This document shows, piece by piece, positions 1-64,000 of a stretch of DNA of 64,000 bases. The notes under the pieces were generated by a model. That model did not search any database. It worked only from the letters and a program-made list of their open reading frames with translations, and was not told where the DNA came from. How positions within the stretch are numbered: the first letter of the stretch is position 1; each line of letters begins with the position of its first letter. Source of the DNA: Halorhabdus sp. CBA1104. Its GTDB lineage: Archaea; Halobacteriota; Halobacteria; Halobacteriales; Haloarculaceae. A program made the translations under genes and the position numbers. The stretch covers positions 1,860,001-1,924,000 of the forward strand of contig NZ_CP033878.1 in assembly GCF_009690625.1 (NCBI RefSeq). Reading direction: 5' to 3'.

Positions 1-180
1 GTCATGACGTGAGCGTAGCCGCCCGACGCCTAAAACCGTGTCTCCACGTCTCGAGTGTCGGTTCGCTGTGTCTCTGGCGGATCGGTTCGCGTCGATCACG
101 GCAGACGGGGACGTGCTGTCGCCCTGCTCGGACGGTCTGCAGAGAGACGGTCGAACGGTGATCGCGGACCGAGTGGCCGT

Positions 181-1239
181 TTAAAACTCGTTACAGACCG
201 GGAGCCCGATCGTGTTGAAGTCGCTCATGTCCTCGAGCTTGCCGGGGATCTCGTCGAGACTGATCGTCTCGGAGACGAGTTCGGTCGGATCGAGTTTCCC
301 GGTGCGGATCATATCGAGCATCTCGGGGTAGTGGGACGGCTGAAGGCCGAACGAGCCATAGAAGTCGACCTCCATCGCGACGAATTGATCGACCGGGAGC
401 GGAATTTCGCCACTCTCTGCTTCGGTCGTCAGCCCCAGTTGCACGTGGCGGCCGTTCTTTGCGAGGGAGTTGACCGCGTTTTGGGTCGTCTCTTTGATCC
501 CCAACGCGTCGACGGAGACGTCCGCTCCACCGTTCGTAATCGAGGTGACCGCCTCGACGGGATCAACCTCGTTTGCGTTGACGGTTTCGACAGCACCCAG
601 CTCTTCGGCTTTCTCGAGCTTTTGATCGTCGAGATCGACACCGACGACGTTCGCGCCCAGTGCGTCGGCGATCTGGACGCCGGACAGGCCAACCCCGCCC
701 AGACCATAGATCACCACATCGTCGCCGCCCCCAACGTCGGCCCGGTGGGCGACACCGTGATACGACGTCATAAACCGGCACCCGATCCCGGCAGCCGTCT
801 TCGGATCGATGGCGTCCGGGAGTGGGACGGCGTTGACGTCGGCACTCGGGATGTGGACCTTCTCGGCGAACGCGCCAGGTGCTTCGTCTGAGAATCCGAG
901 GCCGGTGTGATTTTCACAGATGTTTTCGTGGCCGGTGCGGCACAGATGACAGTGACCGCACCCGAAGTTGAACGGAATCGCGACCTGCTGGCCGACTTCT
1001 ACCTCTTGGACTTGGGACCCCGTCTCGATGATCGTCCCGACAGGTTCGTGGCCGAGAATGTGTGGCGGCTCGGGCCGATAGTCGATCCAGTCCCAGTGGC
1101 CTTGCCACGCGTGCCAGTCAGAGCGACAGACACCGACACTGTCGACCCGTGCGACGACGCCGTCGGGATCGGGCTCTGGATCATCGACTTCTTTGATCGT
1201 CAGCGGTTCCTGAAACGCCTCCATTACAGCTGCTCGCAT
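181..1239 (-). CDS. Zinc-dependent alcohol dehydrogenase (MDR family)
   Basis: This 352-residue medium-chain dehydrogenase/reductase should oxidise an alcohol or polyol, or reduce the aldehyde, with NAD(P). The N-terminal GroES-like domain carries the likely catalytic zinc ligands Cys38, His64 (in GHE) and Cys154. A complete structural-zinc lobe is present at Cys94, Cys97, Cys100 and Cys108. The Rossmann motif GLGGVG lies at residues 179-184. Length is normal for the family. The start is ATG at 1237-1239, and an AT-rich CTTTTAA element about 33 nt upstream on the minus strand fits a haloarchaeal TATA box. The gene stands alone, so the substrate cannot be inferred. The family call is firm and the specificity is unknown. 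Confidence 0.93.
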   Translation of the reverse strand: MRAAVMEAFQEPLTIKEVDDPEPDPDGVVARVDSVGVCRSDWHAWQGHWDWIDYRPEPPHILGHEPVGTIIETGSQVQEVEVGQQVAIPFNFGCGHCHLCRTGHENICENHTGLGFSDEAPGAFAEKVHIPSADVNAVPLPDAIDPKTAAGIGCRFMTSYHGVAHRADVGGGDDVVIYGLGGVGLSGVQIADALGANVVGVDLDDQKLEKAEELGAVETVNANEVDPVEAVTSITNGGADVSVDALGIKETTQNAVNSLAKNGRHVQLGLTTEAESGEIPLPVDQFVAMEVDFYGSFGLQPSHYPEMLDMIRTGKLDPTELVSETISLDEIPGKLEDMSDFNTIGLPVCNEF

Positions 1240-1677
1240 ATCTTCGACGCTTGAAAAGGGAGAGAAGTTAAAAGTATGGATTAGACCGTGGTCTGGGTTG
1301 GCCGCACGGATTGTGCTTCCACGCTCGGCTGTCCGTATGCCAGGTTTTCATAGAGAGAACAAACCGAACAGACCCACGAGGACGGCACTCCAGAAACGGA
1401 ACCGAAGACAGGACAGTGCTCGGCCCGTGCGGAAGTCGAAAACACACAAACTAGCAGACGCGGTAGAGGGCTGGTTCGACATCTCCAGTGTGAGTGGAAA
1501 AGTCACCGTACGACGTGAATCGCTGTCCGTTGTCTGGCGGTTGTGACAGATGTCGAGGGACGAAGTGGGAACCAAGAAGTGTGCGTCCGGTGGCGGTCAC
1601 CGGTCGTTCGACTGTGAGAGCGCCGCAACGTCCCTCTGGGCGTAACCGGTATCCGTCAGTCGTCCCAACGCTCGGCC
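1240..1677. other. Intergenic stretch, nothing recognised beyond a promoter
   Basis: These 438 nt separate the divergent alcohol dehydrogenase and small zinc protein. The only signal seen is the AT-rich element near 1268-1276 that may be the TATA box of the dehydrogenase. Open frames in both directions here are Arg- and Ser-rich and look like chance products of high GC. No RNA gene was recognised. Confidence 0.5.
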
Positions 1678-1833
1678 ATGCCTGCAACGTCAGAAATCCG
1701 CTGTACGGACCCAGAGTGCTTTCTGGACATGTTCGAGGTCCACTACACCTACGACCTGCCCGACGACCACGGCATCGAGGACCTCCAGTGTCCGGTCTGT
1801 GGCGGGACACAACTGGACGCCATCGAGCTGTAG
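1678..1833 (+). CDS. Small zinc-finger (CPxCG-type) protein, 51 aa
   Basis: This is a 51-codon gene. The protein has an N-terminal Cys9 and Cys14 (CTDPEC) and a C-terminal CPVCGG motif, giving four cysteines that can bind one zinc. The middle is acidic and aromatic (FEVHYTYDLPDDHG). Such micro-proteins are common in haloarchaea, and several affect motility, biofilm or stress phenotypes, but the function of this one is unknown. It lies between the dehydrogenase and the Hsp20 gene and reads in the same direction as the latter. Codon use and acidity match neighbouring real genes, which supports it despite its length. Confidence 0.8.
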   Translation: MPATSEIRCTDPECFLDMFEVHYTYDLPDDHGIEDLQCPVCGGTQLDAIEL

Positions 1834-1928
1834 ACGGTTCCGGGAGGCGTTCGGCGAGGTATCGAAGAATTCTGTCGGCTCGGGGCGGGCACAAGGGCTT
1901 TGGTCGCGCCGACCGAACGAGTCGCTAC

Positions 1929-2420
1929 ATGCGAGACCTCCGTAAGTTCACCGAGTCCATCGGCGAGAACGTCCTGGAGAACGTCGGTCGCGCCGTCGGC
2001 CGCGCCCAAGAACACACCCCACTGCCGGTCGATTTGCTCGAGAGCGAGGACGCGTACCTGGCAGTGTTCGACGCGCCGGGTGCAGTCGGCAGCGACGTGC
2101 AGGTACGTCTCGAAGACCGGCGCGTCGAGGTCCGGATCGATCGCTTTCGGGACCCACGAGAGCACTTCGAGATGCGATTCCCCGGTCGCGGGTTGACACT
2201 CGACGGCCACGTAACGCTGCCTGTCGAGGCCAGTGTCGACGGCGACGCCGCCAGTGCGACTCTCCAAGAGAACGGGACGTTACACGTTCACGTCCCCAAG
2301 CGAGAGGGCGGAACGGCGGTCGATGTCGAGGCCGAGCACGAGGCTGGGGACGGCGACACGGACGAGACCGTCGGATCCGAGCAAGCAGCTCACGACGACG
2401 GACGGACCGACGGCGAGTGA
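1929..2420 (+). CDS. Hsp20/alpha-crystallin family small heat-shock protein
   Basis: This 163-residue protein has an alpha-crystallin-like domain at about residues 32-125. It runs from a PVDLLESEDAYLAVFDAPG-like first strand to the characteristic late segment GHVTLPVEASVDGD, ending in NGTLHVHVPK. It probably acts as an ATP-independent holdase in the cytoplasm. The C-terminal 35 residues are a highly acidic, low-complexity tail (Glu/Asp/Gly), typical of halophilic solvation. The ATG at 1929 was chosen because homology to the family begins soon after it. The same frame is open much further upstream, but that part is Arg/Pro-rich and runs across the separate small zinc-finger gene. Confidence 0.85.
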   Translation: MRDLRKFTESIGENVLENVGRAVGRAQEHTPLPVDLLESEDAYLAVFDAPGAVGSDVQVRLEDRRVEVRIDRFRDPREHFEMRFPGRGLTLDGHVTLPVEASVDGDAASATLQENGTLHVHVPKREGGTAVDVEAEHEAGDGDTDETVGSEQAAHDDGRTDGE

Positions 2421-2474
2421 AGTCACGCCGCTGTTCGTGAGTCCCTCGGGGAGACCAACCGCGATGAGTGTGAT

Positions 2475-3065
2475 TCAAACAGGCGGATTCGTCCGGGTCT
2501 GACAGTCGGGGCCGGGTGGACACTCCCAGTCGGTCGCCAGTTCGAGCAACTGGACGAGCATGCGGGCGGTCGCCCCCCAGACGGTGTAGCCCTCGACGTG
2601 GAAGTAATGGAGGCGGACCGCCCCCTCGGTGGGATGGTCGCGACACTCCGTGTCGTAGTTGTCAACGTCGAGTAGCTTGGGGACGGGCAGGACGGCGATT
2701 TCGGCTACTTCAGCGTCGTGAGGATCGTATTCCCAGTCCGGGATCCGAGCGACGAACGGCCGGATCGCGTAGGCACTGACCGTCCGAATGTCGTCGAGTC
2801 GGCCGACGATGGACGCGTGGGTCGGTTCGAGTCCAACCTCTTCGTTCGATTCTCGCAGGGCTGTCGCTTCGAGATCCGTGTCGAACGGTTCGCGTCCGCC
2901 ACCGGGAAAGCTCATCTGGCCAGGGTGGTCTTCGAGATGGTCGGCTCGTTTGGTAAACAACAGGTGGGGGCCGGTCGGCCGGTCGATCACACCAGCGAGC
3001 ACCGCCGCTTCCCGTTCGTGGGTCACAGTGGTTGGATCGTGATCGGCGACCGGCCGAAGGTTCAT
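2475..3065 (-). CDS. Nudix hydrolase, CoA pyrophosphatase (NudL-like)
   Basis: This 196-residue Nudix protein probably cleaves coenzyme A or its derivatives to 4'-phosphopantetheine and 3',5'-ADP. The CoA-subfamily signature is visible: LLFTKRADHLEDHPGQMSFPGG at about residues 35-56, followed by the Nudix box with ALRESNEEVGL. The first canonical Glu of the box is replaced (Thr), as is usual in this subfamily. The tail ECPPGPDCQTRTNPPV is a lineage-specific extension. The gene is convergent with the Hsp20 gene, with a 54-nt gap, and is followed upstream by an uncharacterised gene on the same strand. Confidence 0.9.
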   Translation of the reverse strand: MNLRPVADHDPTTVTHEREAAVLAGVIDRPTGPHLLFTKRADHLEDHPGQMSFPGGGREPFDTDLEATALRESNEEVGLEPTHASIVGRLDDIRTVSAYAIRPFVARIPDWEYDPHDAEVAEIAVLPVPKLLDVDNYDTECRDHPTEGAVRLHYFHVEGYTVWGATARMLVQLLELATDWECPPGPDCQTRTNPPV

Positions 3066-3107
3066 ACCCGAAATCAGTCGTCGATGGCCCTTAATTCGCT
3101 CGGGGCC

Positions 3108-3593
3108 TCACGCACCATCGGTCCCTTCGAGGGCAGCATCGAGACGGTCGCGAGTCGTCTCGAGGTCGACTGGTCCCCAGGCGTCTAGCTCGTAGCTCAC
3201 GTCGAGGAGTTCGCGGACCCGGTGGTCGTTGCCCGCCTCGACGGCCCGGCTCGCGTCAGCCCGAAAGCGCTGCTCGGCTGCCGCCCCGAGTCGGTCGCGG
3301 TCGATCGACCGGTCGTCGATATCGAGGATGTGTGGCAGGTCACTCGCTCCGTCCGGAAGTTTCGGGAAGGCCGTCGGGCCGACGACGACCAGCGGCGTCT
3401 GGGTGCTCTCGTCGCTGAGTTCGAGCAAGTGATAGCTGTCGATCGCGTCTGCGATGGCCGCCTCGAATTCGTCTGGGTCGGACGCTATGCCCCGTTTGAA
3501 CGCGAGTTCAGACAGGGCTGTCCGGAGTGTCGCCCGGGAGAGTGCACCGAACAGATCGACGACCCCGGCGATCTCGTCGGCTGAGAGGTTCAT
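3108..3593 (-). CDS. Conserved haloarchaeal protein (DUF7109-like)
   Basis: This 161-residue acidic, soluble, largely helical protein has no recognised catalytic motif. It starts MNLSADEIAGVVDLFGALSR and contains a central VVVGPTAFPKLP segment. I believe it belongs to the haloarchaeal DUF7109 family, but that assignment is from memory. The ATG at 3591-3593 was chosen because upstream codons in the frame are Pro/Arg-rich. It lies in the same orientation as the Nudix gene (gap 42 nt) and the glycosyltransferase behind it, so it may share their transcript. No function is proposed. Confidence 0.72.
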   Translation of the reverse strand: MNLSADEIAGVVDLFGALSRATLRTALSELAFKRGIASDPDEFEAAIADAIDSYHLLELSDESTQTPLVVVGPTAFPKLPDGASDLPHILDIDDRSIDRDRLGAAAEQRFRADASRAVEAGNDHRVRELLDVSYELDAWGPVDLETTRDRLDAALEGTDGA

Positions 3594-3636
3594 ACTGGGC
3601 GTCCGGATGCGAGCCCCTTCAACGCGGCGGGGCGGG

Positions 3637-4731
3637 TCAGGGCACGTGCTCCGCACGGGCCTCCCGGGCGACGGTGGCGATCTGCTCGGGATCGAGGGGT
3701 GCGTCCCGCCAGGCCGGCAACTGCTCGGCGCTCGGTGGCTCGATCGCATCGGCGTAGGTCCTGACCTGCGTTCGCTCGCCCTCTCGATCGTACGTCAGGT
3801 CGTTGAACGCGGCATCGGCGGCGTAGCGCTCGATGAACGACCGGGCGGTCTCGCGGTACCGGTCGGGAAGCGTCTCGTAGTCGGGAGTGAGGCCGTGGGC
3901 TTGGACGGCCGTGAGCAACGCGTCTGCGACCTCGCTTGCCATCTCGCCCAGCCCCGACGGACCGCCAACGGCCCGGTGATCGTGTTCGTGCCTGCCGAGA
4001 TCGACCTGGGCAGTGCCGTCGAAGCCAACCGCCGCGAACGCGTCACCGAGCGTACTGACTTCGAGGCCCCAACCGCGCGGCGGGGACAAGCGGGTCGCGA
4101 GATCGGCCGTCGCGGCGAACTCGCCGGCCAGGGCGTACCGGAACGCGCCCAGATACGCACAGATCGGTGCGTCGTGAGCGCCAGCGAGCGTCTCGACCAG
4201 GGGCGCGTACAGGAGCCGGAAGAGACGGCCGTAGAGGCGATCGTTCTCGACACGGGCGTAGTAGCCCTTCGAAAACGCGAACCCGTTTGCAAGCGGGAAC
4301 AGGAGTCTCGGGACGTGCGTTCGGGCGTAGCTCTCGGCGTCGGCATCGTGGACAACGACGTACTCCGCACGCGCAGCCGCCAGCCCGAGTGCGAGCCAAA
4401 CGTCACGACCTTTCCCGGTGGGGCCAGCGAGGCCCGCCTGATCGAGTGTCGTTTCGACTGCGGGGGCCGAACACCACAGGACTTCCAGGGGCAGGTCGAA
4501 CGACGACAGCCACGCGCTGACGTCGGCGAGTTCCTCACTACTGGCTCGTAGCGGAACAATGACCTCACCGGGGGCAACGGTTTCAAGCGTCGAGAGAACG
4601 CGTTCGGCGGCCAGGCTGGCGTGGTCGCGACCGGTCATCGGGACGACGACCGCCGCCCGGTCGGTCGGGGCCGACGGGGCCGCCGAGTCGAAATCGTGGA
4701 GGGTCGCGATCCGCTGTTGAACGTACTCCAT
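3637..4731 (-). CDS. GT2/GT81-like glycosyltransferase (glucosyl-3-phosphoglycerate synthase type)
   Basis: This 364-residue GT-A fold enzyme has a nucleotide-sugar core starting near residue 25 (AAVVVPMTGRD), GKGRDVW at 106-112 and the metal-binding HDAD (DxD-type) at 128-131. It also has the FAFSKGYYARVENDRLYGRL segment at about 151-170, which closely recalls glucosyl- and mannosyl-3-phosphoglycerate synthases (GT81 and relatives). Those enzymes make precursors of the compatible solutes glucosyl- and mannosylglycerate. No cognate phosphatase is adjacent. The neighbour upstream on the same strand is an MFS transporter 68 nt away. The family call is good, while acceptor and donor are inferred. 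Confidence 0.8.
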   Translation of the reverse strand: MEYVQQRIATLHDFDSAAPSAPTDRAAVVVPMTGRDHASLAAERVLSTLETVAPGEVIVPLRASSEELADVSAWLSSFDLPLEVLWCSAPAVETTLDQAGLAGPTGKGRDVWLALGLAAARAEYVVVHDADAESYARTHVPRLLFPLANGFAFSKGYYARVENDRLYGRLFRLLYAPLVETLAGAHDAPICAYLGAFRYALAGEFAATADLATRLSPPRGWGLEVSTLGDAFAAVGFDGTAQVDLGRHEHDHRAVGGPSGLGEMASEVADALLTAVQAHGLTPDYETLPDRYRETARSFIERYAADAAFNDLTYDREGERTQVRTYADAIEPPSAEQLPAWRDAPLDPEQIATVAREARAEHVP

Positions 4732-4799
4732 TGGATCGCTCTGCGACCGGGACGGACAGAAAGGTTACGCCCCCCGACGAGTGCCCATCGACGCGCACC

Positions 4800-5972
4800 T
4801 CACGCGCGAGCGACGGCGGGGAGTTTGCCGAGCCGATACAGGCCGAACAGCGCGACCGCACAGGCGACCAATCCGATCGCGAACGCCCGGTAGATGACGG
4901 GGAACGGGATCGCCGCGTCCCGCAACAGCCCGACGACCCAGCTGCCGGCCGCCTGGACCATCATCATCGTGGCGCTGTAGGCCGAGTAGGCGCTCGCCCG
5001 ATGGCGGTCGGGCAGCGAGCCCAGGAGATAGGTGTCGGCGACGGGAAACAGCGAGTGGATCACGTAGCCCATCAGGACGCTGGTCCCGATCAACCAGGCC
5101 GGCCCGAGGGGCAGGGTCAGCGCGAACACCGAGACCCCGAACGCCGCGAAAATGGCGACCAGGAGTCGGAGCGGCGAGACGTGATCGGCCAGCCAGCCCG
5201 TGAACGCAAACGCGGGCAAGCCAGCGGCGAACACGACAGTCAACAGGAGTCGCGCGGTGGCCCCCGAGTACTCCAGTGTCTTCAAGAAGGTGACGTAGAA
5301 GTTGAACAGACCCTGCCAGACGAAGCCCGCGAAGCCGACCACGACGACGCCAACGAGAACGATCCGCCACTGGTGGACGACCGCGGCCGAAAGGTCACGA
5401 TCCTCGCTGCCGGCGGCCGGGAGCTCGTTGCGTCGCGCGGCGAGATAGAAGGCGATCGTCGCCAGCACGGCCAGGATGGCCAGCAACTGGAACGTTCGCC
5501 GCCAGCGGCCAAGCGCGAGCGTCGCCGTCACCAAAAGCGGCGCGCCGACGGCAGCCACTTGGCTCGCAGTGCCGTGCAGGCCCAGCGCGAGGCCAACCCG
5601 GTCCGGGAAGAGTTCGCTGACCAGGGGATTGGCCGCGATAAAGTAGGTCCCACTGGACAGTCCCAACAGAAAGGCCCCCAGCATCAGCATCCACACGTCG
5701 AGGGCGGTGGCAGCGACGACGGCCGCGACAGTCAACAACAGCCCCGTCCCGAGGATTACCTGCTGGCGCGGATACCGTGTCAGCAGATAGCCCGTCGGGA
5801 GCCGCGAGAGGGCACTGCCGAGCCACGCCAGCGTCGCGAGTAAGCCGACCGCTGCCGCCGACGTACCGAACTGCTGGCGCAACGGGTCGAGCAACGGGGC
5901 AAAGACGACCCGCCCCAGATTGACAAGGAGGACCATGCCACAGAGACTGGTAAAGACCGAACGACGGGACAC
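4800..5972 (-). CDS. MFS transporter
   Basis: This major facilitator superfamily permease of about 390 residues has 12 predicted membrane helices. The loop GYLLTRYPRQQV (after helix 2) and the WLADHVSPLRL loop at the start of the second half are the typical MFS basic loops. The substrate is not evident. The start is uncertain. GTG at 5970-5972 gives a normal N-terminus (VSRRSVFTS...) and lies 26 nt from a GGATATAG TATA-like box, which suits a leaderless message. The open frame continues to a GTG at 6050. The gene is divergent from the small zinc-finger gene at 6053 and precedes the glycosyltransferase. Confidence 0.88.
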   Translation of the reverse strand: MSRRSVFTSLCGMVLLVNLGRVVFAPLLDPLRQQFGTSAAAVGLLATLAWLGSALSRLPTGYLLTRYPRQQVILGTGLLLTVAAVVAATALDVWMLMLGAFLLGLSSGTYFIAANPLVSELFPDRVGLALGLHGTASQVAAVGAPLLVTATLALGRWRRTFQLLAILAVLATIAFYLAARRNELPAAGSEDRDLSAAVVHQWRIVLVGVVVVGFAGFVWQGLFNFYVTFLKTLEYSGATARLLLTVVFAAGLPAFAFTGWLADHVSPLRLLVAIFAAFGVSVFALTLPLGPAWLIGTSVLMGYVIHSLFPVADTYLLGSLPDRHRASAYSAYSATMMMVQAAGSWVVGLLRDAAIPFPVIYRAFAIGLVACAVALFGLYRLGKLPAVARA

Positions 5973-6052
5973 AATCGGGCTACCCAGGGACACATCTATA
6001 TCCTTGCGATGCAGGCACGGGCTTTTTGACAGGTCGTCACATACCTCCACGT

Positions 6053-6223
6053 ATGAAATCAGTCAGGAAAGGACTCCGATCGGGGGATTTGAAGAAAGAC
6101 ACCTACGAGCGATTGCGCTGTGCGGACTGCGACGAAGAGTTGAAAACCGAGAACGACCCCGAAGAGGTCGGGTCGGTCCGGGCCTGTCCGGAGTGTGGCC
6201 GCCGGTGGCAGCAGGTCGGCTAG
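6053..6223 (+). CDS. HVO_0758-type zinc-finger micro-protein
   Basis: This 56-residue protein starts MKSVRKGLRSGDLKKDTYERL and has two Cys pairs, CADC and CPECG, forming one zinc ribbon. The pattern and flanking sequence match the haloarchaeal micro-protein family typified by Haloferax HVO_0758, recognised from memory. Function is unknown; it may bind nucleic acid or protein. The ATG at 6053 was preferred to an in-frame upstream ATG (6026) because family members begin MKS. It is divergent from the MFS gene. Confidence 0.88.
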   Translation: MKSVRKGLRSGDLKKDTYERLRCADCDEELKTENDPEEVGSVRACPECGRRWQQVG

Positions 6224-6313
6224 CCCGGGGGGAACCGATCGGCTGCGCTTTCTGTCTGACTCGAAGACCGCACGAACGCTTGGCCCTCGCACTCATAGCA
6301 CTGGGGTCCCACA

Positions 6314-6793
6314 GTGGCAGGTGTGCCTGACAATCGCCCGTTCGTCCCCAGCACGGTGGCGCTGGGCCTGGTCGCGCTCGGTCACGCCGCCCTCACCTGG
6401 CCACCGGCGGCTACAGTCGCCTTCTTTGGCGGTGGCGCAGTGGTCGCGTTCGTCGCCGAGGCCGTCGTGATCGCTCTCGGTTTGCTCGAACACCACGTCG
6501 GTCCGAAGATTTTCGGGGTCCCCATGTACGTCCTCTTTGGCTGGACAGGGGTGGTGTACGTCGCGTTTCGTCTCGCATTGCTGTGGACTGCGGGGTGGCC
6601 GGCAGTCGCCGTCGGTGCGATACTCGCGACGACAGCTGATCTACTGACCGACCACCAAGGAGTTGTAAACGGGTACTGGACCTACACCGACGATCTGCCG
6701 GGACCACGGTTTCGCGGGGTGCCGTGGTGGAACTATCTGGGCTGGCTCACGATCAGTGCAACGACAGCAACCCTTCCCGTGGCGGTTCTGTGA
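6314..6793 (+). CDS. Short carotenoid-biosynthesis-type (DUF422) membrane protein
   Basis: This integral membrane protein of about 159 residues has four or five hydrophobic helices. The motifs GPKIFGVPMYVLFGWTGVVY, TADLLTDHQGVVNGYWTY and GVPWWNYLGWL match the core of the DUF422 family. That family includes CruF-type bisanhydrobacterioruberin hydratase, which acts on C50 carotenoids. It is clearly shorter than CruF (about 270-300 aa) and lacks the first helices. It could be a distinct short subfamily rather than the hydratase itself. Several GTG codons (6314, 6320) are possible starts. It converges on the SAM hydrolase gene, with a 23-nt gap. Confidence 0.72.
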   Translation: MAGVPDNRPFVPSTVALGLVALGHAALTWPPAATVAFFGGGAVVAFVAEAVVIALGLLEHHVGPKIFGVPMYVLFGWTGVVYVAFRLALLWTAGWPAVAVGAILATTADLLTDHQGVVNGYWTYTDDLPGPRFRGVPWWNYLGWLTISATTATLPVAVL

Positions 6794-6816
6794 GCGAGGC
6801 CAAGAGGGACACGGAG

Positions 6817-7584
6817 TCACGTCCAACGGAGTCGGACTCGTGATCCCGTCGAGACGCTGAAGCGCTCTTTGCCCCGGCCCTGGTTGACGGCGAGCTCGAC
6901 GTTCCCGTGGCTGCCGACGGTGACGAGCCGGTTGCCGGCCTCGACGGCGGCGTAAGTTCGGCGGACAGGCGCCCAGGCACCGTTGACCGTGATAGCGTCA
7001 CCGAACCGGTCGGCCACGCTCTGGCCAGGGACGTTCGTGATCGCGTTCCCGAAGTCATCAACGACCAACACGTCCCCATCGATCCCGTCCTCGCGGATCG
7101 TCGGCGCGGGAAACGACAGCCGCTCGAACTCCTCACGGCGGTGAAAGCGGTCGCTGGACGCAAAATCCAGTCGCCCGCGCTCGTGGACCGTCGCCGCGGC
7201 GGGGGCAAAGACGTCCCGGCCGTGGAACGTGACGCTCTCTGGATCGTCGTACGTGTAGGCGAAAACTGTCAAATCCCCCTCGTCGCCGGCGAGTGCGCGT
7301 GCCGCTGGGAGCAAGACTCCGTTGTCCGGGCCGACGAGGACGTGCTCACCGGCCCGGATCGCCAGCGCTGCCCGCTCGGTGCCGACGCCGGGATCGACCA
7401 CGACGAGGTGGACGGCCGGCGGGAAGTACGGCAGGACCTCACGGAGCCAGAAGGCGGCCGCGCAGACGTCCTGTCGGGGAAAGGTATGGGAGACGTCGAT
7501 CAAGCGTGCGTCCGTCTGGCCGAGCAAGACGCCTTTCATCGCCGCCGGATACGGCGACCCGAAGTCGGAACTGAGCGTGATCAT
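6817..7584 (-). CDS. SAM hydroxide adenosyltransferase (SAM hydrolase, DUF62 family)
   Basis: This 255-residue protein of the fluorinase/DUF62 superfamily is expected to hydrolyse S-adenosylmethionine to adenosine and methionine. It shows the N-terminal LSSDFGSPY, the VVDPGVGTER block at about 63-72, VGPDNGVL, and TFHGRDVFAPAAA. These contribute the Asp/Arg/His residues that activate water in characterised members. The C-terminal beta-barrel contains VVDDFGNAITN and GNVELAVNQG. It is followed upstream on the same strand by NMN adenylyltransferase (gap 50 nt) and then divergent lonB. I recall the neighbourhood as conserved in haloarchaea. Confidence 0.92.
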   Translation of the reverse strand: MITLSSDFGSPYPAAMKGVLLGQTDARLIDVSHTFPRQDVCAAAFWLREVLPYFPPAVHLVVVDPGVGTERAALAIRAGEHVLVGPDNGVLLPAARALAGDEGDLTVFAYTYDDPESVTFHGRDVFAPAAATVHERGRLDFASSDRFHRREEFERLSFPAPTIREDGIDGDVLVVDDFGNAITNVPGQSVADRFGDAITVNGAWAPVRRTYAAVEAGNRLVTVGSHGNVELAVNQGRGKERFSVSTGSRVRLRWT

Positions 7585-7634
7585 TGCGGTGGCTTAGCGG
7601 CGGGACCGACAAAGACGCTCGGGATTTCTCGGGG

Positions 7635-8192
7635 TCAGTGTTGGCTCGCTTCGTCCGGTCTGGCCTCCCAGCGCTCGACGACATCCGACCGGGAGATCGT
7701 CCGGAGTCGTTCGACACCGTTGCACTCGTCGATGACTTCGACGACGGCGTCGGGCACCCGGTCGCGCCACGTCTCGCCATCGATGATCCGCTCGCGGATT
7801 TCGCTTCCTTCTAAGCGATCACGGTCGAACATCGGTGACTGGCGGACCTCGATGCCGGCTTCTTCGAACAACTGGATTACGAGCGGGTTGTTCGAGTACG
7901 CCAGGTCGAACGTCGGGCACATGCTCTGGACGTGACTCACCCACACGGAGTTGCGATCGAGGTCTTCGATTGGGACGACGTAGGTGACCAGATCGAATTC
8001 CGCGACGGCCTTGGTGACCATCATGATCCGTTCGCCGGCAGTAAAGGGGTCATGAACCGTGTGGGAATCGCCGGCACTCCCGATTCCGAGGACGAGTTCG
8101 TCGACTTCCCCGTCGGCCGCGATGTGTTCGATCATCGTCTGGTGCCCGTTGTGATAGGGCTGAAAGCGGCCGATGTAGAACCCGCGAGTCAT
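7635..8192 (-). CDS. Nicotinamide-nucleotide adenylyltransferase
   Basis: This 185-residue archaeal NMNAT joins NMN and ATP to give NAD+. The nucleotidyltransferase signature GRFQPYHNGH is at residues 8-17, and the C-terminal phosphate-binding motif appears as EGSEIRERI. Length is normal for archaeal NadM. Translation most likely starts at ATG 8190-8192 (MTRGFYIGRF). A GTG two codons upstream is the only alternative. It is divergent from lonB, with a 165-nt shared promoter region. Confidence 0.95.
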   Translation of the reverse strand: MTRGFYIGRFQPYHNGHQTMIEHIAADGEVDELVLGIGSAGDSHTVHDPFTAGERIMMVTKAVAEFDLVTYVVPIEDLDRNSVWVSHVQSMCPTFDLAYSNNPLVIQLFEEAGIEVRQSPMFDRDRLEGSEIRERIIDGETWRDRVPDAVVEVIDECNGVERLRTISRSDVVERWEARPDEASQH

Positions 8193-8310
8193 ACCCACAC
8201 TCAGGGCGGGGTTTTCATAAACCCGGCGAGTCGTCAGCCGGCGATTGCGTCACGATCCGGCCGCCCTATGCCGATTTTGGTTGCGCGGCAATCACGGGGG
8301 CTAGGAGAAA

Positions 8311-8320
8311 GTATATGAAT
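8311..8320 (+). promoter_or_regulatory. TATA-like element of lonB
   Basis: GTATATGAAT, preceded by the purine-rich GGAGAAA, lies about 42 nt before the lonB ATG. This position fits a TATA box with a short leader. It was identified by eye only. Confidence 0.45.
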
Positions 8321-8357
8321 CGACAGTCCTTGATTTCCAGTAACCGACCCGTTCAAA

Positions 8358-10454
8358 ATGAGTGAGAACATCGATACGGACGATCCGCCACCCGAAGACG
8401 AGGTGGACGAAGAGACGACGGACGCCCAGTCGACGACTGAGCAATCCCCGTCGGACGCGACGGAAACGCCGGCGGAAACACCACCGGCTGAGGGCGACGG
8501 ATCGGACGCGGAGATCGACGAGTTGGGCAGTGGCGTCACGCTCGATGACGAGGACGTGGCCGTCATCGACGACGAGGACGACACCCTCGGCGGGCTCGAT
8601 ATCGAGTCGACCGAAGACATCGAAGTCCCCGACCGGCTGGTCGATCAGGTGATCGGCCAGGATCACGCTCGCGATATCGTCAAGAAGGCGGCCAAACAGC
8701 GCCGTCACGTGATGATGATCGGTTCGCCCGGGACGGGCAAATCGATGCTCGCGAAAGCGATGAGCCAACTCCTTCCAAAGGAGGATCTCCAAGACGTGCT
8801 CGTCTACCACAACCCGGACGACGGCAACGAGCCGAAAGTCCGGACGGTGCCGGCCGGGAAAGGCGAGCAGATCGTCGATGCCCACAAAGAGGAGGCCAAC
8901 AAGCGCAACCAGATGCGCTCGTTCCTGATGTGGATCATCATCGCCATCGTGATGGGCTACTCGCTGCTCATCGCGGGTCAGATCCTGCTTGGCATCCTCG
9001 CAGCCGGCGTCATCTATCTGGCCTTCCGCTATGGGGCCCGGGGCAACGATTCGATGATCCCGAACCTCCTGATCAACAACGCCGACAAGCAGACCGCGCC
9101 CTTCGAGGACGCGACGGGTGCCCACGCCGGCGCACTGCTGGGTGACGTTCGTCACGATCCCTTCCAGTCCGGCGGGATGGAGACCCCCAGCCACGACCGG
9201 GTCGAACCCGGCGAGATCCACAAGGCCAACAAGGGCGTGTTGTTCGTCGACGAGATCAACACGCTCGATATCCGCTCTCAGCAGAAGCTGATGACGGCCA
9301 TCCAGGAGGGTGCGTTCTCGATCACCGGCCAGAGCGAGCGCTCTTCGGGCGCGATGGTCCAGACCGAACCCGTCCCGACGGACTTCATCATGGTCGCGGC
9401 GGGGAACCTCGATGCCATGGAGAACATGCACCCGGCCCTGCGCGACCGGATCAAAGGCTACGGGTACGAGGTCTACATGGACGATACCATCGACGACGAA
9501 CCCGAGATGCGCCGGAAGTACGCCCGCTTTGTCGCCCAGGAGGTCGAGAAAGACGGGCGGCTCCCACACTTCACGAAGGAAGCTGTCGAGGAGGTCATCC
9601 TCGAAGCCAGGCGGCGGGCCGGCCGCAAGGAGCATCTCTCCCTGAAGCTCCGTGACCTGGGTGGACTGGTTCGCGTTGCGGGTGACATCGCCCGCGCCGA
9701 AGACAAGGAGTACACCGAGCGCGATGACGTCCTCCAGGCCAAGCGGCGTTCGCGCTCGATCGAGCAGCAACTGGCGGACAACTACATCGAACGCCGCAAG
9801 GACTACGAACTCACCGTCAACGCTGGGGACGCGGTCGGTCGCGTCAACGGCCTCGCGGTGATGGGCGAAGACAGCGGGATCGTCATGCCCGTCATGGCAG
9901 AAGTCGCCCCGTCTCAGGGGCCTGGCGAGGTGATCGCCACCGGGAAACTCCAAGAGATCGCGATGGAAGCCGTCCAGAACGTCAGCGCGATCATCAAGAA
10001 GTTCTCGGATGAAGACATCTCCGAGAAGGACATCCACATCCAGTTCGTCCAGTCCTACGAGGGCGTCGAGGGTGACTCGGCGTCTGTCACCGTCGCGACG
10101 GCCGTCATCTCGGCCCTGGAAAACATCCCGGTCGAGCAGAACATCGCCATGACCGGCTCGCTGTCGGTCCGAGGCGACGTCTTGCCGGTCGGTGGCGTGA
10201 CCCACAAGATCGAGGCCGCCGCCAAGACCGGCCTGGACAAGGTCATCATCCCCAAAGCCAACGAACAGGACGTGATGATCGAAGACGAATACAAGGACCA
10301 AATCGAGATCATCCCCGTCACACACCTCTCGGAGGTGCTCGAAGTGGCTCTGGCCGGCGAACCCGAGAAGGATTCGCTGGTCGATCGACTCAAGTCGATC
10401 ACCGGCCAGGCCCTAGAGACGAACGTCGGTCGGACGAACCCGAGCCCGCAGTAA
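8358..10454 (+). CDS. lonB: Membrane-anchored ATP-dependent protease LonB
   Basis: This 698-residue archaeal Lon B has an acidic N-terminal tail, then an AAA+ module with Walker A GSPGTGKS at 122-129 and Walker B near GVLFVDEIN. Two hydrophobic helices at about 188-225 are inserted between them and anchor the hexamer to the membrane. The C-terminal protease domain has the catalytic Ser574 (EGDSAS) and Lys617 (THKIEAA), the usual 43 residues apart. LonB is the main membrane proteostasis enzyme of haloarchaea and degrades, among others, phytoene synthase, so it controls carotenoid levels. The downstream CPBP protease starts 3 nt after the stop, so the two are probably cotranscribed. Confidence 0.97.
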   Translation: MSENIDTDDPPPEDEVDEETTDAQSTTEQSPSDATETPAETPPAEGDGSDAEIDELGSGVTLDDEDVAVIDDEDDTLGGLDIESTEDIEVPDRLVDQVIGQDHARDIVKKAAKQRRHVMMIGSPGTGKSMLAKAMSQLLPKEDLQDVLVYHNPDDGNEPKVRTVPAGKGEQIVDAHKEEANKRNQMRSFLMWIIIAIVMGYSLLIAGQILLGILAAGVIYLAFRYGARGNDSMIPNLLINNADKQTAPFEDATGAHAGALLGDVRHDPFQSGGMETPSHDRVEPGEIHKANKGVLFVDEINTLDIRSQQKLMTAIQEGAFSITGQSERSSGAMVQTEPVPTDFIMVAAGNLDAMENMHPALRDRIKGYGYEVYMDDTIDDEPEMRRKYARFVAQEVEKDGRLPHFTKEAVEEVILEARRRAGRKEHLSLKLRDLGGLVRVAGDIARAEDKEYTERDDVLQAKRRSRSIEQQLADNYIERRKDYELTVNAGDAVGRVNGLAVMGEDSGIVMPVMAEVAPSQGPGEVIATGKLQEIAMEAVQNVSAIIKKFSDEDISEKDIHIQFVQSYEGVEGDSASVTVATAVISALENIPVEQNIAMTGSLSVRGDVLPVGGVTHKIEAAAKTGLDKVIIPKANEQDVMIEDEYKDQIEIIPVTHLSEVLEVALAGEPEKDSLVDRLKSITGQALETNVGRTNPSPQ

Positions 10455-10457
10455 CCC

Positions 10458-11186
10458 GTGCTCCGGTGGGCCGGCTTCGTCGGCCTCAGTTGGCTCCTTA
10501 TCGCACTCGTTTTCGTGTTGACTCGACACACACAGCGCGTCGTCGCGGCTGCAACTGATGAGCCGGATTCGACTGACGAGATGGCACGCTCACTGTCGAC
10601 ACCGGCAGTGCTCGCGAACGTCGCACTCACACAAGCCCTGCTGGCCGGTGTCGTGTTGGCTGGTGTCTGGTACGTTGCCGTCCCGGCTTCCGTCCTCGGG
10701 CTCGCGAAGATACCGCCGTCCGTCTCGACGGTTCTCATCGGGGTCGCGTTCGGGACCGTCCTCTGGCTGGCCAGCGAAACAGCCACGACGCTCAGTACGG
10801 CCCTGGGAGTCGAGCCGGACGAACGACTCCGAGGCCTCCTTGCGCCAGCAACCGCCGGCGGATGGCTTGCCGTCCTCGTGGTCGTGCTCCCGCTCGTGGC
10901 CATCAGCGAGGAACTGTTGTTCCGGGCCGGCGCGATCGGCGCCTCGGCGGCAGGGCTTGGCCTCTCGCCGTGGGTGCTTGCCGTCCCCGCCTCGATCGCG
11001 TTCGGGTGCTGTCACGCCATCCAAGGCCGGACTGGCGTCGTCGTCACCGGCGGTCTCGGGTTCGTCCTGGCTTCTGGGTACGTTATCACTGACAATCTGG
11101 TTGTCGTGATCGTCGCCCACTACGTCCTCGATGGGATCGAATTGCTCGTCCACGAGTGGCTCGACAGTACGGCGTCTGTGGATTGA
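10458..11186 (+). CDS. CPBP-family intramembrane metalloprotease
   Basis: This 242-residue polytopic membrane protein has about six helices. The conserved glutamates E151/E152 sit in EELLFRAG (residues 151-158), and the second motif FGCCHAIQG (about 182-190) supplies His186. Together these form the CPBP (Abi/Rce1-type) metalloprotease site. The family includes CAAX prenyl proteases and bacteriocin-immunity proteins, and haloarchaeal substrates are unknown. It starts at GTG only 3 nt after lonB, so it is very likely translationally or transcriptionally coupled to the protease. A role in membrane protein turnover is inference. Confidence 0.88.
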   Translation: MLRWAGFVGLSWLLIALVFVLTRHTQRVVAAATDEPDSTDEMARSLSTPAVLANVALTQALLAGVVLAGVWYVAVPASVLGLAKIPPSVSTVLIGVAFGTVLWLASETATTLSTALGVEPDERLRGLLAPATAGGWLAVLVVVLPLVAISEELLFRAGAIGASAAGLGLSPWVLAVPASIAFGCCHAIQGRTGVVVTGGLGFVLASGYVITDNLVVVIVAHYVLDGIELLVHEWLDSTASVD

Positions 11187-11192
11187 TCGGGC

Positions 11193-11657
11193 CTAGGTGA
11201 GCCCTTCGATGACGCGAAGTTGCTGCTCGACGGGTGGTGGCGCGGTACTCGGACCGTCCCTGACGCGATGATCCGGCACGAGCAACGGCACCGGGTTTTC
11301 GGCGAGAGCCGTTCTGACGACGCCGCGGGCGTCGTCGCTGTCCGGGTCCAGTCCGGGTGTCATCCGTGCCAGTGCTTCGACGGTGATCGTCTCGCCGTAG
11401 GGCACGTCACGAACGCGTTCGAGGACATCTCGCTGCTCAGTCGCCATCGTCAGTGCGACCTCGATATCCCGAAAGGAGACGGCCTCACCGTCCAGATAGG
11501 CGTCGATCTGGTCGAGTACGTCGTGGGCTTGGTCGGCATCCGGCGGCGGGTCCATCGGAAACGAGAGGGAAATGACGCGGCCACTCGCGATCCCTACCTG
11601 CACGGCTCGGTCCAGAGCGGGGACGTCCCGGGCATAGATGCCAGCAGTCTCGTCCAT
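11193..11657 (-). CDS. MGMT-fold (alkyltransferase-like) protein lacking the acceptor cysteine
   Basis: This 154-residue protein is homologous to the C-terminal DNA-binding domain of O6-methylguanine-DNA methyltransferase. It has PYGETITVEALARM (helix-turn-helix region), RGVVRTALAENPVPLLVP (Arg-finger region) and then DHRV where active enzymes have PCHRV. The codon is GAT, so residue 129 is Asp and the alkyl acceptor is absent. Alkyltransferase-like proteins usually have Trp at this position. The protein may bind damaged DNA and flag it for repair, or it may have lost the function. The start at 11655-11657 was chosen because the upstream frame is low-complexity. It converges on the CPBP gene, with a 6-nt gap. 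Confidence 0.85.
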   Translation of the reverse strand: MDETAGIYARDVPALDRAVQVGIASGRVISLSFPMDPPPDADQAHDVLDQIDAYLDGEAVSFRDIEVALTMATEQRDVLERVRDVPYGETITVEALARMTPGLDPDSDDARGVVRTALAENPVPLLVPDHRVRDGPSTAPPPVEQQLRVIEGLT

Positions 11658-11736
11658 ACCGGTGGGTTCGGCTGATCGGGACTTCAAGATTCGTGTGGGC
11701 TGGCCCGTCGTCGTCGGTTGTGGGTCACAATGGGGT

Positions 11737-13608
11737 TCAGTCGCCGGCCCCGTCGTCGATAGCATCCGGACGGACGCCCGTCTTTCGAGCGAGTTCGCTA
11801 AGTCTGTGGTTGTCAACGAGCGTCACACCGTGTGTCATGGCGGCGTCGAACGCAGCGGGATCGATCGGGTCAGTCGTCACCAGAATCGCCGAGTGATCCC
11901 CCTCGCGACGGTTTCGCTGGGCGATCAGTGCCTCGACTCTCTCAGCCGTCACCGGGACGCCCCGACGACGGACCCACAACAGGAGTGTGGGGTCGTCTCT
12001 GGATCGAGTTGCGATCGCGTCGGGTCCGGCTTCCTCGAGCAAGTCGACGGTCCAGCCCAGTTCCTGCCAGATGCGCCCCACTGCCGCTGTTGTACCGTCG
12101 TCGTCGAGTGTCTGGAGACGACGGACGGACTGGCGCTGGTTCGTGTCGATGTTGTCGGCTGTGCCCGCCTCGAATGCCTGTCGGGCTGGCGCCGAGTCGT
12201 GGCGTCCGACGTCCCCGACCGAGGTGTCGGTACACTCCAGTGTCGGGGCTGTGATGGGCTCGTCGGGCACCGCCGAGGCACTGTCCGTGTCGTCGTCCCC
12301 ATGCTTTTGACGCGCTATCGCCTCGATTTGGGACCGGATATCGGTACGCCGCTCGTGAAGGGCGTCGCGATCTTCAGGTGTGAATTCCGCTGCCGTGGCG
12401 AGGGCTCGGTCGATCGATTCGCGTGCATCGTCGTAAGCCGACAGCGCTGCATCGAGTTGGCCGTCGTCCCGAAGTCGCTGGGCCTCCTGGGAGCGTCGCT
12501 CCGCGGCACGCTGCTGGGCGACGACCAGCCCCTCGACGACTGTCGCCAAGCGGTCACGGAGGAGCGATCGCTCGCCAGCGAATCGGTCGTCTGCTCGTCC
12601 CCAGTCCAGTTGGACCAGCGCGCGAAACCGCTCGAATGCGTCCCGCCAGTGGTCGACGGCTGCCAGTGGATCGGCAGCTCGCTCGGCCGCTCGCTGGGCG
12701 GCGATCGCACGGGACAACGGGGACACACTGAGCCGGTCGAGATCGTCGTCGATTGCCGTCACGTGCTGTCGAACGCTGGCAGCCATCACCGAGGAAAGAT
12801 CCTCGCGACTGCGAAGGGACTGGAACGTCGCTCTGGCACGCTCGAAGTACTCGGCGGCTCGTTCGTAGCGTTCCTGCCGCCAGTGATTCTCGGCCCGAGT
12901 GCGAAACGACCGGGCGCGAGCAAGCGACAACCGCCGGCGTTCGTCACGGCGGCGTGACTCGAGGCGTGCCAGCCGGCCGTTCATCCCGCTTGCTGGGGCG
13001 TCGTAGGCGGCCGCCGTCTGGCCGGCTTCGGTTAGTGAGCTCTCGGCCCGGTCGAGTGCCCGCCGTGTGGCCTCGAACGCGCCGGTCGTCCGGTTGCGGG
13101 CAGCCTCCGCCAGGGCTGTCCGGGTCTCAGAGAGGAGTCGGTCGAACCGGATCCAGGCCTGGGCACCCTCACGAACCCGCCGTGCGACGAGTTCGGCGTC
13201 GATTCCTACAGGGAACCACGTCCAGTGTTCGGTCTCCCCACTCCAGCACTGGACGGCGACGTGTCCCCCACCCCGCTCGACGGTGACGTGTTCGATTGTA
13301 TCGAGTGCCACATCGTGGATCTGATCGCTGTCATCCACTGTTGCACCGCCGACTGCCATCACGATGCGGCGGCCGGTGATCGCGACGAGCGCCCGATAGC
13401 CAGACCCAGGAGAGTAGGTCGTCTCTGTCCGCCCGCGTTCGTAGACGATCCCACGGTCGCCACTCGGGAACACCACCCGCGGCTGCTCGGCCAGCCCGAA
13501 GTGGGCTTCGAGCGGTCGGTCGGCGAGATACCCCTCCCCGAACAGCCCCCCGCGACCGGTCTCCGTCAGGAGTCGCTCGTCGACGACCTCACGGTCGTCG
13601 GATTGCAT
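11737..13608 (-). CDS. PH-like / helical-repeat / Mrr-like nuclease-fold protein
   Basis: This acidic protein has 623 residues. Residues ~30-150 look like a PH/GRAM-type beta domain (VVFPSGDRGIVYERG... YRALVAITGRRIVMAVGG). Residues ~150-450 are Arg/Ala/Glu-rich helices with TPR-like segments (ERAAEYFERARATFQSL, ALSAYDDARESIDRAL). Residues ~510-623 resemble the Mrr/restriction-endonuclease fold: GRIWQELGWTVDLLEEAGPDAIATR, then LLLWVRRRGVPVTAERVEAL. In active Mrr proteins the second segment carries (Q/E)xK; here it reads WVR, so catalysis may be lost. It could be a DNA- or lipid-linked surveillance protein. The ATG at 13606-13608 (MQSDDRE) is preferred. No methylase or other defence gene is adjacent. 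Confidence 0.7.
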   Translation of the reverse strand: MQSDDREVVDERLLTETGRGGLFGEGYLADRPLEAHFGLAEQPRVVFPSGDRGIVYERGRTETTYSPGSGYRALVAITGRRIVMAVGGATVDDSDQIHDVALDTIEHVTVERGGGHVAVQCWSGETEHWTWFPVGIDAELVARRVREGAQAWIRFDRLLSETRTALAEAARNRTTGAFEATRRALDRAESSLTEAGQTAAAYDAPASGMNGRLARLESRRRDERRRLSLARARSFRTRAENHWRQERYERAAEYFERARATFQSLRSREDLSSVMAASVRQHVTAIDDDLDRLSVSPLSRAIAAQRAAERAADPLAAVDHWRDAFERFRALVQLDWGRADDRFAGERSLLRDRLATVVEGLVVAQQRAAERRSQEAQRLRDDGQLDAALSAYDDARESIDRALATAAEFTPEDRDALHERRTDIRSQIEAIARQKHGDDDTDSASAVPDEPITAPTLECTDTSVGDVGRHDSAPARQAFEAGTADNIDTNQRQSVRRLQTLDDDGTTAAVGRIWQELGWTVDLLEEAGPDAIATRSRDDPTLLLWVRRRGVPVTAERVEALIAQRNRREGDHSAILVTTDPIDPAAFDAAMTHGVTLVDNHRLSELARKTGVRPDAIDDGAGD

Positions 13609-13936
13609 ACCCCTTCGTTCGGACGAGACACCTATTGTTTTTCGGTTGACGCGTCGATACGAGCCCGGCAATCAGGCGTGTCGGCCTGCCGGCGGACGTC
13701 CGTCTGACAGGCATTTACGTATCCGTCGAGGAAAGACTGGATCGATGCCACGGCTCGTCCTTTCGCTGCCGACTGAACTCGGTGCCGGGACGGACACCCG
13801 CCCCGACCGTTCGAGGCGGTCCGATCCGGTGTCGAGTCACCACTCGATCGATCGGCCCAACGGAGACGACGCCACGGAACAGCCCCGTATCGAACAGTGG
13901 CTGGCTTGCTGGGCCGATTGAGCGAGTCTCGATCGA
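13609..13936. other. Intergenic stretch with one doubtful micro-ORF
   Basis: These 328 nt lie between two minus-strand genes. A 58-codon plus-strand frame at 13745-13921 (MPRLVLSLPTELGAG...QWLACWAD) is open, but its Arg/Ser/Pro-rich middle and lack of recognisable homology make it doubtful. A short AT-rich run (TATTGTTTTTC, about 13632-13642) lies upstream of the PH/Mrr gene and may be its promoter. Nothing else was recognised. Confidence 0.4.
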
Positions 13937-15085
13937 TCAGTTCTCGGTCATCCGAGCGGCGATCCGCTGGGCACCGATCGTCGCCGCCAGATTCGGCTCG
14001 TCGGGTGCGATGGCTTCGACGTCACGATTGAGGGCGTCGCTGAGACGGTCTTCGAACTCCTCGACGATGCCGGGGATACAGGCCATCCCGCCAGTGAGGA
14101 CGATCGGCTGGTCTAAGGCGAGCTGATAGACCTTCATGTGATCGTTGGCGAGTTCGGCCAGGAAGGTGTTGGCAAATTCCTCGACGGCCTCATCGAGGTA
14201 GGCGTCACAGGCGTCCATAACCGATCGCTCGATCGTGAACTCGTGGGCACCGCCGCCGGGCTGCTGGATGACGTCCGTAAACGGCTCGAAGTTGTTGAAA
14301 TCGGCGTGCTGTTCTTTGTATTCCCGAGCCGTCTGGGCGTCGATGTTGACCCGCCCCTGGGTCTCGCTCTCGACGTTCGTGGCGATCCGTCGATCGACTT
14401 CGTTCCCGGTGACTGAGCCGGTCGTAAAGGGCGTGAGTTGTTCGCCACGGCGGTAGGCAGAGGCTTCCAAGTTCGTCGAGCCCATGTTGACCGCGAGGAA
14501 GATCTCGTTGATCGCTTCGAGCCCATCACCGAAGGCGGGAATCGCGCCACACAGCGATTCGGGGTAGCTCTGGATGAAGTGCTCGCCGATACCGCTGCCC
14601 TCGACGACCGACTGGAGATTGGACAGGCCGCGCTCGTTGTCGATCGTCGGGATGGCGTAGACGACACCGCTGTTTGCCGGGATGTCGTTGGCCTCGATGA
14701 CCGAGGTGAAGAACCGCTCGGTCAGTTCGGCACCGCGTTCGTCTTCCGGGAGGCCAGAGCGAAGCATGAACTGAACGCGATCGGGGTACTGTTGGGCGGC
14801 TTCCGCTCCGTAGAGCACCTGTTCTTCGCCACTAATGGGGTCGTCGTAGGTCGCCAGACAGGTCAGCGTCTGGGTGGTGTCCAGGCCACCTTCGCGGTCG
14901 GGTTTCGCGAGGACCGTCCGCGTACTCCCGAGTTTGACGCCGACTGGAACCGGCTGCTCGTCCGGCGTCGATTCCGCTGCATCTGCCGTCGAATCCTCGA
15001 CAGTATCCTCGTCTGTGTCCGGTTGTGGCTCTTCTTCGTCCTCCTGTTCGGCTGGTTCGTCTGTTTCGGCATCCTCGACACTCAT
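13937..15085 (-). CDS. Actin/MreB-superfamily protein (salactin-like)
   Basis: This 382-residue actin/Hsp70-fold protein has a disordered acidic N-terminal tail of about 45 residues. Phosphate-1 loop is VGVKLGST (48-55), phosphate-2 loop is AVNMGSTNLEA (about 198-208) and the adenosine motif is VLTGGMACIPG (319-329). Its closest known relative by pattern is salactin, the dynamically unstable haloarchaeal actin that grows from cell poles. In canonical actins the two phosphate loops begin with Asp; here they have Lys51 and Asn200, which is notable. A TATA-like TTATATAC about 28 nt upstream suggests a leaderless message. It lies beside a FlaD/E-domain gene and a ParA-CheW pair. A filament role in cell organisation is inferred. 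Confidence 0.85.
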   Translation of the reverse strand: MSVEDAETDEPAEQEDEEEPQPDTDEDTVEDSTADAAESTPDEQPVPVGVKLGSTRTVLAKPDREGGLDTTQTLTCLATYDDPISGEEQVLYGAEAAQQYPDRVQFMLRSGLPEDERGAELTERFFTSVIEANDIPANSGVVYAIPTIDNERGLSNLQSVVEGSGIGEHFIQSYPESLCGAIPAFGDGLEAINEIFLAVNMGSTNLEASAYRRGEQLTPFTTGSVTGNEVDRRIATNVESETQGRVNIDAQTAREYKEQHADFNNFEPFTDVIQQPGGGAHEFTIERSVMDACDAYLDEAVEEFANTFLAELANDHMKVYQLALDQPIVLTGGMACIPGIVEEFEDRLSDALNRDVEAIAPDEPNLAATIGAQRIAARMTEN

Positions 15086-15109
15086 ACGATGGGCGATTGT
15101 CCCCGCGAC

Positions 15110-15118
15110 AGTATATAA
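15110..15118 (-). promoter_or_regulatory. TATA box of the actin-like gene
   Basis: On the minus strand GTTATATAC lies about 28 nt upstream of the ATG at 15085. This is the spacing expected for a leaderless haloarchaeal transcript. Confidence 0.6.
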
Positions 15119-15198
15119 CTACGTGTCGAAAAATCAGCGCTGATACCGACGGACGGAGGCGGCCCGTCGGGGGAGAGAGTCAGAAGCGAGTCAGTCAC

Positions 15199-15705
15199 TC
15201 ACTGCATCGAGGTGAGTTTGGCGATGTGGACCAGGCTCAGCAGGTGGTCGTCGATCGACAACTCCGAGTGGTCGCTGCCCGTCCCCTCGAGACCGAGCAA
15301 GTAGTCTTCGAGGTCGTCGCTGACGTCCTCGGTGATCCAGCCGACTTGGGCGTAGTAGTCGACGGCCTCGTTGGCCCCCCGAAAGCCAGCTTTCTCCAAC
15401 AGGAACGAGAGCCATTCGAAGACGATCAATTCGCCGGCGTAACTCTCGGGCAGTCCGTGCAGATACGGCTTCTCCAGTTCGCCCCCGACCATACTCTCTA
15501 AGGGCAACAGTTGGCGGTACAGTTGAGACCGGTAATCCCCATCACCGAGGACATCGCCGCCGAGTCCGCCACCGCCGGTGTCGAAGCCGGGCGTCGGGGC
15601 CTCTTCCTCGACATCTTCGTCGCCGACCGGGATCGTGGCCCCGCCGCGCTCACGGGCCATCTTCCGGAGTTCGTCGAGGTCGTAATCCTTCGGGTTGATC
15701 GTCAT
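15199..15705 (-). CDS. Stand-alone FlaD/FlaE (ArlD/E)-domain protein
   Basis: This 168-residue protein is acidic and Gly-rich at the N-terminus. Residues ~78-139 match the archaeal FlaD/E domain. The landmarks are YLHGLPESYAGELIVFEWLSFLLEKAG, then EAVDYYAQVGWI and EDYLLGLEG. In archaella, FlaC/D/E link the motor to the chemotaxis adaptor CheF. This copy is outside any arl operon and lacks the long coiled coil of ArlD, so it may be a free adaptor. It sits between the actin homologue and ParA-CheW. Upstream, TAACAGAGAGT occurs twice 27 bp apart (see findings). Confidence 0.82.
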   Translation of the reverse strand: MTINPKDYDLDELRKMARERGGATIPVGDEDVEEEAPTPGFDTGGGGLGGDVLGDGDYRSQLYRQLLPLESMVGGELEKPYLHGLPESYAGELIVFEWLSFLLEKAGFRGANEAVDYYAQVGWITEDVSDDLEDYLLGLEGTGSDHSELSIDDHLLSLVHIAKLTSMQ

Positions 15706-15706
15706 G

Positions 15707-15744
15707 ACTCTCTGTTACCGATACCTACAGGCTACTCTCTGTTA
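15707..15744 (-). promoter_or_regulatory. Direct repeat TAACAGAGAGT x2 before the FlaD/E-domain gene
   Basis: On the minus strand TAACAGAGAGT occurs at 15734-15744 and again at 15707-15717, exactly 27 bp apart. The second copy abuts the start codon. The distal copy begins with a TATA-like TTTAACAG. The pair could be promoter plus operator. A perfect 10-bp palindrome CGTACGTACG lies further upstream at 15761-15770. Confidence 0.4.
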
Positions 15745-15900
15745 AAGGTTGCAGTCACGTCGTACGTACGTCTGACAGGCCGAAGTCCGGGATTTCGCCA
15801 CTAGCGCGGTTGGTGATCGCCGCCCGTCGGTGATTTCAGGATTTGATACCCGCGAGCGTATTTTTATGTGGTGTCGAACCTGAACGTTGAACAACTGACA

Positions 15901-16812
15901 ATGCCCAGCCAGACATCGGCCCGGACGCCAACCGTCTGCGTGACCAACGCAAAGGGCGGAACGGGCAAGACAACCATCGCGATCAACGTCGCCGGGGCAC
16001 TCAACGAGCGCGGTCACGACGTCCTGTTCGTGGATATCGATCCACAGGGTAACGCTACCGAAGGGCTCGGACTGCTCGATGCCTACGACGCCGAACCGCC
16101 GACGCTGTTCGACGTCCTGACCGACCACGCGGTACGGACCTCGGTCGAGGAGTTGATCGTCGAACACGAAGAGATGGACGTGTTGCCGAGTTCGATCGAT
16201 CTCCTTCAGGCCGAACACGAACTGACGATCGCCGACCTCCTCGCGTGGGCCAAGACCGACGACTCGGTGGCAGTCGACCCAGCCGCCCTCTCTCAGATGG
16301 CGATCAATATCACGCCCGAGGCGATCACCGGCGGGCACGCCCTCGATGCCCTCGATGAGACACTGGCGCAAGTCGAGACGGAATACGATTACGTCATCAT
16401 CGATTCGCCGCCGTTCTACGGGAAGCTGACCGACACGGCGATTTACGCCGCCCAGAACGTGCTCGTACCGGCACTCACGGAGGCGACGTCCGAGCGAGCG
16501 ATCGAGTTGCTCATCGACCAGATCGCCGCCCTGGAGGGACAGGTCGACATCACTGTCGATACCGTTGGCGTCGTCGCCAATCGGGTCGAACAGACCAACG
16601 AAGACGCGACGATGCTATCGTGGCTCAACGAAGTGTTCGAGGACTACCCGCTCTGGGAAGTGCGAAAGCGCGTCGCCCTCCAGCGCGCGTTCTCGGCCGG
16701 CACATCTATCTTCGCCTACGAACAACAGGTAGACATGGAAGACGTGTTTCTGGATATCGCCAAACAGTTCGAGACACACTTTGAACGGGAGCCCCAGGAG
16801 GTGACAGCATGA
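15901..16812 (+). CDS. ParA/MinD-family ATPase
   Basis: This 303-residue deviant-Walker ATPase has KGGTGKTT at residues 18-25 (signature lysine plus P-loop), FVDIDPQGN at about 44-52 and VIIDSPPFYGKLTD for the Walker B/switch region. Such proteins position plasmids, chromosomes, chemosensory arrays or archaella by forming gradients on DNA or membrane. The next gene encodes CheW and overlaps by 4 nt (ATGA), so the pair is translationally coupled. That suggests cargo related to chemotaxis. The ATG at 15901 was selected; a TATA-like TATTTTTATG ends about 33 nt before it. No ParB or CRISPR/plasmid gene is nearby. Confidence 0.92.
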   Translation: MPSQTSARTPTVCVTNAKGGTGKTTIAINVAGALNERGHDVLFVDIDPQGNATEGLGLLDAYDAEPPTLFDVLTDHAVRTSVEELIVEHEEMDVLPSSIDLLQAEHELTIADLLAWAKTDDSVAVDPAALSQMAINITPEAITGGHALDALDETLAQVETEYDYVIIDSPPFYGKLTDTAIYAAQNVLVPALTEATSERAIELLIDQIAALEGQVDITVDTVGVVANRVEQTNEDATMLSWLNEVFEDYPLWEVRKRVALQRAFSAGTSIFAYEQQVDMEDVFLDIAKQFETHFEREPQEVTA

Positions 16813-17792
16813 GCGACGAAGACGACGAGCGGATGGACCGCGCCCGCCGCATCCGAAACCTTCGGGAAGGTCGTCGTGGCGGCGACGAACCAACCGACGA
16901 GTCACCTGACACGGACGAGGATCGCGACGAGCCGTCGGAATCTGCTGGTTCGGACGGGCAAGACGACGCCCACGCGGATGGCGAAGATGCGACGAACGCT
17001 GGCGACGACGAGGGTGCAAGGTCAGAGCCAGGCGACGGCGAGGAGTCGGCGGGAAGCGGTACCGAAACGCCTGGCACTGACGAAAAGCCCGACACCGGCC
17101 GGTCGATGGCGGAAGATCGCGGCGAGGGTGTGACAGCCGGGACTGACCCGGCCAAAGAGAGTCGAGCCGGCCCGGAGTCGGACGAGGAAGCCGTATCGGC
17201 CGCCCAGGCGGCCGCCCAGGCGGCAAGTGAGTTCGAAGGCGACGGAGCGGTGTCGATGGACGTCGAGGAGGCGGTTGGCGAGGCCGCATCCGGTGAGGCG
17301 TCGACGGACGAAGCTGGGGCCCCGGCCGGGACGACAGTCACGGATGCAGACGTTGTAGAGCAACACGAAGAGGAGACCCGCGTCCTGGAGTTCCGTCTCG
17401 GCGAGGAGCTGTACTGTCTCGATATCACCTACGTCGAGGAGATCGTGCGCGAAGAAGCGATCACTCGCGTGCCAAACACGCCCGCGTACGTCAGCGGCGT
17501 CGTCGACCTCCGCGGCCAGATTACGACGATCCTCGACCCGAAAACGGCCGTAGATATCGCGGGCGAGAGCGACGACCGGCTCATTCTGGTGTTCGATGCC
17601 GACACGTTCGACGATCACGGATACATCGGCTGGCTGGTCGACGAAGTCAATCAGGTCACGCCGATCACAGAGTCAGAAGTCAAAGAGTCACCGATCGACG
17701 AACCGTACATCAACGGCGTCATCGAGCGCGACGACAAGTTCGTCATCTGGACGAGTCCCGAAATGGCTCTGGACGTCGGGGCCGACGACTAG
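16809..17792 (+). CDS. CheW-domain protein with long acidic N-terminal tail
   Basis: This is a 327-residue protein. Residues 1-190 are low-complexity Asp/Glu/Gly/Ser with an AAQAAAQAASEFEGD helix near 135-150. Residues ~195-325 are a complete CheW fold: RVLEFRLGEELYCLDITYVEEIV, RVPNTPAYVSGVVDLRGQITTILD, then YIGWLVDEVNQV. CheW links receptors to the CheA kinase. Typical CheW proteins are about 150 aa, so the tail doubles the length and may be the handle bound by the coupled ParA-type ATPase. The gene starts inside the ParA stop codon (ATGA). No cheA, cheY or receptor is in this window. Confidence 0.92.
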   Translation: MSDEDDERMDRARRIRNLREGRRGGDEPTDESPDTDEDRDEPSESAGSDGQDDAHADGEDATNAGDDEGARSEPGDGEESAGSGTETPGTDEKPDTGRSMAEDRGEGVTAGTDPAKESRAGPESDEEAVSAAQAAAQAASEFEGDGAVSMDVEEAVGEAASGEASTDEAGAPAGTTVTDADVVEQHEEETRVLEFRLGEELYCLDITYVEEIVREEAITRVPNTPAYVSGVVDLRGQITTILDPKTAVDIAGESDDRLILVFDADTFDDHGYIGWLVDEVNQVTPITESEVKESPIDEPYINGVIERDDKFVIWTSPEMALDVGADD

Positions 17793-17840
17793 CCGTGCTA
17801 TGTTTTCGAGGCTGGACAGCACGACGGGCGGTTCCGTCGG

Positions 17841-18974
17841 CTAGAGCGCCTCCCTGACGTGTTCGATGGCCTCACTGACCGCCCCGATATCGGCGAGATA
17901 GCCCGCGCCGACGACCGTTTTGACGCCGACTGCCGCGGGGCCAGTGAGGATACTGGGGCCGACGGCCGCGACGGCATCGGCACCGATACTGACCGTCCAG
18001 CCGAGATCGTCGTCCCGATACCGATCCAGCCGCGGTTCGAAGGACGAAGCGTCCGATCGGCGGTGTTCGACCAGTCGCGCGATGTTTTCGGCAACGACCG
18101 GCGCTTGCCGGATCGCGGTGTGGGCCATCGCCGGCGCACTCCGACCGTTCTCGTCGATGACTTCCACAGCGTCGCCAGCACCGAATACTCGCTCGCTCAG
18201 GCGTAGCGTCGCCGGGACGCGCGGTCGATGTGCCCCGACAGCCGTTGGCCCGCGGATCCCGCCGGCCCAGACGAACTGATCGTAGGCGAGGTGCTTGCCC
18301 TCGGCAACGCCGACGCGGTCGGCGTCGACACTAGTAATCGTCGTGCCGGTCCTGACGTCGATGCCGGCCGAGGTGAGGGCCTCGTCGATCGCCTCCTGCA
18401 TCCGCTCGTCGAGTCCCGGCGGCACAGCGTCTGCCTGTTCGAGAATGGTGATTTCGACGTGTTCGCTCGCGTCGTGCTCGGTCGCGAGTGTGGCGAGTTC
18501 GCCTGCGACTTGCACGCCGGTCAAGCCCCCGCCGCCGACAACGACCCGGCCGCCATCGTCGAGAACGGGCATGAACCCCTCGCGGATCCGTGCCGCGTCG
18601 CCAGCCCGGTGTAAGACCGCCCCATGGTCCTCGGCACCGTCGATCCCGTAAAACGCCGGTTCAGCACCGATACAGACCGCGCCGAGGTCGAACTGTAGTT
18701 CGGACCCGTCGGCCATGGTTGCGTGCCCGGCCTCGACGTCGAGATCCGTGACGCGCCGTTGGTCGACTATCGTCCGACCCAACAGCTCCCGCAGCGGAAT
18801 CGAAAGGGACTGGGCGACCTCCGGCCGGCGGATCGCCCGGTGGAGTAGATGGCGAACGACGTGAATGCCGGACTCGTCGACGAGATGAATCTCGACATCG
18901 GCTGGCAACGACTGTTCGAGGTGACGGGCGACGCCGAGGCCGGCGTACCCGCCGCCAAAGACGGCAACGCGCAT
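17841..18974 (-). CDS. NAD(P)/FAD-dependent oxidoreductase (NDH-2-like)
   Basis: This 377-residue flavoprotein of the pyridine-nucleotide-disulfide oxidoreductase family has an FAD site GGGYAGLGVARHL at residues 7-19 and a second Rossmann site VVVGGGGLTGVQVAGEL at about 145-161. The late FAD motif is RVFGAGDAVEV. No redox-active CxxC is present. The pattern fits type II NADH dehydrogenases or sulfide:quinone-like enzymes, which pass electrons to quinone at the membrane. Sulfide-quinone cysteines are not seen. It converges on the CheW gene and precedes (36 nt) phosphomevalonate decarboxylase on the same strand. Confidence 0.85.
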   Translation of the reverse strand: MRVAVFGGGYAGLGVARHLEQSLPADVEIHLVDESGIHVVRHLLHRAIRRPEVAQSLSIPLRELLGRTIVDQRRVTDLDVEAGHATMADGSELQFDLGAVCIGAEPAFYGIDGAEDHGAVLHRAGDAARIREGFMPVLDDGGRVVVGGGGLTGVQVAGELATLATEHDASEHVEITILEQADAVPPGLDERMQEAIDEALTSAGIDVRTGTTITSVDADRVGVAEGKHLAYDQFVWAGGIRGPTAVGAHRPRVPATLRLSERVFGAGDAVEVIDENGRSAPAMAHTAIRQAPVVAENIARLVEHRRSDASSFEPRLDRYRDDDLGWTVSIGADAVAAVGPSILTGPAAVGVKTVVGAGYLADIGAVSEAIEHVREAL

Positions 18975-19011
18975 AGTTTCGATTACATCGCCAGCTGCCT
19001 AAATGCACGCT

Positions 19012-19983
19012 TTAGAACAGCGCGGCGTCGGCATCCCGGACGCGGGCAGGCCCGCCGACCCGCCAGACGCGCGTTTCGACGCCGAGATCGGCGATCGCCG
19101 ACTCGACCCGATCGGCGTGTTCAGCCCTGGTGTTGACATAGATACTTGCACCGGTATCCCCGGAGAAGTACACCGGGACGCCTTCGTCCCGGAGATCACG
19201 GACCGTCTCGAAGACCTCCAAGGTCTCCGGTTGCCAGTAGACCCACCCGCTTGGCCCGGTCATCGTCGTCGCCGCAAGCGAGAGCGTGTCGTGTTCGGCG
19301 ATCTCGAAGGTGCGCTGGAAGTCACCGCGGCCGAGCGCGTCCCGCATATCCGCCAGTTGAGTGTGGACGTGGGCGAGGCGGGCCTGGAACAGATGACTGT
19401 CTTCGGCCTCCGCGTGGGCCGCTTCGGTCTCCTTGTAGGCAGGAATCACCGCGCCGACGACGCGAACGTCGTCCTCGAAGGCGACATCGAGTCGCTCGGC
19501 CCGACAGTCCTGGTCGTTGCTGCCCGCCCGCAGATCCGAGAAGCCGCCGGTGACCGCCCGTGCCGCAGAGGTCGAGCCACGGCGGGCAACGGTCGAGATT
19601 TCGGGATGGCTGAGGTCGAGACCGGCCGCTTCGACGAGCGCCATCGCCAGCGCTGCAAAGCCCGACGACGACGAGCCAAAGCCGACGTTTGTCGGGAAGT
19701 TGTTCTCGCTTGCCATCCGGACGGCGTGATCGATGCCAGCCCGCTCGCGGACGTGATCGACCACGGTCCGAATCCGCTCGGCACCGCGCCCCTCGACCGA
19801 CTCACCGTCGATGACGTACTCGTCCTCGTCACGATCGGGTTCGAAGGCGACGGTCGTCGTCGATTCAGTCGGTGCGGTACAGAGACTGATCGAATCGTGA
19901 TACGGCGTCCGGAGGTCGGAATCGCGTATCCCGTGGTATTTCACCAGTCCCTGGATCGGATGGGCTGTCGCTGTCGCTTTCAT
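19012..19983 (-). CDS. mvaD: Phosphomevalonate decarboxylase
   Basis: This 323-residue GHMP-kinase-superfamily enzyme starts MKATATAHPIQGLVKYHG. The ATP-binding motif is FPTNVGFGSSSSGFAALA at about 96-113 and the C-terminal motif is VYFSGDTGASIYVN. In haloarchaea this protein decarboxylates mevalonate-5-phosphate to isopentenyl phosphate, feeding isopentenyl phosphate kinase in the modified mevalonate pathway for archaeal lipids and carotenoids. The ATG at 19981-19983 is preferred over a GTG or ATG a few codons upstream because homology starts there. It is not clustered with other mevalonate genes. Confidence 0.9.
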   Translation of the reverse strand: MKATATAHPIQGLVKYHGIRDSDLRTPYHDSISLCTAPTESTTTVAFEPDRDEDEYVIDGESVEGRGAERIRTVVDHVRERAGIDHAVRMASENNFPTNVGFGSSSSGFAALAMALVEAAGLDLSHPEISTVARRGSTSAARAVTGGFSDLRAGSNDQDCRAERLDVAFEDDVRVVGAVIPAYKETEAAHAEAEDSHLFQARLAHVHTQLADMRDALGRGDFQRTFEIAEHDTLSLAATTMTGPSGWVYWQPETLEVFETVRDLRDEGVPVYFSGDTGASIYVNTRAEHADRVESAIADLGVETRVWRVGGPARVRDADAALF

Positions 19984-20094
19984 ACCTGTTTCTGTCCCTG
20001 CCGGCACTTAGATACCGCGTAATCGGAACCGGTTCGGGCCGCCGAAAGCAGGCGACAGTCGGGAGTGTCGCCTGCGGGGGCGAGGACCCAGGGC

Positions 20095-21588
20095 CTACAG
20101 CAGTGCCCCGGCGGCGGCGATGGCTTCCTCGCTGGCGAACCCGAAGGCGGGCAAGAGAAGTACCGTCACGACTGCCGCGACGATGATGGCCACATAGAGG
20201 CCAAGCGGATAAGAGTCGATCTCGAAGTCCTGGCTCGGTTCTTCGATCCACAGCGCCTTGACGACCCGGGCGTAGTAGAACAGGCTGAGGGCGCTGGCGA
20301 TCGCCCCGACCGCCGCCAGCCACCACAAGCCCGCACCGACCGCTGCGCCAAAGAGGACGTACTTCGAGAGGAAGCCAGCCCCGACGGGCAGGCCCGCGAG
20401 GCTGAACAGGAAGATCGTCATCGCCACGGAGGCAACCGGAGCCTCCGTTGCCAGCCCGTTGTAGTCCTCGAAGGTCCGGCCGACGTCCCAGTACTCGGCG
20501 AGGCCGACGAACAGGAACGCACCCGTGTTCATGAACCCGTAGACCAGCAGGTGGAGCATGCCGGCCCCAAGCACGAGATCAGCGTTGGCTGTTGGCGTCA
20601 GGGCCGCAAGCGCGATCAGCACGTACCCGGCGTGGCCGATCGAGGAGTAAGCGAGCATTCGCTTGACCGACTCCTGGGTCGCGGCGGCGAAGTTGCCAAG
20701 GACCATCGTGACGACCGCAAGCGCCTGGAAGAGGACGAGCCAGTCGATGGTCGCCGCAACGGCTTCGATCGGGAACGCCGTCGTGAAGATCCGGAACGCC
20801 AGGATGAACCCGGCGGCCTTCGAGGCCGAGGAGATGAACGCCGAGATTGGCGTCGGCGCACCCTCGTAGGCTTCCGGCGCCCAGAAGTGGAACGGGACGC
20901 TCGCGGTCTTGAACGCGACGCCACCGGTAACCATCACGATCCCGACACCCAGGACGCCGGGTAATGCAGTCGGGTCGACCGCGGCCGCCACAGCGTCGAA
21001 CTGGAGGGACCCGGTTGCGCCGTAGATCAGACTGATCCCGTAAGCGAAAATCGCCGAGGAGAGGGCACCGATCAAGAAGTACTTCAGCCCGGCCTCGACA
21101 CTACCGCGGTTGTCCTTGAGGTAAGCAACCAGGGCGTAGGACGGGAGACTCGACAGTTCGAGGGCGAGGAAGGCCGTCGCGAAACTGTCGACGGCGCCCA
21201 GCAGCGTCATCCCCGTGGCTGCCAGGAAGAGCAACGAGAAGTACTCCGCCTGGTGGGGCTCGTCTCTGATGTAATCGTAACTCCCGAGCACGACCAGGGC
21301 GAGGACGCTGGCGACGATCGTCCCCAGCACCAGCGTCATCCCATCGACCATCAGCTGGCCGCCAAACAGCTCGATAGCCGGACTCTGGCCGGTTCCCGCG
21401 AGCAGGTACCAGACGTTGAACGCGAGGGCGGAAAGCGCACCGACCAGTCCCACGGCGGTCAACAGTACCGGACTCGTCGTGTCAGGTTCCGGTTCGATGC
21501 TGTCGATCAGGAACAACACGAGTGCGGTCACAGCGAGGACGAGCGCGGGTGCCAGTGCGGCCCACGTCGGCAGTTCGATCGCCGCCAT
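20095..21588 (-). CDS. nuoN: Complex I subunit N (NuoN)
   Basis: This 497-residue antiporter-like membrane subunit has about 14 helices. The quinone/antiporter-domain segment contains FKTASVPFHFWAPEAYEGAPTPISAFISSASKAAGF, with the conserved Lys and Pro of the broken helix. VKRMLAYSSIGHAGY supplies the second conserved Lys region. It pumps protons as part of the haloarchaeal complex I, which lacks NuoEFG and must take electrons from a donor other than NADH. It is the last gene of the distal nuo segment, and its ATG overlaps the nuoM stop (ATGA). Confidence 0.96.
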   Translation of the reverse strand: MAAIELPTWAALAPALVLAVTALVLFLIDSIEPEPDTTSPVLLTAVGLVGALSALAFNVWYLLAGTGQSPAIELFGGQLMVDGMTLVLGTIVASVLALVVLGSYDYIRDEPHQAEYFSLLFLAATGMTLLGAVDSFATAFLALELSSLPSYALVAYLKDNRGSVEAGLKYFLIGALSSAIFAYGISLIYGATGSLQFDAVAAAVDPTALPGVLGVGIVMVTGGVAFKTASVPFHFWAPEAYEGAPTPISAFISSASKAAGFILAFRIFTTAFPIEAVAATIDWLVLFQALAVVTMVLGNFAAATQESVKRMLAYSSIGHAGYVLIALAALTPTANADLVLGAGMLHLLVYGFMNTGAFLFVGLAEYWDVGRTFEDYNGLATEAPVASVAMTIFLFSLAGLPVGAGFLSKYVLFGAAVGAGLWWLAAVGAIASALSLFYYARVVKALWIEEPSQDFEIDSYPLGLYVAIIVAAVVTVLLLPAFGFASEEAIAAAGALL

Positions 21589-23120
21589 CAGACACCACCC
21601 CCCAGCGTGAGGATCGGACGAACCGCATCTTGAATCATCCCGTAAAAGAGGTCAGGGGCAACCCCCAGGGCGATCACGCAGGCAAGCAACACCACCAGCG
21701 GCGCGACGTCTTCGAGCGGTGCCCGACCGAGGTCGTAGTCCGTCTCCAAGTCGAACGGACCAAAGAGCGTCCGCTGCATCGCGAGGAGCAGGTAGCCGGC
21801 GACGATGACGATGCCGAACATCGCCAGGGCGGTGAAGATCGGCGCGCCCGGCAACACGGTCGAGGGGAACGCCCCGAGGAAGATCAGCACCTCGGCGGCG
21901 AACCCGCTCATGAGGGGCAGCCCCATGTAGCCAAAGGCTGCGGCGACGAAGATGCCAACCGTCACGGGCATCCGATCGGCGAGCCCGGACATGTCACCGA
22001 CCATCCGCGTGTGGGTCTGATTGTAGATGACACCGACAGTCATGAACATCAACCCGGAGATGAACCCGTGACTGACCATCTGGAAGGTCGCCCCGCCGAC
22101 GCCGTGGACGGTGTAGGCGATCAGGCCCAGCAGGACGTACCCCATCGACGAGATCGACGAATAGGCGACGATCCGTTTGAGATCACGTTGTGCCAGCGCG
22201 AGCAAGGCACCGTAGATCACACTGACGACGGCGAAGATCGCGATGATCTCCGCGTTGGCTTTCGCAACATCGGGCAGCATGGTGAAGTTGAACCGCAACA
22301 GGGCATAGGTCCCCATCTTCAGGAGGACACCAGCCAGTAGCACCGACACCGGCGTCGGCGCTTCGACGTGGGCGTCGGGCAGCCAGGTGTGGAACGGCAC
22401 CATCGGAACCTTGACCGCGAAGCCGGCGAACATAGCGATGAAGGCCGCACCCTTCAGTGCACCCGGGCCGAGTCCGGCCAGCCCCGAGAGAGCACCCGGT
22501 TCCTGCAGCGCCTGTGTGATCTCCGGGAGGCCAAGCGTCGTGACGCTATCGCCCAGCCCGAAGACCAGGGCGATGAAGCCGATGAACATCGCCAGGCTGG
22601 CGACGTTCGTGTAGACGAAGAACTTGATCGCGGCGTACTTCCGGCGCGGACCGCCCCAGATCGCGATCAGGAAGTACATCGGCACCAGTACGACTTCCCA
22701 GAAGACGAACCACAGGAAAAAATCCAGGGCCGCGAACACACCCAGTAGGCCCGCTTCCAGCAACAGGACGAGGGCGTAAAACTGGGATTGTCGCTCGTCG
22801 ATCGGCGTCCAGGCCGAGACGATCGCTGCGGTCGTGAGGATCGTCGTCAGGATGACCAGGGGCAGGCTCACGCCGTCCAGCCCGACGTGCCACTGGAGCT
22901 GATAGCCCGCCAGGCCAAGCCATTCGATCGTGGTCTCGAAGGCAGGATTGTTTCCGAGCAGGGCGTTGCTCGCCCCCTCGAAGGCCGACCACAGGTAGAG
23001 GCTGCCTAACAGTGGGACGAGGCTAATCGCCGCGGCCAACTTCCCGGCATAGCGGTTGGGTGCGACCGCGACGACTCCGGCACCGACCAGTACGCTCACG
23101 AGGAGAGCCTCGAGCAGCAT
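21588..23120 (-). CDS. nuoM: Complex I subunit M (NuoM)
   Basis: This 510-residue proton-translocating membrane subunit shows the family motifs VPMVPFHTWLPDAHVEAPTPVSVLLAGVLLKMGTYALLR and LKRIVAYSSISSMGYVLLG, including the conserved helix-5 glutamate region (FWEVVLVPMYFLIAIWG). It directly follows nuoL with no spacer (nuoL stop at 23121) and overlaps nuoN by 1 nt within ATGA. This tight packing indicates one transcript and coupled translation. Confidence 0.96.
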   Translation of the reverse strand: MLLEALLVSVLVGAGVVAVAPNRYAGKLAAAISLVPLLGSLYLWSAFEGASNALLGNNPAFETTIEWLGLAGYQLQWHVGLDGVSLPLVILTTILTTAAIVSAWTPIDERQSQFYALVLLLEAGLLGVFAALDFFLWFVFWEVVLVPMYFLIAIWGGPRRKYAAIKFFVYTNVASLAMFIGFIALVFGLGDSVTTLGLPEITQALQEPGALSGLAGLGPGALKGAAFIAMFAGFAVKVPMVPFHTWLPDAHVEAPTPVSVLLAGVLLKMGTYALLRFNFTMLPDVAKANAEIIAIFAVVSVIYGALLALAQRDLKRIVAYSSISSMGYVLLGLIAYTVHGVGGATFQMVSHGFISGLMFMTVGVIYNQTHTRMVGDMSGLADRMPVTVGIFVAAAFGYMGLPLMSGFAAEVLIFLGAFPSTVLPGAPIFTALAMFGIVIVAGYLLLAMQRTLFGPFDLETDYDLGRAPLEDVAPLVVLLACVIALGVAPDLFYGMIQDAVRPILTLGGGV

Positions 23121-25163
23121 TCAGAACCACCCCCCGTAGACGCCGAGGACGACCAGAATAACGACCAGTCCCAGCGTGAGTAGGGTAGCGTAATGGGTGA
23201 CGATCCCCGACTGGATGCGCCGGACGCGCTCGCTGGCAAACAGACTCACGCTGCTGGTTGCGTTGACGACCCCGTCGATGACGCTCTGATCGAACGTGTC
23301 CGCTTTCCGCGACAGCGGCAGCGTCACGTCTTCTGCGAGCCAGACCTGATATTCGTCCTGATAGTAGTTGTTCATGAGCAGCGTCTTCAGCGAGCCGAGT
23401 TTGTCGGTGTGTTCCTCGGGGCTCGGGACAGCGTACAGCCGATACGCAATCCCGGCACCCAGCAGCGCCAGTCCGAGCGAAACCGCCGCGCCCGCGAGGA
23501 CGGTTCCAGTTTCACCCAGTGGGTTGGCGGCCGTGTAGCCCGCGAACTCGTGCATCAGGCCGTGGTCGCCGGTGTAGTGGTGGACGGCCGTTCCGAACGA
23601 ATCGGGAGCCTTGTCCAGCCAGTCGTGTAAGAAGGTCAGATGGACGCCGGTGACCTTCTCGATCGGCGCGAGGTTGATGACGCCCGCGACGGCCGCCAGG
23701 ATCCCCAGCACGGCCAGTGGAAGCTTGACGTTCCAGCGGACGCCGTGGGGATCCTCGGCCGTCTCGGTCCGGGGTTCACCGTGGAAGGTCAAAAAGACCA
23801 TCCGGAAGGTGTAGAAGCCGGTGAAGGCGACGGCCAGCAGGCCCATCGCGTAGCCCGCGAGCAGGAGTGGGTTGCCGCCCAGCCCGTGGATCAGCGTCTC
23901 GTAGAGCACCTCGTCTTTCGACCAGAAGCCGGCGAAGGGGAAGATACCCGCAAGCGCCAGCGAGCCCGAGAGGAACGCGTAGTAGGTGACGGGCATCTTC
24001 TCTTTGAGCCCGCCCATGTCCCACATGTTCTCGTTGTGGTGCATGGCGATGATGACCGCGCCGGCTCCCAGGAACAGGAGTGCCTTGAAGATCGCGTGGG
24101 TGGTCAGATGGAAGACCGCAGCGACGTACCCGCCGCCACCCAGCGCGAGCATCATGTACCCGTACTGGCTGATGGTCGAATACGCCAGCACCTGCTTGAG
24201 TTCCTGTTTGACCAGGGCCATCGAGGCCGCAAACAGGGCGGTGAACCCACCGACGAGCGCGATCACGCCCAGTGCGGTCGGGGACAGCAGGTAGAACCCG
24301 TACATCCGCGCGACCAGATAGACCCCGGCGGCGACCATCGTCGCTGCGTGGATGAGCGCCGAGACGGGCGTCGGACCTTCCATCGCGTCAGGCAGCCACG
24401 TGTGCAGCGGGAACTGGGCGGACTTACCGATCACACCGCCCAACACGAGCAGGCCGAGCACCGTGAACCAGGCCTGTTCGCCCAGGCCGAAGTACGTCGT
24501 TACGCTGTGTTCGCCAGCGAGGGCCTGCTCGGCTAGGTGCGGGAAGCTCTCGGTACCGGCGAACATGCCGGTCCCGAAGGTGGCGAAGATCCCGACGGTT
24601 CCGACGAGGAAGAAGTAGTCCCCGAAGCGAGTCACGAGGAAGGCCTTTTTCGCCGCCGAGGGCGGTCCCTCCTCGCGGAACCAGAAACCGATCAGCAGGT
24701 ACGAACAGAGCCCAACCAGCTCGAAGAACATGAACGCCATCAGAAGGTTGTCCGCGAGGACAAAGGCAAGCATGCTAAAGGAGAACAGGCCGAGTTCGGC
24801 GTAGTATCGCGGCAGACCGGTCTCGCCCTCGTCGTTCATGTATCCGAGTGAGAAGACGAACACCAGTAGGGCGATCAGCGAGACGATGACCAACATGAGC
24901 GCCGACAGCGGGTCGATCAAGACGCCCAGATGCAGCGTGAGCGCCTCCTGGCCCGCAAGGAACGTATAGAGGTCGGCGTTGTAGGTCTGGCCGCCCGCGA
25001 CGGTCACGAGCGACCAGATCGAGAGGACGAGCGAGCCGGTCAGGGCCGTGATGCCGGCCAGGGCGCCACGTTTGGGGAGATACTTCCCACCGAACAGCGC
25101 AACCACGAACGCTGCAAGCGGTAACAGTGCGATCGCCGGCGCGAAGTCGAATGCTCCTGTCAT
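23121..25163 (-). CDS. nuoL: Complex I subunit L (NuoL)
   Basis: This 680-residue subunit is the largest antiporter-like component. Motifs are FMFFELVGLCSYLLIGFW, KSAQFPLHTWLPDAMEGPTPVSALIHAATMVAAGVYLVAR and LKQVLAYSTISQYGYMMLA. The C-terminal ~180 residues correspond to the amphipathic lateral helix and final anchor of NuoL. The start at ATG 25161-25163 lies 1 nt after the nuoK stop. Confidence 0.96.
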   Translation of the reverse strand: MTGAFDFAPAIALLPLAAFVVALFGGKYLPKRGALAGITALTGSLVLSIWSLVTVAGGQTYNADLYTFLAGQEALTLHLGVLIDPLSALMLVIVSLIALLVFVFSLGYMNDEGETGLPRYYAELGLFSFSMLAFVLADNLLMAFMFFELVGLCSYLLIGFWFREEGPPSAAKKAFLVTRFGDYFFLVGTVGIFATFGTGMFAGTESFPHLAEQALAGEHSVTTYFGLGEQAWFTVLGLLVLGGVIGKSAQFPLHTWLPDAMEGPTPVSALIHAATMVAAGVYLVARMYGFYLLSPTALGVIALVGGFTALFAASMALVKQELKQVLAYSTISQYGYMMLALGGGGYVAAVFHLTTHAIFKALLFLGAGAVIIAMHHNENMWDMGGLKEKMPVTYYAFLSGSLALAGIFPFAGFWSKDEVLYETLIHGLGGNPLLLAGYAMGLLAVAFTGFYTFRMVFLTFHGEPRTETAEDPHGVRWNVKLPLAVLGILAAVAGVINLAPIEKVTGVHLTFLHDWLDKAPDSFGTAVHHYTGDHGLMHEFAGYTAANPLGETGTVLAGAAVSLGLALLGAGIAYRLYAVPSPEEHTDKLGSLKTLLMNNYYQDEYQVWLAEDVTLPLSRKADTFDQSVIDGVVNATSSVSLFASERVRRIQSGIVTHYATLLTLGLVVILVVLGVYGGWF

Positions 25164-25164
25164 G

Positions 25165-25467
25165 TTACCTCCGCATCGTCGTCGGTACCGTCACGTCGAT
25201 ATCTCCGAAGTTCCGGTCCAACACGAGGATGATACCCAGTCCGATCGCGACCTCGGCGGCCGCCAGGGCCATCACCAGCAGGGCAAACACCTGCCCCGTG
25301 AGATTCCCGTAGTGGAGTGAGAAAGCCACGAGATTGATGTTCGCGGCGTTGAGCATCAACTCGACGGACATCAAGAACATGAGGGCGTTCGAGCGAGCCA
25401 TGACGCCGAAGACGCCAATCGCGAAGACGGCCGCCGAGAGCATCAGATAGTGGACGACACCGACCAT
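25165..25467 (-). CDS. nuoK: Complex I subunit K (NuoK)
   Basis: This 100-residue, three-helix subunit has the conserved membrane glutamates in FLMSVELMLNAANINLVAF and MALAAAEVAIGLGIILVL. Translation probably starts at ATG 25465-25467, with a GTG immediately before it as alternative. A GGAG purine run lies just upstream. The expected nuoJ2 stop is 6 nt upstream, but in this sequence the nuoJ2 frame runs on across the whole of nuoK (see nuoJ2). Confidence 0.95.
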   Translation of the reverse strand: MVGVVHYLMLSAAVFAIGVFGVMARSNALMFLMSVELMLNAANINLVAFSLHYGNLTGQVFALLVMALAAAEVAIGLGIILVLDRNFGDIDVTVPTTMRR

Positions 25468-25473
25468 CACTCC

Positions 25474-25789
25474 TCACCCCCTCGCGAAGCCGGTCCAGTA
25501 CTGACCCTTCTTCGCGCCGTGCAAGTAGAATCGCCCCGTCGAGGGCGGCATCGAGCACGATCGCGATGAGGATAAACGAAACCAAGAACCCCTCGGTCAC
25601 CAGCGGTGACTGCCCGGCCATATCGAACAGGGCGTAGCCGAGCCCGGCAGTGATACTCGCGCCGGCTTCGAAGCCCGCGGCCGCCGGGAACGTCGCGGTG
25701 AGAAACACTGCTGTGAGCACGGCAAACAGTGCGAGGGCGGCCACCGCGCCGACGGGATTGAGATCGCCAGCCAAGCGGGGACGGCTCAC
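25474..25789 (-). CDS. nuoJ2: Complex I subunit J, C-terminal half (NuoJ2), apparent frameshift
   Basis: Haloarchaea often split NuoJ in two, and this is the second part (about 105 residues). It starts MSRPRLAGDLNPVG and ends LDGAILLARREEGSVLDRLREG. With four instead of five Cs at 25477-25481 the frame would stop at TGA (25474-25476), immediately before nuoK, which is the normal layout. As written, the frame continues through nuoK to 25160, giving a 209-residue product with an Arg-rich, unrelated second half. A one-base insertion in the homopolymer is the likely cause. The start overlaps the nuoJ1 stop by 4 nt. Confidence 0.75.
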
Positions 25790-26070
25790 TGTCTCACCCC
25801 GCGTTGGGCTGGTTCGGCGTCGCCGTTGCTCTCCCGCATCAGCATGACGGCGAAGGTGATCAGGATGAGCACGCCGCCGACGTATACCAGGACCTGCATC
25901 GCCGCGACGAACGGTGCCTGGGTCATGACGTAGTGGACGGCGACGCTGAGTAGCGCCACGCCGAGCAACAGCGCCGAGTGCCAGACATCCCGGACGAGGA
26001 CGACGCCCAGGCTGGCCCCGACGGTCGTCAGCGCAAAAAGCCCAAACGTGACTGTCTCGAGTACTCCCAT
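25786..26070 (-). CDS. nuoJ1: Complex I subunit J, N-terminal half (NuoJ1)
   Basis: This 94-residue, three-helix protein starts MGVLETVTFGLFALT. The conserved NuoJ segment is FVAAMQVLVYVGGVLILITFAVML. It is the first gene of the distal nuo segment (J1-J2-K-L-M-N). Because the proximal segment ends 3.9 kb away at nuoI, it must have its own promoter or long read-through. AT-rich sequence at about 26100-26125 (minus strand CTTTACGTGATAAAG) is the only promoter-like candidate. The ATG at 26068-26070 is preferred over an upstream in-frame start. Confidence 0.92.
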   Translation of the reverse strand: MGVLETVTFGLFALTTVGASLGVVLVRDVWHSALLLGVALLSVAVHYVMTQAPFVAAMQVLVYVGGVLILITFAVMLMRESNGDAEPAQRGVRQ

Positions 26071-26206
26071 GCTAGGTGCCTTTGCGCCCGCCCGCCCTTT
26101 GAAGATTTCTTTATCACGTAAAGATTCCGGCAATTTCGGCCGCCATCGGCCACGTTGGCCCGTAACGCGCCGAAATTGGGCCTTGTAGCCGGGTGGCGGC
26201 TGTCGA

Positions 26207-27037
26207 TCAGTAATCCCCGAGAACCCCCAGACTGCGTGCCCGTCGGGTCGTCAAGACGAATCCCAGGTAGCCGAGTGCGACGTAGCCGACGGCCGTCCCC
26301 AGAAGCACCGCCAGGGCGATGGGCTCGAACTCCCAGAGCCGCACGTTGTCGGTCATCGCCTGCTGGAGCATCGTGCTTGACTGGGCCAGGGGCAGCAACG
26401 CCGCCCAGGGGATCTCGAACGCCGGCGCGGAGATCAACCCGATGAACGCAAACTGCAAGAGGGACGTGACGTTGCTGATCCGCTTGTACAACACGCCAAG
26501 ACCACCCATCGCGAGGCCGATACCAAGCACCGATGCGACGCCGAGAATGGCGATCACGACGATCGTCAGAGCGTGTACGTTCAGGGCCGTCCCGGTCATC
26601 AGTAACATCACCGCGAGGACGACCGAGGACGTCAGAAACGTTCGCAACAGGACGGCAACCGCCTTGGCTGCCATCACCGGCCCGAACCCAAACGGCGTCA
26701 TGTAGTGGCGTTCGAGAGTGCCCCAGCTGGCCTCCGACTGGACAGCACGCATTGCCCCCATGTAGGCCCCTTGAGAAAGCGTCCACAGGAAATAGCCCAC
26801 GATCAGCCCTTCGATCGTGTCGGTCAGTGCCTGGCCCGCGATCATCTGTCCGCCATAGAACAGCAACGCGAAGAAGAACACGGTCACCACGACCCCCAGG
26901 ACAGCGTTGACGGGGTAGCGAAGCCAGATCAGCAGATCCCGATAAATCACCGCCCGAATCAAGTGATAGTATCCACCGGACCGAGTGGGCGAAGGACCGT
27001 CTGTCCCCTCGCCGTCGCCGCGATTGGTAGCTGTCAC
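26207..27037 (-). CDS. ABC-2 type transporter permease
   Basis: This 276-residue permease has a hydrophilic N-terminus then six membrane helices, with the ABC-2 coupling segment ASWGTLERHYMTPFGFGPVMAAKA at about 103-126. It overlaps its ATPase gene by 4 nt (ATGA), so the two form one exporter. The substrate is unknown. The pair sits inside what is normally an uninterrupted nuo operon, on the same strand as nuo. Confidence 0.9.
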   Translation of the reverse strand: MTATNRGDGEGTDGPSPTRSGGYYHLIRAVIYRDLLIWLRYPVNAVLGVVVTVFFFALLFYGGQMIAGQALTDTIEGLIVGYFLWTLSQGAYMGAMRAVQSEASWGTLERHYMTPFGFGPVMAAKAVAVLLRTFLTSSVVLAVMLLMTGTALNVHALTIVVIAILGVASVLGIGLAMGGLGVLYKRISNVTSLLQFAFIGLISAPAFEIPWAALLPLAQSSTMLQQAMTDNVRLWEFEPIALAVLLGTAVGYVALGYLGFVLTTRRARSLGVLGDY

Positions 27038-28119
27038 GATTCCGGCCTCCCGCCCCCGACAGGCGACACCGCACCGTTCGTCCCGTGTCCGTTGCCAGTG
27101 ACCTCCAGAAATACCTCGTCGAGATCGGGTTGGACCGTTTCGACACCGGCAAGCTGGACGTCTGCCGCCTCCAGTCGGTCCATTAGCCGGTAGAACGTCG
27201 CTGAATCCGCTGCGACTTCGAACGCGGTTCGGTCACCCAGCCGCTCGACGGCCGTGACATCGAAGTCCGCGCACAATGTGTCGATCGTCGTGTCTGCAAT
27301 ATCGCGGGCGGTAACTCGGTACCCCGTCGTTTCGAACTCCTCGAGTAGGTTCTGAACGGTATCGTCGACGATGATTCGCCCGTCGTTCATGATGATGACC
27401 CGATCACAGACGGCCTCGATGACGTCCATATCGTGGCTCGATACCAAGAGCGTCAGATCACGTTCCTCGGCGAGACGAACCAGTTCCCGCCGGATCGTCA
27501 TCGAACTCTCGATGTCAAGCCCGAGGGTTGGCTCGTCGAGAAACGCGACCGAGACGTCACTCGCGAGCACGCTCGCCAGCGAGACTTTCTGTTTCATGCC
27601 CCGTGAGAGGTCCCGGACCTGTGTGTCGGCTTTCGCCTCGATCTCGAGGGCCGCAAGCAGTTCGGTGTGGCGCTCGTCTAAGGTATCGGGGTCGTGTCCC
27701 CTGATCGCGGCAAAATAGCGGAGGTTCTCTCGGACGGTCAGTCGCCAGTAGTCGTTGCGTGCACCTTCCAACATCGCGTCGACGTGCTCGTAGGCGCGCC
27801 GTGGGCGATCAGACACGTCGATGCCCTGGATCCGGACATCACCGGTGTCGGGGACGACCAGCCCCAGAATCGACTTGATCGTAGTCGTCTTTCCCGCGCC
27901 GTTCGGACCGAGTAGCCCGACCACTTCGCCGGGCTCGACCGCGAAGGACACGTCCTCGACGGCGGTGACTGCCTCCTCGCCACTGCCGAACGTTTTGGAC
28001 AGTCCATCGACGGCTAAGGCAGCTCCCTCGTCGTTTTTGCCCACGTCGTCGCTCGCGCACCGACTGGACGGTGCCTCTGCTGTAGAAGCCTGCTTTGGGG
28101 GGTGTGGCGGGCGGCCCAT
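27034..28119 (-). CDS. ABC transporter ATP-binding protein
   Basis: This 361-residue ATPase has Walker A GPNGAGKTT at 71-79, signature LSRGMKQKV near 178 and Walker B VAFLDEPTLGLD near 200. The switch His is in SSHDMD. About 110 extra C-terminal residues form an alpha/beta accessory domain (YRVTARDIADTTIDTLC...), common in drug- or antibiotic-export ATPases. An unusual ~33-residue N-terminal tail precedes the domain. The real start could be the ATG used here (28117-28119) or later. It partners with the overlapping permease. Confidence 0.92.
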   Translation of the reverse strand: MGRPPHPPKQASTAEAPSSRCASDDVGKNDEGAALAVDGLSKTFGSGEEAVTAVEDVSFAVEPGEVVGLLGPNGAGKTTTIKSILGLVVPDTGDVRIQGIDVSDRPRRAYEHVDAMLEGARNDYWRLTVRENLRYFAAIRGHDPDTLDERHTELLAALEIEAKADTQVRDLSRGMKQKVSLASVLASDVSVAFLDEPTLGLDIESSMTIRRELVRLAEERDLTLLVSSHDMDVIEAVCDRVIIMNDGRIIVDDTVQNLLEEFETTGYRVTARDIADTTIDTLCADFDVTAVERLGDRTAFEVAADSATFYRLMDRLEAADVQLAGVETVQPDLDEVFLEVTGNGHGTNGAVSPVGGGRPES

Positions 28120-28257
28120 CGATATCGTGCCGGGGTTGACAACCCGGTCACCTAAAGGTGTCTCTATGAGAGTGACCGAAGGGAGCTGTCCATCTTGGAG
28201 TTCTCGTCGCTCGCAGCACCCCGAACTCGTCGCCCCGCGTTCGGTCAGCTTGGGGTG

Positions 28258-28431
28258 TTATCGGACTTCCCGTTCGAAGACGAGACCGACTGTCGTGCCG
28301 CCTTGGGCAACTGTCTCGCTGAGTTGCCACCCTTCGGATGCGTACTCGTTGATGATCGCATCCAGGTCACCGATCGATTGTTTGGACGCCTCCGTTTCGT
28401 GGACGGTGTATACGTATTGTTGGTCCGACAT
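28258..28431 (-). CDS. DUF4177 family small protein
   Basis: This 57-residue protein starts MSDQQYVYTVHETE and contains INEYASEGWQLSETVAQGG with a final LVFEREV. This is the classic DUF4177 pattern (Y.V......L...L......GW.L......G......ER). Function is unknown. It lies upstream of the ABC ATPase on the same strand, 138 nt away. The open frame extends further 5' but with Ser/Pro-rich noise, so the ATG at 28429-28431 was chosen. Confidence 0.82.
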   Translation of the reverse strand: MSDQQYVYTVHETEASKQSIGDLDAIINEYASEGWQLSETVAQGGTTVGLVFEREVR

Positions 28432-28616
28432 ACCCGAGACAACGGACGCCAGAGGCAAAAAGGGCGACCTGAGTCCCAACTCGATGGCGCCTTGCCGAGC
28501 ACTCGACGGTTGGCTCGTTTTTCGAGCTACCGTAACCGTGACCGTCGACGCCAACGACGGTCCCGGGCCGATGGGAGTGCCAGTGCGCATTTCAGGCCCG
28601 GCCAGCAGTATGATGC

Positions 28617-29102
28617 ATGGAGCTTTCGGTCTTCCTCGTCGTCGCCCTGGCGTTGCTGGTTGGCGGCGTCGTGGGCAGTTTCGTCCCGATGGTCCCGGCG
28701 GGCTTGCTCTCGATCGGCGGCATCGCCGTCTACTGGTGGAACACGGGCTACGTCACGCCGGGGCCGCTCGTCTTCGCCGGGTTCGTCGCCGTCGGCTTGC
28801 TGGTCGTCGTGGTCGACTATCTGGCCGGCGTGATCGCCGCGAAGGTCGGCGGCGCCTCGACGCTGAGTAGTCTGGCCGGGGGCCTCGTCGGTTTTGCGCT
28901 GTTCTTCGTGCTTGGCCCGGTCGGTATCGTGCTCGGGATCACGGCTACCGTCTTCGCGCTCGAACTCTACCGTGGGAACGCTCGCAACGAGAGTCTCCGA
29001 GCCGCCGTGTACGCACTCGTCGGAACCCTTGGCTCAAGCGTGATGCAGTTCGTGTTGACGCTATCGATGCTGGTGGCCTTTCTCGTTCTGCTCGTCGTCT
29101 GA
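28617..29102 (+). CDS. DUF456 membrane protein
   Basis: This 161-residue protein has four or five hydrophobic helices and repeated Gly-rich turns (LVGGVVGSFVPMVPAGLLSIGG; ALFFVLGPVGIVLGI). It matches the DUF456 family of unknown function. Family members contain two glycine-zipper-like halves. It is on the plus strand, opposite to the surrounding nuo genes, and precedes the AbrB-PIN pair. Confidence 0.85.
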   Translation: MELSVFLVVALALLVGGVVGSFVPMVPAGLLSIGGIAVYWWNTGYVTPGPLVFAGFVAVGLLVVVVDYLAGVIAAKVGGASTLSSLAGGLVGFALFFVLGPVGIVLGITATVFALELYRGNARNESLRAAVYALVGTLGSSVMQFVLTLSMLVAFLVLLVV

Positions 29103-29165
29103 GGGCGCGGAAAGACACCCACATGGGGCGCAACATGTATGGCGAGTAAGCCTGTAGAATCACGT

Positions 29166-29435
29166 ATGGCAACTGACGAGGCTCCCATGGAAACGACGGT
29201 CAGCGACCGGGGGATGGTTACCATCCCGGCGGACCTCCGCCGGCGTCTCGACATCGAACCGGGCGACAAACTCCGGTGGGAGACCGATGCGGAGGGAGAG
29301 CTTTCGGTCGAAGTCGTCCAGCAGCGCTACGGCGCTTTCGACGATTTCGAGCCGGTGGCAATGGGTGGGGGCGGGTCCGAATCCCACGACATTGCCGGTC
29401 ACGAAGACGATCCCGCGCTGTCGGAGACGAACTGA
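29166..29435 (+). CDS. AbrB/SpoVT-type antitoxin
   Basis: This 89-residue protein has a SpoVT-AbrB swapped-hairpin DNA-binding domain at about residues 8-50 (METTVSDRGMVTIPADLRRRLDIEPGDKLRW). An acidic tail presumably neutralises the PIN toxin encoded next. The stop overlaps the toxin start (TGATG), the usual antitoxin-first arrangement. Two ATGs are possible (29166, 29187). The pair probably autoregulates by the antitoxin binding its own promoter, which is inference from family behaviour. Confidence 0.88.
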   Translation: MATDEAPMETTVSDRGMVTIPADLRRRLDIEPGDKLRWETDAEGELSVEVVQQRYGAFDDFEPVAMGGGGSESHDIAGHEDDPALSETN

Positions 29436-29863
29436 TGGCAGTCGCAGTTATCGATACGGGTGTTCTCATCGGGATGGCAGACGCTGACGACGAACACCAC
29501 GACGTTGCCATGGAGATTGTTCGTGGCATGGATCATGGCGACCTCCCAGCCGGCCGGGTGACAAACTACGTTGCACTTGAAACACTGAACTGGATACAGT
29601 CCCGGAAACGGCATGAAAAGGCCGTGGAGACGTACAAACGTTTGAATCAGTCAGCCGGATTCGAGGTGCGCCACGCTGCACAAAAGGACTTTACCAACGC
29701 TATCAAGCTCTTCGAAACTCACGCAGGACTGTCGTTCGGTGATGCGACGATCGCCGCGTACATGCAACGAGAGGGGATCGAATACCTGTACTCGTTCGAC
29801 GACGACTTCGACGCGATCGAGCACATCACGCGGCTGGAAACTGCCGATGATCCGTTCGATTGA
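29435..29863 (+). CDS. PIN-domain toxin (VapC-like ribonuclease)
   Basis: This 142-residue PIN domain carries the acidic Mg2+ site: Asp7 (VIDTGVLIG), Glu49 (ALETLNW), Asp103 (SFGDATIAAY) and an Asp cluster at 122-124 (SFDDDFD). VapC toxins cut tRNA or rRNA. The catalytic residues are all present, so the protein should be active when free of its antitoxin. It is translationally coupled to the AbrB gene and ends 126 nt before convergent nuoI. Toxin-antitoxin presence suggests the block inserted in nuo is a mobile or addiction-stabilised segment. Confidence 0.9.
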   Translation: MAVAVIDTGVLIGMADADDEHHDVAMEIVRGMDHGDLPAGRVTNYVALETLNWIQSRKRHEKAVETYKRLNQSAGFEVRHAAQKDFTNAIKLFETHAGLSFGDATIAAYMQREGIEYLYSFDDDFDAIEHITRLETADDPFD

Positions 29864-29889
29864 TCGCCCACCACCTTTTTCTGCGTCGG

Positions 29890-29983
29890 GTGCGCCTCCG
29901 GCGCACCGCTCCTTGAAAATCTGGACCAAAAATAACTCGACTCCGCTTCGCTCCGTCGAGCGAAACGCGGCCTCCGGCCGCGT
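29890..29983. terminator. Three hairpins between convergent PIN toxin and nuoI
   Basis: Three perfect inverted repeats lie in the 125-nt convergent gap. They are GTGCGCC-TCC-GGCGCAC (29890-29906), CTCGAC...GTCGAG enclosing TCCGCTTCGCTCC (29936-29960) and ACGCGGCC-TCC-GGCCGCGT (29965-29983). Two share the identical TCC loop. They could act as a bidirectional terminator or 3'-end stabiliser, since both flanking genes end here. Confidence 0.55.
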
Positions 29984-29988
29984 ACGCT

Positions 29989-30450
29989 TTACTGATAATC
30001 GACTTCGCCTTCGCCTTCACCGACCCAGCTACCGCGATCCGGTTCCCGCGACTCCAGCGGATCGATGTCCTTGTACCAGGGAACGTTCTTGAGTTGCTCC
30101 TTGTTGTAGGCCAGATCGTCCTTGGTGTCGCCGGTGAACTCGAAGTTCTGGGTCAGGACGATGGCATCGGTCGGACAGACTTCCTCACAGAGCCGACAGT
30201 AGATACACTGGCCGACGTGGAGGTTGTACTGCTCGCCGTTGCGCTGGTCGTCCATGACGATCTGGATGGTATCGTTCGGACAGACGTTCTCACACTGGCG
30301 ACACCAGATACACCGCTCTTGGCTGTACTTGTGGACGCCCCGGAAGCGCGGACTCACTTCGGGGGCCTCCTCGGGATACTTCACGGTGAAGGTCTTGCCG
30401 TCCAGTGCGTGTTTCATCGTCGTCGCCATGCCTTTGAGAATGCCAATCAT
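29989..30450 (-). CDS. nuoI: Complex I subunit I (NuoI), 2x[4Fe-4S]
   Basis: This 153-residue ferredoxin-like subunit has two complete cysteine motifs, CIWCRQCENVCP and CIYCRLCEEVCP, that bind the N6a/N6b clusters. It carries electrons from the unknown donor module to NuoB. It is the last gene of the proximal nuo segment and ends at the hairpin-rich convergent junction. In many haloarchaea nuoJ1 follows directly; here it is 3.9 kb away. Confidence 0.96.
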   Translation of the reverse strand: MIGILKGMATTMKHALDGKTFTVKYPEEAPEVSPRFRGVHKYSQERCIWCRQCENVCPNDTIQIVMDDQRNGEQYNLHVGQCIYCRLCEEVCPTDAIVLTQNFEFTGDTKDDLAYNKEQLKNVPWYKDIDPLESREPDRGSWVGEGEGEVDYQ

Positions 30451-30484
30451 TGGAATCTCCCTCCGAGTAGGGTCGGGACAGTCA

Positions 30485-31564
30485 TCAGGCGATCACCCCG
30501 ACGATGGCCGCCGTCAACAGCAGATTCGCCAGCGAGAGCACGAGCATCCCTTTCCAGCCGATCTCGATCAACTGGTCGATGCGCACCCGCGGGAGTGCCG
30601 AGCGTGCCCACTGGGTGAGCAGGAACACGCCCCAGATCTTGATCAAGAACCAGACGATCCCCGGGAGGACCGGCCCAGCCGGGCCGCCCAGGAACAGCGT
30701 GGCGATGATCGCCCCGCCGAGGAAAATGTGAATGAACTCCCCGAGATAGAACAGGACGAAGTAGACGCTCGAATATTCGGTCTGGTAGCCGGCGACGATC
30801 TCGGTCGGTGCCTCGGGGATGTCGAAAGGATTGCGACCGACTTCCGCGAGATTGGCCATCAGGAACAACGCGAACGCGAAGGGATTGACGAACGCGAACC
30901 ACTGTGGGATCGAAATCCCCGCGATCGTGACGAGGGTCGCCTGCTGGGCTCCAACGATCGTCCCCGGAGCGTTGACGTTCCCCAACTGGAGCGTTCCAGC
31001 GAAGATGACGACCGACGCGCCCGTCAGCACGAGCGGGATCTCGTAGGCGATATTCTGTGCGACGGCCCGCAGGCCGCCCAGAAACGAGTACTTGTTGTTC
31101 GAAGCGTAGCCGGCCATCAGAAGGCCAAGCGTTGCGATCGAGGCGACGGCAAAGACGTACGCAAGCCCGATCTCGGGATCGGCCAGCTGGATGCCACTCC
31201 CCATGGGAATGACCGCGAACCCGAGCAGTGCCGAGCCGGCCAGAATGATCGGGGCGAAGTCGTAGGCCGGTCGGTCGACCTTCTCGGGAATGATCAATTC
31301 CTTCGAGAGCAGTCGCACCGCGTCGACGACGATCGTCCCGATCCCCGCCGGCCCGATCCGGTTGACCGAAACCCGATCGGTGAACGAAGCGGTGATCTTT
31401 CGCTTTGCCCACGGGCCGGCCAGTGCCGTGTTCAACAGGACGAACGTCCCGATGAGTCCGGCAGCCAGGAAGGCGACGACAAAGACGGCCAACGGCCCGG
31501 CCCCCTCCAGGCCAAGCACGCTCAACAGACGGTCGGTCAGCGTGATCGTCTGCAACGGGATCAT
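30485..31564 (-). CDS. nuoH: Complex I subunit H (NuoH)
   Basis: This 359-residue, eight- or nine-helix subunit forms part of the quinone-binding chamber. The acidic loop EVGRNPFDIPEAPTEIVAGYQTEYSS carries the conserved Glu residues of the family. RVSVNRIGPAGIGTIVVDAVRLLSKE near the N-terminus is the cytoplasmic loop 1 signature. It overlaps the nuoCD stop by 4 nt and precedes nuoI by 34 nt. Confidence 0.96.
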   Translation of the reverse strand: MIPLQTITLTDRLLSVLGLEGAGPLAVFVVAFLAAGLIGTFVLLNTALAGPWAKRKITASFTDRVSVNRIGPAGIGTIVVDAVRLLSKELIIPEKVDRPAYDFAPIILAGSALLGFAVIPMGSGIQLADPEIGLAYVFAVASIATLGLLMAGYASNNKYSFLGGLRAVAQNIAYEIPLVLTGASVVIFAGTLQLGNVNAPGTIVGAQQATLVTIAGISIPQWFAFVNPFAFALFLMANLAEVGRNPFDIPEAPTEIVAGYQTEYSSVYFVLFYLGEFIHIFLGGAIIATLFLGGPAGPVLPGIVWFLIKIWGVFLLTQWARSALPRVRIDQLIEIGWKGMLVLSLANLLLTAAIVGVIA

Positions 31565-33240
31565 CGATCGACCTCCCCCAACACGATGTCGAGACTGCCA
31601 AGCGAGGCGACCATGTCGGGGATGTACTCACCCTCGGACATGACCGGCAGCGTCTGGAGGTTCGAAAAGCAGGGGCTGCGGATCTTGAACCGGGCGGGCT
31701 TGTCTGTCCCGTCACTGCGGATGTAGATGCCCAGCTCACCTTTCGCCCCTTCGACGGCCCGGTAGATCTCCGTATCGGGGTCCGGGCGCAGGGTGCGGGG
31801 GACGTTCGACTGGATCTCGCGGTCGTCTTCGGGCCAGTCTTCGAGGAGGTCGGCACACTGCTTGATGATCTTCGCCGACTCCTCGACTTCTTGCATCCGA
31901 ACGAGAACGCGAGAATAGTTGTCACAGCCGTCCTCGGTGACGACGTCCCAGTCGAGTTCGTCGTAGTAGCCGTAGGGATCGTCCCGCCGGAGATCGTAGT
32001 CGATCCCCGAGCCGCGGGCGACCGGCCCAGTCGCACCGTAGTTCTTTGCAGTCTCGGGCGAGAGAGAGCCCGTATCCACACAGCGCAACTGGAAAATCTC
32101 GTTGCCCGTGATGAGGTTGTGATACTCGTCGAGTCGATCCGGAATCTCATCGAGGAAGTCCCGGACCTTTTCGAGGTACTCGTCGCGCGGTTCGGGGAGG
32201 TCCCAGGCGACCCCGCCCAGCCGGAAGTAGTTGAACATGAGCCGCTGACCAGTCAGGTCCTCTAAGAGGTTCTGGACGACTTCCCGATCGCGGACGGCGT
32301 ACATGAAGATAGCCGTAAAGTCCCCGTAGACGTCCAGGCCGAAGGTCCCAACCGCGAGCAAGTGGGCGGCGATCCGCGTCAACTCCGCGCTCATCGTCCG
32401 CAGGACTTGCGCATATTCGGGGACGTCGATGTCCGCTAAGTCTTCGGCGGCCCGCGCGTAGGCCCACTCGTTGAGCAACCCGCCCGGCGTGTAGTCCCAC
32501 CGGTCGGGGTAGGGCATGATCTGGTGGCGATAGGTGCCCTGTTGGCACATCTGCTCTTCGCTGCGATGGAGATACCCGATGTCGGGGTCCAGATCGACGA
32601 TCTGCTCGCCGTCCAGCACCGTCTTGACGTGGAGGACGCCGTGTGTCGCGGGGTGGTGTGGCCCGACGTTGACGAACATCGTGTCCGAATCGTCGCTTGC
32701 GCGGTGGTCCTCTTGCAGTGGATTGGCGTGTTCGCGTAGCGAGACGATCTGGGGTTGCGTCTGGTCGTACCGCTCGGAGAGCGGGTGGCCCTGCCAGGTC
32801 TCGGGCAGGAGAATCCGTCGCAGGTCGGGGTGGCCTTCGTAGTGGATGCCGACGAGATCGTAGGCCTCCCGCTCGTGCCAGTCGGCCGTCTCGTAGACGC
32901 CCGCCGCCGACTGGCTGACCGGTTCGTCCTTGCTCGTCGGGACGACGACACTCAGCTCTTGGGTCGGATCGTCGTACTTCTTGAGGTGATAGATCGACTC
33001 GAAGCGATCGTCGTACTCCTGGGCCGTGACCGCCGAACAGTGATCGAAGCCGGCCTCCTCTTTCAGCGTCGAGAGGACGTCGACGACTTCGTCGGGCCGA
33101 ATGACGAAGCCCTCGGCGTTGACGTGCTCTTCGCGATCGAGGACGTGGCCCTCGAGCAGTGCTTCGAGTGCGTCGTAGTCCAACCCGTCTTCGGTCACGC
33201 CGACGTCTGGCTCCGTTGGTGATCGTTCCTGGAGGCTCAT
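31561..33240 (-). CDS. nuoCD: Complex I fused subunit C/D (NuoCD)
   Basis: This 559-residue fusion has the 30-kDa C domain at about 1-180, with DWHEREAYDLVGIHYEGHPDLRRILLPETWQGHPL. The 49-kDa D domain is at about 190-559, with GPHHPATHGVL (quinone-site His), YLHRSEEQMCQQ and the C-terminal FKIRSPCFSNLQTLP...DIVLGEVDR. C/D fusion is usual in haloarchaea. It overlaps nuoB and nuoH by 4 nt on each side, indicating tight translational coupling. Confidence 0.96.
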   Translation of the reverse strand: MSLQERSPTEPDVGVTEDGLDYDALEALLEGHVLDREEHVNAEGFVIRPDEVVDVLSTLKEEAGFDHCSAVTAQEYDDRFESIYHLKKYDDPTQELSVVVPTSKDEPVSQSAAGVYETADWHEREAYDLVGIHYEGHPDLRRILLPETWQGHPLSERYDQTQPQIVSLREHANPLQEDHRASDDSDTMFVNVGPHHPATHGVLHVKTVLDGEQIVDLDPDIGYLHRSEEQMCQQGTYRHQIMPYPDRWDYTPGGLLNEWAYARAAEDLADIDVPEYAQVLRTMSAELTRIAAHLLAVGTFGLDVYGDFTAIFMYAVRDREVVQNLLEDLTGQRLMFNYFRLGGVAWDLPEPRDEYLEKVRDFLDEIPDRLDEYHNLITGNEIFQLRCVDTGSLSPETAKNYGATGPVARGSGIDYDLRRDDPYGYYDELDWDVVTEDGCDNYSRVLVRMQEVEESAKIIKQCADLLEDWPEDDREIQSNVPRTLRPDPDTEIYRAVEGAKGELGIYIRSDGTDKPARFKIRSPCFSNLQTLPVMSEGEYIPDMVASLGSLDIVLGEVDR

Positions 33241-33935
33241 TGCGCATCAGCCCAGTTGAACCGCATCACGAGGTCTTCCTCGTCGATCTGGTCGGCGAGG
33301 TGATCGACGAGTTCGTCACGTTCCAGATCACCGAACTCTTCGAGTTCGTACGGTTTGACGACCACCGGGGACGATTCGCCGTTGGCGATGCGTTCTTGCA
33401 GTTTCGCGACGCCATAGACCAGCGCTTCGGGCCGTGGTGGACAGCCGGGAACGTGGATGTCGATCGGGATGACCTCCTCGGCACCCTTCACGACGTTGTA
33501 GCCCTCTTGGAAGGGGCCCCCGGAGATCGTACACGAGCCCATGCCGATGACGAACTTGGGCTCTGGCACCTGGTCGTAGACGCGTTTCATCCGCGGGGCG
33601 AACTTCGAGACGATGGTCCCGGGGACGATCATCACGTCGGCCTGGCGCGGGGAGGCCCGCGGGACCCCCGCGTGGAAGCGATCGAGGTCGTGTTTGACGG
33701 CGTAGGTATGCATCATCTCGATCGAACAGCAGGCGATCCCGAACTGGAGCATGAACATCGACGAGCCCCGCACCCAGTTCATGAACTGGTCGAACTTCGT
33801 GAGGATGAACGGCGAGGAGCCAAAGGCTTCCCGCAGTCGGGAGTTGAAGCGGTCGTCGACGCCCTCGCCCATCCGGGCCTCACGCGTCGTTTTTAGGTCG
33901 GTACTCTCGGCCGGCGGTGTGTTGTCGCTGCTCAT
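33237..33935 (-). CDS. nuoB: Complex I subunit B (NuoB), N2 cluster
   Basis: This 232-residue subunit binds the terminal [4Fe-4S] cluster N2. The ligands are the tandem CC in QFGIACCSIEMMHTY, Cys in IGMGSCTISGG and Cys in HVPGCPPRPEAL. It passes electrons to quinone at the CD/H interface. The N-terminal 40 residues are a poorly conserved hydrophilic extension. It starts 3 nt after the restored nuoA stop. Confidence 0.96.
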   Translation of the reverse strand: MSSDNTPPAESTDLKTTREARMGEGVDDRFNSRLREAFGSSPFILTKFDQFMNWVRGSSMFMLQFGIACCSIEMMHTYAVKHDLDRFHAGVPRASPRQADVMIVPGTIVSKFAPRMKRVYDQVPEPKFVIGMGSCTISGGPFQEGYNVVKGAEEVIPIDIHVPGCPPRPEALVYGVAKLQERIANGESSPVVVKPYELEEFGDLERDELVDHLADQIDEEDLVMRFNWADAQ

Positions 33936-33938
33936 AAC

Positions 33939-34342
33939 TCACTCGGTCAGTTCCTGTTGTGCGCGCGGACTCTGCACCCACCGGACGGCGCCGTTGCGCC
34001 ACGCCCAGGCGAGGCCGACACCCAAGATCCCGATGAACAAGACCATCGGCAGCAGGGCCGGCCCGAGGCCGACGGCGTCGACGGCGTCCCCGTAGATAAC
34101 TGTCCAGGGAAGATGAGGACGGTCTCGATATCGAAGACGACGAACAGCAACGCGACCATGTAATACTGGATATTGAACCGGATCCGGGTATTGCCGGTCG
34201 GCACTTCGCCGCTCTCGTAGATGGCTCGCTTGCTGTCTTCGGGCACGCTCGGACGCAGCAGGGCCGAGACACTCATCATGCCGAGCGGGATCAACACCCC
34301 TACCAGCGCCAAGGCACCGATTGCGATCCAGGGATTGCTCAT
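33939..34342 (-). CDS. nuoA: Complex I subunit A (NuoA), apparent frameshift
   Basis: This three-helix subunit has MSNPWIAIGALALVGVLIP at the start and the conserved YESGEVPTGNTRIRFNIQYYMVALLFVVFDIETVLIFP loop. After IFP the frame shifts. The expected WTVIYGDAVDAV...LLPMVLFIGILGVGLAWAW continues in another minus-strand frame down to TGA at 33939-33941. Adding one G to the run at 34107-34109 (plus strand) restores a single 134-codon gene. As written the open frame would give 131 residues with a Ser/Arg-rich tail. It is the first gene of the proximal nuo segment; CCCTTATGTG about 35 nt upstream may be its TATA region. Confidence 0.85.
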
Positions 34343-34562
34343 TCGGTCTCTCTGGATCGGCTTGGGAGCGGTCCCACATAAGGGTTCAGTGTTTTACCCG
34401 GAAACGTGCCCAATAGCGGCCGATGTTGCCGTTTTCCGGAGTTTCGGCTGAACAGCCTGTGGCAACCCGACGAGATACCGGTCTGGATGCATTCGACGCT
34501 ATCGGTCGCTTGGCCGCGAACACATCCGATACGCCGGTGCGTGGCTGGGATCGGGCTCGTTG

Positions 34563-35204
34563 TTACTGGTCTCTGAACGCGGTCGTCCCGCGTTCGTGCA
34601 GGTCTCGCGAGACCTCGCCAACCGCCTGTTGGAGACCATCGTGATAGTCGAGGAGTCGCTCCCGCAGTTCTGGGTGCTTTCGGGCGAGCAGTTGGACGGC
34701 CGACAGCGCGGCGTTGAAGGACTTGCCCGCGTCGACGGCGACGAGTGGCGCACCTTGTGGCATCCCGATCACCGAGTCGACGGACTTCTCCTGGACTGGC
34801 ACGCCGATCACCGGAAGGGGATAGGCGATCGAGGCGGTCATGTTCGGTAAGTCTGCGCTCTTGCCCCCTGCGCCGGCGATGATCACGTCGAGCCCGCGAT
34901 CCTCGGCCGTCTCGGCGTAGGTATACATCAATTCGGGTGTCCGATGGGCGGAGACGACGAACGTCTCGAAGGTGAACTGCGACTCGGGTGGGGCCTCGTA
35001 GTCTGTCTGCTCCTCGAATCCGAGTTGTTCGGTCAGGACGTCGTAGGCACCCGGACGGCCGGTTTCCGAGCCAGCCATCACGTCCAGGTCCGAGTCCGAT
35101 CCCATAATGATCCCGATGTCGGGGGTTTCGGCGGCTGGCCGGTCCATTTGAGCCTGTGCTTCGAGTCGGTCGATCAGCGACTGGACGCTCTGGGCGGTCG
35201 TCAT
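34563..35204 (-). CDS. purE: N5-carboxyaminoimidazole ribonucleotide mutase (PurE)
   Basis: This 213-residue purine-biosynthesis enzyme converts N5-CAIR to CAIR. Motifs are IGIIMGSDSD (~30-39), VVSAHRTPE and AGAGGKSADLPNM. It is longer than bacterial PurE (about 160 aa) because of an N-terminal helix and an insert of about 30 residues after GSDSDLDVMAG, a pattern I associate with haloarchaea. Its partner purK lies 2.8 kb upstream on the same strand, with an ABC transporter between them. Confidence 0.95.
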   Translation of the reverse strand: MTTAQSVQSLIDRLEAQAQMDRPAAETPDIGIIMGSDSDLDVMAGSETGRPGAYDVLTEQLGFEEQTDYEAPPESQFTFETFVVSAHRTPELMYTYAETAEDRGLDVIIAGAGGKSADLPNMTASIAYPLPVIGVPVQEKSVDSVIGMPQGAPLVAVDAGKSFNAALSAVQLLARKHPELRERLLDYHDGLQQAVGEVSRDLHERGTTAFRDQ

Positions 35205-35282
35205 GGCTGGCTGTGCTCGTGGGGGTGGCCTAACTTTGTCGGGTTGGAGTGTCCGCTGACCCGTCGAGGGTGTCCTCCGATT

Positions 35283-36119
35283 TCAGAGGTCGTGGCTCCG
35301 GAACCAGCGCTGACCGATAGCCAAGAGGACGGCTGTGCCGATCAGGAGGAGTGTCGCCCCGGCGATGTCGTACGTTCCGTGGATGAGGACTCCCTGGGGG
35401 TCGAAGTACCGCATCGGCGAGATCGCGCCGACCCACGCGAGGTCGGTCGTCGCAATCACTGACTCGCCGAGCCACCCGAGAAAGACGACGCCGAGTGCGA
35501 GGCGACCCGCCGTCCGACCACGACGGACGACGATACCCACGAGGAGCCCGAACGCACTCCAAAAGAGGAGGTACGGAACCGAGAGGGCGTGGACGACCGC
35601 GAGATCCACGATCGACAGCGACTGCCCCGCGGCGAGGGCCATCACGGACAGGACAGCCGGGACCACGACGTTGAGGACGACGATCGGCACCAGCAGCGCC
35701 AGGAACTTCCCACCCAGGACGCTCCGCCGGGCGACAGGAGCGGCAAGTAGCGTGTCCATGCGTCCCTCGCCGAGATCGCCGGCGACCGTCCCGGCAGCCG
35801 TGTATGCCAGATAGCCACCGAGCCCGACGATCCAGCCCAGGGTGTAAAACTCGCTGGCCAGCAGGCCCTCGATCGACGCGAGACTCTCGAAGCCGAACAA
35901 CTCGTTCACGACTGCGGGCATCGCGTCCAGCATCTCCGAGAAGCCGGCGTCGATCATCTGCGGGCCGACCCATATATACAGCGCTCCGAAGAGCGAGAAC
36001 AGCACCGCGAGGACGACTGTCACCGGCAAGCGGTTGCGCCCCTCGAAGCGAGCGACCTGGCTGAGCGGACTCGACTCGACTGGTGTGTTTGTATCCCTGG
36101 CGTCGGCCACCGTCTTCAT
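35283..36119 (-). CDS. ABC-2 permease, second of a tandem pair
   Basis: This 278-residue permease has six predicted helices. It is a paralogue of the next permease: both contain AGDxxxGRMDTLLAAPVxR, LAAVHALSVPYLL and GAIxPMRYxDP. It overlaps that gene by 4 nt (ATGA). The two probably form a heterodimeric channel served by the ATPase encoded upstream. The substrate is unknown. It is the last gene of the inserted exporter and lies 78 nt before purE. Confidence 0.9.
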   Translation of the reverse strand: MKTVADARDTNTPVESSPLSQVARFEGRNRLPVTVVLAVLFSLFGALYIWVGPQMIDAGFSEMLDAMPAVVNELFGFESLASIEGLLASEFYTLGWIVGLGGYLAYTAAGTVAGDLGEGRMDTLLAAPVARRSVLGGKFLALLVPIVVLNVVVPAVLSVMALAAGQSLSIVDLAVVHALSVPYLLFWSAFGLLVGIVVRRGRTAGRLALGVVFLGWLGESVIATTDLAWVGAISPMRYFDPQGVLIHGTYDIAGATLLLIGTAVLLAIGQRWFRSHDL

Positions 36120-36904
36120 TGGACGTCCACCTCCCCGAACAGCCAGCCACTCCCGCCCAGCAGGACGATTGCAGCGACGAGGAGAATTCCAGCGCCGACT
36201 GGATCGTAGACGCTCTCGGTGAGAATGGCCAGTGGATCGTAGTAGCGCATGGGAGCAATCGCCCCCAGCCAGGACACGTCCGTCCCCGAGACGAGCAGTT
36301 CGAGGAGGAAGGTTCCGATGATGGTCCCGGCCGCGACGCCTTCCGCGATGCGCCGTCGGGGGGCCACCACGGAGACGCCCATACCGAACGCGCCACAGGC
36401 GAGCAAGTACGGAACCGAGAGGGCGTGGACGGCCGCGAGATCGACGAGCGGGATCGTCTCCTCGATCACCAGCGTCGCGCCGTAGACCCCGACGAAGACG
36501 GCGACGTTCACGACCACGATCGGTGTGAGCAAGGCGAGGTACCGTTCGACGAGCAAACGCGCCCGCGAGACCGGAGCCGCAAGCAGGGTGTCCATCCGCC
36601 CGTTCTCGACGTCGCCAGCGATGGTGCCCCCGGCGAGGTACGAAAGATAGGCACCCAGGCCGAGCAGCCAGACGTACTCGTAGAGTTCGATCGCGATGAA
36701 TCCCTCCAGGGTCCCCATGTGCTCGAGCCCCATCTGCTCGACCATGGCGGCGGGCAACTGCTCGAACAGCGTCTCCAGATCCACGTCGCCGAGGATTCCG
36801 GGCGCGATGAGCGTCATCATCCCGCCAAAGGCCGCGATGCTGGCCCCGATGACGACCGAACTGGGCGCCAGTCGTTCCGCCTCGAAGCGCGTCGTCTCAA
36901 ACAT
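36116..36904 (-). CDS. ABC-2 permease, first of a tandem pair
   Basis: This 262-residue membrane protein is homologous to its downstream neighbour over its full length. The start MFETTRFEAERLAPSS at ATG 36902-36904 overlaps the ATPase stop by 8 nt, and the longer in-frame extension lies inside the ATPase gene and is rejected. Motifs GGTIAGDVENGRMDTLLAAPVSRARLL and GAIAPMRYYDP are typical of the haloarchaeal ABC-2 subfamily. Confidence 0.9.
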   Translation of the reverse strand: MFETTRFEAERLAPSSVVIGASIAAFGGMMTLIAPGILGDVDLETLFEQLPAAMVEQMGLEHMGTLEGFIAIELYEYVWLLGLGAYLSYLAGGTIAGDVENGRMDTLLAAPVSRARLLVERYLALLTPIVVVNVAVFVGVYGATLVIEETIPLVDLAAVHALSVPYLLACGAFGMGVSVVAPRRRIAEGVAAGTIIGTFLLELLVSGTDVSWLGAIAPMRYYDPLAILTESVYDPVGAGILLVAAIVLLGGSGWLFGEVDVQ

Positions 36905-37943
36905 CGGCCTCCTCCGATCGCTCGGCCATCCTCCCCCCGGTTTCGTCGTCTTCGTCCGCGACGTCTCGTCTCGTCCCGTTTTCGACGGCTTCGACACGCT
37001 CGCTGGGATCCTCGCCGTAGAACCGCATGAACACGTCTTCGAGCGGTGCCTCTTCGATACTCAAATCGCGGATGTCGTATTCGAGCAGGCGGTCTAGCAG
37101 CGGCTCGTAGGCCCCGGTGTAGGTGAACGAGATGCTCGTCGCGTGATCAGATCCGGCAGCCGCCTCGGCCTGCTCGTCCGGACTGTCGGCGGCCCCGTCG
37201 CCGCTGACCTCGACGTCGTGGACGCCCTCGATCCCGATCGCCGCGGGGTCGACGTCGCCGCCGAGGCGTGCCCGGACGGTCTTGCCGCTGCGGTCGATCA
37301 GTGACTCGACGTCTTCGAGTTCGATAAGCCGACCATCCCGAATGATCGCGATCCGATCACACACCTTCCGGACCTCACTCAGGATGTGCGAAGAGAACAA
37401 GAAGGTCTTGCCTCGCTGTTGCTCGCTGCGGATGAATTCGAGTAACTCCTCCTGTTTCAGCGGGTCCAGCCCCGATGTGGGTTCGTCCATGATCAGCAGG
37501 TCGGGATCGTGCATGAACGCCAGGACGATCGCGAGCATCTGCTTGTTCCCGCGGGAGTACTCTCTGACCTTCCGGTCGAGAGGTGGATCGAACAGATCGA
37601 GCATCTCGTCGCTGCGGACGTCACCCCGCAACGCGCCGTGGTAGGCCAGCAGTCGCCGGCCAGTGACGTTCTCGTTGAAACTGGGTTCGGCCGGGAGATA
37701 GCCGATATCGGCCCGGACCGCCCGGAGCGCTTGGGCATCCCGGATGTCCGCACCGAGGATCGTCGCCGTCCCATCAGTGGGGGACTGAAAACCCATCAGC
37801 GTCCGGATCGTCGTCGTCTTGCCGGCCCCGTTCGGGCCGAGGAAGCCGAACACTTCCCCCTCCGCGACGTCGAAGGAGAGGGCTTCGACACCTCGCACGT
37901 CCCCGTAGTACTTCGTGAGCCCATCGGTTCGGATCGCCGGCAT
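36897..37943 (-). CDS. ABC transporter ATP-binding protein
   Basis: This 348-residue ATPase has Walker A GPNGAGKTT at 36-44, signature YSRGNKQML near 133 and Walker B LLIMDEPTSGLD near 155. A C-terminal region of about 120 residues is acidic, with a low-complexity stretch (GDGAADSPDEQAEAAAGSD) and a disordered end. It energises the two downstream permeases. The ATG at 37941-37943 (MPAIRTDGLTKYYGD) is chosen because ABC homology begins there. It follows purK by 84 nt on the same strand. Confidence 0.93.
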   Translation of the reverse strand: MPAIRTDGLTKYYGDVRGVEALSFDVAEGEVFGFLGPNGAGKTTTIRTLMGFQSPTDGTATILGADIRDAQALRAVRADIGYLPAEPSFNENVTGRRLLAYHGALRGDVRSDEMLDLFDPPLDRKVREYSRGNKQMLAIVLAFMHDPDLLIMDEPTSGLDPLKQEELLEFIRSEQQRGKTFLFSSHILSEVRKVCDRIAIIRDGRLIELEDVESLIDRSGKTVRARLGGDVDPAAIGIEGVHDVEVSGDGAADSPDEQAEAAAGSDHATSISFTYTGAYEPLLDRLLEYDIRDLSIEEAPLEDVFMRFYGEDPSERVEAVENGTRRDVADEDDETGGRMAERSEEADV

Positions 37944-38027
37944 ACTGAATCCCGTAGGCAATCGGCCGATCGGCCTATGAAAATATCGGTTACCGAGATA
38001 GCACTGACAATCGGCTTGCAACCGCCG

Positions 38028-39217
38028 TCACTCGAACGTCAGGTCGTCGCGAATCGCTCGCGTCCGTTCGAGCAGTGCTGTCGGCTCGCTATCGCTGTCT
38101 CCCACCGCTGTGACGTGGCCCATCTTTCGGCGCTGACGGACCTCGTTTTTCCCGTAGTAGTGCAGTGTGGTACCGCTGGCTTCCAGCACGCGATCGACGT
38201 TTCGGAGCGTCGCCGGCTGTTGGTTCTCGACGTCACCCAGGATGTTCGCCGTCACCGTCGGCGAGCGTCGATCGGTCGCGCCCAGGGCCACCCCGCGACG
38301 GCCCGGAGGTGCTGTTCGAACTGCGAGGTCAGACCGCCCTCGATCGTCCAGTGGCCGGAGTTGTGCGGCCGCGGGGCGATCTCGTTGAGCAGAATGTCAC
38401 CGTCTGACCCTTCGAATAGCTCGATGCCGAAGACGCCACGGCCATCCAGCACGTCCAGTACGTCGAATGCGATCTCGCGTGCGCGTTCGCGGACCGCTGG
38501 CTCGGCCCGGGCCGGCGAGACCGTCTCCCGGAGGATCTCCGCGCGGTGGATCGTCTCCGTGACGGGGAAGGCATCTTCTTCGCCGTCGCCCTGGACAGCC
38601 ATGACGGCGAGTTCGCGTTCGAAGTCGACAAAGCCCTCGATCATCGCCGCGCCAGCGGGGTCCTCGGGGGTGGCCCCCGGCCCAGCCCGGACGATCGTCT
38701 CGAAGGCACTCTCGGCGTCCTCCGGGGTCTCGATCGGGACGTTCCCGCGACCGTCGTAGCCTCCTTTTCGGGCCTTCAGCATGGCAGGATAGCCCAGTTC
38801 GTCGAGCGCCTCGTGCAGTTCGGCCAGGGAATCGACGCCGCGAAACGGGGGAACCGGGACGCCCGCGTCTTCGAGGCGGCGCTTCTGGACGAGCTTGTCC
38901 TCGATCGTCCGAAGCGTGTCGGGATGGGGGTGAACGGGCGTGCCCGTCTGCTCGCTTACTGATTCCAGGAGGTCCGGGTCGGCGAGTTCGATCTCGTAGG
39001 TGAGATACGCAGCCCGCTCGGCGAGTTCCCGGAGGGCGTCGCGATCGTCGAAATCGGCGACGAGTTGGTCGCGAGTAACCGGCGCGGCCGGCGGGTCCGG
39101 TGTCGGATCGACAACGAGCAGCTCCATCCCCAGCGGCGCGGCGGCTTCCCCCAGCATCCGACCGAGTTGCCCGCCGCCGACGACGCCGACGGTCGGGCCG
39201 GGCGCTGTCACGTTCAT
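38028..39217 (-). CDS. purK: N5-carboxyaminoimidazole ribonucleotide synthase (PurK), apparent frameshift
   Basis: This ATP-grasp enzyme makes N5-CAIR from AIR, bicarbonate and ATP. The N-terminal GVVGGGQLGRMLGEAA (residues ~10-25), the glycine-rich ATP loop KARKGGYDGRGN and NEIAPRPHNSGHWTIEG are intact. After AVAGWP the frame breaks. The expected LGATDRRSPTVTANILGD...RAIRDDLTFE continues in another frame to 38028. One extra G in the run at 38285-38287 (plus strand) restores a 396-residue enzyme of normal length. As written the first frame stops at 38252 after 321 residues. It lies upstream of the ABC module that separates it from purE. Confidence 0.88.
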
Positions 39218-39278
39218 GTGCGGGGAGATTCAGCGATGACGGTTAAGCGTTTCAGAACCGGCCGAGATGGGGCCACTC

Positions 39279-41183
39279 TCAGTCGGCCACCCAGTCCTCG
39301 TGTATCCAGAACGTCCGCATCCGGTCGCCACCCTGGCGTATCGCGGCCTCGGAAGCGACGTACTCTGCCTCAAGGATGTCCGTCGGCACCGTTCTGTCCT
39401 CACCGGCCGTCAGGACGATCGGTGGTGGGTCGTCGCCGATCTGATTTCGAAGTGTTTCGGCATCGCGGACACACTCGACGGCCGCGTCGCTCCGGGAGAG
39501 GTACCACGGCAGTGGCAACATCGGATTGTACCACTTGACACACAGGGGCCGGGTATCCAGTGACGGCGTCTGGCCGGCCGGTCGCGTCACTGACTCGCCG
39601 TAGACGATGACATCCGTTCCGTCGTGCTCGCCTGCGATCCGATCCAGGTCCTCGACCGGCCCGCGGAGGGCGTTTTCGGGCTGAGCGTACTGGACGAGTT
39701 TGTTCCCGTCTCCTTGGACGAGTCCGCTGTCGCCCCCTGCACTGTTCGTGTAGACGACGCCCGTACTGACAGCCAGCATCTGCACGACGAGGAGGCCGAT
39801 TACCACGCCAGCGATGGCAGCGCCGATCGAGTCCTCGTGGGCGAGCGCGATCGAGCCACGGCGATAGATCGCTGCCAGTGCGACACCAGCCGGAATCGAC
39901 AGCGGGACGAGGACGTGGATCAACAACCACGCCCCGAAGATGTCAGTACCGACAGGATAGCCGAGCAAGGAAGCAAAGCCCGCGTAGCCGGTGAAGATCA
40001 CCAGTGTGCGAGAGGTGCCACGCCCGTACCGTTCGAGGAGCGTCCCGACCACCGCCAGGGCAGTGAGAGGGAGGGCAGCGACGAGCAGGACTTCGAGGAA
40101 TTGACCCAGGACGCAGGGGTAGCCAGTAATCGAATCGACACCGGCCAGCCCGGCGAGATCGATCCCAGCCACGCCCGTCGTCGAGCAACTGGGCGCGCCA
40201 CTGTGGCCAAACCAGTACGCCAGCCCATCCGCGATATGATCGACGGTTGTCCCAACGAGTGCGGGGAGTTTCGTCGGATCGAAAACCGCCGCCCAGAGGC
40301 CAACGCCACCCTCACCGCGGGGATATTCCAGGCCGGCCATTCCGGCCCCTCGCGGGGCGTAGATGAACAAGACGGTCAATCCACCGACCAGGGCTGCACC
40401 GACGAGATGGGCGAGGGACGTCCCTGCCTGGCGAAGGGTGTTCCGGCCCTGGCTGGCGAGTCGCTGGGCGTGGGTCGCCAGCAGGGCGACCCCGCTGTCG
40501 TAGTCGTCGGGCTTGTAGAGCATGTGTTCGACGAGCAGGGCAGCCGCGCCGAACCAGGTCAACAGATAGACGACGGCGTTCTCTTTCGAGCCGAAGCCGA
40601 GCGCGACGAACACTGCCGCGCCGTATAGATATCGGGGCCGTCGCGTGTCGACAAAGCGGACGAGCAGGCCCAGCGCCACGAACATGAACGTCGCGACCAG
40701 CAGATCGCTGCGCATGAACCGCGAGTAATAGAGGAGAACCGGATTGAGTGCCAAGAGTCCGGCTGTCGCGACGAGTTCGGACCGTCGGAGGTGCTTTCGA
40801 AACAGCCAGACCGATGCCGGCAGGAGAGCAGCACCGACCAGAGCAACCGGGAGGCGAATCGTCGCGTCGCTCGGCCCCAGGACCGGAATCAGCCACCGGG
40901 TGGCGTGCTGGAGGACCGGCCCGTGGATGATATACCGGTACGCGAAATCACCAGTCTCGGCGAAGTGCAGTGCCCAGTAGGCCACCCGTCCCTCGTCGTA
41001 ATGGGCGACGCGGACACCGAGGGCGAACAGGCGCAGTATCAAAGCGACGGCGACGATGGCGACCAGCGCGACCACGAGCGGCTTGTACTCGCCCAGCGTG
41101 GATCGATAGGACTCGCGCAATCGCCCGATAGCCGCTGTCGTCGTCTCACGAGCGGAGTGGCCCTCACGTTCGTCGTCGGTCAC
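39279..41183 (-). CDS. Agl23-like (TIGR03663) multi-membrane protein, copy 1
   Basis: This 634-residue GT-C-type membrane protein has about 12 helices. It has the luminal acid motif HYDEGRVAYW with Asp63-Glu64 in the first outer loop, as in dolichol-phosphate-dependent sugar transferases. LLALNPVLLYYSRFMRSDLLVATFMF is strongly conserved with the next gene. Family members are annotated as flippase-activity-associated Agl23, connected with N-glycosylation of S-layer and archaellin proteins. The C-terminal ~170 residues form an extracytoplasmic domain. A real transferase role is inference. It is 51 nt from its tandem paralogue. Confidence 0.87.
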   Translation of the reverse strand: MTDDEREGHSARETTTAAIGRLRESYRSTLGEYKPLVVALVAIVAVALILRLFALGVRVAHYDEGRVAYWALHFAETGDFAYRYIIHGPVLQHATRWLIPVLGPSDATIRLPVALVGAALLPASVWLFRKHLRRSELVATAGLLALNPVLLYYSRFMRSDLLVATFMFVALGLLVRFVDTRRPRYLYGAAVFVALGFGSKENAVVYLLTWFGAAALLVEHMLYKPDDYDSGVALLATHAQRLASQGRNTLRQAGTSLAHLVGAALVGGLTVLFIYAPRGAGMAGLEYPRGEGGVGLWAAVFDPTKLPALVGTTVDHIADGLAYWFGHSGAPSCSTTGVAGIDLAGLAGVDSITGYPCVLGQFLEVLLVAALPLTALAVVGTLLERYGRGTSRTLVIFTGYAGFASLLGYPVGTDIFGAWLLIHVLVPLSIPAGVALAAIYRRGSIALAHEDSIGAAIAGVVIGLLVVQMLAVSTGVVYTNSAGGDSGLVQGDGNKLVQYAQPENALRGPVEDLDRIAGEHDGTDVIVYGESVTRPAGQTPSLDTRPLCVKWYNPMLPLPWYLSRSDAAVECVRDAETLRNQIGDDPPPIVLTAGEDRTVPTDILEAEYVASEAAIRQGGDRMRTFWIHEDWVAD

Positions 41184-41234
41184 GATGGAGTCTCCAGAGT
41201 GCGGGTACTTTGCGGTTTCCGTTCGCGACGGTGG

Positions 41235-43130
41235 TTACTGTCCCGCGTTCCACCACTCTTTGTGGACGTAGAAGGTCGCTTCCGAGCCGTGGGTGCGGAG
41301 TTCGTACGTCAGCGCGTAGTAGTCGGCTTCGAATGCCGATTCAGGGACCGTATTGTCGTTCTCACGGACGATGACGACCGGTACCGGGTCCTCGCCGTCG
41401 ATGCTGTCCTGGAGCGTACTTTCGTTTGCTGCACACTCGGTCTCGGCGTCGTAAGCCGCCAGATACCAGTTGAGCGGGATCGTGTTGCCCCACACCGTAC
41501 AGACAGGCCGGAAGTCCTTGTGGGCGGTAGAAGCGTTTTCCGTGACGAACGATCCGCCGTCGTCTATCGAGCCATCGTAGACCAGGACGTCAGTTCCGTC
41601 GTGTACTGGAGAGATGTGTTGGATCTGTTCGAGGGCCGGCCGGAGGTCGTCACCGGGCTGGCCGTATTGGACGAGCGGATTGTCCCCCGATCGGGCGTTA
41701 GCCCCGTACGCGCCAGCGACGGCCGTCGAGACGACCAGTACGGCAACGAAGCCGATGACGACCGTCGAGAGGCCGAATTCGATCTGGTCGTCGTGACGGA
41801 TGGCGTCGATCGCCCACCGGCCGAATAGGCCAAGTCCCACCGCAGCGGGAATGGCGAGGGGAACGAGCGTGTGAGTCATACCCCACTTCCAGCCACTCCC
41901 GATCGAGAACGTCAGCGGGTAGCCCAGCCAGGAGGCTACGCCAGCGTAGGTCATGAACAACACCAGCGTCCGGCTCCGGGCGGCAGCGTACCGTTCCCGC
42001 ACGAATCCGATCGCCGCGAGGACCAATAGCGGGAACGACTTCGCGAACAGCCCCTCCGTCATCGCCCCGAGCCGTTCGAGATAGGGGACCGTGTTGCTCG
42101 TGCCACTGACTTCTGGTGGCCCGGGGAGGTCGAGGACGACCCCGTCGAGGCCACCGAACTGGAAGTACTCGGCTTCCGGATAGACGACGTACGTGAACGT
42201 ATCGACGACGAGTTCGGGGAGTTTCAAGGGCGCAGCCACCGCGTCCCACAGGCCGAGGGTCGCACTGGCGTCGCTGGGCGGGTAGAGCATTCCGGCCATC
42301 CCGCCGCCCCGAGGCGCGAACATGAACACGAACAGCGCGACGAACAGTACGGCCACGCCCAGGCTGTGGCCTCCATAATACAGCAGCCAGCCCAGCAGGC
42401 TTCGACTCCCGTCGAACAGTCGATCGCGGACCCCTGCGAGTTTCGACCTGACGAGCGCGCCCGCACTCCGATACGCCCGGGGGCGGTAGAAAGCCGCGTC
42501 GAGACAGAGTGCGCCGGCTCCCAGCCAAGTGATTACGTACAGGGGTGCGTTCTCCTTCGAGGCGATGCCGAAGACGAGCAACGCCGTCGCGCCGTAGACG
42601 TATCGAGGCTTGCGGGTGTCGTAGAAGCGAACGAGTAGACCAAAGGCAGTGAACATGAACGCCGCGACCAGCAGATCGCTGCGCATGAACCGAGAGTAGT
42701 ACAGCAAAACGGGGTTGGCCGCAAGCAACGCTGCCAGGGCGACCGTCTCGATATCGTCGAGATGTTCACGATATAGCAGTGCGGTAACGGGCAGGAGACC
42801 GCCGATCACCGCGACCGGCAGGCGGGCAACGAAGTCGTTCGCACCGAGGAGCCCGAAGAGGTACCGGCCGACGTGCTGGATAAAGGGGCCGTGGGTGTGG
42901 GAGTTGTACGCGAAGTGGCTCGTCTCTACGGCGTGATCGACCCAGTAGGCGACCCGGGCTTCGTCCCAGTGAGCGACACGCCAGCCGAGTTGAAAGAACC
43001 TGGCCAGCAGGCCAAGTGCCGCCACCGCGAGGACGGCGACGACGACTGGATGGGTCCGGACGTAAGCCCGGACCCGCTGGCCAGGCCCCGTCCCAGCGGC
43101 GGGATCGGTGGCCGCGAAACCGTCGGACAT
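41235..43130 (-). CDS. Agl23-like (TIGR03663) multi-membrane protein, copy 2
   Basis: This 631-residue paralogue of the preceding gene has the HWDEARVAYW motif (Asp56-Glu57) and near-identical NPVLLYYSRFMRSDLLVAAFMF. It also has the same glycine loop MFAPRGGGMAGMLYP that appears in copy 1 as YAPRGAGMAGLEYP. The extracytoplasmic C-terminal part is more divergent and contains Asp-rich loops. Tandem duplication followed by divergence is evident. No other agl gene is in this window. Confidence 0.87.
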   Translation of the reverse strand: MSDGFAATDPAAGTGPGQRVRAYVRTHPVVVAVLAVAALGLLARFFQLGWRVAHWDEARVAYWVDHAVETSHFAYNSHTHGPFIQHVGRYLFGLLGANDFVARLPVAVIGGLLPVTALLYREHLDDIETVALAALLAANPVLLYYSRFMRSDLLVAAFMFTAFGLLVRFYDTRKPRYVYGATALLVFGIASKENAPLYVITWLGAGALCLDAAFYRPRAYRSAGALVRSKLAGVRDRLFDGSRSLLGWLLYYGGHSLGVAVLFVALFVFMFAPRGGGMAGMLYPPSDASATLGLWDAVAAPLKLPELVVDTFTYVVYPEAEYFQFGGLDGVVLDLPGPPEVSGTSNTVPYLERLGAMTEGLFAKSFPLLVLAAIGFVRERYAAARSRTLVLFMTYAGVASWLGYPLTFSIGSGWKWGMTHTLVPLAIPAAVGLGLFGRWAIDAIRHDDQIEFGLSTVVIGFVAVLVVSTAVAGAYGANARSGDNPLVQYGQPGDDLRPALEQIQHISPVHDGTDVLVYDGSIDDGGSFVTENASTAHKDFRPVCTVWGNTIPLNWYLAAYDAETECAANESTLQDSIDGEDPVPVVIVRENDNTVPESAFEADYYALTYELRTHGSEATFYVHKEWWNAGQ

Positions 43131-43267
43131 ACTGACTTGCTGTGGGCCGGGGGGTTAGAATCCTTCTGGTATCCGAAACGGACGCCCCCAGTCTGGAAGC
43201 AAGTGACGTCTCTTAGGTCTGTTCGGGAGGGCACAGACCCGGAGCGAATAGGGTCGACGCGCGTGGC

Positions 43268-44233
43268 CTAGCTGTGGATGCCCATCGCCTCGATCTGCTC
43301 CTGGTAGCGGTTGCGGATCGTGACTTCGGTCACCTGGGCGACGTCGGCGACTTCGCGCTGGGTCTTCTTCTCGTTGCAGAGCAACGAGGCGGCGTAGATC
43401 GCGGCGGCAGCATAGCCCGTCGGGGATTTCCCCGAGAGCAGCCCCTTCTCGGCGGTGGTCTCGATGATCTCGTTGGCTTTCGACTGGACTTCCTCTGAGA
43501 GATCGAGTTCCGAGCAGAAACGGGGGACGTACTTCTTGGGGTCGACGGGTTCCATCTCCAGGCCGAGTTCCTGAGAGATATACCGGTAGGTCCGGCCGAT
43601 CTCCTTGCGTTCGACGCGGGAGACTTCGCTGATCTCCTCTAAACTCCGCGGGATGCCTTCCTTCCGGCAGGCGGCGTACAGTGCCGAGGTCGCGACACCC
43701 TCGATCGAGCGGCCGCGGATGAGGTCCTCGTCGAGTGCGCGACGGTAGATGACCGACGCGACCTCGCGTACCGAGCGCGGGACGCCCAGTGCCGAGGCCA
43801 TGCGGTCGATCTCGCTCAGAGCGAACTGCAGGTTGCGTTCGCCCGCGTCCTTGGTCCGGATGCGTTCCTGCCACTTGCGCAGGCGATGCATCTGGGAGCG
43901 TTTCTTCGAAGAAATGGAGCGGCCGTAGGCGTCTTTGTCCTTCCAGTCGATGGTCGTCGTCAGCCCCTTATCGTGCATCGTCTGGGTCGTCGGCGCGCCC
44001 ACCCGGGATTTCTCCTGGCGCTCCTCGTGGTTGAACGCCCGCCACTCCGGTCCTGGATCGATGTTCTCCTCCTCGACGACGAGGCCACAGTCGTCACAGA
44101 TGATCTCGCCCCTGTCTGCGTCCTTGACGAGATTGTCAGAATCGCACTCCGGACATTCTCTCACCCCCTCTCGTTCGTCGGATTCGGTCTCGGATTCACG
44201 CTCGCGCTCCCGCTGGCGGGTGGACCGTGTCAT
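43268..44233 (-). CDS. tfb: Transcription initiation factor TFB
   Basis: This 321-residue TFIIB homologue has a zinc ribbon with Cys27, Cys30, Cys46 and Cys49, then the B-reader/linker ([34 protein letters not shown]). Two cyclin-like repeats at about 125-205 and 220-305 contact TBP and the BRE. Haloarchaea carry several TFBs with different promoter preferences, and which paralogue this is cannot be told from the window. An Arg/Glu-rich N-terminal tail (residues 1-24) precedes the ribbon. Two AT boxes precede the start (44239-44246 and 44261-44269). Confidence 0.96.
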
Positions 44234-44553
44234 CGCACTTTTATAGTAGCAGTGTCTCCCGACTTAAATCCTTGGAATTAGTTTATTCCTGTTGTCACAT
44301 CAACCAGCGAGGGAGTCCACTCGAACGGCCTGGAGAACGAGTCTCCCGGCCAGTAGCGGGGCTTTGCCGGTTACCGTCGCCGGGTAGGAGTTGCCGTGCG
44401 TCTAGTGGCCGTTGGACGTCGATTCGGCTCAGTGCTGTGATTGGGCTGGCTCGAAACGCAGGCGGCAACTGGCATGTTCGTGTCGTGCAGCCAGAGCACT
44501 GGGCGGTCGGTGGATCGGAACGCCCTAACACGATGGCGGCCTATCGTCTTTCG
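44234..44553. other. Divergent intergenic region tfb / rnhA
   Basis: These 320 nt hold the tfb promoter region: CTATAAAAG (minus strand, 44239-44247) and GGATTTAAG (44262-44270), plus AT-rich sequence to 44290. The remaining ~260 nt are GC-rich and no gene, tRNA or repeat was recognised there. Confidence 0.5.
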
Positions 44554-45149
44554 ATGCCGGTTATCGAGTGTGACGAGGCGGCTGCTCGACAGCGACTGGA
44601 AGCCGCTGGGGTCGACATCGAGGCAGGGAACACGGATCACGAGCGCTGGCGGGCGAGTCAGGCTGGTGCGACGGCGATCGCCTACGACGGGAAGGTCGTC
44701 GTGCAGGGCAGTGACGCCGAGCGGCTCACTGCCGTGTTACGAGAGGAGGGTGGACGTGCACACGTCTACGTCGACGGAGCCTCACGGGGTAATCCCGGCC
44801 CGGCGGCGATCGGCTGGGTGATCGTAACTGGTGAGGGGGCATCGTCACCGAAGGGGGCAAGCGAATCGGGCGCGCGACGAACAATTACGCCGAGTATGCA
44901 GCATTGGTCCACGTACTGGAGATCGCCGAGGAGTACGGCTTCGAGAGCGTCGAGATCCGGAGCGATTCGGAGCTGGCCGTGCGCCAGATTCGTGGCGAGT
45001 GGGACACGAACGATCCGGACCTGCGCGAACAGCGGGTCCGGGTCCGGGAGCTGTTGACGGGCTTCTCGGCGTGGTCGATCGAACACGTCCCCCGCGAGAT
45101 CAACGAACGGGCCGACCGACTGGCAAACGAGGCCTTCGAGGATGACTGA
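44554..45149 (+). CDS. rnhA: Ribonuclease HI (RnhA), apparent frameshift
   Basis: This haloarchaeal type 1 RNase H cleaves RNA in RNA-DNA hybrids. It has an N-terminal extension (MPVIECDEAAARQRLEAAG) and then the catalytic core starting VYVDGASRGNPGPAAIGWVI with the first Asp. After GEG the frame breaks. The rest (TNNYAEYAALVHVLEIAEEYGFE with Glu, IRSDSELAV with Asp, EINERADRLANEA with Asp) continues in another frame. Restoring one G in the run at 44835-44839 yields 198 residues. The stop overlaps the downstream DUF7108-like gene by 8 nt. All active-site residues are present in the reconstructed protein. Confidence 0.87.
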
Positions 45150-45717
45150 CGACGAGCCGGCGCCGGCCGGCGAAGACAGTGAGCTCCCGCCGGACGTACT
45201 CGAGGAAGCGGTCCGGCTGACGCGGCTGGCCCGACGGACGGACGGTGAGCGCGCCGAGACCCACCGCCAGCGCCGTGACGCCATGCTGGCCACTCACGGA
45301 TACGAGGCCCGCCTCCGTGCGGACGACGACGGCGACGTCCTGGTCTGCTATCCGGCCGAGTGGCTCCGGGATGGTGAGGTCGTCTTCGACCGCATCGAGG
45401 ACCGATCGCGCGGGGTCGAGCGGCCACTCGCCGGCGAGGACGACTGGGATGTCGTCGAAGCGGCAAACCGGGAGATTGTCGCCCGCGTTGGCGAACATCA
45501 CGGTCCCGTACACGAAGCCAACGTCCGGGCGTTCGCGGATTTCCTCGGGAACCACCACGTCTGTCGGATCGCTGTGGCGACGTCGGCCCAGGTTCGGGAG
45601 TTTCGCGAGGAGTACTATCCGCGCAACGTCTGGCCCGACGACGAACAGCGAGCCGTCTTAGAGCAGTCGCTCCGGATCGCCTTCGACGTCGCTGGGGTCG
45701 AACACCCCCCAGTGTGA
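45142..45717 (+). CDS. rnhA-operon protein (DUF7108-like)
   Basis: This 191-residue acidic protein is of unknown function and in haloarchaea commonly follows rnhA. Visible blocks are VRLTRLARRTDGERAETHRQRRDAMLATHGY, LVCYPAEWLRDGEVVFDRIEDRSRGVERPL and RAFADFLGNHHVCRIAVATSAQVREFREEYYPRNVWP. The start overlaps the RNase HI stop by 8 nt, so the pair is coupled and a role with RNA-DNA hybrid metabolism is plausible. The DUF number is from memory. Confidence 0.82.
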   Translation: MTDDEPAPAGEDSELPPDVLEEAVRLTRLARRTDGERAETHRQRRDAMLATHGYEARLRADDDGDVLVCYPAEWLRDGEVVFDRIEDRSRGVERPLAGEDDWDVVEAANREIVARVGEHHGPVHEANVRAFADFLGNHHVCRIAVATSAQVREFREEYYPRNVWPDDEQRAVLEQSLRIAFDVAGVEHPPV

Positions 45718-45721
45718 AAAC

Positions 45722-46081
45722 TTATCGAACGTCTTCGAGGAGCGCTTCGAGGTCGTCGGCTCGATCTTCGGTCTGGACGATCTTCGAGAACTCCCAGGAG
45801 AGCTGTTCGAGCAGGACGTCGTAGCCCTTCTCGGTCAGCGAGTACTCGTTGGTTCGCTTGTCGAGTTCACTTTTCTCGACTAACTCCATCTCGACGAGGT
45901 CGTCGAGATTGGGGTACAGCCGCCCGTGATTGACGTCAGAACTGTAGTACGTTTCTAGTTCGCGTTTGACAGCGAGTCCGTAGCGTGCCTCCTCGGCGAG
46001 GATAGCCAGGATGTTCTGCTGGAATGCGGTCAGTTCTCGGGCAATACTCGGTGCTTCCGTCTCAGCCTGCGCCTCTGACAT
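45722..46081 (-). CDS. PadR-family transcriptional regulator
   Basis: This 119-residue winged-helix regulator contains TAFQQNILAILAEEARYGLAVKRELETYYSSDVNHGRLYPNLDDLVEMELVEKSELDKRTNEYSLTEKG in pieces typical of PadR. The recognition helix is near NHGRLYPNLDDLV and the wing near NEYSLTEKG. The acidic C-terminal helix probably dimerises. The ligand and targets are unknown. It converges on the rnhA-operon gene, with a 4-nt gap. The AT-rich region just upstream (about 46085-46120) is probably its promoter and the place to look for self-binding. Confidence 0.9.
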   Translation of the reverse strand: MSEAQAETEAPSIARELTAFQQNILAILAEEARYGLAVKRELETYYSSDVNHGRLYPNLDDLVEMELVEKSELDKRTNEYSLTEKGYDVLLEQLSWEFSKIVQTEDRADDLEALLEDVR

Positions 46082-46270
46082 GGTAGGATATATGTCATCA
46101 CGCCATTTAACCTTTGTTAACTGTAACGATCATCTGCGTAACTCCCGGAGCCGATTTTCGCAAGACGGAAAAGCGATTGATGGCCGATCGATCACCCTCC
46201 GTAGCAGACAGTGGACCGGATGCCGGGCAACTCGAAAGGCATTTTTGGTGGCCTGCCGCAGACGGAGATG

Positions 46271-46804
46271 ATGGTGAACCTCTTCGAAGACCTCGAAACG
46301 GGACCGAATCCGCCCGAAGAGATCTACGCGGTCGTCGAGTGCCTCAAGGGCGAGCGCAACAAGTACGAGTACGACAAGGACATCCCCGGCGTCGTCCTCG
46401 ATCGGGTCCTGCACAGCAACGTCCACTACCCCTCTGATTACGGGTTTATCCCACAGTCGTACTACGACGACGGCGATCCGTTCGACGTACTCGTTCTCGT
46501 CGAAGACCAGACGTTCCCGAGTTGTGTCATCGAGGCCCGTCCGGTCGCGCTGATGAAGATGGACGACGACGGCGAGGCCGACGACAAGGTCATCGCCGTC
46601 CCCACCGAGGACCCCCGCTACGATCACATCGAGGACCTCGACGACATCCCACAGCAGACCCTCGACGAGATCGACGAGTTCTTCGCGACGTACAAGAACT
46701 TAGAGGAAGGCAAAGAGGTCGAGACGCTGGGCTGGGAGGACAAACAAGCGGCGATGGACGCGATCGAACACGCCCAGGACCTCTACGAAGAAGAGTTCGC
46801 GTAA
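46271..46804 (+). CDS. ppa: Inorganic pyrophosphatase
   Basis: This 177-residue family I pyrophosphatase hydrolyses PPi to two phosphates with Mg2+. The Glu/Lys active-site segments ECLKGERNKYEYDKD and VLHSNVHYPSDYGFIPQSYYDDGDPFDVLV contain the conserved Asp triad (DxxDPxD type), and VIAVPTEDPRY follows. The start MVNLFEDLETGPNPPEEI at 46271 gives the standard length. In-frame ATGs at 46268, 46220 and 46211 exist but extend beyond the conserved N-terminus. It is divergent from the PadR gene. Confidence 0.95.
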   Translation: MVNLFEDLETGPNPPEEIYAVVECLKGERNKYEYDKDIPGVVLDRVLHSNVHYPSDYGFIPQSYYDDGDPFDVLVLVEDQTFPSCVIEARPVALMKMDDDGEADDKVIAVPTEDPRYDHIEDLDDIPQQTLDEIDEFFATYKNLEEGKEVETLGWEDKQAAMDAIEHAQDLYEEEFA

Positions 46805-46858
46805 ACGGACGGTCATCGCCGGAACAACTCTTTTGCGGGAAGTCCCCGACTGGCTGGT

Positions 46859-47488
46859 ATGGACGACCAGCGGGACCTCACTGCCCGCGTTCGGGACGGG
46901 TACGATCGCATCGCTGCCGAGTACGACGAGCAACGCTCGACCGACGACACTGACGTGTCCCTCGTCGAACGGTTTCGGGACGCTCTCGGGGCGAACGCAG
47001 CTGTCCTCGACGCTGGGTGTGGTACGGGGACACCGGTCACTGCGTTGTTGGCCGAAGAGTGTACAGTGACCGGCCTCGATCTTTCTCGCGAACAACTGTC
47101 GTTGGCGACCGATCGTCTTCCGGCCCACTCGTTCGTCGAGGGAGAGATGACGCGATTACCCTTCGCTGAGGACAGCTTCGACGGACTCACCTCGTTCTAC
47201 GCGGTCATCCACGTGCCCCGGGAACGCCACGAAGACGCCTTCTCGGAGTTCCATCGCGTCTGTCGGCCCGGAGCGCCCGTGCTCTGTACGGTCGGTGATA
47301 CCGATTGGGCGGGCCACAACGAGGACTGGATGGGGATGGGCGGACCGATGTATTGGGACATCCCCGGACTGGACCGAACCCGGAAGCTGCTCGACGACGC
47401 CGGATTCAGCGTCGAGGGCGTCGATCGCGTCATGGATGACGTCGCCGACGAACCGGCGAAGAAACCGTTCGTCTGGGCGCGTGCCTGA
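46859..47488 (+). CDS. Class I SAM-dependent methyltransferase
   Basis: This 209-residue methyltransferase has SAM motif I LDAGCGTGTPVTALL at about 50-64, motif II near TVTGLDLSREQL and motif III PFAEDSFDGLTSFYAVIHVP. It resembles small-molecule methyltransferases of the UbiE/Methyltransf_11 group. The substrate is unknown. It follows pyrophosphatase by 54 nt on the same strand and could share its transcript. Confidence 0.88.
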   Translation: MDDQRDLTARVRDGYDRIAAEYDEQRSTDDTDVSLVERFRDALGANAAVLDAGCGTGTPVTALLAEECTVTGLDLSREQLSLATDRLPAHSFVEGEMTRLPFAEDSFDGLTSFYAVIHVPRERHEDAFSEFHRVCRPGAPVLCTVGDTDWAGHNEDWMGMGGPMYWDIPGLDRTRKLLDDAGFSVEGVDRVMDDVADEPAKKPFVWARA

Positions 47489-47824
47489 CACCGAGTACGA
47501 ACGCCTTCGCGTCGCCAGTCGGGATCGGCCGGCTGATGTGTCCCGGTTATCACCGCCCGTTGCGGCCATGCAGTATAATTATGGGTAATTATTTGAGTGT
47601 GTCAGCCCTACGTTTGTTCGTGATGGCCACCGAACGCCCCGCTGTCGGGATCGACCACCCGACCGTCGTGCCAGAGAATTTCCGCCACGAAGACTCCGTA
47701 GAAGCGCCAACGAGCGCCTCGACAGACGGAGACTGATCGCTGCCCGTTTTGCCGGTGTCGGTGTGGCCCGTCAGGGACGGCCGCGAAAAGAACCTTCTTG
47801 TGTCAGTCACCAGTACCGCCGAGT
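47489..47824. other. Intergenic stretch with AT-rich box and a micro-ORF
   Basis: This 336-nt gap has one distinctive AT-rich block, TAATTA-TGGG-TAATTA (47576-47591), otherwise unusual in this GC-rich DNA. A 37-codon frame starts 32 nt after it (listed separately). No RNA gene was recognised. Confidence 0.45.
47623..47736 (+). CDS. Possible 37-residue micro-protein
   Basis: The short frame MATERPAVGIDHPTVVPENF... ends in Asp. It is acidic and lacks the Arg/Ser/Pro excess of chance frames, and an AT-rich TATA-like block ends 32 nt upstream, the position expected for a leaderless transcript. No motif was recognised, and it may still be chance. A start further upstream at 47536 is open but less likely. 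Confidence 0.35.
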   Translation: MATERPAVGIDHPTVVPENFRHEDSVEAPTSASTDGD

Positions 47825-49168
47825 ATGGGACTGTTCGATCGGATTCGCGGCGACGACGAGCCCCGGGTCGCCTTCTTCGGCATCGATGGCGTCCCGTACA
47901 GCCTGATCGCCGACAACGAGGATCGCTTCGAGAACCTCACTGCTATCGCCCAGGAGGGGGCTGGCGGCGCCATCGACAGCATCGTGCCCCCCGAGTCCAG
48001 CGCCTGTTGGCCATCGTTGACGACGGGCGTCAACCCGGGTCAGACGGGTGTCTACGGCTTTCAGGACCGAGAGGTCGGGTCGGCGGAGACGTACGTCCCG
48101 ATGGGGAACGACGTCCAGGCGACCCGCCTGTGGGACCGCGTGCAGTCGGCCGGCCGGGACGCGACGGTGATGAACGTCCCCGTCACGTTCCCGCCCCAGC
48201 GTGACGTCCAGCGAATGGTCTCCGGGTTCCTCTCGCCCGGCGTCGAAAAGGCGGCTTATCCCGACGAAATCCGCGAGACGCTCCAGGATAGCGACTATCG
48301 GATCGACGTCAACGCCAAGCTCGGCCACAACGACGACAAGACGGAGTTCATCGAGGATGCCCACGAGACACTCGAGAAGCGCTTCGAGGCCTTCGAGCAG
48401 TACGTCCACGGCGACGACTGGGACCTCTTTTTCGGGGTCTTCATGACCACCGACCGCGTCAACCACTTCCTGTTCGAAGACTACGAAGAAGACGGCCAGT
48501 ACAAGGAAGAATTCCTGGAGTTCTACGAGAAAGTCGACGACTACCTGGGTCAGCTCCGCGAGTTGCTGGCCGACGACGTGACGATGGTCGTTGCCTCCGA
48601 TCACGGCTTTACCACCCTCGATCACGAGGTTCACTGCAACGAGTGGCTCCGGGAAGAAGGCTGGCTGAGCTACGACGCCGACGAGCCCGAAGAACTGGGC
48701 GATCTCGACGAGTCGACGAAAGCCTACTCGTTGATTCCCGGCCGCTTCTACGTCAACCTAGAAGACCGCGAGGCGAACGGTAGCGTTCCGGAAGACGACT
48801 ACGAGAGTGTCAGAGCCGACCTCAAAGCGAAGCTCGAAGCCTGGGAAGGGCCGGACGGCCGCCCCGTGGCCGATCGTGTCGTCACCAAAGAGCAAGCGTT
48901 CCGTGGCGAACACGACGATATCGCCCCCGATCTGGTCGTCATCCCCAACCACGGCTTCGATCTGAAAGCCGGGTTCAAGGGCGATTCAGACGTCTTCGGT
49001 GTCGGGCCACGCAACGGTATGCACAGCTTCGATAACGCCTGCCTGTTCGTCGACGACGATGACGCCCGGATCAGCGACGTCGATCTGTACGACATCGCGC
49101 CGACGCTCCTCTCGTTGCTGGACGTCGAGTACGATCGGGCTGCATTCGACGGCTCGAGCCTGGTCTGA
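47825..49168 (+). CDS. Alkaline-phosphatase-superfamily phosphodiesterase
   Basis: This 447-residue type I phosphodiesterase / nucleotide-pyrophosphatase-like enzyme has metal and nucleophile elements FFGIDGVPYSLI, PPESSACWPSLTTGVNPGQTGVYGF, FMTTDRVNHFLF, VVASDHGFTTLDHEVHCNEWL and NGMHSFDN. These give the two-metal AlkP core with a Ser/Thr nucleophile in the SSACWPS segment. Homologues hydrolyse phosphodiesters or transfer phosphoglycosyl groups. Substrate is not predictable here, and no signal peptide is visible, suggesting a cytoplasmic enzyme. The ATG at 47825 is preferred to an in-frame upstream start. Confidence 0.9.
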   Translation: MGLFDRIRGDDEPRVAFFGIDGVPYSLIADNEDRFENLTAIAQEGAGGAIDSIVPPESSACWPSLTTGVNPGQTGVYGFQDREVGSAETYVPMGNDVQATRLWDRVQSAGRDATVMNVPVTFPPQRDVQRMVSGFLSPGVEKAAYPDEIRETLQDSDYRIDVNAKLGHNDDKTEFIEDAHETLEKRFEAFEQYVHGDDWDLFFGVFMTTDRVNHFLFEDYEEDGQYKEEFLEFYEKVDDYLGQLRELLADDVTMVVASDHGFTTLDHEVHCNEWLREEGWLSYDADEPEELGDLDESTKAYSLIPGRFYVNLEDREANGSVPEDDYESVRADLKAKLEAWEGPDGRPVADRVVTKEQAFRGEHDDIAPDLVVIPNHGFDLKAGFKGDSDVFGVGPRNGMHSFDNACLFVDDDDARISDVDLYDIAPTLLSLLDVEYDRAAFDGSSLV

Positions 49169-49245
49169 CGGGGCGATCGACCGCCCGACTCACCTGCGGG
49201 CGCGTGCCACAGATTTTTGCGCTGAGGTCGCGTATCAGCGGGCGA

Positions 49246-49890
49246 ATGGAGCTGGATCTCGACGGGGACTTGGCTGGTGACCTCACAGCCGAGGCGACCG
49301 AGCGTGGCTTCGACAGCCCCGAGGCCTATGCCCGGTGGCTACTCGAACACCGAGAGGCCGTACTTCGTCCGCCCGGCGAGCAACTCGCGTCCCGTATCGA
49401 CGCCCTGGAAAGCGAAATCGAACGGCTCCGGGGCGCGATCGAGGCTACCGGCTCGCTCGAGGACGTATCGATCGAGGCCGAAGAGTGGATCGACGAGTCT
49501 CGCGACCAAACGGCGTGGGACGACGACACGGAGACGGCTGAAGCCGGCGGTTTCGAGTTTGCCGGCGACACAGAGACGGAGAGTGATGGGCCGGACACAC
49601 CGGCGGAATCGTCGCCTCCCAGCGAGACCGAAGCCGGATCCGCGACGAGTCTCGACTCCCAAGACGAGCAGCCCACGCCCGACACTCTCGAAGACACGGG
49701 CGTCAGCGAGTTCGCCTATTCGGACGATCTCGAACCGCCATCGGAGAGTGGCGACGAGCCAGCTGAAGCCGACGACGCGGGCGAGAAGCCGGAAGGCGGC
49801 GCCGACGACGACGAGATCGCCGACGCGATCGCCGATATCGATCTGGCCGAAGAAGACAAAGCGGCAGACGCCGACTCGAACGGCGAGTAA
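49246..49890 (+). CDS. Acidic coiled-coil protein convergent with cetZ
   Basis: This 214-residue protein begins MELDLDGDLAGDLTAEATERGFDSPEAYARWLLEHRE, a ribbon-helix-helix-like opening. It is followed by a short coiled coil (about 50-70, LASRIDALESEIERLRGAIEATG) and ~145 residues of disordered Asp/Glu/Ser/Pro-rich sequence. The function is unknown. It could be an adaptor or DNA-binding regulator. The gene ends 7 nt from the stop of the convergent cetZ gene. Confidence 0.72.
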   Translation: MELDLDGDLAGDLTAEATERGFDSPEAYARWLLEHREAVLRPPGEQLASRIDALESEIERLRGAIEATGSLEDVSIEAEEWIDESRDQTAWDDDTETAEAGGFEFAGDTETESDGPDTPAESSPPSETEAGSATSLDSQDEQPTPDTLEDTGVSEFAYSDDLEPPSESGDEPAEADDAGEKPEGGADDDEIADAIADIDLAEEDKAADADSNGE

Positions 49891-49897
49891 GCGACCG

Positions 49898-50977
49898 TCA
49901 AAAGAGGTCTTCGAGTTCGTCGTTCTGGAAGTCGTCGACCGGATCGTTCGGTTGGTCGTTTGCGCCCTGGTAGGCTTCGGCCGCACGGTCGAGGAAGGCT
50001 TCGAGCCGCTGGGAGCGTTCGACGCCGCCAAGCAACACCAGTGCGGCGAGGCGCTCACTGTCTAGTGGAAAGTCACCGCCCCGTACTTCGAGACTGCCGG
50101 TCTCTTCTTCGAGCCAGCGACGAGCGCGCTCGACGCCCTTCCGTGAGATACGGTCGGGCTGGCCGGCGATGACGAGCAGGGCCGTTTCGGCCTCGACGGC
50201 GTTCGGGAGGCTGGTCCCAGTCAGGAGGGCGTTGCGCGTGAGGCTCGTGATCGTGTTGACGTTCTCGGCGCTGTCCTCGCTTGCCTGTGCGCTTGCGTAG
50301 CCAAGCGCCGCGAGTCCACCCGGCCGGAGCGTGTTGATGATCTCACTGGAGTCGACGACGCTCTCGCCGACACCCTCGACGACTTCGCCCGAGGCAAGCA
50401 GGAGGCCGATCCGCTGGGCGATGTTGTCGTTGATCGTCGAGAACCCTTCCGCGACGCTCTCCTCGGCAGAGTGCCAGGCGTCGTTGTCCACGAGTAGCGT
50501 CGCATCGGCTTCCCGGGCAGCGGTCTTCAGCGAGCGGCCCGCGTTGGCCTGGTAGATCGAGCCCTCGCTCCGTCCGGGGAGGATACCCAGAACGTACACT
50601 GGCACGTCGTAGATCCGCTTGAGTTCCTTTGCCAGCACTGGCGCGCCGCCCGACCCGGTGCCACCGCCCAGGCCGGCCACAACCATCAGTGCCTCAGCCC
50701 GGGACGTAATTCGGCCGTCGAGGCCGTCCAATACTTCCGTCGCTTCGGCTTGCATGATCTCGGCGCCGAGTTCGTTGTCACCACCCACGCCGTGACCTTT
50801 AACCCGATCTTGGCCAATGACCATCGTCTCGATATCGAGCGCCTGGAGGTCGGTCTTAGCCGTATTGACGGCTAATGCCCCCTGAACGGCGTCGTATCCC
50901 CGTTCGTAGTCGTGGGTTGCCAGCGCCTCGGTGACCTTCCCACCGGCCTGGCCGAGACCAATCAGGACGACCTTCAT
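49898..50977 (-). CDS. cetZ: CetZ family tubulin-like GTPase
   Basis: This 359-residue tubulin/FtsZ-superfamily protein of the haloarchaeal CetZ group starts MKVVLIGLGQAGGKVTEAL. The GTP-binding motif is GLGGGTGSGG at about 102-111 and the synergy region lies near IGLLLASGEVVEG. CetZ proteins control cell shape, rod formation and motility rather than division. It ends with a short acidic tail (NDPVDDFQNDELEDLF), the likely partner-binding peptide. The ATG at 50975-50977 is preferred over a GTG/ATG two codons upstream. Which CetZ subgroup it belongs to is not resolved. Confidence 0.92.
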   Translation of the reverse strand: MKVVLIGLGQAGGKVTEALATHDYERGYDAVQGALAVNTAKTDLQALDIETMVIGQDRVKGHGVGGDNELGAEIMQAEATEVLDGLDGRITSRAEALMVVAGLGGGTGSGGAPVLAKELKRIYDVPVYVLGILPGRSEGSIYQANAGRSLKTAAREADATLLVDNDAWHSAEESVAEGFSTINDNIAQRIGLLLASGEVVEGVGESVVDSSEIINTLRPGGLAALGYASAQASEDSAENVNTITSLTRNALLTGTSLPNAVEAETALLVIAGQPDRISRKGVERARRWLEEETGSLEVRGGDFPLDSERLAALVLLGGVERSQRLEAFLDRAAEAYQGANDQPNDPVDDFQNDELEDLF

Positions 50978-51103
50978 ACCCACAGCCTTGAGTCAGCGGG
51001 TATTCAACCTTGTGACAATTCACGAGTCGACGGAGGTTCGTCCCACCGCCGGTTCGCGTTCCGGTGGCGACGCGCCCTTGTAGGGCCAGGCCCTATCGAA
51101 TCC

Positions 51104-51520
51104 ATGTTCGACGATATCGATCCCGGCGAGCACGATGCCGTGTCACTCCGGCAGGCCTTCGAGACGGCTCTGCAGACGACCGTCGAGACGGCCGGCGTCG
51201 AGACGGTCCGGGACCAGACGGCCCTCGATCGGGAGACGATCGCGGCGATTGCCGCCGGGGAAGGACTCGATCTGACGGTCGCCGATGCGGCAGCGATCCG
51301 CGCCCTCGAGGATAGCCGTGATGCCCACGCAATCGCCGCCGACGCCCGCGACCGCCTGCTGTTGGCGATGTCGAGTGCCGTCCTCGACGTCGACGGACTG
51401 GCGGGCGCTCTCGACGCCGACGTGACTGCCAAAGAACTCCAGCAGAAAATCGAGGGGCGCCACCCGATGGGTCTCGGGGAGTATGCAGACGTGCTGGCCG
51501 CCGTCACGGAGGAACGGTGA
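51104..51520 (+). CDS. DUF5791 family protein
   Basis: This 138-residue, all-helical acidic protein starts MFDDIDPGEHDAVSLRQAFE and includes LTVADAAAIRALEDSRDAHAI, MSSAVLDVDGLAGALDADVTAKELQQKIEGRHPMGLGEYADVLAAV. The pattern matches the haloarchaeal DUF5791 family, recognised from memory. The helix-turn-helix-like DLTVADAAAI segment might suggest regulation, but no function is known. Its stop overlaps the next gene by 4 nt. Confidence 0.85.
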   Translation: MFDDIDPGEHDAVSLRQAFETALQTTVETAGVETVRDQTALDRETIAAIAAGEGLDLTVADAAAIRALEDSRDAHAIAADARDRLLLAMSSAVLDVDGLAGALDADVTAKELQQKIEGRHPMGLGEYADVLAAVTEER

Positions 51521-52410
51521 CCCGGGTCGTCATTCTTGGCTGTGGGTACGTGGGCTGTGCGCTGGCGGGCCAACTCACCGACTCCGATGTCGTCGGCGTG
51601 CGCCGGTCGGACGCAGGACTGGCAGCCGTCGAGGCAGCCGGTGGACGGCCGGTACAGGCAGACGTGACTGTGCCGGATGCCCTCGAAGCTGTGCCCGACG
51701 CCGACTGGCTGGTCTTTGCGGCGAGTGCCGGCGGTCGCGACGCCGAGGCGGCCCGGGACACCTACGTCGAAGGCCTCAAGACGGCCATCGACCATTTCGC
51801 CGCTCGATCCTCGCCCCCCGAGCGAATCGTCTACACTTCGAGTACGGGCGTCTACGGCGACCACGATGGAGCCCAGGTCGACGAAGATACCGCCCTGCAG
51901 CCGACGACCGAGAAGACCCGTGTGCTGGTCGAGGCCGAACGGATCGCCCGCCAGCGGCCCCCGGCAGGCATCGACGGGACAGTGGCTCGGTTCGGTGGGC
52001 TGTACGGTCCAGATCGGTACCGACTGGAGCGATATCTCGACGGGCCAGTCACGGCGGGCCATCTCAATATGGTCCATCGAGAAGACGCGGCCGGTGCGGT
52101 TCGCTTCCTGCTCGAAGCAAACCACGGGCGGAACGCTGTCGTCAACGTCGTCGACGACGAACCCGTCGAGAAGTGGGCGTTCGCCGACTGGCTCGCGAGT
52201 CAGTGTGAGGAACCCGACCCGCCCAAAGAGACACTGGCGAGCCGTCTCGAAGCTGTCGACTCCGACCAACGGCGACAGCGCCTTCGAGCGAACAAGCGCG
52301 TCAGTAACGACCGCCTCCGGGAACTCGGATACGAGTTTGCCTACCCCACGTTTCGTGAGGGGTATCGAGATGCGATCGCCCAGTACCTCGCCGACAGCGA
52401 CGAGACCTGA
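51517..52410 (+). CDS. NAD-dependent epimerase/dehydratase (extended SDR)
   Basis: This 297-residue extended short-chain dehydrogenase has a Rossmann motif VILGCGYVGCALAGQL at about 4-19 and the catalytic-type YTSSTGVYGDHDG with Ser/Thr and Tyr replaced in position. NMVHREDAAGAVRFLLE supports the substrate domain. It resembles YeeZ/SDR_a5-like proteins, which are often annotated as nucleoside-diphosphate-sugar epimerases. The substrate is unknown. It overlaps DUF5791 by 4 nt (likely coupled) and precedes the DHH gene by 55 nt. Confidence 0.85.
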   Translation: MTRVVILGCGYVGCALAGQLTDSDVVGVRRSDAGLAAVEAAGGRPVQADVTVPDALEAVPDADWLVFAASAGGRDAEAARDTYVEGLKTAIDHFAARSSPPERIVYTSSTGVYGDHDGAQVDEDTALQPTTEKTRVLVEAERIARQRPPAGIDGTVARFGGLYGPDRYRLERYLDGPVTAGHLNMVHREDAAGAVRFLLEANHGRNAVVNVVDDEPVEKWAFADWLASQCEEPDPPKETLASRLEAVDSDQRRQRLRANKRVSNDRLRELGYEFAYPTFREGYRDAIAQYLADSDET

Positions 52411-52465
52411 CGGGTGGCCCACCCGGGCCGAAAGTTCTTAACAGCCGGGGGAGACAGTGACCGGT

Positions 52466-53658
52466 ATGTCGGCTTCGGTGCCCGCGGACATCGGGGAGGC
52501 GGCCGCGTCGCTGCTCGCCGAGGGCAGGGAGTTCGTCGCGGCCGACCCGCTTCTCGCTGGGGCGATCGTCCTCACGGGGTTGCTCGTCGTCGTCGGGCTC
52601 GCGGTGATCGTTCGCCGTCGCAGGCGCACGCCGGGCACGCGCCTTCGCAACGTACTGGCCGGGTACGATCAGGTAAGCGTCTTGCTGCACCCGAACCCCG
52701 ATCCGGACGCGATGGCGGCCGCCCAGGGCGTCGCCGAACTGGCCGCAAGTGTCGACACCGATTGTACTCTCAAATACCCCGGACAGATCCGCCACCAGGA
52801 GAATCGCGCCTTCGAGACGGTTTTAGAACTGGATCTCGATCGAATCGAGGAGGCGGCTGCACTCGACGGCGAGGCGGTAGTGTTGGTCGATCACAACGAG
52901 CCACGCGGATTTGCGGGCGCTGACGGTGTCTCACCCGTAGCGGTCGTCGACCATCATCCGGGCGACGGAACGGGGTCGTCGTTCACCGACGTTCGCCCGT
53001 CGTACGGCGCCTGTGCGACACTCGTCACCGAATACCTCGACGCTCTCGGGTTCGAGCCGATCGATCCAGATGCCGCGACCGCGATCGAGACCGGCGAGCA
53101 TCTCCCCCGGACGTTGCGACAGGCTTGCTGTATGGCATCCAGGCCGATACGAGCCACCTCACGAAGGGCTGTACCTCGGCCGAGTTCGAGGCTGCCTCGT
53201 ATCTCTACCCAGGTATCGACGAAGATGCCCTCGATCGCGTCGCGAATCCGGAGATCGATACGGCGGTCCTCGAAACCAAAGCCCGGGCGATCATGGAACG
53301 GGACGTCCGTGGGGCCTTCGCCGCCAGCGACGTCGGCGAAGTCTCGAACGTCGACGCGATTCCACAGGCGGCCGACGAGCTCCTGTGTCTCGAAGGCGTG
53401 ACAGCAGTCGTCGTACTTGGCGAGTCCGACGGCCGCCTCCACCTCTCGGGGCGCTCGCGTGACGATCGCGTCCACATGGGAAAGGCACTCCAGGCAGCCG
53501 TCGACGGTGTCCCGATGGCCGAAGCCGGCGGGCACGCTCGAATGGGCGGCGGTCAACTGCGTCTCGATCACATGGCCGGTCTCGGACCGAGCGAGGGCGT
53601 CTCCAGAGACGAGCTCTACGAACGCCTCTTCGAAGCGATGACTGGCGATCGACAGTAG
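52466..53658 (+). CDS. DHH-family phosphoesterase with N-terminal membrane helix, apparent frameshift
   Basis: This DHH/DHHA1 phosphoesterase is related to NrnA-type nanoRNase/pAp phosphatases. One hydrophobic helix at residues ~28-50 is followed by basic RRRRR, placing the catalytic domain inside the cell. Metal-binding motifs are HPNPDPDA (75-82), VDHNE (141-145) and VDHH (161-164). After ETGEHL the frame breaks. ATGLLYGIQADTSHLTKG... and the DHHA1 tail GGHARMGGGQLR continue in another frame. One extra C in the run near 53105-53109 restores a 397-residue protein. Confidence 0.87.
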
Positions 53659-53848
53659 CAGCCCCTGAGATGCTGCTTTTCTCGATCACTCGCAAAGGAG
53701 AGAAGCCGGCCAAGCGGTATCACGGCGGGCCTCACGAAGTGGCTGTGCGGACGTTTCGAGCCGACGAGGACCTACAAGTGTGTCGACACGAGTGGCGTCT
53801 GCGAAACCGACACGACCAAAATCAGGCGCTTCCGGAGAGAGCGAAGCG

Positions 53849-55420
53849 TTAGCTCGCGGCGATGACGTCGTCGATGCGGACGATCATCGTCGCGGCCTCG
53901 GTCGCACTCTCGAGGGCTTCGCGTTTGACGGCAGCAGGATCGATCACGCCTGCTTCGAGTGGGTCGGCGACGACGCCGGTCTGGCCCTCACTGATGAGCC
54001 CAGAGAGATCGCCGCCCTCGTAGGCAGCCCGGAGGTCGACCAGGGCGTCGATCGGGTCCATGCCGGTGTTCGTCGCGAGCGTGCGGGGAACGACATCGAT
54101 AGCATCGGCGAACGCTTCGACGGCCAACTGCTTGCGACCCTCGACGCCGGCGGCTTCCGAGCGGACGTGGTCGGCGACCGCGATCTCGGTCGCACCGGCA
54201 CCCGGGACGACACCACCGTGTTCGAGGGCAGCGGTCACGACGTCCAGGGAATCCATGATCGCGCGTTCGAGTTCGTCGACGACGTGTTCGGTGCCACCGC
54301 GGGCGAAGATCGTGACGGCCTCGGCGGCCGTGCCGCCTTCGATAAACGTCAGCTCCTCGTCGCCGTACATGCGGACGGACACACTGCCGGCCTCACCGAG
54401 GTCGCCGGCCTCGATATCTTCGACGGACCCGACGCGGCTCGCGCCGGTCGCGCCGGCGATGGCTTCCAGATCGTCCGAGCCCTCGATCGCCAGGATGCCG
54501 TGCTTGGCGAGGTACGCGCCAACCCGATCCTCGACGTCACCACTGACGAACACGACCCCGACGTCGAGATCGGCCAGTTGCTGGGCGTAGCCGCGCAGTT
54601 CCTCCTCTTCGGCCTCGATAGCGGCGTTGAGCTGATCGACGTTGTTGACGTTGTACTCGGCGTCGATGTTGCTCTCACGCAGGTCGAGATCGCTGTCGAT
54701 GACGGCGATCGCGGCGTCCTCGACGGTACGAGGCATGTTGTCGTGGACCGGTTCCTCGTCGACGATGACACCTTCGACGAGTTCGGTCGCGCTAGAGGAA
54801 GAACCGACCTGAGCGTGGATCGTAATGTTCTCACGCTCGACGCGGCCGTCACGGACGTGGCTGATCGCTTCGACGACCGTCTCCGCGAGGGGGCCAGCAG
54901 CGACATCGCCGGTCCCTTTGCCAGTCATGCTGGATTCGGCGACCTCGATCAGCGATTCGTCGTCCAAGTCACCGTCGACGACGAGATCGTCGACGGCCTC
55001 GCGGGCGATCCGAGCAGCCTCGTGATACCCCTCGACGATCGTCGTCGCGTGGACATCGTCATCGAGCAGGTCCTCGGCTTTGGCCAGCAGTTCGCCGGCG
55101 AGGATCGAGGCCGTCGTCGTGCCGTCGCCGACTTCCTCTTCCTGGGTCTCGGCGACTTCGACGAGCATGTTCGCGGCGGGATGCTCGATGTCCATCTCGT
55201 CGAGAATCGTCGCCCCGTCGTTGGTGATGACGACGTCACCGTCGGAGACGAGCATCTTGTCCATCCCACGGGGGCCGAGGGTGGTGCGGACGGCCTCGCT
55301 GACCGCCTTCCCCGCGGAGATATTCGAACTCTGTGCATCTTTGCCCTGTGTGCGCTGGGAGTCGTCGCTAAGAATAAACATCGGCTGACCGCCCATGCGC
55401 GGCTGTCCGGACTGTGACAT
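53849..55420 (-). CDS. Thermosome (group II chaperonin) subunit
   Basis: This 523-residue chaperonin subunit has ATP-site motifs [12 protein letters not shown] and [16 protein letters not shown] and the apical/hinge region typical of thermosomes. The C-terminus ends at RIDDVIAAS and lacks the Gly-Met-rich tail present in many haloarchaeal thermosome subunits. This resembles the shorter third type (CCT3-like), an inference by pattern. It should assemble with other subunits into eight-membered rings that fold proteins. A TATA box TTTATATA is at 55456-55463. Confidence 0.96.
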
Positions 55421-56053
55421 AGTGGATCTTCACTTAGTTCATCCATTGCGGTTCTATATAAATATTGCTATCCGCGCTTAGAATCCACCCAGAGCGGGAC
55501 GCCCCAGGGTAGCACCGTTGGCCGTGCCAAGGGCCGTTAAGACGGCTATAGCGGCAGTCGACGGAACGTACCGCAACAAGCCACCGAGGCCGCCTTCCGA
55601 GCAATTCCAATGTGTGAACTGGGACGATCGACAGCCCACGGCACTCCCAGACGACTGTGTACGGACAACGCTCGCGGCGTGCGGGAAGGGCACCGGGGAA
55701 AGCTCGTCGGCCCACGATTGGTACCGGGACGGCGTTTGAGTGGCAGGGAGACGGCGTGATGGAGCGATGTAGCATGCATCGTTCGGGATTGAAACGCAGA
55801 AATCGCGGTTCGAATCCAACAGCCAAGGTGCCAGGAGCCGGCAGGGTTGGGTTTTTCAGCGGACGCAGAGTAGGAACAACTCGGCGACATTGGGACACTG
55901 GTGGTGAACCACCAAGAGAGGCGACCGAACTGCCGGACCGGAGCGCTGTCTCGGTCAGGAACACGCCGACAGCCTGGCGAAGTGACGGCCGGCACCGAAC
56001 ATCACGTCACGGTCGAGCGCCACTGAGTGCCGATTCCGACGGCGACCGCGCCC
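55421..56053. other. Gene-poor 633-nt region beside the thermosome
   Basis: The first 60 nt hold the thermosome promoter. The rest has no convincing gene. Seen here are a tRNA T-loop-like GGTTCGAATCC (55807-55817) with no surrounding cloverleaf, a TGGTGGT-GA-ACCACCA hairpin (55899-55914) and a single GGGATTGAAAC near 55785, the end of some CRISPR repeats but unrepeated. Open frames are rich in Arg, Ser and Cys and look like noise. A decayed gene, a tRNA fragment or an unannotated RNA are possible. Confidence 0.4.
55456..55463 (-). promoter_or_regulatory. TATA box of the thermosome gene
   Basis: TTTATATA on the minus strand lies about 40 nt from the start codon, predicting a leader of roughly 12 nt. 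The surrounding 30 nt are markedly AT-rich. Confidence 0.65.
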
Positions 56054-57142
56054 TCAGCGTTCGAGGACGAGGATATGGCGATCGAGGGACCGGTGGACAC
56101 GACGCTGGAAGTGGGCTGTGACGGTCCAGCCAGCTTCCTCGGCGACGGTCTGCCAGGACCGATCGCCGACGATGACTGTCCGGGCCGCGAGTCGTCGGGC
56201 GTCCGCGAGTGCGTCGCCAACCAGCGCCGCCAGCGTCTCGCCGGTGATCTTCGTCTGTCGGCCGTAAGGCGCATCGAAGACGACCGCGTCGGCGGCATCG
56301 TCCGCGAACGGGAGTCGACGCGCGTCCCCCCGGCAGACGGCAAACTCCTCGTCGATCAGGGTGCCCAAATTCTCTCGGGTACCCTGGACCATCTTTTCGA
56401 GTGCGTCGACGCCGACGGGCGTGGCACCGACGAGCCCTGCCTCGATCAACAGCCCGCCGGTGCCACACATCGGGTCGAGAACGGTCGTGCCGGGCTGCGC
56501 ACCAGCGATATTGACCAGCGCACGGGCGAGTGTGGGATCCATGCTACCGGGCTGGAAGAACGGGCGCTCGGTCGGGGCGCGTTCGGTAAACGTCCGTGGT
56601 GGGTCGGTAGCGAGCCACCCGATCGCACAGGCCCCTGCGTCCGCGCCGGACGCGACGTCAGCAGCCGGAGAGTCGCCAACCGACGGGGAGCCAGCGAAGA
56701 CGACACGGAGTTCGTGATCTGGGTCCTCAAGATCGACGGTAAAGCCCGCTTCGACCAGCACCGAGCCGAGTTCGCGCTCTGTGGCCTGGGTGCTCACACC
56801 AGTCGCCCCCCTGACGTCACGGGCGCGGACGGCAACAGATCCCGTGCGGTGGAGCGCCGCCGATTCGAGAGTCTCTCGGGCCGCCGCAACTGTTGGCTGG
56901 GCCGTCCCGAGGAGGTCGCTCACGCGATGGGTAAGCGCCAGCTGTGAGATCCGATCCGAGAGAGTCTCAGCCGTCGCGAGCCCGCCGGCAACGACGGTGA
57001 CGTCACTAGCAGCACTGGCTGCCTCGGTGGCCGCGAAATCGTCGTCGGTGCCGGCTAGTTCCAGCAGATACACGGTAGCACGGTCGCGGCGTCGGCGCTT
57101 GGCTCTGGCGGTTCGGTGTCGCAAACGGACGGTGGTGAGCAT
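56054..57142 (-). CDS. tRNA (guanine10-N2)-dimethyltransferase (TrmG10/Trm11 type)
   Basis: This is a THUMP-containing tRNA methyltransferase. Residues ~25-170 form the THUMP/ferredoxin-like RNA-binding part. Residues ~200-362 form the Rossmann methyltransferase, with LDPMCGTGG (SAM, 222-230) and catalytic DAPYG (290-294). It should dimethylate G10 of tRNA, and the archaeal enzyme is cytoplasmic. The conserved part begins at VYLLELAG, where a GTG at 57071-57073 could start translation. The ATG at 57142 lies about 29 nt from a CTATAAC TATA box, so the Arg-rich N-terminal 23 residues may be real. Confidence 0.88.
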   Translation of the reverse strand: MLTTVRLRHRTARAKRRRRDRATVYLLELAGTDDDFAATEAASAASDVTVVAGGLATAETLSDRISQLALTHRVSDLLGTAQPTVAAARETLESAALHRTGSVAVRARDVRGATGVSTQATERELGSVLVEAGFTVDLEDPDHELRVVFAGSPSVGDSPAADVASGADAGACAIGWLATDPPRTFTERAPTERPFFQPGSMDPTLARALVNIAGAQPGTTVLDPMCGTGGLLIEAGLVGATPVGVDALEKMVQGTRENLGTLIDEEFAVCRGDARRLPFADDAADAVVFDAPYGRQTKITGETLAALVGDALADARRLAARTVIVGDRSWQTVAEEAGWTVTAHFQRRVHRSLDRHILVLER

Positions 57143-57406
57143 CGTTGGAGCAGCGTGTCAAAGAGCCCGTTATAGTCGATTTACTGCGGGGCAACCTGGG
57201 ATGTGAAAATATGAAGACAGATATAGTGACAGAAGGCAGTGCAAGAGATAGAGGGTATATTCAACACGACGACCCGTTTTTCGTATCACAACTCCTGAAC
57301 TCTCCGTTCACTGTGTCTTGGCACCCACGCAGAGAGCGTTCGCTTGCCGGTTCGGAAGCGGCTTTCCCACCACAAAGCCTATCCCGGCAAACTCGGTCGC
57401 TCCGCT

Positions 57407-58249
57407 ATGACAGGTTCATCTCGTCGTGCAGTCCTTCGGTACATGGGGATCGGGTTCGGGGCTGGTCTCACAGGGTGTTCAGGCCTCTCTACTGACCAAA
57501 CAGAACCGACCACCGAGCCTGTAAAGGATACGACAACAACCGCCGGGCCGACCACCGAACCGCCAGAGCCCACAGCAACCACCGAGCGGACGGACACGCC
57601 GTCCCCGTGTGCGACCGACCACGAACTCCCGTACTCAATCCCGGGAGCAGCGGAGACATACCAATCGGGAAGTGTCGAGATTCGAAACCAGACTGCATCC
57701 GAAACAACGGTCACGCTCGCCATCGCGCACGACGACAACACATTCTTTGCATGTTCACAGACACTCACCAACGGCGAATCACTGTCGTTCGACGGCGTGA
57801 CAGCCACAGCTGGTCGGTATACCGTTACAGTGTCCGTCGAGGAGGGCCGGTCAACGACAACGGAGTGGCGGATCCCGTCAGAGCAGAACTATCCGATGTT
57901 ACTCGTTAGTATTCGCGGCGATGATGAGCCAGTCATCGGGTGTCCAGGAGACCGCGAAGTCTCGATACAGGTCCGTAACGTGACCGACAGCAGTGCCAGG
58001 GCCGAGTTGACCCTCCGGCGTGACGACCGGGTTGTCACAGAGAGATCTGTCCAAGTAGACCCGATGTCCAACACAGATGTGTCACTCCCGCTTCCGATTG
58101 GGGATTTGTACGTACTTGAAGTTTCCAGCGAAGAAGGACGGGCTGAAAAGCGCATCTCGGCGTGTCGGGGGTACGAAGAGAAGCGAATCACGGCCACCAT
58201 CGATTCTGGACAGGTCGAACTCGATTCGAGACGAATCGTTTGGGAGTAG
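57407..58249 (+). CDS. Tat-exported lipoprotein with beta-sandwich repeats
   Basis: This is a 280-residue secreted protein. The N-terminus MTGSSRRAVLRYMGIGFGAGLTGCSG has the twin Arg (6-7) and a lipobox LTGC with lipid-attached Cys24, as is usual for haloarchaeal surface lipoproteins. A Thr/Pro-rich linker (about 28-70), probably O-glycosylated, precedes two similar Ig-like beta domains (SGSVEIRNQTASETTVTLAI..., REVSIQVRNVTDSSARAELTL...). It likely has an S-layer-outside role such as binding, but none is identified. The surrounding DNA is more AT-rich than average, hinting at acquisition. After its TAG stop the frame stays open for 49 codons. Confidence 0.87.
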   Translation: MTGSSRRAVLRYMGIGFGAGLTGCSGLSTDQTEPTTEPVKDTTTTAGPTTEPPEPTATTERTDTPSPCATDHELPYSIPGAAETYQSGSVEIRNQTASETTVTLAIAHDDNTFFACSQTLTNGESLSFDGVTATAGRYTVTVSVEEGRSTTTEWRIPSEQNYPMLLVSIRGDDEPVIGCPGDREVSIQVRNVTDSSARAELTLRRDDRVVTERSVQVDPMSNTDVSLPLPIGDLYVLEVSSEEGRAEKRISACRGYEEKRITATIDSGQVELDSRRIVWE

Positions 58250-58537
58250 AATCTCACTATCGTTGGGACTTACATCGCCAACATCTACCAAGATGCGTCG
58301 TCGCTGAATGGCAACCAACCGGTGACCGATCCGCACCCTGTCTCTTGGACGGAGGACCTGACAGATGTGGCAAAGGAAAGCGCCAGAATTTCGCTATGAC
58401 ACACTTCGGGATACCCAAGGCATATCGCCGATCCCGCCTGTCCGGGCCTGAAATGGCCGGGACCCCGAATATGGGGGTGCTTATATATCTTAAATACCAA
58501 CCTTTATAAGACTTAAATACGATTTATGACGCGAACC
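58250..58537. other. Intergenic: open extension after lipoprotein stop, then tbp promoter
   Basis: The first 150 nt continue in the lipoprotein frame without a stop to TGA at 58397-58399, encoding protein-like sequence such as YIANIYQDASSLNGNQPVTD. The last 60 nt are the AT-rich tbp promoter. Confidence 0.4.
58481..58520 (+). promoter_or_regulatory. Tandem AT boxes of the tbp promoter
   Basis: CTTAAATAC occurs twice (58489-58497 and 58512-58520), 23 bp apart. TTATATAT (58481-58488) precedes the first and TTTATAAG (58503-58510) the second. TTTATAAG lies about 30 nt before the ATG, so it is the best TATA box. The duplicate upstream could allow autoregulation by TBP. Confidence 0.6.
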
Positions 58538-59098
58538 ATGGCTGATCCCAAGGAAACGATCAACATCGAAAACGTAGTGGCCTCGACGGGCATCGGTCAA
58601 GAGCTCGACCTCCAGAGCGTCGCGATGGACCTGGAGGGGGCCGACTACGACCCCGAGCAGTTCCCCGGGCTGGTCTATCGGACCCAGGAACCGAAGTCGG
58701 CGGCGCTGATCTTCCGCTCGGGCAAGATCGTCTGTACCGGTGCCAAAAGCACCGACGACGTCCACCAGAGTCTCCGCATCGTCTTCGACAAATTGCGGGA
58801 TCTGGAGATTCAGGTCGACGAGGATCCCGAGATCGTCGTCCAGAACATCGTGACGTCGGCGGATCTGGGCCGGAACCTCAACCTCAACGCGATCGCCATC
58901 GGACTGGGCTTAGAGAACATCGAGTACGAACCAGAGCAGTTCCCCGGGTTGGTCTATCGTCTCGACGATCCCGACGTCGTTGCGCTACTCTTTGGCTCGG
59001 GTAAACTCGTCATCACCGGTGGCAAAGAGCCCGACGATGCCAGAGAAGCCGTCGACAAGATCGTCTCCCGGCTCGAAGAGTTAGGCCTGCTGGAGTAA
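58538..59098 (+). CDS. tbp: TATA-binding protein
   Basis: This 186-residue TBP has two homologous halves. Repeat 1 contains NVVASTGIGQELDLQSVAMDL...EQFPGLVYR, and repeat 2 contains NIVTSADLGRNLNLNAIAIGL...EQFPGLVYR. Both have the DNA-contacting FPGLVYR and KIVCTGAK / KLVITGGK loops. It recognises the TATA box and recruits TFB and RNA polymerase. The ATG at 58538 (MADPKETINIEN) is the conserved start; an upstream in-frame ATG at 58526 is less likely. The N- and C-terminal tails are acidic. Confidence 0.97.
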   Translation: MADPKETINIENVVASTGIGQELDLQSVAMDLEGADYDPEQFPGLVYRTQEPKSAALIFRSGKIVCTGAKSTDDVHQSLRIVFDKLRDLEIQVDEDPEIVVQNIVTSADLGRNLNLNAIAIGLGLENIEYEPEQFPGLVYRLDDPDVVALLFGSGKLVITGGKEPDDAREAVDKIVSRLEELGLLE

Positions 59099-59189
59099 GC
59101 CAGCCCCGGATCGTAGAAGACGGCTCGATTCGGATCGGTCTCTCTCGTCTGTAACCGTCGAGCGTCTGTCGACGGTCAAATCTGTTCTC

Positions 59190-60458
59190 TCAGGACGTCC
59201 GCCAGTCACGGATTCGGACACCGAGTTCGATCGCCGTCCAGAGTAGCGCTCCGAGTATCGCCCCGACCACCCCGTAGAACTCGACGAAGCCGATCCAGGT
59301 TGGCAAAATGTACAACGACAAGTCGTAGAACTGCCGAAAGATGGAAACGCCGCTCTCGCCATCGTCGAGCGTCGACGCGTTTCGGAGCCGGTCGATCGGC
59401 GGGCCATCCGAACCGGGGCCTGTCCCGAGGCGTTCGGCGTCGTAGGGCATCGTCGAGAGGTCCCGTTCCCAGACGATTTCGTGGTCGGGTGTGACCTCGA
59501 GAACGCGTTGTCCGTAGGTATCGACGATCAGTGTGTTACCATTCGGGAGTCGGTCCGCGTCTCGCGGCCAGTGGAGACTGCCACTGTAAGCCCAGGTCCG
59601 GGTCCAGGTGTCGTTGGTCCGACGATACTCGACGACACGATCGTTCTCGCTGTCGGCGATCAAGACGACTGGCGGATCGCGCTGGAGAAGGTCCGGATTG
59701 TGCTGTTCTTTGATGATGTCGTGGTTGTCCTGTTCGCCGAGTGTCCACTCGACGGTCTTCGTCGAGCGGTTCACGAGCACGACCCGGTCGAAGTTACGGG
59801 GACTGAGCAGGAACGCCGAGCCGTTGTCGACGACATCGACGTCGTTGAGGTGGGTGTACCCGCCGACACCGGATGGTTCACTCGACGGGGCCTCACCCGC
59901 TTCAGGATACTCCGGGAAGTGCTCGGCGAAGCGATACTCCCAGACGATTCGCTGTGCGCTTGCATCGTAGACGTAGGCGCGGTGGTTGTACTTGTCAGCG
60001 ACGACGTAGCGATCGTTTCCGAGAGCGTCCACGTCGTGAGTGTCGGAAGGCACCTCGAAGCGGTCGATCAGTTCGTCCGTTTGCCAGTTGTAGACGATAG
60101 CCGATCCGTTGCCGCTTGAACGCTCTTCGACGAACAAGAGCCGTTGGGCCGAGAGGGGGTCGACGTCGTAATAGAGGACGTTCTCGGCAGCCGACTCGTT
60201 GGCGTACTCCCAGAGCAACTCCCCGGAGTCGGTATCGACTGCGACCACTCGGCCGTGCCCGGACGTGCCGAAGGGTCCCTGGATGCCAGCGAACGTGACA
60301 TTCGAGAGGGCAGTCGCGTTCCCGTCCACCGTGACGTTCGTGTGAACAGTGTCGGGTTCATGCGTGAGTCCACTGACGACGGCGGGAGCGAGCAACACGA
60401 GGACGACCCCGAGGACCACTAGCCGTCGAAATCGCCAGGACGAGGTGTCGAGGGTCAT
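59190..60458 (-). CDS. Arylsulfotransferase (ASST)-like beta-propeller membrane protein
   Basis: This 422-residue protein has an N-terminal membrane helix (about 11-30, LVVLGVVLVLLAPAVVSGL) and a C-terminal helix (about 385-412), with a large extracytoplasmic beta-propeller between them. The propeller has Trp-rich blades of the form VWEYRF / TVEWTLGEQDNHD / LHWPRDADRLPNGNTLIVDTYGQRVLEVTPDHEIVWE. The pattern matches the arylsulfotransferase/ASST-like family of archaea. The catalytic His of true ASST is not verifiable. Two or more N-glycosylation sequons are visible. The function is unknown. Confidence 0.82.
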   Translation of the reverse strand: MTLDTSSWRFRRLVVLGVVLVLLAPAVVSGLTHEPDTVHTNVTVDGNATALSNVTFAGIQGPFGTSGHGRVVAVDTDSGELLWEYANESAAENVLYYDVDPLSAQRLLFVEERSSGNGSAIVYNWQTDELIDRFEVPSDTHDVDALGNDRYVVADKYNHRAYVYDASAQRIVWEYRFAEHFPEYPEAGEAPSSEPSGVGGYTHLNDVDVVDNGSAFLLSPRNFDRVVLVNRSTKTVEWTLGEQDNHDIIKEQHNPDLLQRDPPVVLIADSENDRVVEYRRTNDTWTRTWAYSGSLHWPRDADRLPNGNTLIVDTYGQRVLEVTPDHEIVWERDLSTMPYDAERLGTGPGSDGPPIDRLRNASTLDDGESGVSIFRQFYDLSLYILPTWIGFVEFYGVVGAILGALLWTAIELGVRIRDWRTS

Positions 60459-60695
60459 GGTCCCGTCACTGTCTCTCGAACCGCACGGCCTAGGCTCAGA
60501 CCGCTGTCGTGAGTCGAGTGACGCTGGACAAGATGCGTCTCGGCGAGGGACACAACCATACTAGCTGGGTGAGTAGTCAAACAGCGGCGATATCTGTCTT
60601 GTGATCTGTAGGTGAATTGACCCAGACGGCTGCTTGGTCCCCAGGAAGGCGATCGAAACCCGATCGTACATACCGGCGGCGTTCCAACGGCGAGT

Positions 60696-61079
60696 ATGCT
60701 GCTCCAGACCGGGATCGCAGCCCCGATCGTCGCGACGATCGCGATCTTCCTGGCCGTCTCGGTGTTCTATGCGCTTACCCTCCACCTCGCTGCAACCTTC
60801 TTCCTCGGCGACGTCCCCAGTCAGAAGGCCGCCACGGTTGGTCCCGTGCCGGCGATCGTCTCGATTCTGCTGGGCCGGTGGGGCATCGAGAGTGTCGCCT
60901 TCATCTCGGCAGAACTGGGCGTGCTGGTCGTCGTCAGCGCGACGCTACTGGCCGACGGGCTAGCGATCGCGAGGACCTATCGACTCGATAGATGGGCGAC
61001 AGTAGCCCTGACGCTGTTGCACTTCGCGTTCGCGACCGCACTCGGGATTTCGCTGGCGAACCTGCTGGGCTTTGTCTGA
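60696..61079 (+). CDS. Small haloarchaeal membrane protein (DUF7473-like)
   Basis: This 127-residue protein has four predicted helices: TIAIFLAVSVFYALTLHLAATFFLGD, GPVPAIVSILLGRWGIESVAF, AELGVLVVVSATLLADGLAI and LLHFAFATALGISLANLLGFV. Only short polar loops join them. No catalytic motif is seen. The assignment to a haloarchaeal DUF is tentative. It lies alone between the ASST-like gene and the flavoprotein. Confidence 0.78.
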   Translation: MLLQTGIAAPIVATIAIFLAVSVFYALTLHLAATFFLGDVPSQKAATVGPVPAIVSILLGRWGIESVAFISAELGVLVVVSATLLADGLAIARTYRLDRWATVALTLLHFAFATALGISLANLLGFV

Positions 61080-61209
61080 CAGTATTGCTACTCCCGACCA
61101 CTTCTGCGATCGTATACGAACCGAATATTTTGTCTAGGCAGTTCGTTTGAGATATATACACGCATATCGAGCGGTTTATCACTGTACGGTATTGTACTAC
61201 TTACACACA

Positions 61210-62121
61210 ATGACAGACGTCGCGATCATCGGTGGCGGGCCGGCCGGTTTGGCCGCCGCCGTCTACACGGCACGCGCAGACCAGGAAACGCTCGTCTTCG
61301 ATAAGGGCGATGGCACGACCAGAGACGTCGACTGGATGGAGAACGTCTACGGCTTCCCGGAGGGGGCAAGCGGTCCCGAACTCGTCGACGTAGGCCAGGA
61401 GCAGGCGACGAAGTTCGGCGCGGAGATCGTCGAGGAGGAGGTCGTCCAAGTCGGCGAGGAGGGCAACGGCTACTCGATCGAGACCGAGGTCGACGACTAC
61501 GAGGTCAAAGGCGTCATCCTCGCGACCGGCGCGTCCTACGAGAGTCCCGCGATCAAAGACGTCGACGACTACGAGGGCGGCGGCGTCTCCTACTGTGTCG
61601 AGTGTGACGCTTTCTTCTACCGCGACAAGCCGGTCGCAGTCGTCGGCGCGGGCAACTACGCCGCAAAGGAGGCGATGATGCTGCTGGATTACACCGACGA
61701 CGTCCGCGTACTGACCAACGGAAACGACCTCGACATGGACGAGGCGCTGCTCGAGCAGCTCGACAGCGAGGGCATCGAAGTCATCGAAGAGCCGGTCGAT
61801 CACATCGTCGGCGACGAGGTCGTCGAGGGCGTCGAACTCGACTCCGGCGAGCAACTCGACGTCGAAGGCGTCTTCATCGCGCTGGGTGCTGCTGGCGGGA
61901 CCGACATCGCCGACATGCTGGGCATCGCGCGTGAAGGCTCGTACCTCGACGTCGACGAGGACCAGTACACCGGCGTCGACCGCGTCTACGCTGCCGGCGA
62001 CCTGACTGGCGGCCAACGCCAGGTCAACGTCTCCGTCGGCGAGGGGACCACCGCGGCGATCAACCTGCTGGAGGACTTCCGGGGCGGCGAGTACATCGAC
62101 TACAAGAAAATCGAAGCCTGA
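61210..62121 (+). CDS. trxB: Thioredoxin-reductase-like flavoprotein
   Basis: This 303-residue flavoprotein has the architecture of thioredoxin reductase, with FAD site IIGGGPAGLAAAVYTAR, redox pair C129-V-E-C132 followed by DAFFYRDK, a second dinucleotide site VVGAGNYAAKEA and the late FAD motif RVYAAGDLTGGQRQV. The NADPH-phosphate motif HRRxxxR of bacterial TrxB is absent; VLTNGNDLDMDEAL stands there. The electron donor may be NADH, F420 or something else. The AT-rich upstream DNA (GATATATACA, 61151-61160) holds the probable promoter. Confidence 0.9.
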   Translation: MTDVAIIGGGPAGLAAAVYTARADQETLVFDKGDGTTRDVDWMENVYGFPEGASGPELVDVGQEQATKFGAEIVEEEVVQVGEEGNGYSIETEVDDYEVKGVILATGASYESPAIKDVDDYEGGGVSYCVECDAFFYRDKPVAVVGAGNYAAKEAMMLLDYTDDVRVLTNGNDLDMDEALLEQLDSEGIEVIEEPVDHIVGDEVVEGVELDSGEQLDVEGVFIALGAAGGTDIADMLGIAREGSYLDVDEDQYTGVDRVYAAGDLTGGQRQVNVSVGEGTTAAINLLEDFRGGEYIDYKKIEA

Positions 62122-62289
62122 GGAGCCAGTTCGAGTCGGCAACAGAGAGCGGTCCCAAGCGTCTTCGTCCGTCGCCGACCAGCAAGCCGCCCAGGCGACG
62201 AGAGACGGGAGTTATGGATGAAAGCAGTTATTCGTCGGGACGGGAAACAGGGGGGTAATGATCCACAGTCACACAGGAGGGGGTCTCGC

Positions 62290-63468
62290 ATGCGCGTCGT
62301 AGTGAAATTCGGCGGGACCAGTCTCGGCAGCGGCGAGCGCATCGAGCGAGCGGCCGACTCGATCGCCCAAGTGGTCGAACAGGGCCACGAAGTCGCCATC
62401 ATCGCGAGTGCGATGGGGTCGACGACCGACGACCTGCTGAGCGAGATCGAGTTCGAGGCCGACGAGGCCGATCGAGCAGAGATCGTCAGCATGGGCGAGC
62501 GCACGTCGGTCCGGATGCTCAAGGGAGCCCTGGCGGCCCGCGGGATCGACTCTGCGTTCTTCGAGCCGGGCGTCGAAGACTGGCCGATCATCACCGACGA
62601 GTACGGCGAAGTCGATGTCGACGAAACCCAGAAACGTGCCCACGCACTCGCTGGCCAGCTACAAGACGTCGTGCCCGTTATCACCGGATTCCTGGCGGAA
62701 GACCACCACGGTGACGTCACGACGCTCGGCCGCGGCGGCAGCGACACGACCGCCGTGATGCTCGGCAGCTACATGGAAGCCGACGAGGTGATCATCGTCA
62801 CCGACGTCGAGGGTGTCATGACCGGCGATCCGCGCGTGGTCGAAGGCGCTCGCAACGTCGGCGAGATCACCGTCGACGAACTCCGGAACCTCTCCTTTCG
62901 GGGGGCCGAAGTCGTCGCCCCCAGCGCGCTGGCGTACAAGGGCGGCACGATGGACGTCCGGGTCGTCCACTACCAACACGAGAATCTGCTGTCTGGCGGG
63001 ACCTCGATCGAAGGTGAGTTCCAGAAGCTGATCGACCTCCAGGAGAACAAACTCTGCTGTGTGACCGTCGCCGGGCGGGCGATTCGAAACCAGGCGGGAA
63101 TCCTCGCTGAACTCTCGACGGCACTGGCCGAGGAGGACATCAACGTCGAAGCAGTGTCCAGTGGCATGGACTCGGTCACGTTCTATCTCGACACGGACGT
63201 CGCCAAAGACGCCGAGGCGATCCTCCACGACGAGGTCGTCGACGACGACACCCTCTCGAGTATCACGGTCAAACACGAGATCGCCATCATTCGCGTCACC
63301 GGCGGTGAACTCCCGGACGAACCGGGCGTCATCCAGCAGGTAATCGATCCCGTCTCCGCGGCCCACATCAATCTCCTCGATGTCGTGACGAGTGCGACAT
63401 CGATCGCCGTGTTCGTCCCCTGGGAAGACCGTGAACAGGCACTGAAGCTGATCCAGAAGGCGTTCTGA
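62290..63468 (+). CDS. lysC: Aspartate kinase
   Basis: This 392-residue enzyme phosphorylates aspartate as the first step to Lys, Thr and Met. The N-terminal amino-acid-kinase domain begins MRVVVKFGGTSLGSGERIERAA and contains GFLAEDHHGDVTTLGRGGSDTTAVML and VEGVMTGDPRVV. Two ACT domains, from about residue 250, begin near KLCCVTVAGRAIRNQAGILAELSTAL and KHEIAIIRVTGGELPDEPGVIQQVI, indicating feedback control by an amino acid. The ATG at 62290 is preferred to the longer upstream frame (62218). It is monocistronic here. Confidence 0.95.
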   Translation: MRVVVKFGGTSLGSGERIERAADSIAQVVEQGHEVAIIASAMGSTTDDLLSEIEFEADEADRAEIVSMGERTSVRMLKGALAARGIDSAFFEPGVEDWPIITDEYGEVDVDETQKRAHALAGQLQDVVPVITGFLAEDHHGDVTTLGRGGSDTTAVMLGSYMEADEVIIVTDVEGVMTGDPRVVEGARNVGEITVDELRNLSFRGAEVVAPSALAYKGGTMDVRVVHYQHENLLSGGTSIEGEFQKLIDLQENKLCCVTVAGRAIRNQAGILAELSTALAEEDINVEAVSSGMDSVTFYLDTDVAKDAEAILHDEVVDDDTLSSITVKHEIAIIRVTGGELPDEPGVIQQVIDPVSAAHINLLDVVTSATSIAVFVPWEDREQALKLIQKAF

Positions 63469-63509
63469 CTGCGACGCGGGGCGATCTTTCAGACGAATGT
63501 CGACAGCGG

Positions 63510-64000
63510 TCACTGGCCACGGCTGAGTCGGGTCCCGACCCGGCGTGGTAAGGATGTCCCTCGGACAGCTGTCAGCACTTCCCCGACGTCGTATTCGACG
63601 CGGCGCAGTTCAAACGTCATCGCATCGAGATCGACGACCGCGTAGGCCGCCCGCGGGTCGCTGTCGCGAGGTTGCCCGACGCTACCCGGATTCAGGACGA
63701 TCCCCTCCGTGAATTGCTCGGCGTGTTGGACGTGGGTGTGACCGAGCACCAGGACGTCTTCGTCGCCGAGCAACCCCGGCCCGAATTCCTCGGGAAACGT
63801 GTAGTGATCGGGATTGTCGGGATGGCCGTGGACGACTTTCAGCCGGCCGTCGAACAGTTCTTGCTCGGTCGGCAGCGACGCGAGCCACTCTCGCTGGTCG
63901 ATCGATAGTTGCTCACGTGCGTACTCGACCCCGGCGGCCGCCATGTCGTTGAACGACGGGTACTCGCCGGTCGCGACAGCCCGGTCGTGGTTCCCCTGGA
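63510..64000 (-). CDS. Metallophosphoesterase (YfcE/MJ0936 type), partial
   Basis: The 3' end of a calcineurin-like phosphodiesterase runs off the window edge, so its start lies beyond 64000. Visible blocks are QGNHDRAVATGEYPSFND (metal/His GNHD), VHGHPDNPDHYTFPEEFG, VLGHTHVQHAEQF and NPGSVGQPRDSDPRAAYAVVD. These are the metal-binding motifs of the YfcE-like phosphodiesterases. An internal ATG at 63942-63944 is not the start because the GNHD motif lies upstream of it in frame. It converges on aspartate kinase, with a 41-nt gap. Confidence 0.9.
   Translation of the reverse strand, partial: QGNHDRAVATGEYPSFNDMAAAGVEYAREQLSIDQREWLASLPTEQELFDGRLKVVHGHPDNPDHYTFPEEFGPGLLGDEDVLVLGHTHVQHAEQFTEGIVLNPGSVGQPRDSDPRAAYAVVDLDAMTFELRRVEYDVGEVLTAVRGTSLPRRVGTRLSRGQ

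Follow-up and report, generated by a model that had tools for sequence, protein, structure and literature searches.

A window of 64,000 nucleotides from the archaeon Halorhabdus sp. CBA1104 contains two adjoining gene pairs, ParA-CheW3 and ArlD-salactin, which are probably two modules with a role in placing the motility machinery. The first comprises a ParA ATPase and CheW3 (a name coined in this analysis), a CheW protein with a tail like that of plasmid ParA partners. It is a true couple and most likely an array-positioning system. In the second, salactin is encoded behind a swimming-motor gene, and this arrangement next to ParA-CheW3 hints at a way in which the cells might place both sensory and swimming machinery. 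The features are as follows, in positions of the window.

13937..15085, minus strand: salactin, actin-fold filament protein of 382 aa with an acidic N-terminal extension (PF25229, NF053533)
15199..15705, minus strand: ArlD (FlaD) candidate, 168 aa, C-terminal FlaD/E domain at residues 78-165 (PF04659)
15706..15867, no strand: divergent intergenic region between arlD and parA, 162 bp, putative promoters
15868..16812, plus strand: ParA ATPase, deviant Walker A motif KGGTGKTT, GTG start as listed
16809..16812, plus strand: ATGA stop/start overlap of parA and cheW
16809..17792, plus strand: CheW3, 327 aa, CheW protein with a ParA-docking-like tail
16827..16877, plus strand: CheW3 tail motif ERMDRARRIRNLREGRR, residues 7-23, predicted helix 4-19
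16878..17372, plus strand: CheW3 linker, acidic, non-conserved, predicted to be disordered
17373..17783, plus strand: CheW domain of CheW3, DLRG motif kept

Identity of the four genes

An initial annotation described this locus as an actin, a FlaD/E-domain protein, a ParA/MinD ATPase and a CheW, with an ATGA overlap between the last two. All four open reading frames are present, as is the overlap at 16809-16812. The actin can be named more precisely. It is salactin itself, with 613 bits to Pfam PF25229 (cut-off 27) and 593 bits to the NCBIfam equivalog NF053533 (cut-off 400), which places it within the family. The ATPase matches the AAA_31/CbiA family. Because its nearest solved chains are the ParA/Soj segregation proteins, it is ParA rather than MinD; the ParA half of the original label is kept and the MinD identity is rejected. 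The KGGTGKTT Walker A motif is invariant in the ParA alignment, in agreement with membership of the ParA family, and so is a C-terminal basic motif. Translation may start at the GTG at 15868 or at an ATG at 15901. The CheW domain of CheW3 spans residues 192-320 (PF01584, 80.7 bits; cut-off 23.5), L234, R235 and G236 of its DLRG motif are invariant, and the overall CheW signature is kept. The two gene pairs are divergent. The 162-bp gap between them presumably holds promoters for both directions, and a simple pattern search of the gap for promoter elements gave no convincing consensus.

The FlaD/E protein is a short stand-alone protein that matches Arch_fla_DE (PF04659) with 88 bits over residues 78-165 of 168, and it carries an N-terminal motif [TS]INPRDYDLDELRKMA besides this domain. 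Haloarchaeal genomes have, as a rule, two FlaD/E genes, encoding a long ArlCE and a short ArlD. Since the protein is the only short PF04659 protein of this genome, the other match being the long ArlCE, we regard it as the ArlD candidate. Its full-length homologue is the product of the gene adjoining arlCE in Halobacterium-type genomes, and the alignment with the Halobacterium protein spans residues 1-168, N-terminal motif included. In the FlaD/E tree, the ArlCE domains split from all ArlD-type proteins at 96/97, while the deep order is unsure. ArlD (FlaD) of H. volcanii is polar and is needed for archaellation (PMC6509185).

The ParA-CheW3 pair and its plasmid relatives

Coupling of ParA and CheW had been predicted from the overlap of their genes, and it is borne out by a scan that used ParA only and covered 57 named haloarchaeal loci and one bacterial match. 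All 48 Haloarculaceae-type ParAs are followed by CheW3, one of them on a contig that ends inside the linker, before the CheW domain. At the 57 loci, another type of CheW stands behind ParA twice and a plasmid-type partner seven times. A 4-bp overlap of parA with its partner gene is found at most homologous loci, and the ParA-CheW3 pair is also intact where salactin-ArlD lies elsewhere. The 44/44 co-occurrence of ParA and CheW in a set of 44 long loci is discounted in favour of the ParA-only scan, since the presence of CheW was the criterion by which those loci had been chosen. The literature collection searched contained no mention of a haloarchaeal ParA-CheW pair.

The tail at the N-terminus of CheW3 is conserved and helical, with the consensus RMDRAxRIRxMREGxR. 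Four arginines, one alanine and one glycine are invariant in 30/30 sequences, and the linker behind them is non-conserved. AlphaFold predicts a helix at residues 4-19, disorder to about residue 182, and then the CheW fold. It could be argued that CheW3 is a mere extra signalling coupler with a long tail, co-translated with ParA by chance. Its domain retains the DLRG motif and overall signature of CheW, and Halobacterium CheW2 offers a precedent as an accessory CheW that binds receptors and not CheA (PMC3579733). This explanation appears very improbable in the face of a strongly conserved tail motif common to ParA partners without a CheW domain, and of the presence of CheW3 behind every Haloarculaceae-type ParA found.

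The nearest ParA relatives beyond Haloarculaceae are largely plasmid-borne. Behind the plasmid and Halococcus relatives comes a small protein whose tail matches that of CheW3 or is a shortened version of it, and whose C-terminal domain is unrelated to CheW, mostly with the same 4-bp overlap as parA/cheW3. When proteins were ranked by the CheW3 tail profile, the Halococcus partner came first of 1,894 (E = 3e-8); it has the long tail form, DRMGRADRIRNTREGRR, and lies behind a ParA at 64% identity. The pattern R[AS]xR[ILV][RK] occurs in the first 40 residues of 13/22 partners vs 8/1,872 other ORFs, and a tail model run over 146 whole genomes gave strong matches only directly behind parA. In more distant plasmid partners the tail is abbreviated (RAxRLRxRR or less) or missing, and their scores against the tail profile are low. 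The plasmid partners are putative DNA-binding proteins; for their C-terminal domain, AlphaFold gave a model of low confidence (mean pLDDT 63), and Pfam, a PDB profile search and Foldseek gave no match. The tail that CheW has in common with plasmid ParA partners is the main clue at this locus, and it was invisible to the initial annotation.

In the ParA tree, the ParAs partnered by CheW3 fall into a single clade (97/84), which lies within the ParAs that have the other type of partner. Resolution of the CheW-domain tree is poor, and it gives little information on where the CheW3 domain came from. The likeness of the tails might reflect convergence on a ParA-binding peptide instead of a domain swap, as the motif is arginine-rich, only about 17 residues long, and reduced to RAxRLRxRR or less in the distant plasmid partners. 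Convergence is improbable given the long form of the tail in Halococcus, the agreement in gene order and 4-bp overlap at that locus, and the position of the CheW type nested within the plasmid type; even if the tails had converged, they would share a ParA-binding function. A separate CheW type in a Haloferacaceae-like genome, a Haloferacaceae MAG and an unplaced MAG points to a possible second origin of such pairs.

Several known systems resemble ParA-CheW3. The Vibrio ParC/ParP system likewise combines a ParA-family ATPase with an adaptor, ParP, which has an N-terminal ParC-binding domain, a long linker and a C-terminal CheW-like (AIF) domain (PMC5706961). The ParA-CheW3 genes appear to have this anatomy, and the plasmid partners suggest that the tail would bind the ATPase. 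In contrast to ParC/ParP, the pair is archaeal and encoded outside the che locus, the linker of CheW3 is acidic and not proline-rich, its tail is short, arginine-rich and helical, and its ParA is closest to haloarchaeal plasmid ParAs, with no known polar anchor. In Rhodobacter sphaeroides, a ParA-like ATPase (PpfA) and an ATPase-binding array protein (TlpT) position cytoplasmic arrays in a manner likened to plasmid segregation, as described in PMC5706961; the tail here is on CheW and not on a chemoreceptor. ParF/ParG of TP228 and the haloarchaeal plasmid cassettes are also ATPase-partner pairs in which the partner has a flexible, arginine-containing N-terminal tail, and the tail of ParG carries an arginine finger (PMC7308502). 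The C-terminal domain is CheW here, whereas it is ribbon-helix-helix in ParG and the plasmid-partner domain in the cassettes. In H. volcanii, MinD4 and MinD2 are needed to place arrays and archaella (PMC11588486). They too are ParA/MinD-type proteins, whereas the present ATPase is ParA-type and has a partner gene for an array domain. Partition ATPases have a partner gene that encodes a DNA-binding (centromere-binding) protein. At Haloarculaceae-type loci the partner encodes a CheW domain instead, wherever the contig extends that far, so we class this ParA as related to partition systems and not as one of them.

The ArlD-salactin pair across haloarchaea

The ArlD gene lies 113 bp upstream of salactin, and the two probably form one transcription unit. 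Among Haloferacaceae-like loci, arlD stands immediately before salactin in 37/38 examined, and ArlD-salactin is present without ParA-CheW across Haloferacaceae-like genomes. In other families, plain tblastn found the ArlD gene adjoining salactin in 37/39 loci, which shared 0/9 of the other genes of this neighbourhood. The order cheD-arlD-salactin in nine genomes places the pair inside the che-arl locus, with cheC or cheY-cheC upstream wherever the fetched stretch reaches. In H. volcanii, a transcription unit ArlD/HVO_1202 adjoins CheY/C/D (PMC13286277), with HVO_1202 a putative salactin. FlaD/E matches are found in 109/110 genomes with salactin vs 106/183 without it. The literature collection searched contained nothing on a link between salactin and the archaellum.

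Salactin filaments are dynamically unstable and grow from the cell poles, as is known for H. salinarum only, and the published account presents the protein as an actin for DNA segregation whose synteny is poor (PMC10746226). Its deletion in H. salinarum leaves motility unchanged, and DNA distribution is disturbed when phosphate is low (PMC10746226). By the curated models, salactin here belongs to the same family as that of Halobacterium salinarum. It differs in context: at this locus, as in most of the other haloarchaea examined, salactin is directly behind arlD, whereas Halobacterium is an exception in which the two are unlinked. Salactin and the plasmid-type ParA could together serve chromosome partition at low ploidy, with CheW and ArlD as bystanders or as a link to motility. 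The deletion phenotype favours this, as do the relationship of ParA to plasmid ParAs and its basic C-terminal motif. We nevertheless consider it quite unlikely: the partner slot and tail sit on a CheW protein at 48/48 Haloarculaceae-type loci, and the constant neighbour of salactin is ArlD, within the che-arl locus in nine genomes.

Two modules and the proposed placement of motility machinery

The four genes are two separable modules. The initial annotation had proposed that they could act jointly in positioning, and had named a lack of neighbourhood in other haloarchaea as a refutation. Conservation holds for each pair and only partly for the quartet. The full block is kept in 28/44 Haloarculaceae genomes, ArlD and ParA are adjacent in 35/44, and each of the two links, salactin-ArlD and ArlD-ParA, is broken in 9/44. 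Of the 44 long ParA-CheW loci, 33 retain ArlD and 28 retain salactin, and on the other flank 30 retain an oxidoreductase and 27 a decarboxylase. Adjacency of ArlD and ParA thus does not exceed the family's background synteny. As it is conserved no better than ordinary flanking genes, one four-gene machine is not established. The block was not taken as a single conserved unit, the flanking oxidoreductase and MvaD being conserved about equally. One integrated pole-organising machine, in which salactin, ArlD, ParA and CheW jointly place arrays and archaella, would be in keeping with the 28 complete blocks, with the presence of salactin and ArlD in all 44 genomes that have a Haloarculaceae-type ParA, and with the relation of every part to polarity or motility. 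The broken links, the background synteny and the occurrence of ArlD-salactin in families without ParA-CheW make it rather unlikely. What stands of the joint-positioning proposal is that both modules point to the spatial organisation of motility, since FlaD/E is an archaellum component and has salactin as its genomic partner. Against the two-module reading itself stand the motility of H. salinarum, unchanged when salactin is deleted (PMC10746226), and the array and archaellum positions of H. volcanii, which are not interdependent (PMC6509185).

For the two-module reading we propose the following mechanism. ParA would move or hold chemosensory arrays in place of plasmids. The C-terminal CheW domain of CheW3 would insert into the receptor array, and the N-terminal helix, rich in arginine and held by a disordered tether, would bind ParA-ATP and trigger hydrolysis, as the ParG tail does on ParF. 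Arrays might thereby be spread and inherited, or kept at one site, comparable to Vibrio ParC/ParP or to Rhodobacter PpfA/TlpT. Such a pair probably arose from a plasmid-type ParA partner that kept its ParA-binding tail while a CheW domain replaced its original C-terminal domain. The pole-growing salactin filament most likely works together with the archaellum motor at the pole by way of ArlD, possibly by physical contact. The boldest form of these ideas, that a plasmid partition machine became an array segregation machine by a swap of the cargo domain, perhaps twice, and that salactin is the archaellum's own actin via ArlD, is a tentative one to which we give somewhat less than an even chance.

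The known players in the placement and inheritance of arrays in archaea are MinD2 and MinD4, both from a single species. With its identifiable docking tail, a ParA-CheW pair opens this subject to direct tests by one peptide and a handful of point mutants, and it would allow the re-aiming of a DNA-partition ATPase at protein cargo to be traced. The pairing of arlD with salactin, including inside the che-arl locus, means that the published view of salactin, a role in chromosome segregation and none in motility, merits a re-test where the pair is intact.

The locus and its genome

The window belongs to a complete chromosome of 2.63 Mb. An ORF check and family searches bear out the four genes that the initial annotation had placed here:

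13937-15085, minus strand: salactin
15199-15705, minus strand: FlaD/E-domain protein of 168 aa (ArlD candidate)
15868-16812, plus strand: ParA
16809-17792, plus strand: CheW3, the 327-aa CheW encoded behind parA

The annotated overlap of parA and cheW3 by ATGA also held. By ParA identity, the nearest named relatives are Halorhabdus salina (93%) and Halorhabdus amylolytica (83%), which points to the genus Halorhabdus. A separate che-arl locus lies approximately 350 kb away and contains cheY, cheC, cheD, arlCE, arlF-J, cheW, cheB, cheA, and cheR. Hence, the cells should be capable of motility and chemotaxis, and CheW3 is an additional CheW. The genome has four CheW-domain matches including CheW3, one of which is CheA. 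Adjoining salactin is a gene for a 644-aa protein with a C-terminal Mrr-type endonuclease domain (11737-13671, minus strand), homologs of which occur in 16 of 44 loci.

ArlD and salactin

Haloarchaeal genomes generally encode two FlaD/E proteins: ArlCE, which is long, and ArlD, which is short. Because this genome has exactly one long ArlCE and one short FlaD/E protein, the latter, which had been read as a stand-alone FlaD/E adaptor, is its candidate for ArlD. The whole protein, including an N-terminal motif, can be aligned with the product of the gene that adjoins arlCE in Halobacterium-type genomes. ArlD of Haloferax volcanii is polar and is required for archaellation (PMC6509185). In H. salinarum, FlaD has a DUF439 (CheF) protein as a binding partner (PMC2666748). 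A third FlaD/E-domain protein is found in one genus (L117:7510-7959, 149 aa, MPLDPRHHDVAEL...; also L121 and L123), where its gene adjoins a histidine kinase gene and is close to salactin.

In 37 of the 38 Haloferacaceae-like loci examined, arlD immediately precedes salactin in the same orientation; the exception, L237, is a second salactin copy with a FlaD/E gene downstream. Plain tblastn detected ArlD in 37 of 39 loci (the same 38 plus one from a further family); for nine other genes from the neighborhood in the window, it found no match there. Since ArlD alone is retained, its pairing with salactin exceeds background synteny. The order cheD-arlD-salactin, with cheD just upstream, occurs in nine Haloferacaceae-like genomes (L116, L117, L119, L121, L123, L223, L234, L235, and L236), where salactin sits within the che-arl locus; cheC or cheY-cheC comes before cheD in those cases where the retrieved sequence extends far enough. 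The published H. volcanii transcription unit ArlD/HVO_1202, listed with CheY/C/D (PMC13286277), fits this order, HVO_1202 being a putative salactin.

Halobacterium departs from this pattern. No arlD was found beside salactin in the nine Halobacterium-family loci examined; in Halobacterium, arlD is located in the arl operon. The reports of poor salactin synteny and of no motility phenotype both come from Halobacterium (PMC10746226). Salactin is present in 110 sampled genomes, of which 109 have a FlaD/E match, compared with 106 of 183 genomes without salactin (relatedness not corrected). Salactin is likely linked to the archaellum. The sole salactin genome without any FlaD/E match (G002, locus L142) is about 86% complete. 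Several genomes have two or more salactin genes (G224, G265, G182, G280, G148, and G192).

ParA, CheW3 and a shared N-terminal tail

A ParA-only scan returned 57 named haloarchaeal loci and one bacterial match. CheW3 follows ParA in all 48 loci with a Haloarculaceae-type ParA, with a 4-bp overlap in most; this count includes L165, whose contig stops within the linker, past the tail. The pair is intact in Halorientalis and Halapricum relatives whose salactin-ArlD genes sit elsewhere. CheW3 comprises a conserved N-terminal tail, an acidic linker, and a CheW domain. The tail reads [DE]RM[DE]RAxRIRxMREGxR; across 30 sequences, its invariant residues are four arginines, one alanine, and one glycine. 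The linker varies in length and has no invariant positions. AlphaFold predicts a helix at residues 4-19, disorder until about 182, and a CheW fold at 189-325.

The partners of related ParAs, i.e., the proteins encoded directly behind them, supplied the clue to this tail. Beyond the family, haloarchaeal plasmids carry many of the ParA homologs (107 plasmid records, each with less than 60% identity); closer homologs come from contigs of Halococcus thailandensis (L176, 64% identity) and of a MAG (L210). Behind these ParAs, the next gene encodes a protein of usually 130-190 residues, with a 4-bp overlap in most. The Halococcus partner carries DRMGRADRIRNTREGRR at its N-terminus, the same motif as the CheW3 tail, and ranks top among 1,894 proteins searched with a CheW3-tail profile (E = 3e-8). 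Most nearer-plasmid partners have a shortened motif (SRADRLRRRR, DRASRLRSRR, or SRSERLRQRR); a clear motif was not found in the most distant plasmid partners. The pattern R[AS]xR[ILV][RK] occurs within the first 40 residues of 13/22 partners vs. 8/1,872 other ORFs, although the partners, which include the CheW of G251, are mutually related and the counts are not independent. Across 146 whole genomes, a tail model gave 17 strong matches, all at the start of the gene behind parA and most from families in its training set. Two weaker matches (G104 and G031) are likewise behind a parA. On a Haloplanus sp. GDY1 plasmid (L157), a ParA relative adjoins gas vesicle genes and has no recognizable partner gene behind it.

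In the ParA tree, CheW3-linked ParAs form a single clade (support 97/84), and a second CheW-linked type forms a separate one (100/100). Both fall, with the Halococcus and MAG proteins, within the plasmid-type ParAs, the branching order among these four being unresolved. The most parsimonious direction starts from the plasmid-type partner and leads to CheW on one or two occasions. In the second CheW type, possibly of independent origin, RADRIRRRR-like motifs are repeated and the acidic linker is very long. This type is found in a Haloferacaceae-like genome (G251, locus L106) and in two MAGs, one from Haloferacaceae and the other an unplaced member of Halobacteria (L200 and L208 being the other loci). 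The C-terminal domain of the plasmid partners may bind DNA, given the plasmid setting; its structure model is of low confidence and a fold search returned no match.

Two gene pairs and their possible roles

All functional statements here rest on sequence, gene order, and analogies from the literature. The tail of ParG binds ParF and bears an arginine finger (PMC7308502). Vibrio ParP has an N-terminal ParC-binding part, a long linker, and a C-terminal CheW-like array domain (PMC5706961). By these analogies, ParA-CheW3 would most likely position or segregate chemosensory arrays. We propose that it works like ParC/ParP and do not claim membership in that family.

The initial annotation had joined all four genes into one pole-linked positioning system. 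Positioning stands as likely for ParA-CheW3; a single four-gene machine is not established. Among the 44 Haloarculaceae genomes with this ParA, ArlD and ParA are divergent neighbors in 35, salactin adjoins ArlD in 35, and the whole block is kept in 28. In 44 long named ParA-CheW loci, the genes for an oxidoreductase and MvaD that lie behind CheW3 are kept about as often (30 and 27) as ArlD and salactin (33 and 28). The four-gene block therefore amounts to ordinary synteny at the family level, within which two pairs each stand out. It is plausible that the pairs are linked in function, given that each has to do with the motility apparatus. Of all results, the most interesting is the ParA-docking-like tail that CheW3 shares with plasmid-type partners; it suggests that chemosensory arrays became the new target of a partition ATPase of plasmid type.
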